A stretch of DNA of 39,810 nt from Gammaproteobacteria bacterium (lineage in GTDB: Bacteria; Pseudomonadota; Gammaproteobacteria; Thiohalomonadales; Thiohalomonadaceae): NCBI GenBank assembly GCA_026196275.1, contig JAPHTQ010000077.1:1-39810 (forward strand), read 5' to 3'. A model generated the notes under the pieces. It made no database searches and had not been told where the DNA came from. It was given only the letters and a program-made list of their open reading frames with translations. The position numbers and the translations under genes are program-made. Positions within the stretch are counted from its first letter, which is position 1; each line of letters starts with the position of its first letter. Positions 1-39,810 of this stretch are shown here, in pieces.

Positions 1-869
1 TCTCACTGTTATTCTATCCGGTGGTGTGGATCTTTTCACATCTGGCGCGTCTTATCGTGCGCCTGGTTGGTGTAAAGCCATCACACCATAGTCCCTTTAT
101 GACCCGTGATCAGGTAAGGATGATGGTTGAGAGTGCTGAGCAGGCATCCAATGTCGATGTGTTTGATCGCGACCGCCTGTTACGCGCCATCAAGTTTGCC
201 GAAAGCACTGTGGGTGAGGTCATGACACCCATTGCAGAGGTGACCATGCTCAGTCATCATCAGAGCTGTAGCGAGGCGATCAATATTGCGCGCAAGCATG
301 GTTATTTCCGTTTGCCGGTCTATGAGGATGAGCCGGGACAGATCATCGGCGTGGTGGCACTCAATATATGGGACCTGATGGATCCTGGACTCAGTGAGCG
401 GCCATTGGCAGATTTGTGGCGACCGGTGCTCTATGTGGCTGAAAATCAGCCATTGGACGAGCTATTGGCCGAATTGCAGCAGCGCGATGATCACATGGCT
501 ATCGTGGTTGATGAGTTCGGCTCGGCGATCGGTATGGTGACTCTGGAGGGGCTGCTCGAGCAGGTGCTTGGGGAGGTGGTCAGTATCGGCTACACCTTCG
601 AGGCCCACCTGCCGAAGCATAGAGCGAAGATAGAGCGGCTGGGTGATGGACGCTACCGTATCGATGGTCGCGTACTGCTCTCAGATCTTTTTGAGGAGCT
701 GGGGATACCGATCTCCTATCCACACGCTCACACCATTGGCGGGCTGCTGATGAAACAGCTACGCCATCTTCCCAGGCCGGAAGAATCAGTTTCTCTGTCA
801 GGTTACCGCTTTACCGTTGAGTCGGTAACCGAGAGAAGCGTCAAGAGCATTATCGTTATGCCGGAGTGA
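1..869 (+). CDS. CorC/HlyC-type CBS-pair membrane protein, 5' partial
   Basis: The reading frame is open to the left edge (first full codon at base 3), so the N-terminus is missing. The visible part has a hydrophobic end (LLFYPVVWIF), then a region typical of the CNNM/CorC family: an ESTVGEVMTP-like CBS1 entry, a second CBS half ending VVDEFGSAIGMVTLEGLLEQVLGE, and a C-terminal CorC_HlyC (transporter-associated) domain with the DGRYRIDGRVLLSDL pattern. Family members are inner-membrane proteins implicated in Mg2+/Co2+ efflux, or act as HlyC-like accessory proteins. The missing upstream part is expected to be the DUF21 transmembrane domain. The internal GTG/ATG codons near base 21 are not the true start. 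Family assignment is firm; the substrate is unknown. Confidence 0.88.
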   Translation, partial: SLLFYPVVWIFSHLARLIVRLVGVKPSHHSPFMTRDQVRMMVESAEQASNVDVFDRDRLLRAIKFAESTVGEVMTPIAEVTMLSHHQSCSEAINIARKHGYFRLPVYEDEPGQIIGVVALNIWDLMDPGLSERPLADLWRPVLYVAENQPLDELLAELQQRDDHMAIVVDEFGSAIGMVTLEGLLEQVLGEVVSIGYTFEAHLPKHRAKIERLGDGRYRIDGRVLLSDLFEELGIPISYPHAHTIGGLLMKQLRHLPRPEESVSLSGYRFTVESVTERSVKSIIVMPE

Positions 870-1117
870 TAGGGGAAAAACGGGAAAAGGGAACGGAGGG
901 ATTTAATTTTGCACAACGCCACCCGCTCCCTTCTTTTTGCGCGGCCTACCTCGAGCCATTTGTCCTACCCTTATTCCATCTACTTTAAACCGCGAATATC
1001 AGAATATACGAATCCACACCTCATCTGTTTGCGATATACCAAAGAATGGCTGTCGAAGATCTGGAACCGTCACGCATACTGAACCAAGAGTAAAGGAACC
1101 TCTGAACAGACCATTCA

Positions 1118-1792
1118 TCAGATCTGCACCTTGCTCAACGGTTTGTGCGCAATGAAGATGCCGCAACCAAGATGACGAGCCGGCCCCAGGCCGTGCATCT
1201 GTAATACAAAGGACTCCTCAACGGTCAGCCCCTCCAGGCTCAACAGTCGGACACAGATCTGGCCAAGCGGGGTACGCAAGGGATGGGATAAACCCGGCAA
1301 TACCTTTTTCGGTCGCACGCCCATTGCATGCATCACGTCGATCTGACGCCGCAGAAAATGCTCTTCTTCCTCATTTTCCTCGATCACCACCCTGCGTGCG
1401 AACAGGGAAGTGCTGCGACTCAGCGGCAGTTGTGTCGACTCGCCGACGATCATTCCGTGTCCCGCGATATCGATCGTCTGTCCCGTCAGCACAGCGGCCT
1501 GCGCCACCCGCTCCTGCGGCAGGCGCAACACCAGTTTGGTGCGGCGCGACAGGTGCAGCAATGCATCGGGGGCCTCGGGTCGCTGCCAGCCGTGTGCGCT
1601 TTCGGCAACATGCAGTGGATGAATCCCCGCCAACGGCTCCTGCTCCAGCCAGGGAAGCAGCGGCGCCAGCGCCTCGAACAGGGCCCAGGCATGATCCACC
1701 GGCAACGCCTTGCATTCGATCGCAAACGAGAGATCCACCACCTCAGCGGGGATCGCCACATCCTCTCCATCCTGTTCCTCTACCCAGTGCAT
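1118..1792 (-). CDS. cas6: Orphan CRISPR RNA endonuclease Cas6/Cmx6-like (I-MYXAN type)
   Basis: The 224-aa product matches my recollection of the Cas6/Cmx6 family along its length: VDLSF near the start, [13 protein letters not shown] (His34 is a candidate catalytic residue), GIHPLH, a LVLRLP strand, [15 protein letters not shown], and the glycine-rich RAMP loop [13 protein letters not shown] (about residues 201-213). Cas6 cleaves CRISPR repeat RNA. No repeat array and no other cas gene occurs in this window, so it is an orphan here. I chose ATG at 1792 because AAGGAG (plus strand 1798-1803) sits 5 nt upstream. A GTG at 1831 would add 13 residues without a good ribosome site. It is divergent from greB. 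The 248 bp between the CorC gene and this gene shows nothing convincing. Confidence 0.78.
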
Positions 1793-1895
1793 CACCACTC
1801 CTTCCGTTCGTTGTTCGTCTGCAACCACCACAGCAGGATCATCCGTAACCGCAACTTGTTATAATCGCACCCTCACCTTCAGGAGCACTAATCCG

Positions 1896-2399
1896 ATGGG
1901 ACGCTGGCGACCACCGCAACCGAAAAAATCTCCCTACATCACCGCAGACGGCTACGAGACACTACAGCGCGAGCTCAACGGGCTGTGGCAGCGACGCAAG
2001 GAGGTCACCAGGGCTCTCTCCGCTGCTGCCGCCGAGGGGGACCGTTCGGAGAACGCCGAATACATCTACCGCAAGAAGGAGCAGGCCGGCATCGACCGAC
2101 GCATTCGCTACCTGCAAAAGCGGTTACCGGATCTCACCGTGGTGCGTGGTATCCCGACCAATCCGCAACAAATCTTCTTCGGCGCCTGGGTGACGCTGGA
2201 GGACGATAACGGCAAAGAGACCCTCTACCGCATCGTCGGTCCCGACGAATTCGATCCGGCAAAAGGCTGGATCAGTATGGACTCACCGATGGCCCGCGCG
2301 CTGCTGAAGAGACTGATCGACGATGAGGTTTCTGTTGAAACGCCCAATGGCCAGGTGGGGTATGTCGTGGTCGATGTCCGCTACAGCACGCCGGACTGA
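1896..2399 (+). CDS. greB: Transcription elongation factor GreB
   Basis: The 167-aa product has the Gre layout: an N-terminal coiled coil containing [14 protein letters not shown] and the acidic tip motif ([14 protein letters not shown]) that enters the RNA polymerase secondary channel, then an FKBP-like C-terminal domain ([34 protein letters not shown]). It stimulates cleavage of backtracked transcripts. The YIYRKKE and DEFD signatures favour GreB over GreA. ATG at 1896 is preceded by AGGAG at 1881-1885; the upstream in-frame extension is noncoding spacer shared with the divergent cas6-like gene. Length matches the family. Confidence 0.95.
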
Positions 2400-2450
2400 G
2401 CATTCACCACAGCGATACACTCTTTCTCGTCCTGCAAACTGGCCTGGCCC

Positions 2451-2466
2451 GGCAGAGATCTCTGCC
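2451..2466. repeat. Perfect 16-bp palindrome between convergent genes
   Basis: GGCAGAGATCTCTGCC is a perfect palindrome with no loop, in the 70-bp gap between the stops of greB and the NYN/LOTUS gene. There is no T-run beside it, so it is a poor intrinsic terminator. It could be a protein-binding site or simply the folded end of converging transcripts. Confidence 0.55.
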
Positions 2467-2469
2467 TCG

Positions 2470-3282
2470 CTACTCCTCCCGACTCAGTGAGACGATCACA
2501 TAACCGCCCGACTTTTCATCCCGCTCCAGTTTGAGCAAGTTGTTTTTCTCTGCCGCTTCCAGCAGTTCACTGAAGTTACGAAAACCGTGGTAGCTTTCAC
2601 TGAAACCGGGCTTGCGCCGCTTCAGTGCCTGCTTGACCATCGAACCCCAGACCTTCTCCTCCTCGCCGCGTTCGGCAAAGAGATCCGACACGGTTTCCAT
2701 CACCAGTTCCAGCGCCTCCTGGCGCTTCTCCTCCTCGATGCCCGCTGACGATTTTTTCGCCGTCTTCTGTGCCGCCTTACGCGGCTTTTTCGGTTTTTCC
2801 GCCTTGCGCACCAGGTCGTCGTAATAGATGAACTCATCGCAGTTGGCCATCAGCAGATCGGAGGTGGAGTTCTTTACCCCCACCCCGATCACCACCTTGT
2901 TGTTCTCGCGCAGCTTGCTCACCAGTGGTGAGAAATCCGAGTCGCCACTGATGATGACGAAGGTGTCCACATGGGACTTGGTGTAGCAGAGATCCAGCGC
3001 ATCGACCACCATACGGATATCCGCCGAATTCTTGCCCGATTGACGCACGTGAGGGATCTCAATCAGCTCAAAGGCCGCCTCGTGCATCGTCGCCTTGAAC
3101 TCCTTGTAACGGTCCCAGTCACAGTAGGCCTTCTTCACCACAATGTTACCCTTGAGCAGCAACCGCTCCAGCACCTTCTGAATATCGAAGGCAGCATAGC
3201 GGGCGTCACGAACACCGAGGGCGATATTCTCGAAATCACAAAACAGTGCCATGTTATGAATGGCCGGTTTGTCGTTTGTCAT
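2470..3282 (-). CDS. NYN-domain ribonuclease-like protein with C-terminal OST-HTH/LOTUS domain
   Basis: The 270-aa protein has an N-terminal PIN-like NYN domain (about residues 10-150) with acidic residues at MALFCDFENI (Asp16), SADIRMVVDAL (Asp88) and IISGDSDF (Asp114, Asp116), the usual metal-binding set. A Lys/Ala-rich linker (about 160-180) follows, then a LOTUS/OST-HTH domain (about 190-265) with the pattern GSMVKQALKRRKPGFSESYHGF and LLEAAEKNNLL. In related proteins NYN cleaves RNA and LOTUS binds RNA. ATG at 3282 has GGGAGA just upstream and overlaps the stop of the hydrolase gene (ATGA), so it is the last gene of the NfeD operon. The RNA target is unknown. Confidence 0.85.
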   Translation of the reverse strand: MTNDKPAIHNMALFCDFENIALGVRDARYAAFDIQKVLERLLLKGNIVVKKAYCDWDRYKEFKATMHEAAFELIEIPHVRQSGKNSADIRMVVDALDLCYTKSHVDTFVIISGDSDFSPLVSKLRENNKVVIGVGVKNSTSDLLMANCDEFIYYDDLVRKAEKPKKPRKAAQKTAKKSSAGIEEEKRQEALELVMETVSDLFAERGEEEKVWGSMVKQALKRRKPGFSESYHGFRNFSELLEAAEKNNLLKLERDEKSGGYVIVSLSREE

Positions 3283-4148
3283 GGTCTCCCTTTCCTCTGC
3301 TCTACGTATTGCCGCGATTGCCTGTCCCGCGCCTGCTCCTCAGCGGGATAGACGTGCTTGGCCAGAAAGGCGCGGATACCCTGCTCATATCCCGGCTGAC
3401 TGAGCACAAAGCCGCTGTTGTGATCCCCCTGCAACGGCAGAAACTGTTTCGGCTCGGCTGCCGCGCGGAAAAGCTTCTCGCCGAGGACGTAGGGGATGAT
3501 CTCGTCCTGCGGGCTATGCAGCACCAGCACAGGGCAGCTAACCTGCTCCAGCGACGCGACCGCATCGAACCGGTAACGCAGCGGGGTGAGCCGCGAAAGC
3601 AGCGGGAAGTGCCACTGCGCCAGATCCCGCGCCGAGCTGAAACTCGATTCCAACAACAGTCCGGCCGGTTGCACCTGCGCCGCCAGCCGGGCTGCCACCG
3701 CGCCGCCAAGGGAGCGGCCGAACAGGACGATCTCCCCGGGATCCTCACCCCGCTGCTCGGCAAGATAACGCCAGGCCGCCTGTGCGTCCCGGTAGAGCCC
3801 CTGCTCATCCGCTTGCCCCTCGCTGCGGCCATAACCGCGGTAATCAAAGATCAGCACATTCAGCCCGAGGCGGTGGAAGATGCGCAGCGACTCGCCCCGG
3901 TGCGAGATATTGCCGGCATTACCGTGAAAAAAGAGCAGGGTGTGGCGGCTGCCATCAGCGGGCAGGTACCAGCCGTGCAACCGCTTGCCGTCTGCAGCGG
4001 CAAACCCCACCTCCTCGTACTCCAGCCCCCAGTCGGCAGGGTTGGCGACAAGCGCACGGGCGGGGAAGAAGATCATCGCCGGTTGCTGCAGATAGAGCAG
4101 GCCGCTGAACAGCAGGAGCAACAATATCGCCAGCGGCAGACTGCCCAT
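3279..4148 (-). CDS. Alpha/beta hydrolase, membrane-anchored (BAAT/Abhd13-like)
   Basis: The 289-aa product starts with a hydrophobic segment (LPLAILLLLLFSGLLYL) that is either a signal anchor or a signal peptide. The hydrolase core follows: LLFFHGNAGNISHR (oxyanion loop), FDYRGYGRSEG, nucleophile elbow GRSLGG, the acidic residue in SPQDEIIPY, and the catalytic His in GDHNSG. This resembles the YfhR/Bem46/ABHD13 group of serine hydrolases, whose substrates are mostly unknown. I chose ATG 4148 because further upstream the frame overlaps the preceding 88-aa gene. No strong Shine-Dalgarno is visible, so translational coupling is possible. Its stop overlaps the next start by 4 bp. Confidence 0.85.
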   Translation of the reverse strand: MGSLPLAILLLLLFSGLLYLQQPAMIFFPARALVANPADWGLEYEEVGFAAADGKRLHGWYLPADGSRHTLLFFHGNAGNISHRGESLRIFHRLGLNVLIFDYRGYGRSEGQADEQGLYRDAQAAWRYLAEQRGEDPGEIVLFGRSLGGAVAARLAAQVQPAGLLLESSFSSARDLAQWHFPLLSRLTPLRYRFDAVASLEQVSCPVLVLHSPQDEIIPYVLGEKLFRAAAEPKQFLPLQGDHNSGFVLSQPGYEQGIRAFLAKHVYPAEEQARDRQSRQYVEQRKGRP

Positions 4149-4173
4149 GACGCGCCCCGTCACAGACCGCGGC

Positions 4174-4440
4174 TCAGTTGCTCCGCTCACGCTTGCAGGC
4201 AGCCAGCGCCGTGCGGCACTGCTCGAGCAGCACCGCTTGCTCCTCTTCGCTCCCGGCCGGCGGCTGCGCCAGCGCCACGGTAAAACTGCCCCACCCCTGC
4301 TCGATGGCACACTCCACCTTCAACTCCCACTGCTCTCCGCTGGGCTCCACCTCGAACAGGTAGGCGTCGACATCCAGCTGCTCAAGCACGCTTTCGATCA
4401 CCTCGCGCACCCGGATCAATTCACTGGAGTTGATAGCCAT
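4174..4440 (-). CDS. Small hypothetical protein
   Basis: This 88-aa acidic, Glu-rich protein (MAINSSELIRVREVIE...) has no signal peptide or membrane segment. It is supported by an excellent ribosome site (AAGGAGGAG directly upstream of ATG 4440), a 9-bp gap to the slipin stop, and tight spacing to the hydrolase gene. The pattern of charged helices and alternating strands (WELKVECAIEQGWGSFTVAL) suggests a small alpha/beta fold. I do not recognise the family. Its position between slipin and the hydrolase suggests a role in the same membrane-linked process. Confidence 0.7.
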   Translation of the reverse strand: MAINSSELIRVREVIESVLEQLDVDAYLFEVEPSGEQWELKVECAIEQGWGSFTVALAQPPAGSEEEQAVLLEQCRTALAACKRERSN

Positions 4441-4449
4441 CTCTCCTCC

Positions 4450-5211
4450 TTACGCCTTCGGCTGCTTGATCTTCTCGATCACCGAATCGATCAGGTTCAT
4501 CGGCAGCGGGAAGACGATGGTATTGGTCTTCTCGCCGGCGATCTCGGTGAGGGTCTGCAGGTAACGCAGCTGCATCGCTTCGGACTGCTGAGTCAGCATC
4601 TGCGCCGCCTCCAGCAGTTTTGCCGAGGCCTGCATCTCCCCCTCGGCGTGGATGATCTTGGCGCGGCGTACCCGCTCGGCTTCCGCCTGTTTGGCAATGG
4701 CGCGCACCATGGTCTCGTTGAGGTCCACGTGCTTGATCTCCACGTTGCTCACCTTGATCCCCCAGGCGTTGGTCTGCTCATCGAGGATCGCCTGGATATC
4801 GGCATTGAGCTTATCACGTTCTGAGAGCATCTCATCCAGCTCGTGCTGCCCCAGCACCGAGCGCAGCGTAGTCTGCGCCAGTTGGCTGGTGGCGTCGTAG
4901 AAGTTCTCCACCTGGATGATCGCCTTGTCCGGTTCGATCACACGGAAGTAGACCACCGCGTTAACCTCCACCGAGACGTTGTCGCGGGAGATCACATCCT
5001 GGGTCGGAACGTCCATGACGATAGTGCGCAGGTCCACCCGCACCATCTGCTGGATCAGCGGGATGACGATGATGAAACCCGGTCCCTTCACCTTCCAGAA
5101 ACGACCAAGCAGGAAGATCACCCCACGCTCGTATTCGCGCAGGATACGGATCGCCGAGGCGAGAAAAACGACGACCAGGGCGATGATGGTATAGAGAGTA
5201 TATGCGCTCAT
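4450..5211 (-). CDS. Slipin (SPFH/stomatin-prohibitin family membrane protein)
   Basis: The 253-aa protein has an N-terminal membrane segment ([17 protein letters not shown]), then [14 protein letters not shown] and [20 protein letters not shown], typical of the SPFH domain. A Glu/Ala-rich coiled coil ([20 protein letters not shown]) and the conserved [16 protein letters not shown] tail follow. Slipins form oligomers on the inner membrane, and the partner protease NfeD is often encoded beside them. Here its start overlaps the nfeD stop by 4 bp (ATGA), which strongly supports the pair acting together. Length is normal and nothing is missing. Confidence 0.93.
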
Positions 5212-6593
5212 GATGGCTCCTCTGTTGTGGTCTCTGCTGGCTCAACCTGCAGGGTCAGTCCGTCGATGCCGGTAACCTTCACACGCTGCCCCTTCTTCAG
5301 CGGCTGCGGGCTCTCGGCGGACCAGTGTTCGCTGTGGATCAAAATCGTCCCCCTTCCCCCGGAACCATCCACCACCACCCCCTCGCCGCCGACCATCTGC
5401 TCCAGACCGCTGACCACTGCCCTGCGGCGCGACTTGAACGCCAGGCCGATGATAAAGACGAACATCAGCACACTGGCGATGGCGAAGGTGATGATCACGG
5501 AGAGGTCGATGCCGAAGCCGGGCGCCTCGGTGTCGATGAGAATGATCGAGCCGATGACAAAGGCCACCACCCCGCCGATCCCCAGTATGCCGAAGCTCGG
5601 CTCGTAGGCCTCGCCGATCATCAGCGCCACCCCGAGCAGGATCAGCGCCACCCCGGCGTAGTTGATGGGCAGCAATTGCAGCGAGTAAAGCGCCAGCAAC
5701 AGACAGATGGCGCCGATGGTGCCGGGCACGATGGCGCCGGGATTGGAAAATTCGAAGATCAGGCCGTAGATGCCGATCAGCATCAGGATGTAGGCGACGT
5801 TGGGGTTGGTGAGTACGCTGAGCAGGCGGCTGCGCCAGTCCGGCGCCCGGGTCTCCACCGCAAGGCCTGCGGTCTTCAGGGTCCGCGGGTGCTGCTGCAC
5901 CACCACCTCCCGGCCGTCGACCCGCTCCAGCAGCTCCGGCAGCGAACCGGCCATCAGGTCGATCACATTAAGCTGCAACGCCTCCTCGGCCGAGATGCTG
6001 GCCCCCTCGCGCACCGCACTCTCCGCCCACTCGGCGTTGCGTCCGTGCAGCTGTGCCAGGCCGCGGATATAGGCCACCGCATCGTTAATCACCTTCTTCT
6101 CCATCGCGCTCTTTGGCGCTTCTTGAGACGGCTCTTGCTGCTCATCACCCCCTTGCGCCGGCGGGGGCGGCGACCCCTCCCCGCTCCCGCCGGGCAGGCC
6201 GCCGCCACCGATGGAGACCGGGGTGGCCGCCCCCAGATTGGTGCCCGGCGCCATCGCCGCCACATGGCTGGCATAGAGGATATAGGTGCCGGCGCTGGCG
6301 GCCCGCGCCCCGGTCGGTGCCACATAGGTCGCCACCGGCACCGGCGAATTGCTGATCGCCTTGATAATGCCGCGCATCGCCGTATCCAGCCCGCCGGGGG
6401 TATCGATACGGATCACCACCAACTCCACCCGGGCAGTGGCGGCCCGCTGCAGCGCCCGCTGGATATAGTCCTCACTGGCCGGGCCGATGGCCCCCTCCAG
6501 CCTCAGCTCGAGTACGTGGCGCCCGCTCTCCTGTGCCGTCACCGGCATGGTGCCCAGCAGCCAAACCAGCGCCAGCAGCGCAAACCTCATCAT
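5208..6593 (-). CDS. NfeD-type membrane serine protease (ClpP-class)
   Basis: A 461-aa protein with a signal sequence ([14 protein letters not shown]...AQ), then a ClpP-like domain with [12 protein letters not shown], the Ser in [10 protein letters not shown] (Ser100 from ATG 6593) and a Lys in [10 protein letters not shown] (about 166-167): the Ser-Lys dyad of the NfeD/1510-N family, which cleaves hydrophobic C-termini of stomatins. A Gly/Pro/Gln-rich insert (about 130-163) separates the two. About four transmembrane helices (about 270-380) and a C-terminal OB-fold NfeD domain follow. TTG 6602 is possible, but ATG 6593 or 6590 is a better start. It is first in the operon and stop-overlapped with slipin. 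Divergent from rapA. Confidence 0.92.
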
Positions 6594-6723
6594 GCCTGTC
6601 AAATCCTGTTGTTTGCCGATACAACCTAAGCATAGTCACTCAGGGCCGCTGCTGCGCGCAGGGGGATTTTTCCCACCGGATCTACTACCATTGCGCCCCG
6701 CACTTTTGTCACAGGGATCGCCC

Positions 6724-9609
6724 GTGGATGAGTTTGTTCCCGGCCAGCGCTGGATCAGCGACGCCGAATTGCAACTGGGACTTGGCACCGTACTGAGCGT
6801 CGAGCAGCGCCGTGTCACCGTGCTCTTTCTCGCCAGCGGCGAGACCCGCACCTACGCCAGGCAGAGCGCCCCGCTCACCCGGGTGGTCTTTGCCGCAGGC
6901 GACACCCTGCGCGCCCATGAAGGGTGGTCGCTGAAGGTGGAGGAGGTGATCGAAGAGAACGGACTGCTGCGCTACCTCGGCCTCCGGGAGGGCGGCAGCG
7001 CCGCCGAGCTGCCCGAGGGGCAGCTGGATAACCAGCTGCAACTCAACCGTCCCGCCGAGCGCCTCTTTACCGGCCAGTTCGATGCCGACAAGTGGTTCGC
7101 CCTGCGCCTGGAGACCCTGCAGCAGGCATCGCGCCTGGCCCGCTCGCCGCTGCGCGGCCTCGGCGGCGGGCGCACCAGCCTCATCCCGCATCAGCTCTAC
7201 ATCGCCCACGAGGTGGCCGGGCGCTATGCACCGCGGGTGCTGCTGGCCGACGAGGTGGGGCTGGGCAAGACCATCGAGGCGGGGCTGATCCTGCACCAGC
7301 AGCTACTCAGCGAACGCGCCCGTCGGGTGCTCATCGTCGTGCCCGAGAGCCTGCAGCACCAGTGGCTGGTGGAGATGCTGCGCCGCTTCAACCTGCTGTT
7401 CAGTCTGTTCGATGAGGAGCGCTGCCGGGCGATCGAGGAGAGCAGTGGCCAGGAGAATCCCTTTCAGGCCGAGCAGCTGGTACTCACCGCCATCGGCTTC
7501 CTGCGCGAGCACCCCGAGCGCCAGCGTCAGGCGCTGGCTGGCGAATGGGACCTGCTGGTGGTGGACGAGGCGCACCACCTCGCCTGGTCCCCCGAGGCGC
7601 CGAGCAGGGAATACCGTATCGTCGAGCAGCTGGCGGCGGTCACCAGGGGGGTGCTGCTGCTCACCGCCACCCCCGAGCAGCTGGGCAAGGAGAGTCACTT
7701 CGCGCGGCTGCGCCTGCTCGATGCCGATCGCTTCCCCGACTTCGACAGCTTCCTTGCCGAAGAGGCCGCCTACGAACCGGTGGCCCATGCGGTGGAGGCG
7801 TTGCTCGATGGCGGTCCCCTGGATGGTGCCGCCCTGACCACGCTGCAGGCCACCCTCGAAGAGGATGACAACCGTCCCCTGCTCGATACCCTGAACGACC
7901 CGGCCGCCGGCGCCGAGACGCAACAGCAGGCACGGCTCGGGCTGGTGGAACACCTGCTGGATCGCCACGGCACCGGACGGGTGCTGTTTCGCAACACCCG
8001 CGCCGCGGTGAAGGGCTTCCCCCGGCGCGAGTTCCTCCCCTGCCCGCTGCCCCTGCCCGATGAGTATGCTGCGGCAATCAGCGCGCTGCAGCAGAGCGGC
8101 GTCAGCGAACCCCAACAACTGCTCTGCCCGGAGCAGCTCTACCGCCAGAACGGTGCCGCCACCCCCTGGCCGCGCATCGACCCGCGGGTAGAGTGGCTGA
8201 TTGCACGGCTACGCGAATTGCGCCGTGAGAAGGTGCTGGTGATCTGCGCCAGTGCCGGGACGGTGCTGGCGCTGGGCGAGGCGCTGCGGGTACAGGCCGG
8301 CATCCACGCCGCCCTGTTCCACGAAGGGATGAGCCTCATCGAGCGCGACCGCGCCGCCGCCTTCTTTGCCGACCCCGAGCACGGCACGCCCGTGCTGCTC
8401 TGCTCGGAGATCGGCAGCGAGGGGCGCAACTTCCAGTTCGCCCACCAGCTGGTGCTGTTCGACCTGCCGCTCAACCCCGACCTGCTGGAACAACGCATAG
8501 GCCGGCTGGATCGCATCGGCCAGTCCGAGACCATTCGCATCCATGTCCCCTACCTGGAGCAGAGCGCACAGGCGGTGATGGTGCAGTGGTACCACGAGGG
8601 GCTGGGCGCCTTCGAGCAGACCTGCCCGGCGGGTCACAGCGTCTTCGTGCAGGTGCGGGAGACCCTGATCGAGGCGCTGCATCAGGTGGACGAGGGACTG
8701 GCCGATCTGCCGGCGCTGATCGCTACCACCCGCCAGCTGCATCAGGCACTGAACGAGGCACTGCATCGCGGTCGCGACCGTCTGCTGGAGTACAACTCCT
8801 GCCGCCCCCGCCAGGCCATGGCGTTGCGCGATGCGGTGGCGGCAGCCGATGTTGACAACGCCCTGCCCGACTACCTGGAACGGGTATTCGACTGCTACGG
8901 TATCGACACCGAGGTGCACAGTGAGCAATGTCTCATCCTGCACCCCTCGGAGCAGATGCAGAGCAGTCACTTCCCGGGGCTGAACGAAGAGGGGATCACG
9001 GTCACCTTCGACCGCGCCACCGCGCTGGCCAACGAGGAGATCCACTTTCTCACCTGGGAGCACCCGCTGGTGAGCGGGGCGATGGAGATGGTGCAGGGGA
9101 GCGAGCTGGGCAACAGCGGCGTGTGCACGGCGAAGCTGCCGGGGGTCGAGGCGGGGGGACTGTTCATGGAGTGTCTCTTCGTGCTGGAGAGCGCCGCCGC
9201 CGAGGCACGCGAGCTGCCGCCGGTGCCGCTGCGGCTGGTGCTCGACAGCGACGGTCGTGAACGCGCTAGCGAGCCCGCCTTCGCCCGCATCCGCCCCGCC
9301 GGGGAGGCGGTGGAGGCGCAGACGGCGGCGAAGATCGTACGCGCCTACCGCGAGGAGCTGCGCGAGCTACTCAAACGCGGCGAGCAGCTGGCACGGCAAC
9401 AGGCGCCGGAGCTGCTGCGCCAGGCCCATGCGCAGCGGCGCCACAGCCTGCGCGATGAGGTGGCAAGGCTCAAGGCGCTACACCGGGTCAACCCCAACGT
9501 GCGCGATGAGGAGATCGCCTTCTTCCAGAGACAGTATCAGGCACTGGAACAGGCGATCGAATCGGTGACACCCCGTCTCGATGCCCTGCGCCTGATCATC
9601 ACCCTCTAA
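6724..9609 (+). CDS. rapA: RNA polymerase-associated SWI2/SNF2 ATPase RapA
   Basis: The 961-aa product is close to the length of E. coli RapA (968 aa). Start is GTG 6724 ([10 protein letters not shown]), with AGGG at 6713-6716; the longer upstream frame is antisense to nfeD and not coding. The N-terminal Tudor-like region is followed by helicase motif I ([14 protein letters not shown], Lys about 182), motif II DEAH at about 281-284, LLTATP, and the C-terminal helicase motifs ([31 protein letters not shown]). RapA recycles RNA polymerase by remodelling stalled post-termination complexes. Its stop overlaps the stop of the convergent helicase gene by 3 nt. Confidence 0.96.
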
Positions 9610-10925
9610 CCCGCGGCGCGGCTGCGGTTGCGCTGCCCGCCACGGCCGGAGCGACCGCTGTTCGTGTTCTGGCCACCCGCACGCGCTCCGCTACTGCCAC
9701 CTCCGGGTTTCTTGCCCTGACCGCGCGACTGGCCCGGCTTCTGCCCACCGCGGGCGGCGCGACCCTTCTGGATCGGCTCGGGTTTGATGCTCGGATCAGG
9801 CTCGAAGCCGGGCACCACCACACGGGGCAGGTCGCGCTTGATCAGCCGCTCGATGTCGCGCAGCAGCTTGTGCTCATCGACGCAGACCAGTGACATTGCC
9901 TCACCCTCGTTGCCGGCGCGGCCGGTACGGCCGATGCGATGCACATAGTCCTCCGCCACGTTGGGCAGCTCGAAGTTGACCACGTGCGGCAACTGGCTGA
10001 TGTCCAGGCCGCGGGCGGCGATGTCGGTGGCCACCAGCACCCGTACCCCGCCCGACTTGAAGTCGGCCAGCGCGCGGGTGCGGGCACCCTGGCTCTTGTT
10101 GCCGTGGATCGCCGCGGCGCTGATGCCGTCGCGCTCCAGCTGCTGGCTCAGGCGGTTGGCGCCGTGCTTGGTGCGGGTAAAGACCAGCACCTGCCGCCAG
10201 TTGCCCTGACCGATCAACTGCGACAGCAGCTCCGCCTTGCGGGTGCGATCCACCGGGTGGATCACCTGGTTGACCAGCTCGGAGGAGGTATTGCGCTGCG
10301 CCACCTCGATCAGTGCCGGATTGTGCAGCAGGCCGTCTGCCAGGCGCTTGATCTCATTGGAGAAGGTGGCGGAGAAGAGCAGATTCTGACGCTGTTTGGG
10401 CAGTACTGCCAGCACCTTGCGGATGTCGCGGATAAAACCCATATCGAGCATGCGGTCGGCCTCGTCCAGCACCAGCACCTCGACGCGGGAGAGGTCCACC
10501 GTTTTCTGCGACAGGTGGTCCAGCAGGCGCCCGGGGGTGGCCACCAGGATATCGACGCCGCGGCGCAACTTCTCGATCTGCGGGTTGATCTTCACCCCGC
10601 CGAAAACCACAGCGGATTTCAGCGGCAGGTACTTGCCGTAGGTGACCACGCTCTCCTCGACCTGGGCGGCCAATTCGCGGGTGGGGGTAAGGATCAGGGC
10701 GCGCACCGGACGTGGCCCCTTGGCCGCACTTCTGCTCAGGCGCTCCAGCAGCGGCAGGGTGAAACCGGCGGTTTTTCCGGTACCGGTCTGGGCGCCGGCC
10801 ATCAGGTCGCCGCCGTTGAGCACCACCGGGATCGCCTGGCGCTGGATGGGGGTCGGTTCGCTGTAGCCTTTTTCGCTGACAGCACGGAGGATATCGGCCG
10901 AGAGGCCGAGGGTATCAAATGACAT
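9606..10925 (-). CDS. rhlE: DEAD-box ATP-dependent RNA helicase, RhlE type
   Basis: The 439-aa product carries all the DEAD-box motifs: Q motif ([14 protein letters not shown]), [28 protein letters not shown], and the C-terminal [11 protein letters not shown] and HRIGRTGR. The first residues [16 protein letters not shown] and the overall layout fit RhlE, which acts in ribosome assembly and RNA turnover. The tail (about 380-439) is rich in Gly, Arg, Ser, Gln and Pro, an RNA-binding low-complexity extension. ATG 10925 has AGGAG about 12 nt upstream, slightly far; the in-frame upstream stretch looks noncoding. Convergent with rapA, stops overlapping. Confidence 0.92.
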
Positions 10926-11137
10926 GGATAAGGATGACTCCTGGTTCGAACTGCCGCAGCCCGCTTGCGGGGACCGGTCCATGCAGTATCGATGGGGGTG
11001 TTTCGAGGTTTACTGAAAAGTGTCGCCGCGAAGCAGAAAAGACGCGACCGGATGCGTCAAACTGCGCACAGTATACGCGATCCATGCGCCCGGCGTACAT
11101 AAACCTTCAACTGCAGCAGCCGGCATGAATGATTAAT

Positions 11138-11216
11138 TTGCCACAGAGAACACCGAGGGCACAGAGGGGTGTACTGCTAGTTTTAGCCTCTGTGCCCTCG
11201 GTGTTCTCTGTGGCAA
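11138..11216. repeat. Inverted repeat with perfect 30-bp arms (CACAGAG family)
   Basis: Left arm 11138-11167 and right arm 11187-11216 are perfect reverse complements over 30 bases (they start TTGCCACAGAGAACACCGAG), around a 19-nt centre. Related sequence (gccacagagggcac) recurs at 19360-19376, 20559-20576 and, inverted, at 20687-20704, so this is a dispersed repeat family in this genome. It contains no coding capacity. It lies between the RhlE-type gene and arfB, where the transcript would form a very stable hairpin. A mobile-element remnant (MITE-like) is likely but unproven. Confidence 0.85.
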
Positions 11217-11285
11217 GAGATCTTCTTTGCGCCCTCTGCGGTGAGATCCTGCTCCGCCGGGCGTACCGGTGCTACAATCCCGTCC

Positions 11286-11705
11286 ATGTTCAAAATATCC
11301 AATAATGTGTCGATCCCCGAGGATGAGATCGAGCTGAACGCCATCCGCGCCCAGGGCGCCGGCGGACAGAACGTCAACAAGGTCTCCAGCGCGATCCACT
11401 TGCGCTTCGACATCCGCGCCTCCTCCCTGCCCGAGTACTACAAGGAACGGCTGCTGATGCTCAGCGATTCGCGTATCAACGTCGAGGGGGTGATTGTGAT
11501 CAAGGCGCAGCGCTTCCGCACCCAGGAGAAGAACCGCGAGGATGCTCTGGAGCGGTTACGTCAATTGATCCGCAGCGTGAACGTGGTGAAAAAGACACGC
11601 AAGCCGACCAGGCCAACAAGGGGTTCGCAGCAAAAACGCATGGACAGCAAGAGCAAGCGTGGCCGACAAAAAGGCCTGCGCGGCAAGGTGAAGGATTTTT
11701 CCTGA
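11286..11705 (+). CDS. arfB: Alternative ribosome-rescue factor ArfB (YaeJ)
   Basis: The 139-aa product has the class-I release-factor GGQ domain ([12 protein letters not shown], Gly26-Gly27-Gln28) and a basic C-terminal tail ([21 protein letters not shown]... then [15 protein letters not shown]), which in ArfB enters the empty mRNA channel of stalled ribosomes. It hydrolyses peptidyl-tRNA on non-stop complexes. Start is ATG 11286; no strong Shine-Dalgarno precedes it, and the upstream region carries the CACAGAG inverted repeat. It has normal length with all key residues. Confidence 0.95.
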
Positions 11706-11707
11706 GC

Positions 11708-11758
11708 GGCTAGTGGTCCATGCGGAAAATACTGTCACTCTCAGCCGGTCCACTAGCC
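11708..11758. repeat. CTAG-bounded inverted repeat overlapping a stop codon
   Basis: GGCTAGTGG (11708-11716) and CCACTAGCC (11750-11758) are perfect 9-bp inverted arms around a 33-nt centre. The TAG stop of the minus-strand gene ending at 11753 lies inside the right-arm CTAG. It sits between the convergent arfB and that gene. A comparable CTAG-bounded element occurs at 24623-24661. Confidence 0.6.
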
Positions 11759-12187
11759 AAATCCGCCAAAGGTATCACTACACTCGCCACGCGGCCTGTT
11801 CAGCTTCGCCGCACGCCTCGCCGGCCACCCCTCCAGACCGACGCGCCAGGCATCGACAAACTCCTCCAGCGACTCGACGAAATCCGCCTCCTGGGTCGGA
11901 CGGTTGATAGTGCAGTGCACCATCACCTGGGCGCTGTTCTCCGGATTGGGGCTGAGGGTCCACTGCACCCCGTTCTTGCAGTTCGGGAGGGTGAAGCGCA
12001 CACCGTCGTGGATCAGCTCCCGGTGGACGCGGAACTCCCCCCAGACGCAGTAGATATCCCCCCGCTCCCCCTGCACATCGATGATGGTGTCGATGGACGA
12101 ACACCACTCGGTGAGATTGTTAATATTGATATGACGCTGGATATCCGCGGCGGACATGCGCACCTTGGCATAGGCAAAAAATTCCAC
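11753..12187 (-). CDS. Conserved hypothetical protein
   Basis: A 144-aa soluble protein starting at GTG 12187 behind a strong ribosome site (GGAGGAG, spacing about 4). It contains alternating strands and helices (MEFFAYAKVRMSAADIQRHI..., then IIDVQGERGDIYCVWGEFRV and VMVHCTINRP), perhaps an SRPBCC/START-like fold from the pattern alone. I do not recognise the family and no catalytic motif stands out. Its C-terminus (ECSDTFGGFG) and stop run into the CTAG inverted repeat, so the last residues may derive from that element. Convergent with arfB. Confidence 0.7.
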   Translation of the reverse strand: MEFFAYAKVRMSAADIQRHININNLTEWCSSIDTIIDVQGERGDIYCVWGEFRVHRELIHDGVRFTLPNCKNGVQWTLSPNPENSAQVMVHCTINRPTQEADFVESLEEFVDAWRVGLEGWPARRAAKLNRPRGECSDTFGGFG

Positions 12188-12303
12188 GCTACTCCTCCTT
12201 CCCCCGGTTACCTCATGCAGCCTGCCACCCTCTCATCCCGGGTACCAGACAAAATAGGTTATTGAGGATAAAGAGGATTTATGAAGGCCTTATGCATTTC
12301 TTC

Positions 12304-13227
12304 CTACAGCGAGGCGAAATAGTACTGCATGCGCCGCCGTAGCTGCGGTGTGGGCAACTCACCGCGGGCCGCACCCATATTCTCGCGCATGTGCTCGACC
12401 TGCGTGGTTGCCGGAATGGCGCAGGTGACCGCCGGGTGGGAGACAATGAACTTGAGAAAGAACTGTGCCCAGTTGTGGCAATCGAACTCCGCTGCCCAGC
12501 CCGGCAGCGCCCGGCCGCGCACGCGGGAGAAGAGCGCGCCGCCGCGAAACGGTCGGTTGATAATCACCGCAATGCCCCGCTCCGCCGCCAGCGGCAACAG
12601 GCGTCGCTCCACCTCGCGGTCCACCAGGTTGTAGGTGAACTGCACGAAGTCGAACGCCTCCTCCTGCGCCAACACCCGCTCCAGTTCGCCATGGCGCCGA
12701 CCGTGGGAGGTGGTAATGCCGATGTAGCGTATCGCCCCCTCGGCCTTCATCGCCTTGAGGGTCTCAAGGTGGGTCTCCCAGTCGAGCATATTGTGGATCT
12801 GCATCAGGTCGAAGCGCGGCAGCCCCCACAGGCGGCGCGAATGTTCCATCTGATTGATGCCGAAACGCTGTCCCGGGGTCCACACCTTGGTGGCTGAGAA
12901 GAGTCCGTCATAGTTTTCCTGCCGCTCCAGACAGTGGCCAAGCACCGCCTCGGCACTGCCGTACATCGGTGAGGAGTCGACCATGCCGCCGCCCAGCTCA
13001 AGGAAGGTGCGCAGTACCTCGCAGCGGCGACCGCGCAGGATCGCATCCTCTCCCACATCGAAGGTCAGCCAGGTGCCCATGCCGATCAACGGCAGACGCT
13101 CGCCGCCGGCGGGTATGGGCCGGGTCAGCGGTTCAGCCACGGCCGACGGCAACGGTCCGGCCACCATGCCCACCGCCAGCCACTGCAACAGCCTGCGGCG
13201 AGAGATACCCTCATTTATCGTAGCCAT
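12304..13227 (-). CDS. Tat-exported aldo/keto reductase
   Basis: The 307-aa protein begins with a twin-arginine signal (SRRRLLQWLAVGMVAGPLPSAVA), so it is probably exported folded, with its cofactor, to the periplasm. The aldo/keto reductase barrel follows, with the catalytic tetrad visible: Asp84 (GMVDSSPMY), Tyr89, Lys114 (SATKVW), His145 (MQIHNM). RYIGITTSHG and the C-terminal AIPATTQVEHM are also typical of the fold. The substrate is unknown. GGAGGTGTA precedes ATG 13227. Monocistronic in appearance. Confidence 0.9.
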   Translation of the reverse strand: MATINEGISRRRLLQWLAVGMVAGPLPSAVAEPLTRPIPAGGERLPLIGMGTWLTFDVGEDAILRGRRCEVLRTFLELGGGMVDSSPMYGSAEAVLGHCLERQENYDGLFSATKVWTPGQRFGINQMEHSRRLWGLPRFDLMQIHNMLDWETHLETLKAMKAEGAIRYIGITTSHGRRHGELERVLAQEEAFDFVQFTYNLVDREVERRLLPLAAERGIAVIINRPFRGGALFSRVRGRALPGWAAEFDCHNWAQFFLKFIVSHPAVTCAIPATTQVEHMRENMGAARGELPTPQLRRRMQYYFASL

Positions 13228-13397
13228 TACACCTCCGCACTGTACTCATGCCCTATAGCATACCCATTGCACTCGATTTTGCCCGCCCCGGCGCATCGAC
13301 TAAGATGGCCGTGACAAATCGCAGCCGGGACGTCCACTCCCACGGGGCTGCGGCTGAATGAAACCTGTAACTCTAAACTGGACTGGTACAACTATCC

Positions 13398-13628
13398 GTG
13401 TTCAATAAGGAAGACCTGCTCAAACTGGCCAACATGCCGATGCCCTTCGGCAAGTACCGGGGCAAGGTCCTCATCGACCTGCCCGAGGAGTACCTGCTGT
13501 GGTTCGCCAAAAGGGGCTTCCCCGGCGGGGAACTCGGTCGGCTGATGCAGCTGGCCCTGGAGATCCGCATCAACGGTCTGGAGGGGGTTCTGAAGCCTCT
13601 CAAGGGGAGTCGAACGGGCCAAACGTGA
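13398..13628 (+). CDS. DUF3820 family small protein
   Basis: A 76-aa protein matching DUF3820: LLKLANMPMPFGKYRGKVL, then IDLPEEYLLWFAKRGFPGGELG and the helix LMQLALEIRINGLEGVL. The family is annotated as putative quorum-sensing-regulated virulence factor, but its biochemical role is not established. Start is GTG 13398 (V-F-N-K-E-D); no clear ribosome site is seen. It lies upstream of the slt gene on the same strand, about 100 bp apart. Confidence 0.85.
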   Translation: MFNKEDLLKLANMPMPFGKYRGKVLIDLPEEYLLWFAKRGFPGGELGRLMQLALEIRINGLEGVLKPLKGSRTGQT

Positions 13629-13724
13629 GTTCATCTGCAAAAACTTCGTCGCTTTTTGGCGAAATTACTTTTAACCCCGGGAGTCACAACTACACTTAGC
13701 TAGTAATAACCACGGGGAAATGCG

Positions 13725-15749
13725 ATGTTCGGTAGTAAGCACTCACTCTTGACATCTACGTCCCTCTCCCTTGCCGCCCTGGCCGGCGGCACCCTGCTGT
13801 TGTTGTCGATCTTCACCCCGCCCCTGCACGCCGAGGGGGAAAGCACGGCAGAGCCGCTCGCCCCGCAGGAGCGCTTTCTTGCCGCCAAGAGCGCCCTTGA
13901 AGAGGGTGACAAGAGGCGCTTTTTACACCTCGCCGAGACCCTCCGGGACTATTCGCTCTACCCCTATCTGCGCTACTGGTATCTGCGCGACGACCTCGCC
14001 GGCCAGCAGAGCGACACCCTGCACACCTTTTTCACCCGCTACCGTGATCTGCCGCTGACTCCGCTGTTGCGCAGCGTCTGGCTACGCCACCTGGCCGGCA
14101 GCGAACGCTGGCGAGAGTATATTGCCTTCTACCGGGGCAGCAACAGCGCCGAGCTGCGCTGCTACGCCCACCTGGCCGAGCTCCACAGCGGCGACCCGGT
14201 GGCCGCCTGGGACGGCGCCCGACAGCTCTGGCTGGTTGGCACCACGCAGCACCCGGCCTGCGACCCGCTGTTTGCCGCCTGGGAGGAGGCCGGCGGTATC
14301 AGCGACGCGCTGCGCTGGCAACGCATTGAGCTGTCCATGGCCAGCGGCCACAGCGGTCTGGCCGGTTATCTGGCCGAGGCGTTCGATGAGAAGGAGCGCC
14401 AGTGGGTAACGCTGTGGCGCCAGGTGGACAACCGGCCCGAGCGTATCCGCGACGAGTCAGTTCTGCAGCAGGATAACGAACATAGCCGTCGTATCGTGCT
14501 GCACGGCTTACAACGTCTTGCCAGCGAGGAGCCGGCCGCCGCGGCCAAGCTGTGGCAGACACTCGCCGGACAGTACAACTTTAGTGCGCAAGCGCGGCAG
14601 CGGCTGATCCAGACCATTGCCCTTAACTTCGCCCTGGACGGCGATCTCCGCGCGCTCATCTGGTTTGACCAGCTCCCCCCGACAAGCCTGAGCGCCACCA
14701 GTCACGGCTGGGCGGTACGTGCCGCGCTGCGCCAGGAGAAGTGGCAGGCTGTGCTGAACTGGATCGAGAGGATGCCGCCGGTGCAGCGTAACGCCGAGCC
14801 GTGGCGCTACTGGCAGGCACGTGCCCATGAGGCGCTGGGGCAGACGCAACAAGCCGCAGCGATCTATACCGCGCTCAGCCACTCCCGTACCTACTACGGC
14901 TTTCTCGCCGCCGATCGCACGGGCAACCCCTACAACCTGGAACATGAAAGCCTTGAGATCAGTGATGAGGCACTCGAGGCGCTGCAACGCAAGCCGGCAC
15001 TACAACGCGCCCATGAGCTCTACCAACTGGGACTCATCCGCGATGCCCGCCGCGAATGGGACGGCGCGGTTTTGAAGATGTCGCGCAGTGAACGGCTGGC
15101 CGCCGGCAAACTGGCCGCCCATTGGCAATGGCACGACCGTGCCCTGCTGGCCCTCGCCATGGCGGACCATTTCGACGACCTCGCTATTCGCTTTCCACTC
15201 GCCCACCATGAGGCGGTAATGCGTGAGGCGGAGGTGAACGGACTGGATCCGGCCTGGGTCTACGCCGTGGCACGGCATGAGAGCGGCTTTATCCCCGACG
15301 TGCAGTCTTCTGCCGGCGCCCTGGGCCTGATGCAGCTGATGCCCGGAACCGGCCGGAACATCGCCCACCAACTCAATATCGAAGCTGACCGCCATACCCT
15401 GCTTGAGCCCGAGACCAACATCCGCTTCGGCAGCCACTATCTGCAACAGGTTCAGAGCCGTTTCGATGGCAATCCGGTAATGGCCACGGCGGCCTACAAC
15501 GCCGGCCCGCATCGGGTCGAGCAATGGAAACCATTACAGGGCAACATGGACGCCGACATCTGGATCGACACCATGCCCTATTACGAAACGCGCCAGTACG
15601 TAAGGCGGGTGATGGCTTACGCCGTGTTTTACGATCAGCGCCTGGCACGCCCAATCACTCCCCTGCATCAGCGGATGCCCCGGATCAGTCCGCAGCCGGC
15701 GATCCTCAGCTGCGACGGCTGCACCCCGGGAGAGGGTGACGAGGGCTGA
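13725..15749 (+). CDS. slt: Soluble lytic murein transglycosylase
   Basis: The 674-aa product has a signal peptide (ATG 13725, GGGGA upstream, hydrophobic stretch to PPLHAEGES), a long alpha-superhelical U/L domain (about 50-470), and the GH23 catalytic domain at the C-terminus: the catalytic Glu is in ARHESGFIPD (about residue 519), with SSAGALGLMQLMPGT, NIRFGSHYLQ and ATAAYNAGPHRV. It cleaves peptidoglycan to 1,6-anhydro-muropeptides in the periplasm. The overall size is close to E. coli Slt70. A weak hairpin (15750-15768) lies just after the stop. Confidence 0.95.
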   Translation: MFGSKHSLLTSTSLSLAALAGGTLLLLSIFTPPLHAEGESTAEPLAPQERFLAAKSALEEGDKRRFLHLAETLRDYSLYPYLRYWYLRDDLAGQQSDTLHTFFTRYRDLPLTPLLRSVWLRHLAGSERWREYIAFYRGSNSAELRCYAHLAELHSGDPVAAWDGARQLWLVGTTQHPACDPLFAAWEEAGGISDALRWQRIELSMASGHSGLAGYLAEAFDEKERQWVTLWRQVDNRPERIRDESVLQQDNEHSRRIVLHGLQRLASEEPAAAAKLWQTLAGQYNFSAQARQRLIQTIALNFALDGDLRALIWFDQLPPTSLSATSHGWAVRAALRQEKWQAVLNWIERMPPVQRNAEPWRYWQARAHEALGQTQQAAAIYTALSHSRTYYGFLAADRTGNPYNLEHESLEISDEALEALQRKPALQRAHELYQLGLIRDARREWDGAVLKMSRSERLAAGKLAAHWQWHDRALLALAMADHFDDLAIRFPLAHHEAVMREAEVNGLDPAWVYAVARHESGFIPDVQSSAGALGLMQLMPGTGRNIAHQLNIEADRHTLLEPETNIRFGSHYLQQVQSRFDGNPVMATAAYNAGPHRVEQWKPLQGNMDADIWIDTMPYYETRQYVRRVMAYAVFYDQRLARPITPLHQRMPRISPQPAILSCDGCTPGEGDEG

Positions 15750-15782
15750 TCCGCCCACCTGCGGCGGACAAGGACCGTCTAC

Positions 15783-16559
15783 TCAGGCCAACTGTTGCAA
15801 GCGCGCCAGTGCAGCCTGGTCGGCCACGACCGCTTTTGCTGCCTTTTTGTAGAAACCACGCAGTGATCCCTTCAGGTGTGGCAGCACCTCCCGGTTCGGG
15901 ATCCCCTTGAGCACACAGAAAATCGCCAGTGCATAGGTGGTGTCGTACTGGGAGAGAAAACTCTGCCGGTCTACCGGTTGCGGGGCGCAACTGCCGCATT
16001 TTGGCAGGCGCACATTAAAGGCACTGTTGGCGAACATCAGGCCGAAACCGAGGAATACGGCCAGCACCTCGGTCATCTGCGGCCAATTCTGTTCACCGCC
16101 GGGCGGCGGGGTCGTGGCCAGGGTGGCCAGATAGTGCGCCAGCTGGTGGGAGAGACTGGCAATCATCCCCTCCGGATTGTTGACCAGCAGCGGATCATAG
16201 GGCACCTGAAGGCGCTGCCCCTCCTCCACCGCTTGCGGCGCCACCCCCCTGCTGCCGCGCAGGGGGCCGGCGATCACCAGCTGCGCCGAGGCCTGGGCCG
16301 GACACTGCCTGCCGTCCACCAATCGGGTCGGCCAGTGTGCCACCCCGGCGTAGGCCTTCACCCGATCGAAGATAAGATTGGCCATCCCGTCGATGCTCTC
16401 CACCCGGCCGGGGAAAAATCGGTCGTTAGGCAGCACCAACCGCGTCTCCTCGCGGAACACCCGCGCGTCGAATTCACGCAGCGCCCAGGCATAGCAATCA
16501 AACAGCCACTGCACCGTGGCGGCGTCCAGCAACGGCTTGGACTTGAACAGGGAAAACAC
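15783..16559 (-). CDS. Conserved hypothetical protein with degenerate HExxH-like motif
   Basis: The 258-aa product starts best at GTG 16559 (VFSLFKSKPLLD), preceded by AGGTGG with 7-nt spacing; an ATG at 16595 has no ribosome site. It contains LSHQLAHYLATL (His138-Gln-Leu-Ala-His142), which looks like a zinc-protease HExxH helix with Glu replaced by Gln, and a Cys pair (LPKCGSCAPQ, about 195-198). It has no membrane segment. I do not recognise a named family, so a metal-dependent function is only a possibility. Convergent with slt. Confidence 0.75.
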   Translation of the reverse strand: MFSLFKSKPLLDAATVQWLFDCYAWALREFDARVFREETRLVLPNDRFFPGRVESIDGMANLIFDRVKAYAGVAHWPTRLVDGRQCPAQASAQLVIAGPLRGSRGVAPQAVEEGQRLQVPYDPLLVNNPEGMIASLSHQLAHYLATLATTPPPGGEQNWPQMTEVLAVFLGFGLMFANSAFNVRLPKCGSCAPQPVDRQSFLSQYDTTYALAIFCVLKGIPNREVLPHLKGSLRGFYKKAAKAVVADQAALARLQQLA

Positions 16560-16716
16560 GGAATAACCACCTGCCTCAAATGTGAAAGCGTGCATTATAC
16601 CCGTTATCGGTGGCAGTGAGGCCTTTCCCCCTTCCCCGCAGCGCTAGCCGCCGGATCACGGCAACCCCGCCGTGGCGTACTACACTTACCATACCCCGCT
16701 CATTCAGGAGGTCGTT

Positions 16717-17157
16717 ATGGCGGAGCTTGGCCACGTGGTGTTCTACGTCAGGGACCTGGAGAAAAGCAGTGCCTTCTATCGCGATGTGGTCGGCCTGAAC
16801 GAGATCGGCCGCATTTTCGACGGTCGCGGCGCGCTGTTCAGCGGCGGCCGTACCCACCACGAACTACTGCTGATCCAGGTGAACGACGCACCCGGCCCGC
16901 TGCACGGCCACCGCATCGGCCTCTATCACGTCGGCTGGAAAATCGGCAATCACCTCGACACGCTACGTGGCGCGCTGAGGCGAGCAGAGAATTTTAACTG
17001 CCGCATCGACGGCCTCTCCGACCACACCGTCAGCCAGAGCCTCTACCTGCGTGACCCGGACGGCAACGAAGTGGAACTCTATGTCGATGATCCCGATTAC
17101 GACTGGGACGAAAGCGATGACTGGATGGAGGCGCCGGTACAGAAACTGGAGCTTTGA
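16717..17157 (+). CDS. VOC (glyoxalase/bleomycin-resistance superfamily) protein
   Basis: A 146-aa protein with a vicinal-oxygen-chelate fold: LGHVVFYVRDLEKSSAFYRDVVGL at the start, HVGWK in the middle and LYLRDPDGNEVELYVDDP at the end. The conserved His and Glu are positioned as metal ligands of glyoxalase I/dioxygenase-like enzymes. ATG 16717 has CAGGAG at 16705-16710. The acidic tail (DYDWDESDDWME) is unusual. The substrate cannot be inferred. Confidence 0.88.
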   Translation: MAELGHVVFYVRDLEKSSAFYRDVVGLNEIGRIFDGRGALFSGGRTHHELLLIQVNDAPGPLHGHRIGLYHVGWKIGNHLDTLRGALRRAENFNCRIDGLSDHTVSQSLYLRDPDGNEVELYVDDPDYDWDESDDWMEAPVQKLEL

Positions 17158-17163
17158 TCACGT

Positions 17164-17186
17164 CGGATTAGCAACAGCGTAATCCG
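17164..17186. terminator. Bidirectional hairpin between convergent genes
   Basis: CGGATTA (17164-17170) pairs perfectly with TAATCCG (17180-17186) around a 9-nt loop, in the 38-bp gap between the VOC gene stop and the stop of the minus-strand hypothetical gene. It lacks a long T-run and so is only a candidate terminator. Similar GGATTA...TAATCC hairpins are common between gammaproteobacterial genes. Confidence 0.5.
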
Positions 17187-17195
17187 GCAACAAGA

Positions 17196-18362
17196 CTACT
17201 CCTTGCCCCAGTGCTCGGTGGCGATCCCCTCACCCAGATCGGCCTCGATCAAACGCCGGCGCACCTCCAACAATTTGTCGACCAGCGCCGGTTCGGCCTT
17301 TTCATAGGCCTCGGCATCGGGTGCACGGTTAACCACCACGCCAAGCAGTTCGGTGATCGCGTTGCCGATCGAGTTCTGGCTGATGGTAACGATGAGCTTG
17401 CCCTCTTCGTTGCGGTAGATGAGCTGCTTGAACGCCGGTTGCCAGCGGATCGCGTTGGCGTAGGCCGGATCGGTGATACAGCGGTCACGCACCATTTTCG
17501 CTGTCTTGAGAAATGCGTTGTTGAACAGCAACACGTTCTGCACCTGATCGGGGAAATAGAGATCCGGCAACATTGGGGCATTACGACTGGAGACCTGGCT
17601 GAAAAAGGTGCGATAAAAGTCGAGAAACCCTTTCAGCACCAGGTCATACTCGTGCCAGAAACGAACATCCTCCAGAGTCGCCGCGCCGCCGGGGATCTCC
17701 CAGCTGGGCAGACCGTGGGGATAACCGGTCAGATCAAAACGTGCCGAGTCGTCGCTGATCGGGCGCAACACCTCAAGCTGCAAGGCCTTGCAGATGAATT
17801 CACGGTAGACATCGTGCATGTGCTCTTCGAACAGCGAGTGCTGACCGCCATCGGTCAGGTTGGGATTCTTCGAATCGGCCGGCTTGGCGCTACGCAGCTC
17901 CGCCATGGGAAAGACGATAAAGTGGTTGTGCAGCATGCGGATACTCGGCACGCCGGGTGAGGTGAGCGGCCAGGTCGCGTCGAGGCTCGCCTCGCCCGCC
18001 AGCACCAGGTGCTGTTGCGGGTCGGGGAACTGCTCCAGCATGTACTCGATGATGATCTGGTTCATCCGGTTCCAGACATGGCGCACATTCTCCGGCACCT
18101 GGGTGCGTCGAACCGGACGGCCCAGCGGGTTGAGGATGGTCTTGGAGGTGTTATAGATGATCGAGGTATCGAAGGTGTTGGAGTGTCCCAGCGCCTTGCG
18201 GTAGAGCAGCAGATTCTCCGGGTTCACCAACAGACCGTTGTTGTGCACCAGATCATTCAGGTTCTCGGTACTGTTGAAGAATTCGTTGGGCTTCATCCCT
18301 TCCGGCACATCGAGCGGTATGGGACGGAAGGGAGTGAAAATCTCGCGCGGGCCTGATTGCAT
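17196..18362 (-). CDS. Hypothetical protein, 388 aa, with MLHNHF motif
   Basis: Start is ATG 18362, with AGGT and a suitable spacer upstream; the longer frame to 18386 has no ribosome site. The protein is soluble, with no membrane segment. Notable stretches are IRMLHNHFIVFPMAELR (an H-x-H pattern, perhaps metal or phosphate binding, superficially HIT-like) and LDATWPLTSPGVPS. I do not recognise the family; HIT relationship is a weak guess. It is divergent from the DUF89 gene, with a short promoter region between, so co-regulation is possible. Confidence 0.75.
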   Translation of the reverse strand: MQSGPREIFTPFRPIPLDVPEGMKPNEFFNSTENLNDLVHNNGLLVNPENLLLYRKALGHSNTFDTSIIYNTSKTILNPLGRPVRRTQVPENVRHVWNRMNQIIIEYMLEQFPDPQQHLVLAGEASLDATWPLTSPGVPSIRMLHNHFIVFPMAELRSAKPADSKNPNLTDGGQHSLFEEHMHDVYREFICKALQLEVLRPISDDSARFDLTGYPHGLPSWEIPGGAATLEDVRFWHEYDLVLKGFLDFYRTFFSQVSSRNAPMLPDLYFPDQVQNVLLFNNAFLKTAKMVRDRCITDPAYANAIRWQPAFKQLIYRNEEGKLIVTISQNSIGNAITELLGVVVNRAPDAEAYEKAEPALVDKLLEVRRRLIEADLGEGIATEHWGKE

Positions 18363-18461
18363 GGGGATACCTCTGTTTCTCGGCAATGGCAGCCTATGAC
18401 GCCATTATTGGGAACAAAAACCATTACTGATACACCGCCATGTTCGCGATTGCACGCAAAA

Positions 18462-18480
18462 ACTCTTAATAGAGTCATAG
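18462..18480. promoter_or_regulatory. Small dyad in the divergent hypothetical/DUF89 promoter region
   Basis: ACTCT (18462-18466) and AGAGT (18471-18475) flank TAAT, and AGAGTC is repeated directly just after (18471 and 18480). The dyad lies 31-49 bp upstream of the DUF89 start codon, in the 148-bp divergent intergenic region. Its role is unknown; it could be an operator. Confidence 0.35.
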
Positions 18481-18510
18481 AGTCGTGCACTATTTGGTAG
18501 AATTCGGAAA

Positions 18511-19353
18511 ATGAAAGCCAAAGCCGAATGTCTCCGCTGTTTCCAGCGCCAGGCACAAGACGCCGCCGGTCTTGCTGGGATGGATGAAGCGGCCAGCAAA
18601 AGATTGCTCGAGCGGATCCGTGGTGAGCTTGTGCAGAGCCCACTGGAGACCAACCCGGCGATCACCGCCTCACACATTCACGCCCTGATCCGCCAGCAGA
18701 GCCACAACCCGGACCCTTTTCGCGAGAAAAAGCGCGAGGCCACCGCCCACGCCTTGTCGCTCTACCCGCGGCTGAAGCAACTGCTACAGCAGGCCGATGA
18801 CCCGTTCGATACCGCGGTACGTCTGGCGCTCGCCGGCAATATCATCGACCTGGGGGTAGCTGCCGACTACGATCTGGAAGCCAGTATCGAACGGGTGCTG
18901 GCACTCACGCCGGCCATCAACCACCTGCCAGCGCTGCGAATCGCCATGAAACAGGCTGACAATATCCTCTATCTTGCCGACAATGCCGGCGAAACCGTGA
19001 TGGACAGGCTGCTCATCGAGACCATCGGCAAGCCAGTCACCTACGTGGTCAAGGGCGGGGCCGCGGTCAACGACGCCACCCGCGAGGATGCCCTTGCGGC
19101 AGGCATCGACAGGGTTGCCGAGGTGGTCGACAACGGCGCCGCCGCGATGGGTACGATACTGGATCAATGCAGCGCCGAATTCAGGCAACGTTTCGATGCC
19201 GCGGAACTGGTGATCGCCAAGGGGATGGCCAACTACGAAAGCCTATCCGGCACACGGGAGAACCTCTTCTTCCTGTTGCAGGCCAAGTGCGCGGTGGTGG
19301 CCGCTGATCTGGGAGTGGCGGAGAAGAGTATCGTGATCCTTGAGAACCGTTGA
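18511..19353 (+). CDS. DUF89 / ARMT1-like damage-control phosphatase
   Basis: The 280-aa protein starts with the CxxC motif (MKAKAECLRCFQRQA) of DUF89 subfamily I, followed by the metal/phosphate site LYLADNAGETVMDRLL (Asp-Asn near residues 155-156), VVKGGAAVNDATREDAL (Asn-Asp) and VIAKGMANYESL. DUF89 proteins are Mn/Ni-dependent phosphatases that remove toxic sugar-phosphate or related metabolites. The true substrate here is unknown. Followed by a 79-bp tandem repeat. Confidence 0.9.
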   Translation: MKAKAECLRCFQRQAQDAAGLAGMDEAASKRLLERIRGELVQSPLETNPAITASHIHALIRQQSHNPDPFREKKREATAHALSLYPRLKQLLQQADDPFDTAVRLALAGNIIDLGVAADYDLEASIERVLALTPAINHLPALRIAMKQADNILYLADNAGETVMDRLLIETIGKPVTYVVKGGAAVNDATREDALAAGIDRVAEVVDNGAAAMGTILDQCSAEFRQRFDAAELVIAKGMANYESLSGTRENLFFLLQAKCAVVAADLGVAEKSIVILENR

Positions 19354-19378
19354 AGGTTTTGCCACAGAGGGCACCAAA

Positions 19379-19571
19379 GCCGAACGATTGCCACGTCGAG
19401 CCGTGGACTCCAGCAGCGCCTCATCCCGAGTACAGCTCTTGAGCTGTCATCGTGATCGCCGAACGACTGCCAAGCCGAGCCGGGGACCCCAACGGAGCCT
19501 CATACGGAGTACAGCTCTTGAGCTGTCAACGCGATAGCCGAACGACTGCCACGTCGAGCCGTGGACTCCAG
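19379..19571. repeat. 79-bp tandem repeat, about 2.4 copies
   Basis: Copies start at 19379, 19458 and 19537, exactly 79 bp apart; the third is cut after about 35 bp. Copies 1 and 2 agree at about 66 of 79 positions. Each full unit holds ACAGCTCTTGAGCTGT (a 7-bp inverted repeat around TT), and copies 1 and 3 hold CCACG...CGTGG. Just before, gccacagagggcac (from 19361) belongs to the CACAGAG repeat family. There are no spacers, so it is not a CRISPR. Lies in the 236-bp noncoding stretch between the DUF89 gene and the DUF3025 gene. Confidence 0.85.
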
Positions 19572-19589
19572 TACGGTTCGTACCACGCA

Positions 19590-20552
19590 TCACCCCCGCC
19601 GCCGGCCGGGCCGGAAATAATCCGTATTGTCGTAATAATTTTCGTCGCTATTGGCCGGGTCCCAGCCGGGCATGCCGAGAATCGGAAACGGCTGCAGATC
19701 GCGGGGCTTCTGATACGGCTCGCCGGCCTCGAAGATCGCCGCCAGTTTTGCATCGATCCAGGCAAGGCGCCCCTCCCGATCAGAGGCAAAATAGTCGCCA
19801 TCGCCCTCCAGCATGATAGTGTTGGCGGTCATGCCAAGATAAGGCGCCAGCGCCTTTTCGTACATGGCGTGGCCGAAGACGACACAATCAAATTTATGCA
19901 CTAAATCATCACGCCGCTGCCAGAAGAGCTCCTTCCATCTGAACTCGCGCACCAGCTCCAACAATGACGGGTCACCTGTCACCAGTACCGCCCCACCCTC
20001 ATCGAACAGCGAGAGCATATTCTCTACCGGCGTACGCCGGCCGATATCCTCGCCTTTGGTCAGCCGCTGTTTCGCCAGTGGGATGTGAATGGCGTTAATT
20101 ACCGCCTTGGTGCGCGGAAAGAGAAACCAGCTGAGCAATTGAAAGAAGTCGTGCCAGTTGCGGGTGCGCGTCTGGATCTCGCCGCTCAAGTAGATACGCG
20201 GCGCGTAGTGCTGCTCGAAGTGGTCCGGCCGTCCCTCCTGCGGCACGATCTTCAGCGGCGCGCCGTGCAGGGTGCGCAGCGGCTCGGCGCGCTCATCGAG
20301 TAGTTGCTGAAAATCGCCCAGCCCCGGCCAGTCCTCGTAGGTCGCGAAACGCTCGACGAGCGGGCGCAGCGGCGCGAACAGCGGCGAGCGCTCGAAGAAG
20401 TCGGGCCGCCAGGGAACCAGGGCATCGATGCGGGTGTTGGTCTTCAACGTCGGGAACCTTGCCTGGATGAGGCCGCAAACATAGCCGATTATCGCCTCAA
20501 CAACCAGCCTACCCCGTTGGAGCGACCGTCCCGGTCCCGATGTTGCTGACAT
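19590..20552 (-). CDS. DUF3025 domain protein
   Basis: The 320-aa product contains the DUF3025 signature YLSGEIQTRTRNWHDFFQLLSWFLFPRTKAVINAIH, with LVTGD and CVVFGHAMYEKALAPY further on. The family is widespread in proteobacteria and has no established function. The start is uncertain: ATG 20552 (or a TTG at 20555) lacks a ribosome site and sits next to the repeat element 20559-20704. The first ~20 residues look unlike the rest of the family, so a start further inside is possible. It has a small C-terminal Arg/Gly tail. Confidence 0.8.
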   Translation of the reverse strand: MSATSGPGRSLQRGRLVVEAIIGYVCGLIQARFPTLKTNTRIDALVPWRPDFFERSPLFAPLRPLVERFATYEDWPGLGDFQQLLDERAEPLRTLHGAPLKIVPQEGRPDHFEQHYAPRIYLSGEIQTRTRNWHDFFQLLSWFLFPRTKAVINAIHIPLAKQRLTKGEDIGRRTPVENMLSLFDEGGAVLVTGDPSLLELVREFRWKELFWQRRDDLVHKFDCVVFGHAMYEKALAPYLGMTANTIMLEGDGDYFASDREGRLAWIDAKLAAIFEAGEPYQKPRDLQPFPILGMPGWDPANSDENYYDNTDYFRPGRRRG

Positions 20553-20558
20553 CAATTA

Positions 20559-20704
20559 GCCACAGAGGGCACAGAGCCCACAGGGAAAAACCACGCAGGT
20601 GCTAGTTGTCGTCACTGAATTTATCGCGATTGGCTCTACTCAATTACTCTGAAATGTGTGATGGGTATGCATTCCAAGGCACCATACTCTGTGACCTCTG
20701 TGTC
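20559..20704. mobile_element. Short element bounded by near-perfect 18-bp inverted repeats (MITE-like)
   Basis: GCCACAGAGGGCACAGAG (20559-20576) pairs with CTCTGTGACCTCTGTGTC (20687-20704), matching at 16 of 18 positions as inverted repeats. The 146-bp unit has no coding capacity. It resembles the perfect inverted repeat at 11138-11216 and the motif at 19361, so it belongs to a dispersed family. No target-site duplication was clearly identified. Just after it (20720-20740) ACCGGAGCGGTCGCTCC, another common intergenic palindrome, is present. Confidence 0.6.
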
Positions 20705-20772
20705 AAATATACATTTCACAACCGGAGCGGTCGCTCCTACAGCGCCCCGCCGATTTAATGCACAATAGCGCC

Positions 20773-21741
20773 ATGCCCGAACAACAGGAAATCGTCATCT
20801 GCGGTCTCGACGGTGTGCTCGCACTGCTCGAACACCGCCTGCACCACCTCTACAACGAGGAGGGGGTGAAGGATTGGGAGCGCTTCCTCGAAGCCTGCGA
20901 TGAAGATATGCCCAACCTGCCGCTCATCGACCGGCTCAACCAGGCCCGTGACGAGGGGGTGCCGGTGGTACTCATCACCGGACGCAACGCCGCGGTCAAG
21001 ACGAAGACCGAGGCCTGGCTGGCGCGCTGGCATATCGGCTACGACGCGCTGTGGATGCGCCCGGCGCGGGATTTCAGCAAGGCCGGTGAGTTCAAAGCGG
21101 CGATCATCGAGCAGCACTACCACGGGATGAAGATCCGCCGCATCTACGAAACGGTGCAGCACCTGGACGTGGCCCGCTGGTGTGAACGGAGCATGATCCC
21201 CTGCACCCTGGTGGGCCACAACCAGGGCAATGGCGAGAGCCGCGAACAGCTCGATCTCAGGGTCATCCGCCACAGCTGCGACCACGTGGTGCTCCACCCC
21301 TTCTACGGTGATGATGACTACACCTGGGATGAGCGCGCCCAGCAGCTGGCGCAAGGTGCCTGCCGAATCTGCCAGGCCGGTGAACAGGAACAGGAGCGAC
21401 AGCGCAAGGCCACCCAGGCGCGGCTCTTTGCCAGCGAACGGGGGCTGCCACCGCTGGAGGGCTCTGACAGGCAGGTCGCCTGGGCCGAAACGGTGCGTCT
21501 CAGCGCCTTCTCCGCGGTGGACAAGGTGCTCAAGTGGCTGGACGAGGTGGACGCGCAGGCCGCCGAGGAGGACCCGGACTACTGGAGCGATACGAAGCAG
21601 GGGATCCGCCGCGCCATTGAGTATCTGGAAGAGCAGACCGATGCCAAGTGGTGGCTCGACCACCGCCACGGCATCATGAACAACCTCGACGGCGGTCGCA
21701 TGCTGCTCTCCGCGATTGCCCAGGAGAGGGGATTCATCTGA
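20773..21741 (+). CDS. HAD-like phosphatase-domain protein lacking the catalytic aspartates
   Basis: The 322-aa protein (ATG 20773; ATG 20758 is possible) resembles the phosphatase domain of polynucleotide kinase-phosphatase-like HAD proteins: VICGLDGVLALLEHRLH, VKDWERFLEACDEDMPNLPLI, VVLITGRN, TKTEAWL, WMRPARD. In these, motif I should be DxDGT; here it is GLDG, with Gly11 in the nucleophile position. The usual DD of motif IV is also absent (IYETVQHLDVARW). The C-terminal half (about 180-322) is a helical region I do not recognise, ending in a VLKWLDEVDAQAAEEDPDYW-type acidic stretch. Fold evidence is good; activity is doubtful. Confidence 0.72.
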   Translation: MPEQQEIVICGLDGVLALLEHRLHHLYNEEGVKDWERFLEACDEDMPNLPLIDRLNQARDEGVPVVLITGRNAAVKTKTEAWLARWHIGYDALWMRPARDFSKAGEFKAAIIEQHYHGMKIRRIYETVQHLDVARWCERSMIPCTLVGHNQGNGESREQLDLRVIRHSCDHVVLHPFYGDDDYTWDERAQQLAQGACRICQAGEQEQERQRKATQARLFASERGLPPLEGSDRQVAWAETVRLSAFSAVDKVLKWLDEVDAQAAEEDPDYWSDTKQGIRRAIEYLEEQTDAKWWLDHRHGIMNNLDGGRMLLSAIAQERGFI

Positions 21742-21854
21742 CAACCGCTGTGCCAACCGCCCGCCTAAATACCTGTTTTAACTGGGGGAATTAGCAGAAA
21801 AACGCAGGATGGTATATACTGTTGAATGTATCCATAAACAGGGAAGATAGTATT

Positions 21855-22112
21855 ATGTCGGAAGTTTCCACTGTCAGTAGTCTGAGAAAGAAGTTCGAGG
21901 TGACTGAGGTAGCCAAGATCACCGCCCCCGACGGAATGGAGGGCAAGAACTGGCACAGCTACACCATCAAGCGCGGCGCTACCGAGATCAGCGGGCAAAA
22001 GCCCGGTACGCTTAAAATGGTTACCGAACATGCCAGGCAGGTCGCCGAAGACCTCAACGCCCGCAGCGGCGGCAAGGCCGGTTCGATCTATGCCGCACGG
22101 CGCAAAAACTGA
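21855..22112 (+). CDS. Small conserved hypothetical protein
   Basis: An 85-aa basic protein (MSEVSTVSSLRKKFEVTE...), ATG 21855 with GGGAAG upstream. A TTG further upstream is less likely. The sequence NWHSYTIKRGATEISGQKPGTLK and HARQVAEDLNARSGGKAGS is strikingly regular, suggesting a conserved small fold. No transmembrane segment. I do not recognise the family and no function is implied by the neighbours. Confidence 0.7.
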   Translation: MSEVSTVSSLRKKFEVTEVAKITAPDGMEGKNWHSYTIKRGATEISGQKPGTLKMVTEHARQVAEDLNARSGGKAGSIYAARRKN

Positions 22113-22133
22113 ATCCTGAGATGGAATCGGGCG

Positions 22134-22757
22134 TTATTCGTCCCTTCGGGTAACGCCCATCCCCCAGTTCCACACCCGCTTCATTTCCCCACCCACCGCA
22201 TACCACTCCACCCGGCACTCCGGCAGATGAAGGATCGCGCAACTGTGGTTAAACGCGGTGCTGCCAGGATTGATCACCAGAGTGTCGCCCAGCTGCTCGG
22301 CAAACACCTGATGGGTATGCCCCACTACCAACACCTCATGGCCAAGACCCTTCAGCCGCTCGCGCCATGCACTCAGTGCCGACGGGATCAACGCCCCCGT
22401 CTCATCCAGCAGCTTTATCCCGCCCATGTCCGAATCCGGTGGACTGGCATGTACCAGATAGAGCCGTTTGCCGGCGATAGCGAGACTCAGCGCAACGGGT
22501 AACCCTGCCAGGAGCGCCAACTCCTCACGCCCATCCTCCCCATCCTCCACATGCCAGCGGTCATGGTTGCCCACCACCACCTTCACCCCGGCCTGCTGCA
22601 ACAGGGCAACACACCCGGCCAGCTCCTCGCCATAGCCGGCAATATCCCCCGGACAGAGGATCTGCGACACCTGTTCGCGCGCGAAGATCGCCAGCGCCTC
22701 GCCAAGCGGCGCCACACTGGCATGGATATCGCTGATCAGGCCGATGCGCGTTGACAC
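22134..22757 (-). CDS. Calcineurin-like metallophosphoesterase
   Basis: The 207-aa product has the metallophosphoesterase motifs: GLISDIHAS (Asp10, His12), CPGDIAGYG, VVVGNHDRWH, YLVHASPP and VVGHTHQVF. This is the YfcE-like/small phosphodiesterase group; substrate unknown. Start is GTG 22757 with GGGAAGA just upstream. It lies 24 bp downstream of yaaA on the same strand, so the two are probably cotranscribed. Confidence 0.88.
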   Translation of the reverse strand: MSTRIGLISDIHASVAPLGEALAIFAREQVSQILCPGDIAGYGEELAGCVALLQQAGVKVVVGNHDRWHVEDGEDGREELALLAGLPVALSLAIAGKRLYLVHASPPDSDMGGIKLLDETGALIPSALSAWRERLKGLGHEVLVVGHTHQVFAEQLGDTLVINPGSTAFNHSCAILHLPECRVEWYAVGGEMKRVWNWGMGVTRRDE

Positions 22758-22781
22758 ACTCTTCCCTCGGCCCTCTCCGGC

Positions 22782-23552
22782 TCATTGCCGGCGGGTAAAG
22801 ACCCACTTGCTGTCCGAGGAGAGCTCCTCGTTGAAAACGTAACCGTCCACATCAAAATCCTTCATCGCCTCCGGTTCGGTCAGTCTGTTCTGGATAACAA
22901 AGCGGCTCAGCTGACCGCGCGCCTTCTTCGCATAGACCCCCATCATCTTGTACTGACCGTTCTTCCAGTCCTTGAACTCGGGGGTGATGATCTCCCCGTC
23001 AAGCCGTTTCGGTTTGACCGACTTGAAGTACTCGCTGGAGGCGAGGTTGATGAGATAGGGAGACTTGATATTCTTCATCTGCCGGTTCAGCCCCTCGGTG
23101 ATCTTGTCGCCCCAGAACTCATAGAGATTCTTCCCCCGCCCGGTATCCACCTTGCGCCCCATCTCCAGGCGGTAGGGCTGCATCAGGTCCAGCGGACGGA
23201 GCAGACCATAGAGGCCGGAGAGGATCCGCAGATGGCTCTGGGCGAACTTGAAATCCGCCGCAGAAAAACTCTCGGCATCCAGACCGGTATAAACATCCCC
23301 CTTGAACGCCAATGCCGCCTGCTTGGCGTTCTCCGGGGTAAAGGGGGTGCGCCACTGCTCGAAGCGCTCGAAGTTGAGTTCGGCGATCTTCATGCTCACC
23401 GCCATCAACTCCGCGATATCCAGCGCCGAATATTGACGGGCCCGGTCGATAAGGATCTGCGAGTCGTCCAGATAGTCCGGAATGGTAAAGGTTTTGGTCT
23501 TCGGCGGTGTGTCGTAATCCAGGGTCTTGGCAGGGGAGATAACTAGCAACAT
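22782..23552 (-). CDS. yaaA: Peroxide stress protein YaaA (DUF328/UPF0246)
   Basis: The 256-aa product matches YaaA throughout: [17 protein letters not shown] at the start, [56 protein letters not shown], and [13 protein letters not shown]. coli YaaA lowers intracellular unincorporated iron during oxidative stress and binds DNA. ATG 23552 has no obvious strong ribosome site. The 255 bp upstream hold no gene I can support. Followed by the phosphoesterase gene. Confidence 0.95.
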
Positions 23553-23807
23553 GACGATTCAATCGGGTAGCGAAAACATAAAGTGAGATTACTGCAAATA
23601 CCCCATCCTGCAAACCTCAGACAAACGTAACTACGCCCCTGTTTGCATTTCTCATGGCGTGCACGCCCTACACCCCCAGCCAATACTCTCGCCAAGACGC
23701 CATAGGGTTTTCCCGGATCGCGGCATATAGAGCCCATAGCCGCCTCACAATGGCCGGGAAGAGGAAGTTGCGTCAAGGGGACGAGTAGTTGCCTTTCAAC
23801 TTAGATT

Positions 23808-24509
23808 TTAGTGCAAACAGCACTTCTTGAATTTTTTCCCGCTACCGCAGGGGCAGGGATCGTTGCGCCCCACCTGCGGTTCGCTGTGGCTGAACGGCAC
23901 GGAGGCCAGCGCCCTGCGCCGCTGCCAGAAGGCGTAGAGCTTGCGTACCGTTGTCGGCAGTGAGCGCTTGAGGGTATCCAGCTCCTGCGCATCCAGTCGG
24001 GCCAGGCTGCTGCGTCCCTCCTCGGTGGTGAAGACCATGACAGGGAACAGCAGGTCCATCACCTCCTGACCACCCTGCTGCCAGGCGCTCATGGCAAGGC
24101 TGACCCCCTTCATATAGCCCAGACACCACTCCTCCACACTGGTGATGGTCGCCTCCTCCTCCTCGACCTCCAGTACGATGGGCTCGAACTCCTCCGGTGC
24201 CTCAACCAGGGTGTTCACGATAGCGTTCATGTGGCGAAGTACCAGGGAGATCGTCGCCTCGGCCTCGGCATTCGATCCCCATGCCGGCTCGTACTCGCCC
24301 CACAGCACCGGCAACCACTCCGAGGGTTTCAACGGTTGCGGCCCGCTGACAATGGCGGTGAGAAAACCGTCAAGCTCCGAGATATCCAGCACCCCCTCAT
24401 CGACACCCTCAACCGCGGCGTTCGCCTCCTCCTCCGGGATGCGCTCAAGCAGGAAACGGTTCAGTTCGTCGATCTCCTGATCGGAGAGGGGCGTATTGAG
24501 TTGTGACAT
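23808..24509 (-). CDS. YecA/YgfB (UPF0149) family protein with C-terminal SEC-C zinc motif
   Basis: The 233-aa protein has an UPF0149 helical domain ([26 protein letters not shown], then [16 protein letters not shown]) and a C-terminal SEC-C motif ([18 protein letters not shown]), which binds zinc and is found in SecA and many adaptor proteins. In E. coli, YecA binds ribosomes. ATG 24509 has AGGT closely upstream. Full-length for the family. Confidence 0.88.
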
Positions 24510-24622
24510 GGTGACCTTCTGTGTAACGGAACGGAATAACAGGGGGGTATTATGAAGACCAGCGCCAAGTCGGGCCAGCGCTGTGTGCATGAAGTTAGAA
24601 TGCCCCGCCGCAGAATAGTTCA

Positions 24623-24661
24623 CTAGTGTACTGCACCGTAATTAATGGCGCAGTACACTAG
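24623..24661. repeat. CTAG-bounded hairpin overlapping the ppnN stop codon
   Basis: CTAGTGTACTGC (24623-24634) and GCAGTACACTAG (24650-24661) are perfect 12-bp inverted arms around 15 nt (accgtaattaatggc), itself weakly palindromic. The TAG stop of ppnN lies in the outer CTAG of the right arm. A transcript of ppnN would end in this hairpin, so a terminator function is possible, but no T-run is present. Compare 11708-11758. Confidence 0.7.
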
Positions 24662-26031
24662 CGCTTATTGATCCGGTAACAGGGCACATAGACCTTGCCC
24701 GGGAGCTTCATCCGGTGCTGCTCGACGAAGGCGGCCAGCAGCTCGTCCATCCTCTCCATCAGCGCCGCCTCGCCGTTGAGCTCGAAGTGGCCGTGCTGCT
24801 CGATGGCGCGGATCCCCTCGTCCTTCACATTGCCCGCCACCACGCCGGAGAAGGCGCGGCGCAGGTTGGCCGCCAGCAGATGGGATTCCTGCTTTGTGTC
24901 CAGCTGCAGTGCCGCCATGTTTTCGTGGCTCGGTACGAAGGGGCGCTGGAACTCGACATCGATCTTCAGCTTCCAGTTAAAGTAGTAGGCATCGCCGTGC
25001 TGCTTGCGGTACTCGCGCACCTGCTCGATCGCCTGGTGCAGGGTCACCGCCACCTGCGCCGGATCGTCGATGATGATCTGGTAGCGCCGCTGCGCCTCCT
25101 CGCCGAGGGTCTCGCCGATAAACTGATCGATCTGGCGGAAGTAGGCCTCGCTCTGCGCCGGCCCGGTCAGCACCAGCGGGAAGGGCATATCGCGATTGTC
25201 CGGGTGCAGCAGGATCCCCAGCAGGTAGAGGATCTCCTCGGCGGTGCCGGCGCCGCCGGGGAATACCACCACCCCGTGTCCGGTGCGCACAAAGGCCTCC
25301 AGCCGCTTCTCGATGTCGGGCAGGATCACCAGTTCGTTGACGATGGGGTTGGGCGACTCGGCGGCGATGATCCCCGGCTCGGTGATCCCCAGGTATTTGC
25401 CGTCATTGATACGCTGCTTGGCGTGGCCGATAGTCGCCCCCTTCATCGGCCCCTTCATCGCCCCCGGGCCGCAGCCGGTGCAGATATCGAGCCCGCGCAG
25501 CCCCATCTGGTACCCCACCACCTTGGTGTAGTCATACTCCTCACGCGAGATGGAGTGGCCGCCCCAGCAGACCACCGTGTTCGGCTCGGCGCGCGCCTGC
25601 AGTACCCCGGCGTTGCGCAGGATATGGAACACCGCATTGGTGATGCCGTACGAACTCGCCAGGTCGAAGTTGGCACTGGCGTCGATCTCATCGCTGATGT
25701 AGATCACATCGCGCAGCACCGCAAACAGGTGTTCGTTGATACCGCGGATCATCTGCCCATCGACAAAGGCGTGTGCCGGCGCCCCCTTCACCTCCAGCTT
25801 GATGCCGCGCTCCTTCTGAATCACCCGGATCTCGAACGATCTGTAGCGCTCCAGCAGCTCCTTGCCGTCATCCAGATTGCTACCGCTGTTCAGCACCGCC
25901 AGCGAGCAGTTGCGAAACAGGGTATAGAGCCCGCCCTTGGTGGTATCGAGCAGCTTGTTCACCTCCAGCTGCGACAACACCTCCAGGTGCCCCAGCGGGG
26001 AGATACGTGCATCAACGACTTCATATTCCAT
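24658..26031 (-). CDS. ppnN: Nucleotide 5'-monophosphate nucleosidase PpnN (LOG family)
   Basis: The 457-aa product has the PpnN layout: an N-terminal domain (YEVVDARISPLGHLEVLSQ...), a central LOG domain with PGGAGTAEEILYLLGI (phosphate-binding motif) and CTGCGPGAMKGPMKGA, and a C-terminal domain. E. coli PpnN (YgdH) cleaves purine and pyrimidine monophosphates and is stimulated by (p)ppGpp. Length is normal. The stop codon overlaps the inverted repeat described separately. Confidence 0.95.
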   Translation of the reverse strand: MEYEVVDARISPLGHLEVLSQLEVNKLLDTTKGGLYTLFRNCSLAVLNSGSNLDDGKELLERYRSFEIRVIQKERGIKLEVKGAPAHAFVDGQMIRGINEHLFAVLRDVIYISDEIDASANFDLASSYGITNAVFHILRNAGVLQARAEPNTVVCWGGHSISREEYDYTKVVGYQMGLRGLDICTGCGPGAMKGPMKGATIGHAKQRINDGKYLGITEPGIIAAESPNPIVNELVILPDIEKRLEAFVRTGHGVVVFPGGAGTAEEILYLLGILLHPDNRDMPFPLVLTGPAQSEAYFRQIDQFIGETLGEEAQRRYQIIIDDPAQVAVTLHQAIEQVREYRKQHGDAYYFNWKLKIDVEFQRPFVPSHENMAALQLDTKQESHLLAANLRRAFSGVVAGNVKDEGIRAIEQHGHFELNGEAALMERMDELLAAFVEQHRMKLPGKVYVPCYRINKR

Positions 26032-26102
26032 TGCAGTTTTTCTCTTTCAAAAATGATTTTACGGCCAGGCATCAACCCGATGTTGTTATCATGGCCGGCA
26101 GC

Positions 26103-27548
26103 TCAGAACGTCGACCAGCCGCTCGCCTCCATGAAGCGATAGAACCAGTAGCGCCGGCGCGACGGATCGCGATACTTCTCATAATCCACCGAGAGCCGGC
26201 GCCCCGATCGATTGTGCCAGTACTCCTCGAACCACCCGGCAGCCTGCTGCATGACCTGACTCTCGCCACTGGCCAGCAGGCGCACGTTGGTCTCTAGGTT
26301 GTAGTCGTCGAGGTTGCGGCGGGTAAAGTTGGCCGAGCCCAGGATCAGCTCCGCCTCGCCACCGGCGCGGCGCAACATGAGGAACTTGCTGTGGCACTGC
26401 TCGCCATGGGTGTCGCACCAGCGCACCGGCACCCCGGCCTCGGTCAACTCCAGTGCCACCTGACGGTTGGGGATGCCGTTCTTTTTGCGGCCGAAGGCAT
26501 CCTCGTTGGGATCGAGCAGCAGCCGCAGCGCGACACCGCTCGACTGCGCCGCCTTGAGCGCCTCCACGATCTCGCGGTGCGATAGATAGAACACCGCAAT
26601 ATCGATCGCATCGCCGGGCTGCGCGCCGTTGATCGCTTGCAATGATGCTTGGCGGATGCGCGACTCGGTGAGGATCTGCAACCGCATCCCGCGCTGCGGC
26701 AACGACTCTGTCGATGGCGCTTCAGGCGAGGCGGGGAAGGCGTTGCCGGAGAAGTGCGACACCGCCCGTTCCGTCTGCAACAGATCCAGCGCCGCGGCAC
26801 CAGAGAAACGCAGCGCCACATTGTCGTGTGCGCTGCTGGCGTCGTGCGGGTTGCCCGAGGTGACCAATCCCACCCAGCCGTCACCCTCATCGGCGATAAA
26901 GGTTTTGCGATGATTCGCGTTGAAGTTGAGCAGGGTAAGGTAGGTGCGCAGGCCGACCTTCTCCGGTCCCACCGGGCTCGGCAGCCAGCCGCCGTCGGGG
27001 GAGTTACCCAGCCAGCGGAAGAAGATCCGCCACAGTGCCGACCAGCTCGGGTTGGAGTCACGCAGGCGGGTCAGGTCGGTCAGCACCACCTTCACCCCCG
27101 CCGCCTCCAGCCGCTCAAGATGAGACGACGCCACCCCGTTGTAGAGAGTATTGAAGGGATCGGTAATCAACACCACCTCCAGCCCCGGCACCTCTGCGCG
27201 ACGACGGATCAGCGCATCGGTGATCTCGCGTGAGAGCGGTCGCAGCGAATGCCTTGCATCCCCGGCGAAGTCGTTGATCAGGAACATGTCCAGCACGATC
27301 AGCTGTTCGGCCTGGGCGATAAGACGCAGGATCTCATCGAAGATCATCTGCTCGCTGCGCCGCTCTCCCTGTTCATCGATATAGGTGTAATCGGCAAGGA
27401 AGCGTACCTCATCCACCGCGCGCAGCGGCATCGCCACGCTGATGCCGGGCGGCAACGGCTTGTAGCTGTGATACACGGCCACAGCCAGGTAGGCAAGTAG
27501 CAACACGAGAAAGGCCATACGCCAAACGTAGCGCGCGGATCTATTCAC
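26103..27548 (-). CDS. Phospholipase D-family protein, membrane-anchored (cardiolipin synthase-like)
   Basis: The 481-aa product starts with an uncleaved-looking signal anchor (YVWRMAFLVLLLAYLAVAVYHSY), then two PLD halves. HKD motif 1 is canonical (NHRKTFIADEGDGWVG). Motif 2 has CHSKFLML followed by Arg where Asp is usual, then LGSANFTRRNLDDYNLE. Start chosen as GTG 27548 because AGGTAG is about 6 nt upstream; GTG 27554 is nearly in contact with it. It probably acts on phospholipids at the cytoplasmic membrane. Not operonic with msrA: a 150-bp gap holds a hairpin. Confidence 0.85.
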   Translation of the reverse strand: MNRSARYVWRMAFLVLLLAYLAVAVYHSYKPLPPGISVAMPLRAVDEVRFLADYTYIDEQGERRSEQMIFDEILRLIAQAEQLIVLDMFLINDFAGDARHSLRPLSREITDALIRRRAEVPGLEVVLITDPFNTLYNGVASSHLERLEAAGVKVVLTDLTRLRDSNPSWSALWRIFFRWLGNSPDGGWLPSPVGPEKVGLRTYLTLLNFNANHRKTFIADEGDGWVGLVTSGNPHDASSAHDNVALRFSGAAALDLLQTERAVSHFSGNAFPASPEAPSTESLPQRGMRLQILTESRIRQASLQAINGAQPGDAIDIAVFYLSHREIVEALKAAQSSGVALRLLLDPNEDAFGRKKNGIPNRQVALELTEAGVPVRWCDTHGEQCHSKFLMLRRAGGEAELILGSANFTRRNLDDYNLETNVRLLASGESQVMQQAAGWFEEYWHNRSGRRLSVDYEKYRDPSRRRYWFYRFMEASGWSTF

Positions 27549-27635
27549 AGCCACCTACCTTGCGCTCCAACTGCACCACCTCACCGGAAAACCCTGCTCC
27601 CGAATCACGGCCAACATCGCCTCACTTTTCACATC

Positions 27636-27656
27636 CCTTCTCCCTAAGGGAGAAGG
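27636..27656. repeat. Dispersed hairpin repeat CCTTCTCCC/GGGAGAAGG
   Basis: CCTTCTCCC (27636-27644) and GGGAGAAGG (27648-27656) form a 9-bp stem with a TAA loop, followed by ttaggatgagggg. A similar stem is at 38135-38156. Both fit a common intergenic hairpin family of gammaproteobacteria. It may terminate transcription of msrA (minus strand) or be a REP-like sequence. Confidence 0.6.
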
Positions 27657-27701
27657 TTAGGATGAGGGGAGAATATCACTATTTTTCCGGTCACTGACAC
27701 C

Positions 27702-28301
27702 TCACTCGCTGTGTGTCGCCCGATCACCCCAAATTTCCTCCAGCCGCTGGTCACGCCCACAGCTATAGCGATAAAACTTGTACCTCAGCGGGCTCTTCTT
27801 GTAGTAGTCCTGATGATAACTCTCCTCCCCCTTGATCGGGTAGAAGGTCGCTGCCGGCAGGATGGGCGTCACCACTTCCTTATCCGGAAACTCCGCTACC
27901 ACCTTCCGGCGTGACTGCTCCGCCAGGCGCCTCTGTTCCTCATCCAGAACGAAGATCGCACTCAGGTAGCTATGCCCTTTGTCGCAAAACTGTCCCCGGT
28001 CATCGAAGGGATCGATATTCACCCAGTAGTGATCGAGCAACGCCTTGTAGGTGACCTTCTCCGGATCATAGGTGATCTTTACCGCCTCATAGTGGCCGGT
28101 ATGGTCGCCGTTGTAGGTGGGGTTCTTCGCCGTGCCGCCGGTAAAACCGGAGATCACATCGGTCACCCCATCGACCTTCTCGAAGTCCGACTCCATGCAC
28201 CAGAAACAGCCCCCGGCGAAGATCGCCGTCTCCGCCTGTGCCCTGCCCATGGCAAGAAGCCCGACCGCCAATACCATTACATACTGTGCAAGTTTCATCA
28301 T
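27702..28301 (-). CDS. msrA: Peptide methionine sulfoxide reductase MsrA, exported
   Basis: The product (199 aa from ATG 28301, or 198 from 28298; GAGGT upstream fits both) has a signal peptide (MKLAQYVMVLAVGLLAMGRAQA), then AIFAGGCFWCMESDFEKVDGV with the catalytic Cys in GCFWC, GFTGGTAKNPTYNGDHTGHYEAV, and HSYLSAIF. The enzyme reduces methionine-S-sulfoxide. Export is unusual for plain MsrA, so this is a periplasmic version. The extension to 28346 lacks a ribosome site. Confidence 0.92.
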   Translation of the reverse strand: MMKLAQYVMVLAVGLLAMGRAQAETAIFAGGCFWCMESDFEKVDGVTDVISGFTGGTAKNPTYNGDHTGHYEAVKITYDPEKVTYKALLDHYWVNIDPFDDRGQFCDKGHSYLSAIFVLDEEQRRLAEQSRRKVVAEFPDKEVVTPILPAATFYPIKGEESYHQDYYKKSPLRYKFYRYSCGRDQRLEEIWGDRATHSE

Positions 28302-28445
28302 CCACACCTCTCTAAATCCCCGCGCCTGCGAGGCCAGGTAAATCAACTGATAGTGAGATCCTAGTAGAGAGCTGTCCGAAAGTGATCACGAAATAATCAC
28401 AATTGCGTCACGGGGGACTAAAGGTGTGAACCGCCAGGAAGCGGA

Positions 28446-28664
28446 TTAATCAAATTTGTGCGGGCTACCCGCCGCCTTGATACAGAACATAATAAAGAAC
28501 GAATCCCAGTTACTGTAACCGTTGATCTTGTCAACGTCCTCCAGCTCGGTCTGAGTCCTGAGATAGGTCAGCGCATCCTCTATCAACTTATCGTCCAACC
28601 CATTTAGCCGGAGCAGATCCATCGTCGCCTCCGAGGGCGACCACTCGCTTAACAGCTTACTCAT
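28446..28664 (-). CDS. Small protein with DnaT-like domain signature
   Basis: A 72-aa protein (MSKLLSEWSPSEATM...). The spacing of Trp-Ser-Pro-Ser, LLRLNGLDDKLIEDALTYL and GYSNWDSFFIMF resembles the single-stranded-DNA-binding C-terminal domain of DnaT-like proteins. Its start overlaps the stop of the upstream 64-aa gene (ATGA), so the two are translationally coupled. The domain call is from pattern only and is moderate. Confidence 0.6.
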   Translation of the reverse strand: MSKLLSEWSPSEATMDLLRLNGLDDKLIEDALTYLRTQTELEDVDKINGYSNWDSFFIMFCIKAAGSPHKFD

Positions 28665-28855
28665 GACTTGCTGCCGAACTCCTCGGTCATGGTATTTACA
28701 ATATCCTTCATCATTGCCAGAAAATAATCGACACCTTGCTGATTCTCCTCACGGCGACAGGCGTTCATGGCGGAGATGGTCAGGTTCAAGCCAGCGTGGT
28801 AGTTGCCCTTGTCGATATGCTCCTGGATGTGTGCTGTTTCAGACTCGATATCCAT
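28661..28855 (-). CDS. Small hypothetical protein, partner of the DnaT-like protein
   Basis: A 64-aa helical, acidic protein (MDIESETAHIQEHIDKGNYHAGLNLTIS...). AAGGTGAT precedes ATG 28855. Its stop codon overlaps the start of the next gene by 4 bp. I do not recognise it. The tight overlap suggests a functional link with the DnaT-like protein. Confidence 0.65.
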   Translation of the reverse strand: MDIESETAHIQEHIDKGNYHAGLNLTISAMNACRREENQQGVDYFLAMMKDIVNTMTEEFGSKS

Positions 28856-29060
28856 TCTTCATCACCTTGACCTGGTAGGTATGACACCATAGTAAACATA
28901 GCACTACTATCTAGTCACGCAGCTCATCCGGATAAAAGAGCACTCACCCTCTTAGTTGTTGAACGCTGCCTCACTATGAGAAGCAACTGGTTCCCCACCT
29001 TTCCTGGCCTCGTGTATGCTGTAACAAGAGACCACAATGAAAAAACCCACAGGATAGACC

Positions 29061-29534
29061 GTGAAAAAAATCGCCATCTTCGTCGACGTGCAAAACATCT
29101 ACTACACCACCCGACAGGCCTACGGGCGCCAGTTTAACTACCGTAAATTCTGGGAGCGTATCGGTTACGAGGACGAGATCACCAGCGCCACCGCCTACGC
29201 CATCGCCCGCAACGACGACAAGCAGATCAAATTTCAGGACGCCCTTAAACACATTGGCTTTGAGGTAAAACTCAAACCCTATATCCAGCGCAGCGACGGC
29301 TCCGCCAAGGGCGACTGGGACGTGGGGATTACCATTGATGTCATGGAGGCGGCAAAAGAGGTTGATATCATTGTACTGCTATCGGGTGATGGCGACTTTG
29401 ATCTGCTGCTGGATAAGATCAGAAACGATTACGGCGTCACCGCTCAGGTCTATGGCGTACCTGCGCTCACCGCCAACTCACTGATTAATGCCGCCGACAG
29501 CTATCAGCGGATTGAAGACGATCTGTTGTTGTAG
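29061..29534 (+). CDS. NYN/LabA-type PIN-like nuclease
   Basis: A 157-aa protein starting at GTG 29061 behind AGGA. The NYN domain fills the protein: KKIAIFVDVQNIYYT (Asp9, Asn12), KGDWDVGITIDVMEAA (Asp93) and IIVLLSGDGDFDLLLDKI (Asp110, Asp112). These acidic residues fit a metal-dependent RNase. It is a second NYN protein of the window, unlike the longer NYN/LOTUS one at 2470-3282. No partner gene is visible. Confidence 0.88.
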   Translation: MKKIAIFVDVQNIYYTTRQAYGRQFNYRKFWERIGYEDEITSATAYAIARNDDKQIKFQDALKHIGFEVKLKPYIQRSDGSAKGDWDVGITIDVMEAAKEVDIIVLLSGDGDFDLLLDKIRNDYGVTAQVYGVPALTANSLINAADSYQRIEDDLLL

Positions 29535-29593
29535 GTCCTCTTTATCATTCCTGCGCGCCCCGCATGAGAATGTATCGGGTAATCACCCTGCCA

Positions 29594-30313
29594 TTAAAAC
29601 CACTTCCCCGCAGGCAGAAAACGCCACTGACCAGATGGTAGTTTACCCATCGACACCCGCCCGATACGGATGCGTTTCATCGCCACCACCGTTAAGCCAA
29701 CACGCTGACACATAAACGCAATCTGCTCAGGCCGTACCGACTTAAGGGCAAAGCGCAACTGTGTCTCACTCTGTCGGCTGACCTTGGTCCTGGCAATAGG
29801 CCGGTTATTAAATGTCATCGGACGATTCAGCTGGGCCAATTGCTCGTCCCCGACCTCGCTGTCGACGTCAACGATATACTCCTGCTCATTCCTGCTCGCA
29901 TCATCCACCAGTCGGCGCACCACCTTCCAGTCATTGCTGAACACCAGCAGCCCGGTGGCGCCCGGCTCAAGTGGGGTGGTCGGTTTCAACCGGGAAAAGT
30001 GACGCTTCAGCAGGCGAATGCCGGATTTATCGCCCTCAAAGCGGCTATCGGGTGTGAGCAGTTGCAGCGGTGCGGTGGGCTCACGTGGGTCAAACCCCGT
30101 TGGCATATTCAGCAGAAAGGTCACCGCTGCGACCGGCTCCAGCGTGGCATCAGGATGAAGGTCCACCTTCTGCTGCAACACCTCAAACTGGGGCAGGTCC
30201 ACCACCTCACCCTCCACCAGCACCCAGCCCCCTTCAATATACTTTTGAGCCTCACCGCGGGAGCAGCCGATCAGCGCCACCAGGCGCTTGTCCAGACGTT
30301 GCGGTTCACTCAT
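29594..30313 (-). CDS. RluB/E/F-like pseudouridine synthase homologue without the catalytic Asp
   Basis: The 239-aa product begins with an S4 RNA-binding domain (RLDKRLVALIGCSRGEAQKYIEGGWVLV) and continues with a pseudouridine-synthase fold. Where RluF-type enzymes have RLDxxTxGLLxLTN, this protein has PLEPGATGLLVFSNDW, so the catalytic Asp is Glu and the preceding Arg is Pro. The downstream GxNRQIRRM motif reads RPEQIAFMCQRVGL. ATG 30313 was preferred to nearby GTGs; the ribosome site is weak. Either a lineage-specific non-catalytic RNA-binding protein or a variant enzyme. Confidence 0.78.
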   Translation of the reverse strand: MSEPQRLDKRLVALIGCSRGEAQKYIEGGWVLVEGEVVDLPQFEVLQQKVDLHPDATLEPVAAVTFLLNMPTGFDPREPTAPLQLLTPDSRFEGDKSGIRLLKRHFSRLKPTTPLEPGATGLLVFSNDWKVVRRLVDDASRNEQEYIVDVDSEVGDEQLAQLNRPMTFNNRPIARTKVSRQSETQLRFALKSVRPEQIAFMCQRVGLTVVAMKRIRIGRVSMGKLPSGQWRFLPAGKWF

Positions 30314-30400
30314 CACATTCACACCCTTGCCTCAGTTGCTGTTGCCGCCATGATACTATCAACACCCAACACAGACACCCACAACCCGGCCCGCCAGACC

Positions 30401-30739
30401 ATGCCTAAATATTCCACAAAAGCGAAAGTCTCAGACAAGACCAAAGAGGAGGCGATGAAAGTGGCCCGTGCCACCCAACGCCCCGGTCAGAGCAAAGAGC
30501 AGACCAAACTTATCGCCCAGGGCATCCAGGAAGGGATCGACCTCTATAAGAAACAGCAAAAAGAGAAGGCCCGCGAGCAGGACAAACGGGCGAAAAAGGC
30601 GGCAAAAACCAAAACGACGGAGACACAGAGTGACAGTCCGGTTGAATCTGCGACCGCCTGCAGCAAGTTACCGTGGATCTTGTTGGCTCTGTCCTGGCTG
30701 GGTTTTGGGGGGTATCACATCGTCAATATACTGATTTGA
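30401..30739 (+). CDS. DUF2956 family protein
   Basis: A 112-aa protein (ATG 30401) with the DUF2956 N-terminal motif MPKYSTKAKVSDKTKEEAMK followed by VARATQRPGQSKEQTKLIAQGI, then a Lys-rich helix (KKQQKEKAREQDKRAKKAAK) and a C-terminal transmembrane segment (LPWILLALSWLGFGGYHIV). Small tail-anchored membrane protein; function unknown. The longer upstream frame is antisense to the pseudouridine-synthase-like gene and not coding. No strong Shine-Dalgarno was seen. Confidence 0.85.
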   Translation: MPKYSTKAKVSDKTKEEAMKVARATQRPGQSKEQTKLIAQGIQEGIDLYKKQQKEKAREQDKRAKKAAKTKTTETQSDSPVESATACSKLPWILLALSWLGFGGYHIVNILI

Positions 30740-30789
30740 TTCGCAAGTCAGACTTTTCTTGCGATCTCTTTTTTTATTTATTTTAAATA

Positions 30790-32475
30790 TTATGAAGAGC
30801 AGCTCATATGCGACAGGCCGCCGATCGCACTGAACTCCGTCGGCTTCAGTCGATAGTATTTCTCCTCCACCGCCCTCGACTGTTCGGCATAAGGCTGCGT
30901 CATCACCTCCTGCAGCTCTCGTAGTAACGCGTAGTCGCCCGTGGCGGCTTGCTGATAGGCCGGCGCAAGCAACCACTCCCGCAAACTGTATTTCGGGTTC
31001 ACGCGCTTCATCTGCTCACTGGTGTCGGTAACGTGCGACTTCCATTTCGTCAGCCACTCAGACCAACGCCCCTCCAACTCTTCACTCAAATCAGTGTAAA
31101 AACTGTTTTTAAGTGGCCCAATGTCTTCCGGTATCGAAGAAAGCTCGCGGAAGAAGATCGTATAATCGACAGAGGTTTGCATCATCAACGTTACCAGCTC
31201 GCTGAATAACGCTGCGTCAAATGTGCCAAGGCCCAGTTTGGCCGCAAACATCTTTTCCATTTTCCCTTGCATCACTTTTGCAAAGTCACTTCGAATCTCG
31301 TCAAGCTGTTGCTGCACATCCGGGTGTGATACCAGTAGCGGCTGCAGCGCCGTACAAAACATCTCGAAGTTGCGTTCCGCTGCCACCGGTTGATTCCAGA
31401 ACGCGAAGTGCTCCCCCCCGCCCGTCCAGGGCTGGTAGTACGGGTCAAATCGATCGCAGAAGCCGAATGGACCGTAATCAAGCGTGAAGCCACCCGCTGC
31501 ACAGTTGTCGCTGTTAAAGTTGCCCTGGCAATAGCCAACACGGATCCAGTTCGCCACCAGCGAGGTCAGGCGGTCGCAGAACTCCCGTGCCAGCAACACG
31601 ACCTTCTCGGCAGTGCTGAGGTTCACATCAATAAGCTCGGCATACTCACGATCGATCAAGTGCAGCACAATCGCCTCAAGTTCCGCCAGCGCATCCGGGT
31701 GTTCCTGCTTTCGCGCACGGCGACCGAACAGCTCGATCTGGCCGACGCGAATGAACGACGGGGCGACCCGCGTCGAGATCGCAACAGGCTCCGCCACCAT
31801 CGTATCGGGATCCACCGATCGCGAGCCCTCCGAGTACCATGGGCGCTGTACCTTCTCCGTTTTCGATACGTACAAACTCAGCGAGCGTGAGGTTGGCACG
31901 CCGAGCGCGTGCATGTGCTCCTGTGCCAGAAACTCCCGCACACTCGAACGCAGCACGGCGCGACCATCTGCGCCGCGGCAGTATGGCGTCCGGCCGCCAC
32001 CTTTGAGCTGCATCTCCCAGCGTTGACCATTGATAACCGCCTCAAGCACGGAAACAGCACGACCGTCGCCATAGCCGTTGCCGGTCTGGAACGGGCACTG
32101 CTGGGTGTACTCGGTGCCGAAGATGGAAAGTGCGTAGCCACTGGCCCAACCCACCTTGCGCATCGGCTCCGGAACCTGCGACAGGTCGCCACTGAACATG
32201 CGCACGAAATCGGCTGACTCTGCCAGGCTGTCGGCAAAACCAAGTTCGTGGAAAAAGTCTTTGCTGTGCGCGATGTATTCGGGGTCGTCAATGGGCGTGG
32301 GTTTGACCGGAACATAATGCCCCGAGAAGACCTGTCGTGGCGCGTGGTCAGCACCGTCTGCTTTCGCCTCAGGATCGCATTTGAGCGACTCCACGAGGGA
32401 GTAGTTTGCCAGTTTTGCAAGGTCGCCCAACGTCGAAACAGAAGGGGCAGCGTTCTGGGACAATCTATTTTTCAT
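30790..32475 (-). CDS. selO: Protein adenylyltransferase SelO (YdiU family)
   Basis: The 561-aa product is a full-length SelO pseudokinase: [16 protein letters not shown] near the start, [66 protein letters not shown], and the inverted catalytic region [33 protein letters not shown]. SelO AMPylates target proteins and is linked to redox stress. The C-terminus SCSS (Cys559) sits where eukaryotic SelO has selenocysteine. Longer than E. coli SelO (478 aa). No strong ribosome site. The ~250 bp upstream contain no supported gene. Confidence 0.93.
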
Positions 32476-32729
32476 GGGATTGAGAGGTCACGCTCGTGGG
32501 GGGTTGTGATGCAGAGACACTGACTATGCCCTATCCCTTTGCAGAAAATCTACCATATGGAAAATGGGAGATTGTCCTCTCGGGGCCTGACCTATCACCG
32601 GGGATACGGGTCGTAGAGGGTAATTGTAGCTACTATCAGGGATTAATCCTCTTTGACCCGGTTTTTCGTTGGTGAATTAATGGGTTACCCCTTTGCCGGA
32701 CCATGACTGATACATAATAAAACAGCAAG

Positions 32730-33656
32730 TCAATTTGAGCTTATAAACATCTCAAACCGCTCAGCCAGTCTTTCTTTATCTGGTTGTGCGTTTTTTCTTT
32801 TCGGCAACAACAAACCACAACCATTATAACTTTTCATAGCCTCAAGGATCATACCATCACTAATCGACATTAACTTTTCACTAACGACAACCTTATAATT
32901 TGGACTAATACCAATCAAATTCCCATCGTATGCCCGGTGATGCAGTCTGCTTAGCGCTATACCATTACTGATTTCAGTTGTACTATTTAAATTGCTATCC
33001 GGTGTTATATGTGCTGCCTCCAATAATTCTGGCACAGGCAACCCAGATACCGCACATTTATTGTCATAAGCATTTAGGACATTCTCTCGAAATGTTGCCT
33101 GAAAAAGGCGAACACGGCTTTCCCTTACAGCATATTTTCTCTCGGGCGCATCTGGCACCTCATATATAAATTCATCATTTGATGATTTGCTTTCATATCG
33201 TGAAACGCCAACAACTACCTCGCAGTACATTTTATCTGGATAAATATTCACAACATAACAAGGCCAGATAGCTTTATATCTTCCAGCACTAACTGCATGG
33301 AAGTAGATGAATGGGCTTCTCGCATCTAGCGCTTCCCATAAGTGCTTATTTCCACCTTTATATGGTTCCCCTTTCTGTAAGGCATACCTAAAATATCCGT
33401 TTTCTTTTTCAGCATCATCGTAAATATTTATGCGACCCTTTCTCGGAACGGTTGTTTTTATACTAAGAAGTCCGCTATCCATTTGCTTGGGCTTAAATAT
33501 CCCACGAGCCCTATTCGCTAATAAAATCGTTTCACCTTTGCATTCGAATCCTTCTTCAATTGCATTCCAGGGTATGTCGTCCTCATAAAACATTTCTAAC
33601 AACCGCATACGCCTGAATGCACTTTCGATTATCACCTTACTTGTAGTACTCACCAT
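32730..33656 (-). CDS. HNH endonuclease with N-terminal recognition-like domain
   Basis: The 308-aa product has an N-terminal domain of the type seen in stand-alone HNH restriction-like nucleases (IPWNAIEEGFECKGETILLANRARGIFKPKQM, then RSPFIYFHAVSAGRYKAIWP) and a C-terminal HNH domain (YDNKCAVSGLPVPELLEAAHI, then ISNGIALSRLHHRAYDGNLIGISPNYKV). GGAGGTGT precedes ATG 33656. Base composition is clearly more AT-rich than the neighbours, which suggests recent transfer. No methyltransferase is adjacent, so a modification-dependent or self-sufficient nuclease is likely. Target unknown. Confidence 0.85.
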   Translation of the reverse strand: MVSTTSKVIIESAFRRMRLLEMFYEDDIPWNAIEEGFECKGETILLANRARGIFKPKQMDSGLLSIKTTVPRKGRINIYDDAEKENGYFRYALQKGEPYKGGNKHLWEALDARSPFIYFHAVSAGRYKAIWPCYVVNIYPDKMYCEVVVGVSRYESKSSNDEFIYEVPDAPERKYAVRESRVRLFQATFRENVLNAYDNKCAVSGLPVPELLEAAHITPDSNLNSTTEISNGIALSRLHHRAYDGNLIGISPNYKVVVSEKLMSISDGMILEAMKSYNGCGLLLPKRKNAQPDKERLAERFEMFISSN

Positions 33657-33670
33657 ACACCTCCCTATTT

Positions 33671-33751
33671 TTATTCTTTTAACTTAATCCGCAACTTCCC
33701 CCCCGTCACCTCGGTCTCTTCCACCACATCGGAAAAGGCTTGCCAAAAGAC
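33671..33751 (-). pseudogene. Orphan 3' end of the gene homologous to 36141-36806
   Basis: On the minus strand a frame ending in TAA (33671-33673) encodes VFWQAFSDVVEETEVTGGKL + RIKLKE, closely matching the last 25 residues of the protein at 36141-36806 (GFWKAFAEGVEEIEVKEGKL + RIKLKE). DNA identity is about 75% by eye over 78 bp. There is no upstream part of the gene: the frame is preceded by a stop and by rhuM sequence. It is the far border of the rhuM-fic segment. Confidence 0.8.
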
Positions 33752-34383
33752 CTACTCTCTTCGTCTTGATGCTTCGCAGCTGCCAAGGGGCAGATGATCT
33801 CGGCGGCGGTCTGTTGGGTGACGGCGTAGAGCAGTTTGTTCTGCACCTCGGCGAAGAACTGCTTGGCGGCGCGGTCGTCGGGACTGTAGTCACTGCTGAG
33901 GGCGAAGAGATCCCGTACCTTTTGATAGAAGCGCTTCTCGCTGGCGCGGATATCGCGGATGCGCGCGAGAAGTTCGTCGAAATAGTCCCACCCGCCGGGG
34001 TTTTTCAGCCGCTCGTCGTCCATCACGAAACCCTTGATCAGGAACTCGCTCAGGTGGGCGGTGGCCCACTGACGGAACTGGGTACCGCGGGGGGAGCGAA
34101 CGCGGTACCCGATGGCGAGGATCATCTCGAGGTTGTAGTGCTTGAGGTTGCGCTTAACGTCACGCCCTCCCTCAGGGCGAACTTGTAAGTAATCCTTACA
34201 AGTTGCCCGCTCCTGCAACTCGTCCTCTTCCAGTATGGCCTTGATATGTTGGGTGATGTTTTGCGGGGTCGTGGCGAATAGATCGGCAATCTCGGCCTGC
34301 GTCAGCCAGACGGTCCCCTCCTCGGCGCGCAGATGGATCTCGGCCTTGCCGTCTTCCGTGCGGTAAAAGATCAATTCACTCAT
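33706..34383 (-). pseudogene. RhuM-family protein, C-terminally truncated
   Basis: The 225-aa product starts well (ATG 34383, AAGGG upstream) and matches RhuM proteins: TVWLTQAEIADLFATTPQNITQHI, the ERATCKDYLQV region, LKHYNLEMILAIGYRVRSPRGTQFRQWA, and KLLYAVTQQTAAEII. The family then continues for another ~100 residues. Here it runs into CPLAAAKHQDEESRSFGKPF + PMWWKRPR, which is out-of-frame sequence of the remnant described at 33671-33751. The C-terminal third is therefore lost. RhuM is a virulence-island-associated protein of unknown function. Confidence 0.82.
34180..34204. repeat. Perfect 10-bp inverted repeat inside the rhuM-like gene
   Basis: AACTTGTAAG (34180-34189) and CTTACAAGTT (34195-34204) are perfect inverted repeats with a 5-nt loop, within the codons for ERATCKDYLQV. 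Such a repeat within a gene is unusual, but coding constraints could explain it. Confidence 0.55.
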
Positions 34384-34640
34384 GCAGCAACCCTTCCTGA
34401 GCGGCTATCTCGATGGAGAAGGAAAGCATTCCCACCAACGTGGATGCACGAACCACAGGCATCACAGGTGTCGGTTATGGGGTATGGCATCCTTTTTCCT
34501 TATTTTCTTCGCAAGAACAAACGGTTACGTGGCGTTATGCTTGGTAACGGTGGATTCTACCTTATCACGCTTGGGCGGGGAATTTGCCTGGCATGGCTGC
34601 CCGGCCTATGGGATGGTGTGCTACTACGCTGGTTCTACCG

Positions 34641-35786
34641 CTATTTGTCGCGGCGATTAAAGATCATAAGGTACTCATGGAACCCGTAGACCCGGTTACG
34701 CTGCTTACCGGTCAGCTCTCTAAGCACACCGTGTTTGACGAAGTCATTTACCAGTGTGCTGGCCGTATTGTGCTTAAGCCCCAACATCTCAGCCACATCA
34801 TTGATACTCACCAACGGCATTTGGTAGAGGTACTGCATAAGCGTCTGCGCGTTCTCCTGACGACGTGTGCTGAAATGGGGTAACACCTCACGCTCCAGTC
34901 GCTCCTTGAGGGCGAGAATATCTTTGAATACCTGAATGGAGTTCTCAGCCGTCTCCTTTACGCCGAACAGGAAGAAGATCAACCACTCTTTCAGCTGGTT
35001 AGCTTGTCGCACTGCCATCAGGCGATCAACGTATTCGGTTTTGTTGCGCTCGAAGTAGTCCGACAGATAGAGAGCCGGTTTGTGCAGCAGGCCGAAGTTG
35101 GCCAGGTAGATGGCGATCATCAGCCTCCCCAGTCGGCCGTTGCCGTCAAGAAAGGGGTGGATGGTCTCGAACTGATAGTGGGCGATAGCAACCTTGATGA
35201 GGTGCGGTACCTGCAGTTCCTCGTTGTGGATGAACTTCTCCAGGTCGCTCATCAACTCAGGTACCTCCTCGTGATGGGGAGGAACAAAGGCGGCATTTTT
35301 GAGGCTAACGCCGATCCAGTTCTGGCTGGCGCGGAACTCACCAGGCAGTTTAGTCTCGCCGCGGACTCCCTGCATCAAAGTCCTGTGGGTATCGCGTAGC
35401 AAACGGTTGGAGAGGGGTAGGGTCTGCAACTGACCGATAGCACCGTTGATAGCCTTGATGTAGTTCTGTACCTCTTCCCAGTCATCGCGCTTCTCTGGAT
35501 CGATGTCCTCCTCGTCGAGCAGGGCCTCCTCCATATTGGTACGGGTGCCCTCAATGCGACTGGATTGAGTCGCTTCCTTGGTAATGTGCATCTTGATGAA
35601 GAAGTCGACGTTAGGCACCAGCTGGGAGAACGCGTTCAGCTCCCCAAGTGCACGATCAGCATCGCTGAGCAAGCGTTGCACCTCTCCGTCCACAACCTCC
35701 CAGGGATGGTTAATGGGCTCGGGAACGAAGCTTTTGTACTCGTACTGTTGCTTGTAGTGCCCTGCCTGGTAGTTATTGATGTCCAT
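34641..35786 (-). CDS. Class II Fic-family AMP transferase with C-terminal winged helix
   Basis: The 381-aa product (ATG 35786, AGGT about 6 nt upstream; in-frame ATG 35825 less likely) has an N-terminal inhibitory helix with SSRIEG ([S/T]xxxE[G/N], Ser75-Glu79), the Fic domain with HPFLDGNGRLGR (His210 to Arg221), and a C-terminal helical and winged-helix region (VSINDVAEMLGLKHNTASTLVNDFVKHGVL). Fic enzymes transfer AMP from ATP to proteins; class II members self-inhibit through the N-terminal helix. The wHTH suggests autoregulation; candidate operators are described at 35808-35915. The 257 bp between this stop and rhuM has no clear gene. Confidence 0.9.
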   Translation of the reverse strand: MDINNYQAGHYKQQYEYKSFVPEPINHPWEVVDGEVQRLLSDADRALGELNAFSQLVPNVDFFIKMHITKEATQSSRIEGTRTNMEEALLDEEDIDPEKRDDWEEVQNYIKAINGAIGQLQTLPLSNRLLRDTHRTLMQGVRGETKLPGEFRASQNWIGVSLKNAAFVPPHHEEVPELMSDLEKFIHNEELQVPHLIKVAIAHYQFETIHPFLDGNGRLGRLMIAIYLANFGLLHKPALYLSDYFERNKTEYVDRLMAVRQANQLKEWLIFFLFGVKETAENSIQVFKDILALKERLEREVLPHFSTRRQENAQTLMQYLYQMPLVSINDVAEMLGLKHNTASTLVNDFVKHGVLRELTGKQRNRVYGFHEYLMIFNRRDK

Positions 35787-35807
35787 TTCTATACCTAAAA
35801 AGGTGGC

Positions 35808-35844
35808 AGTTTTCGATATAGCCAAAAAGTTATGTCTAAAAACT
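35808..35844. promoter_or_regulatory. Fic promoter dyad 1 (AGTTTT...GAYATA half-sites)
   Basis: AGTTTTCGATATAGC (plus strand 35808-35822) faces GTTATGTCTAAAAACT (35829-35844; reverse complement AGTTTTTAGACATAAC). The two half-sites converge on each other 22-58 bp upstream of the fic start codon, the usual place for an operator. Confidence 0.6.
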
Positions 35845-35880
35845 ACGCCCCGAAAGCCCTTATGTCAAATACTGTGCAAG

Positions 35881-35915
35881 AATTCGATATTAAGTTTTTA
35901 CTATGTCGAAAACTT
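35881..35915. promoter_or_regulatory. Fic promoter dyad 2
   Basis: AATTCGATATTAAG (35881-35894) faces ACTATGTCGAAAACTT (35900-35915; reverse complement AAGTTTTCGACATAGT). It repeats the half-site of dyad 1, about 71 bp farther from fic. Isolated matches to the core are also seen at 35859-35870 (CTTATGTCAAAT) and 36001-36010 (ACTATGTCTT). The rest of the 354-bp gap between fic and the next gene is AT-rich and holds no gene; a GCCGGG/CCCGGC hairpin is at about 36072-36091. Confidence 0.6.
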
Positions 35916-36140
35916 ACTAGTGTTAGAGACTTAGAAAGGGTTTTTAAAAATTACCTTAATTTTTGAGGTGTTTTTAGCGCACACGAAAAACCACACATTT
36001 ACTATGTCTTGTTACACACATCTTTTCATCGGCAACATGTAAGGTTTACTTAGAGGTTGCTTGGATGTTTGCCGGGCATGACTCCCCGGCCTATGACGTT
36101 GTTTTAATGGTATCGAATTACGGCTGGCGCCTAATCCGAC

Positions 36141-36806
36141 CTACTCCTTGAGCTTGATCCTCAGCTTCCCCTCCTTCACCTCGATCTCTTCCACCCCTTC
36201 GGCGAAGGCCTTCCAGAAGCCCCGGTCGCCGTACTCCTGAATCAGGTCGATATTCTTGTTGTTGCCGAGCCAGGCGTTGGGCATGGGCACGCCCCATAAG
36301 CTGACGCCTTTGAGGATGACCACCGGGCGGCCTTCGGTGATGCGCACTTCGGCGCCGGCGGTAAGTTTGAGGGTCTTGCCACCGAGGAGGGGGAGTTCCG
36401 GGTCGAGGGGGACCAGCAGTTTGGCGCTGGCGAGATCCTCGGAGAGGTCAATGACGAGGCGGTGGGCAAGATCGGTGTTCTTGGCCAGCAGGGCGTTGAG
36501 TTCCTTTTCGGTGAGGGCGATCTCGCGGCTGGCGCCTTCTTCGGAGTAGGGCTCGGGGGTGAGCGTAGCCTGCTCGTCGTTTGTCGAACGACGGGCGGTG
36601 GGGTCGAGCCGCTGAAGTTTCTGCTCCAGTACCTGCTCCTCTTTTTGATTGAGGGTGACCGGCTTGAACTCCATGGGGAAGATCGCGAGGTAGACGGCAG
36701 ACAGGGTAATGCCGACCGATAGCACCACGGTAAGGATAATCAGTCCGATCACCTTCCACGGAGAGACAGGTTTGAGCTGGGCGTTTTGTTGGACTTCGGT
36801 GGTCAT
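36141..36806 (-). CDS. Conserved inner-membrane-anchored protein
   Basis: The 221-aa product (ATG 36806, GAGG about 8 nt upstream; ATG 36827 less likely) has one transmembrane helix near the N-terminus (VIGLIILTVVLSVGITLSAVYLAI) and a long extracytoplasmic domain with PYSEEGASREIALTEKELNALLAKNTDL, DLASAKLLVPLDPELPLLGGKTLKL and ILKGVSLWGVPMPNAWLG. The family is conserved and sometimes misnamed arginine N-succinyltransferase; its role is unknown. Divergent from the His-rich lipoprotein gene. Its last 26 codons have a diverged copy at 33671-33751. Confidence 0.8.
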   Translation of the reverse strand: MTTEVQQNAQLKPVSPWKVIGLIILTVVLSVGITLSAVYLAIFPMEFKPVTLNQKEEQVLEQKLQRLDPTARRSTNDEQATLTPEPYSEEGASREIALTEKELNALLAKNTDLAHRLVIDLSEDLASAKLLVPLDPELPLLGGKTLKLTAGAEVRITEGRPVVILKGVSLWGVPMPNAWLGNNKNIDLIQEYGDRGFWKAFAEGVEEIEVKEGKLRIKLKE

Positions 36807-36923
36807 CTTCTGTGCCTCGGGCTGCATAGCGGCGCCCCTGTGTCTGGTTGTTGTTTCTGTCCTGCGGAGTGGTTGGCCTCACCGTCACTCTCTCTTTTTA
36901 ATGTAACCCATCGCTGGCTTCCG

Positions 36924-36939
36924 TTCAGCTTTCGTTCAG
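36924..36939 (+). promoter_or_regulatory. TTCAG-N6-TTCAG direct repeat upstream of the lipoprotein gene
   Basis: TTCAG at 36924-36928 and 36935-36939 (GTTCAG CTTTC GTTCAG) repeat with an 11-bp period, about 52 bp upstream of the start codon at 36992. A TATGGT sequence (36951-36956) lies 11 bp beyond, a plausible -10. The box is in the divergent region shared with the membrane-protein gene. The same box occurs at 37525-37540. Confidence 0.6.
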
Positions 36940-36991
36940 TCATCCCCCCTTATGGTGATTGCCACACTGAACAACCATACGGAGCCACGCC

Positions 36992-37519
36992 ATGAACAAG
37001 TTGATCGTCGTTACCGCCGCCCTCGCCTCGGTCACCCTGCTGAGCGGCTGCAAGCATGTGGTGGTGCACCATGCCCATAGCCCCGCTGTGGTCATCGACA
37101 CCCGCCACCACCACGAGTATCGCGAATATCGCGATGTGCGGGTGATTCGCCATGAAGACCCGCGTGTACGCCACCACGACCATGATCGCGGCCGTCGTGA
37201 GGTGCCACCGGGCCATGCGAAGAAGCGCGTGGTGGTGAAGAAGAAGGTGGTAGTGGTCAAGCCGCCGGTGCGGGACGGCAGGTTCCACCGCGAGGTGGAG
37301 CGCCGCAGCACCCCGCACAAGGAGAAGAAACGCCACGAGAAGCAGAGTCGTCGCAGGGAGCAGCACCCACCGCGCCGTGAAAGGGAACATGAGCGCGAGC
37401 GTGATCGCCGGGACGAAGGGCGTCGCGAGGCGCGTCGTGACGAGAAGCAGGATCGCGGCAGGAAGCGCGGCAAGGAGAAGGAGCAGCACGCCCGCAACCG
37501 TGAAGAGCGGTTTAGATAA
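36992..37519 (+). CDS. His/Arg/Lys-rich outer-membrane-type lipoprotein
   Basis: The 175-aa product has a lipoprotein signal (MNKLIVVTAALASVTLLSGC, lipobox LSGC). The mature part is extremely basic and rich in His, Arg and Lys: CKHVVVHHAHSP, HHHEYREYRDVRVIRHEDPR, VPPGHAKKRVVVKKKVVVV, then RREREHERERDRR repeats. GGAG upstream supports ATG 36992. The EYREYR motif is shared with the next gene. PPGxAKK stretches recall RcnB/CigR-like envelope proteins, but the link is weak. Possible metal or polyanion binding. Preceded by a TTCAG box. Confidence 0.75.
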   Translation: MNKLIVVTAALASVTLLSGCKHVVVHHAHSPAVVIDTRHHHEYREYRDVRVIRHEDPRVRHHDHDRGRREVPPGHAKKRVVVKKKVVVVKPPVRDGRFHREVERRSTPHKEKKRHEKQSRRREQHPPRREREHERERDRRDEGRREARRDEKQDRGRKRGKEKEQHARNREERFR

Positions 37520-37524
37520 ATCGG

Positions 37525-37540
37525 TTCAGCTGCCGTTCAG
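37525..37540 (+). promoter_or_regulatory. TTCAG-N6-TTCAG direct repeat upstream of the second basic protein
   Basis: TTCAG at 37525-37529 and 37536-37540 (GTTCAG CTGCC GTTCAG), the same 11-bp spaced repeat as at 36924-36939, 65 bp before ATG 37606. It lies within 25 bp of the stop of the preceding gene, so the second gene has its own promoter. Confidence 0.6.
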
Positions 37541-37605
37541 CGAACCCTTCATAACCTGACAGCGTACCGGGGCAACTCCGCCCCACTGAAGAAGGAGACA
37601 AGACC

Positions 37606-37980
37606 ATGAAAAAGCGTAATCTCATCACCACCCTCGCCCTCACCGCCGTGATGGGCACCGCCATGGCCCTGCCCGCCACCGCCTCGGCCCACGAGGTGAT
37701 TAAGGAGAAGCGGGTGAAGGTGATCAAGACCAGCGACCGCCATCACGGCGACGTCGACCGCTGGTATGTGGAGCGCCACCGCGAGGTCACCCGCTGGGCG
37801 CCGCCGCGCCACGGTCACAAGCACCGTAAGCATCGCGGTCACGACCGGGGGCACCACTACGGCCACCGCAAGCAGCGTCACGAGTATCGCGAATACCGTC
37901 GGGTGGAGCACGAGCCGGTCTACCGCCAGCGTGACCGCGACGGGGTGCGGGTGCGCATCGACTACGACTTCTGGCTCTGA
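37606..37980 (+). CDS. Secreted His/Arg-rich protein
   Basis: A 124-aa protein with an N-terminal signal peptide (MKKRNLITTLALTAVMGTAM + ALPATASA) and a mature part rich in His and Arg (HGHKHRKHRGHDRGHHYGHRK, then HEYREYRRVEHEPVYRQ, ending VRVRIDYDFWL). It has a strong ribosome site (GAAGGAG). It shares the EYREYR element and the TTCAG-type promoter with the lipoprotein gene. Function unknown; metal chelation, acid buffering or LPS/polyanion binding are possibilities. Confidence 0.75.
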   Translation: MKKRNLITTLALTAVMGTAMALPATASAHEVIKEKRVKVIKTSDRHHGDVDRWYVERHREVTRWAPPRHGHKHRKHRGHDRGHHYGHRKQRHEYREYRRVEHEPVYRQRDRDGVRVRIDYDFWL

Positions 37981-38134
37981 ACCGCCGGGCCGGATCTGAC
38001 CGGCTGCATTCCCCCTCCTGCCCGTCTCTCTCCCCGGGCATGGGGGGCTTTCTATCCTGCCGTGCAACCCACCAGTGCTGAGCCTGTGGATAAGGTCCCG
38101 AAGGTGCGTGTATTCTTCAGGATACTAACCCACT

Positions 38135-38156
38135 CCCTCTCCCCTCGGGGAGAGGG
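38135..38156. terminator. GC-rich hairpin upstream of the PepSY gene
   Basis: CCCTCTCCCC (38135-38144) pairs with GGGGAGAGGG (38147-38156) in the 203-bp gap between the His-rich gene and the PepSY gene. It is similar to the hairpin at 27636-27656. It may end the upstream transcript. No T-run of useful length follows. Confidence 0.5.
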
Positions 38157-38183
38157 GGTTACTCAACAAACCGGCAGACCCCT

Positions 38184-38468
38184 ATGAAACAGCTCACCAC
38201 CGCGCTACTCCTCACCCTCAGCCTGTTTGCCGCCGCGCCAGGCGCAGTGGCCGCACCGCTGCTGCTGGCTCAGAATGGCAATGCGGTCACCATCGATGAC
38301 CTGACAGGCAAGAACCTCTCACTGGATCAGGCCGTACGCCAGGTCCGGCGGGAGACCGGCGGTCGCATCCTCTCCGCCAGGACGGTGGAAAAGGGGGGCG
38401 TCACGCTGCACCGTATCAAGGTGCTCACCCCGGATAACCGGGTCATCATTTACGAAATCGACCGCTAG
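38184..38468 (+). CDS. PepSY-domain periplasmic protein
   Basis: A 94-aa product with a signal peptide (MKQLTTALLLTLSLFAAAPG + AVA) followed by a PepSY domain (SLDQAVRQVRRETGGRILSARTV, then LHRIKVLTPDNRVIIYEI). Small PepSY proteins are often encoded just before a two-component system in gammaproteobacteria and may modulate the sensor. The gap to the regulator gene is only 7 bp, so cotranscription is expected. Confidence 0.8.
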   Translation: MKQLTTALLLTLSLFAAAPGAVAAPLLLAQNGNAVTIDDLTGKNLSLDQAVRQVRRETGGRILSARTVEKGGVTLHRIKVLTPDNRVIIYEIDR

Positions 38469-38475
38469 GACCGCC

Positions 38476-39153
38476 ATGCGCATTCTGGTGATCGAGGACG
38501 AGGCGGCCCTGCTGTTACAGGTGCGCCGCCGACTCGAGGAGGAGGGCTATACCGTCGACTCCACCGGCGACGGCAAGGAGGGACTCTACCTCGCCAGCGA
38601 GTACCCGGTGGACCTGGCAGTGGTGGACCTGGGCCTGCCCGGCATGCCGGGGCTGGAGATCATCCGCACCCTGCGCGCCGAGGGGCGTGACCTGCCGATC
38701 CTCATCCTCACCGCCCGCGGCAAGTGGGAGGAGAAGGTCACCGGCCTGGAGGCCGGGGCCGACGACTATCTGGTGAAACCCTTTCACATGGGGGAGCTGC
38801 TGGCGCGGGTCAAGGCGCTGCTGCGCCGTGCCGCCGGCACGGCACGCGACGAGCTGGCCTTCGGGCTGCTGCGACTCGACACCACCGGCCAGCGCGTCAC
38901 CCTGGACGGTGCCCCGGTGGAACTGACCGCCTACGAGTACCGCCTGCTGGAGTACCTGGCACGCCACCACGGCAAGGTGATCCCCAAGGCGGAGCTGGCC
39001 GACTACCTCTATCCCCACGACGATGACCGCGACAGCAACGTCATCGAGGTGCTGATCGGGCGACTTCGCCGCAAGATCGACCCCGATAGCCGCACAAAGC
39101 CCATCGAAACCCTGCGCGGTCGCGGCTACCGCTTCACCCTGGAGCCGGCATGA
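38476..39153 (+). CDS. OmpR/PhoB-family response regulator (PhoP/QseB-like)
   Basis: The 225-aa product has a receiver domain with DE acidic pair (VIEDEA), phosphoacceptor Asp51 (LAVVDLGLPGMPG), Thr in LILTARG and Lys in LVKPF, then a C-terminal winged helix (VELTAYEYRLLEYLARHHGKVIPKAELADYLY, SNVIEVLIGRLRRKID, TLRGRGYRF). It overlaps the sensor gene by 4 bp (ATGA). It is a candidate for the nearby TTCAG-N6-TTCAG boxes, because this family binds direct repeats with 11-bp spacing. Confidence 0.93.
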   Translation: MRILVIEDEAALLLQVRRRLEEEGYTVDSTGDGKEGLYLASEYPVDLAVVDLGLPGMPGLEIIRTLRAEGRDLPILILTARGKWEEKVTGLEAGADDYLVKPFHMGELLARVKALLRRAAGTARDELAFGLLRLDTTGQRVTLDGAPVELTAYEYRLLEYLARHHGKVIPKAELADYLYPHDDDRDSNVIEVLIGRLRRKIDPDSRTKPIETLRGRGYRFTLEPA

Positions 39154-39810
39154 GGTCGCTTTCCGCACGCGTCAGCCTCAGTGCCGCGGTGGTATTGGCG
39201 ATCTTCCTCGCCCTCACCGCCCTGGCGCTGGAGCGCGCCTTCGAGGAGAGCGCCCGTTCTTCGATGCGCGAGCGCCTCTTCGCCCAGCTCTACCTGGTCA
39301 TGGCCGCCGCCGAGGTCAGCGACAGCGGCCGGCTGGTGATGCCGGGCCACCTTGCCGAGCCGCGGCTGGAGCTGCCCGGCTCCGGCCTCTACGCCCGCAT
39401 CGGCGACGACAACGGCGAAACCCTGTGGCACTCCCCCTCCGCGGTGGGGCTGGCGCTGCCCGAACCGCCGGCGGAGAGTGGCGGGCTCGCCCGTATCCGC
39501 TTCGACGAGCAGCGCTACTTCCTCGCCGCCCTCGACATCGAGTGGGAGACGGTGAGCGGCAGCGTGCCGCTGCGCTTCAGCGTGATGGAGGACCCCACCA
39601 CCTTTAGCGAACAGATGACCCAGTATCGCCACAGTCTCTGGGGCTGGCTCGGGGGAATGGCGATCCTGCTGCTTATCGCGCTGGCCGGTACCCTCGCCTG
39701 GGGGCTGCGACCGCTGCGTACCGTCGCCGGTGAGGTGCGCGCCATCGAGTCGGGTGAGCAGGAGAGCCTGCAGCGGGACTACCCCAGCGAGATCCGCCGC
39801 CTCACCGACA
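39150..39810 (+). CDS. Sensor histidine kinase, 3' partial
   Basis: ATG 39150 overlaps the regulator stop. The visible 220 residues show a first transmembrane helix (SLSAAVVLAIFLALTALAL), a periplasmic domain of about 130 residues (SVMEDPTTFSEQMTQYRHSL), a second helix (WLGGMAILLLIALAGTLAWGL) and the start of a HAMP-like linker (RPLRTVAGEVRAIESGEQE, then EIRRLTD). The kinase domain lies beyond the window. This topology fits PhoQ/QseC-like sensors that respond to envelope or divalent-cation stress. Confidence 0.88.
   Translation, partial: MRSLSARVSLSAAVVLAIFLALTALALERAFEESARSSMRERLFAQLYLVMAAAEVSDSGRLVMPGHLAEPRLELPGSGLYARIGDDNGETLWHSPSAVGLALPEPPAESGGLARIRFDEQRYFLAALDIEWETVSGSVPLRFSVMEDPTTFSEQMTQYRHSLWGWLGGMAILLLIALAGTLAWGLRPLRTVAGEVRAIESGEQESLQRDYPSEIRRLTD

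Follow-up and report, generated by a model that had tools for sequence, protein, structure and literature searches.

In PhoP-PhoQ of Salmonella and E. coli the operator is a direct repeat of period 11, (T/G)GTTTA-N5-(T/G)GTTTA, and the Salmonella promoters of architecture I (mgtA, phoP, slyB) belong to class II, with 12 nt between the last A of the box and the -10 element (PMC3335776). In DbfQRS of Vibrio cholerae a PepSY gene lies directly 5' of the regulator and kinase genes; such modules are widespread, and DbfQRS itself is switched on by outer-membrane damage and under positive autoregulation (PMC12714742). The BqsR/BqsS system of Pseudomonas aeruginosa (CarR/CarS) also has PepSY proteins encoded beside it; BqsR uses the operator TTAAG-N6-TTAAG, whose downstream pentamer is placed at -35 (PMC4682146), and the sensor helix of BqsS carries the iron-binding motif RExxEN (PMC12666569). 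The cre/blr tag of CreB/BlrA reads TTCAC-N6-TTCAC (PMC4689548). Direct-repeat operators of this form (PhoP, BqsR, CreB) and PepSY-linked two-component modules are, in other words, already known.

The window, i.e. the whole stretch of 39,810 nucleotides analysed here, contains an operon in the order box, lipoprotein, box, cationic His/Arg-rich periplasmic protein, PepSY protein, PhoP-like regulator and kinase. With PhoP-PhoQ it shares the period of 11 and the geometry of the repeat, but the letters are different (GTTCAG-N5-GTTCAG). The best-scoring NCBIfam model of the regulator is PhoP, even though the score of 213 bits stays below the cut-off of 336, and both the sensor model and the ATPase domain are closest to PhoQ; unlike in PhoP-PhoQ, the PepSY and cationic protein genes are part of the operon. 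The likeness to DbfQRS-like modules lies in the small secreted PepSY gene beside the regulator and kinase, found in the window and in its relatives, though with a weak Pfam PepSY match. However, the main text on DbfQRS describes no cationic genes in the operon and does not give the DbfR operator, and DbfQRS controls a large biofilm regulon, whereas a local one is predicted here. In two Photobacterium loci (L141, L143) there is a box-like site, but the list of open reading frames shows no PepSY gene next to the regulator, therefore we do not equate them with DbfR. The boxes resemble the BqsR operator in being repeated pentamers with a 6-nt spacer and the downstream pentamer at -35, but both halves of both boxes read TTCAG instead of TTAAG. 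They differ from the cre/blr tag by one base per half; on the other hand, there is no creD-like gene among the window's open reading frames next to the system, and the CreB model reaches only 158 bits.

The kind of system is thus known, but the GTTCAG-N5-GTTCAG operator seems to be undescribed: neither an exact-string search nor a broader text search for TTCAG in open-licence papers returned a description of TTCAG-N6-TTCAG as an operator. From the comparison follows an operator and promoter rule that can be tested in this clade of PepSY-associated two-component systems, which is widespread and largely unstudied; the rule predicts the targets of the clade genome by genome. It would join a promoter architecture of the PhoPQ type with periplasmic control of the DbfQ type, and it suggests that the output is likely to be a group of uncharacterised polycationic envelope proteins.

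Boxes and operon in the window

Box 1 (TTCAGCTTTCGTTCAG, 36924-36939, plus strand) ends 52 bp 5' of the ATG at 36992, and box 2 (TTCAGCTGCCGTTCAG, 37525-37540, plus strand) ends 65 bp 5' of the ATG at 37606, exactly where the original prediction had placed its two TTCAG-N6-TTCAG sites. Extended by one base (from 36923 in the case of box 1) the repeat becomes GTTCAG-N5-GTTCAG, with the proposed 11-bp period. The two copies in the window compare with 0.04 expected, and none of 100 shuffled sequences had two. The 2.54-Mb genome contains 3 copies as opposed to 1 for the reversed control, i.e. the box is not abundant and its placement is the non-random part. The third copy is found about 450 bp from the C58 regulator, the only close paralogue of the window regulator (approximately 50% identical), which means that 3/3 genomic copies adjoin PepSY-type two-component operons. 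On the other side of box 1 there is a divergent gene of no assigned family (36141-36827), whose place beside the box is kept in two relatives (G010, G016); further upstream, minus-strand genes at 32730-35825 code for an HNH_2 endonuclease, a RhuM-family protein (partial profile match) and a Fic/DOC protein.

A PepSY protein, an OmpR-family regulator and its sensor do follow the secreted genes, as had been noticed, the PepSY assignment being based on a weak match. The PepSY-like periplasmic protein (38184-38468, plus strand, 94 aa) matches PF03413 with an E-value of 0.006, below the cut-off, and is conserved in relatives; by analogy with DbfQ it is probably a modulator of the kinase. The regulator (38476-39153, plus strand, 225 aa) consists of a receiver domain (PF00072, E 7.5e-28) and a Trans_reg_C winged helix (PF00486, E 2e-23), both above cut-off. 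These are the domains of an OmpR/PhoB-type protein, and the predicted operator has the corresponding form, a direct repeat of about one helical turn with spacing-specific enrichment (see below). The kinase gene (39150-39810, plus strand) is cut by the contig end and 220 aa are seen, but the sensor part is complete, and its AlphaFold2 model (mean pLDDT 83) has a PhoQ-like periplasmic fold. Its best single-domain matches are PhoQ sensor domains (Z 10.4-10.5 over 102-111 residues, rmsd 2.8-3.1), most other sensor families score between Z 7 and 9, and CusS sensor domains also occur in the fold list; note that a shared fold does not imply the same signal. The similarity of the ATPase domain to PhoQ was seen in the orthologous kinase of G016. 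The RExxEN motif of BqsS is absent from the window kinase and from its aligned relatives.

Between the 37606 gene and the PepSY gene there is a gap of about 203-204 nt which contains hairpins but no box, therefore transcription from box 2 probably reads through into the PepSY, regulator and kinase genes. This gap counts against our explanation, and its hairpins may weaken the predicted read-through. One strong, nearly perfect hairpin, CCCTCTCCCCTCGGGGAGAGGG (CCCTCTCCCC-TC-GGGGAGAGGG, 38135-38156), is located just before the PepSY gene, and it may modulate read-through into it; its only other match in the genome, with 3 mismatches, is at C7:35032.

Conservation of the box and its spacing to the -10 element

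Orthologues of the regulator (73-87% identical) are present in nine other genomes of Thiohalomonadaceae. GTTCAG-N5-GTTCAG, with 0-2 mismatches, precedes the operon on the same strand in 8/8 of these relatives with complete upstream DNA; the ninth orthologue (G003) lies near a contig end and was left out of this count. As in the window, two boxes precede two secreted genes in G005 and G013. In G010 and G016 the first gene and the first box are absent; the one box at the locus, 5' of the gene orthologous to that at 37606, is letter-identical to box 2.

When genomes of 84,980 species were scanned, 44 loci turned out to have related regulators (best segment 48-69% identical), and 36 others, with distant regulators, served as controls. 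The 44 loci are independent of the origin of the hypothesis. Among the 1024 pentamers, TTCAG (with its complement) ranks first when repeated at a spacing of 6, occurring in 22/44 loci as opposed to 0/36 controls. The best pentamer that does not overlap with TTCAG reaches 9/44 loci at the same spacing, and TTCAG repeated at any other spacing within 0-15 is found in at most 4 of the 44.

The co-occurrence of box and regulator was followed in 229 genomes spread evenly over Gammaproteobacteria, where the box counts are minima. The exact box is present in at least 62 of 87 regulator-positive and at least 30 of 142 regulator-negative genomes (Fisher p = 5e-14); if each family is represented by a single genome the values are at least 44/58 and at least 19/99, respectively (p = 2.5e-12), both tests being only partly corrected for phylogeny. 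Of the 107 boxes listed in regulator-positive genomes, 36 lie at most 4 kb upstream of the regulator (0.14 expected by uniform placement), and 35 of these 36 listed boxes are on the regulator strand. The remaining 71 sit elsewhere, which we count against our explanation. Two sites (G155:C8:394895-394933, upstream of the regulator, and G180:C4:111972-112010) show four successive half-sites at an exact 11-bp period, as for several dimers in line.

Alignment of 46 boxes from 40 loci, made by the box alone without any role of TAnnnT in the choice of boxes, revealed the element TAnnnT, mostly followed by G, exactly 11 nt 3' of the box in 31/46 cases; a spacing of 10 was found in 4 and any other spacing in no more than 2. 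The predicted -10 elements of the window, TATGGT (36951-36956, plus strand) and TAACCT (37552-37557, plus strand), are both at this distance from box 1 and box 2, respectively. Where a good box is lacking, most loci show a variant with one mismatch (e.g. TTCAT, TTCAC), and TAnnnT stands at the same place. Without mismatches the composite of box, 11 nt and TAnnnT occurs only twice in the genome, both times in the window. At one mismatch or less there are the two in the window, one at the paralogous system and one in C72, which is probably a chance match because it lies inside an apparent coding region; with two mismatches there are 19 matches in all as opposed to 10 for the reversed control, i.e. 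largely background. A wider regulon in this genome was rejected, as the matches with at most one mismatch are almost confined to the window and the paralogous system.

Not a single promoter-like site with a sigma-70-like -35 partner was found for the -10 elements of the window. The -10 element is 12 nt away from the last A of GTTCA, as it is from that of the box in the PhoP promoters of architecture I (PMC3335776). The downstream half-site in the -35 region, 11 nt before the -10 element, suggests that the regulator would act as a class II activator. Of the refuting findings named with the original prediction, none that could be checked in the genome and its relatives turned up: the box proved to be rare, located 5' of orthologous genes, associated with the regulator and phased with a -10 element. 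This gives strong support to the view that an OmpR/PhoB-type regulator uses the boxes as paired operators and that they go together with the adjacent one.

Cationic proteins and other genes behind the boxes

The 36992 gene (36992-37519, plus strand, 175 aa) probably encodes a lipoprotein, judging from the lipobox LLSG-C, and its mature form is strongly cationic (pI ~11.2); similar lipoproteins stand behind boxes in L085, L086 and L090. The product of the 37606 gene (37606-37980, plus strand, 124 aa) is a cationic His/Arg-rich periplasmic protein with an ordinary signal peptide and a mature pI of ~10.4. Neither of them belongs to a family above cut-off in Pfam or NCBIfam. The C-terminal tail of the second protein, DGVRVRIDYDFWL, is common to relatives, which otherwise vary greatly; an alternating-hydrophobic tail, recognised by eye, is frequent among them (GVRVRIDYDFWL, LHLSLGYEIVL, LQIRIGYRIDL), and we speculate that it is possibly a beta strand for docking. 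The EYREYR element pointed out earlier is indeed present in both proteins, but it is absent from all orthologues examined, so it was rejected as a conserved, shared functional element.

In other families the gene next to the box codes for a glycine-zipper protein, a small cytochrome c or the PepSY protein itself. A Rick_17kDa_Anti match was confirmed for one of the glycine-zipper proteins, the others were called by sequence pattern. SlyB is itself a glycine-zipper protein. In Salmonella, slyB is an outer-membrane lipoprotein gene and a PhoP target of architecture I (PMC3335776). A box before a small c-type cytochrome gene was seen at or near the regulator locus in L100:3935-4475, L107:4306 and L007:1501, and this pairing hints at a redox link for part of the clade.

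A predicted envelope-stress switch and its alternatives

The explanation we favour, and consider probable, is that the boxes are operators of class II promoters in an autoregulated envelope-stress switch. Because box, promoter spacing and neighbourhood recur across many gammaproteobacteria, it is very probable that the adjacent regulator lands on these boxes. According to this mechanism, the active kinase would phosphorylate the PhoP-like regulator, a dimer of which would bind each GTTCAG-N5-GTTCAG head-to-tail and activate transcription from the -35 position. Promoter 1 would drive the cationic lipoprotein gene, and promoter 2 the gene of the cationic periplasmic protein and probably, via read-through, those of the PepSY protein, regulator and kinase, which would amount to positive autoregulation. 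As DbfQ does with DbfS, the PepSY protein probably keeps the kinase in its phosphatase state; outer-membrane or divalent-cation stress would lift this restraint, leaving the cationic proteins to act on the damaged envelope. We read the locus as a switch with a conserved promoter and varying first genes (cationic, glycine-zipper, cytochrome c or PepSY alone). The envelope and divalent-cation theme is supported indirectly, by the PhoQ-like fold, the PhoP-like promoter geometry and the glycine-zipper proteins at the same place elsewhere. More tentatively, and with considerable doubt, we speculate that a PhoP-like clade in many gammaproteobacterial families keeps an invariant GTTCAG-N5-GTTCAG-N11-TAnnnT cassette with freely exchanged cargo, here low-complexity polycationic proteins that might bridge lipopolysaccharide and replace Mg2+ or lipid A modification, as a protein-based form of outer-membrane repair.

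The two matched boxes could in principle be chance copies or what remains of a gene that was duplicated together with its promoter, an idea suggested by the composition and the EYREYR element common to both cationic proteins, but its probability is negligible. Box conservation, association with the regulator and -10 phasing contradict both origins and bear out the original view that the second box is no chance copy; chance copies were also rejected by the pentamer scan. In addition, the promoter flanks differ outside the box and the -10 element, and there is no significant similarity between the two proteins (best E ~0.02 for a 9-residue match). Repression, or a dual role of the regulator, instead of class II activation has to be considered because the -35 region is partly covered by the operator, so that a protein bound to it can also block the polymerase, and geometry alone is no proof of activation. 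We regard it as quite improbable, given that no independent promoter is visible, i.e. the -10 elements lack sigma-70-like -35 partners, and that the geometry equals that of the class II activators PhoP and BqsR. Somewhat less improbable, but still unlikely, is that the paralogous PepSY-linked C58 regulator is the main binder of the boxes, or shares them with the window regulator, which would make the locus one output of a network common to the two systems. This paralogue adjoins the third exact box of the genome as well as a divergent box with TATACT at +11, and the similar boxes in the divergent promoters on its two sides make cross-talk possible. Across the class, however, the boxes track the window-type regulator and sit just upstream of it, and in the genomes of the family the box co-occurs with the orthologous regulator.

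As to the signal, the kinase might sense a metal (Fe2+, Cu, Zn) instead of outer-membrane or Mg2+ stress, with the His-rich proteins binding metal in the periplasm. The His content of both cationic proteins (about 11-15%) and the precedent of BqsS, which senses Fe2+ in a related PepSY module (PMC12666569), make this a serious alternative, and the CusS domains in the fold list of the sensor model point in the same direction. The proteins are, however, richer in Arg and Lys than in His, the BqsS motif is missing, and elsewhere glycine-zipper proteins or PepSY alone take the place of the His-rich proteins, hence we consider a metal signal the less likely possibility and retain the envelope-stress switch as the preferred reading.

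The paralogous PepSY-regulator-kinase operons have an arrangement of their own: in L091 (G000:C58), L094:4324-4362 and L092:2998-3036 two close boxes on opposite strands are located between divergent operons, and the divergent side in L091 and L094 contains a set of PepSY-like or membrane cytochrome-like proteins.
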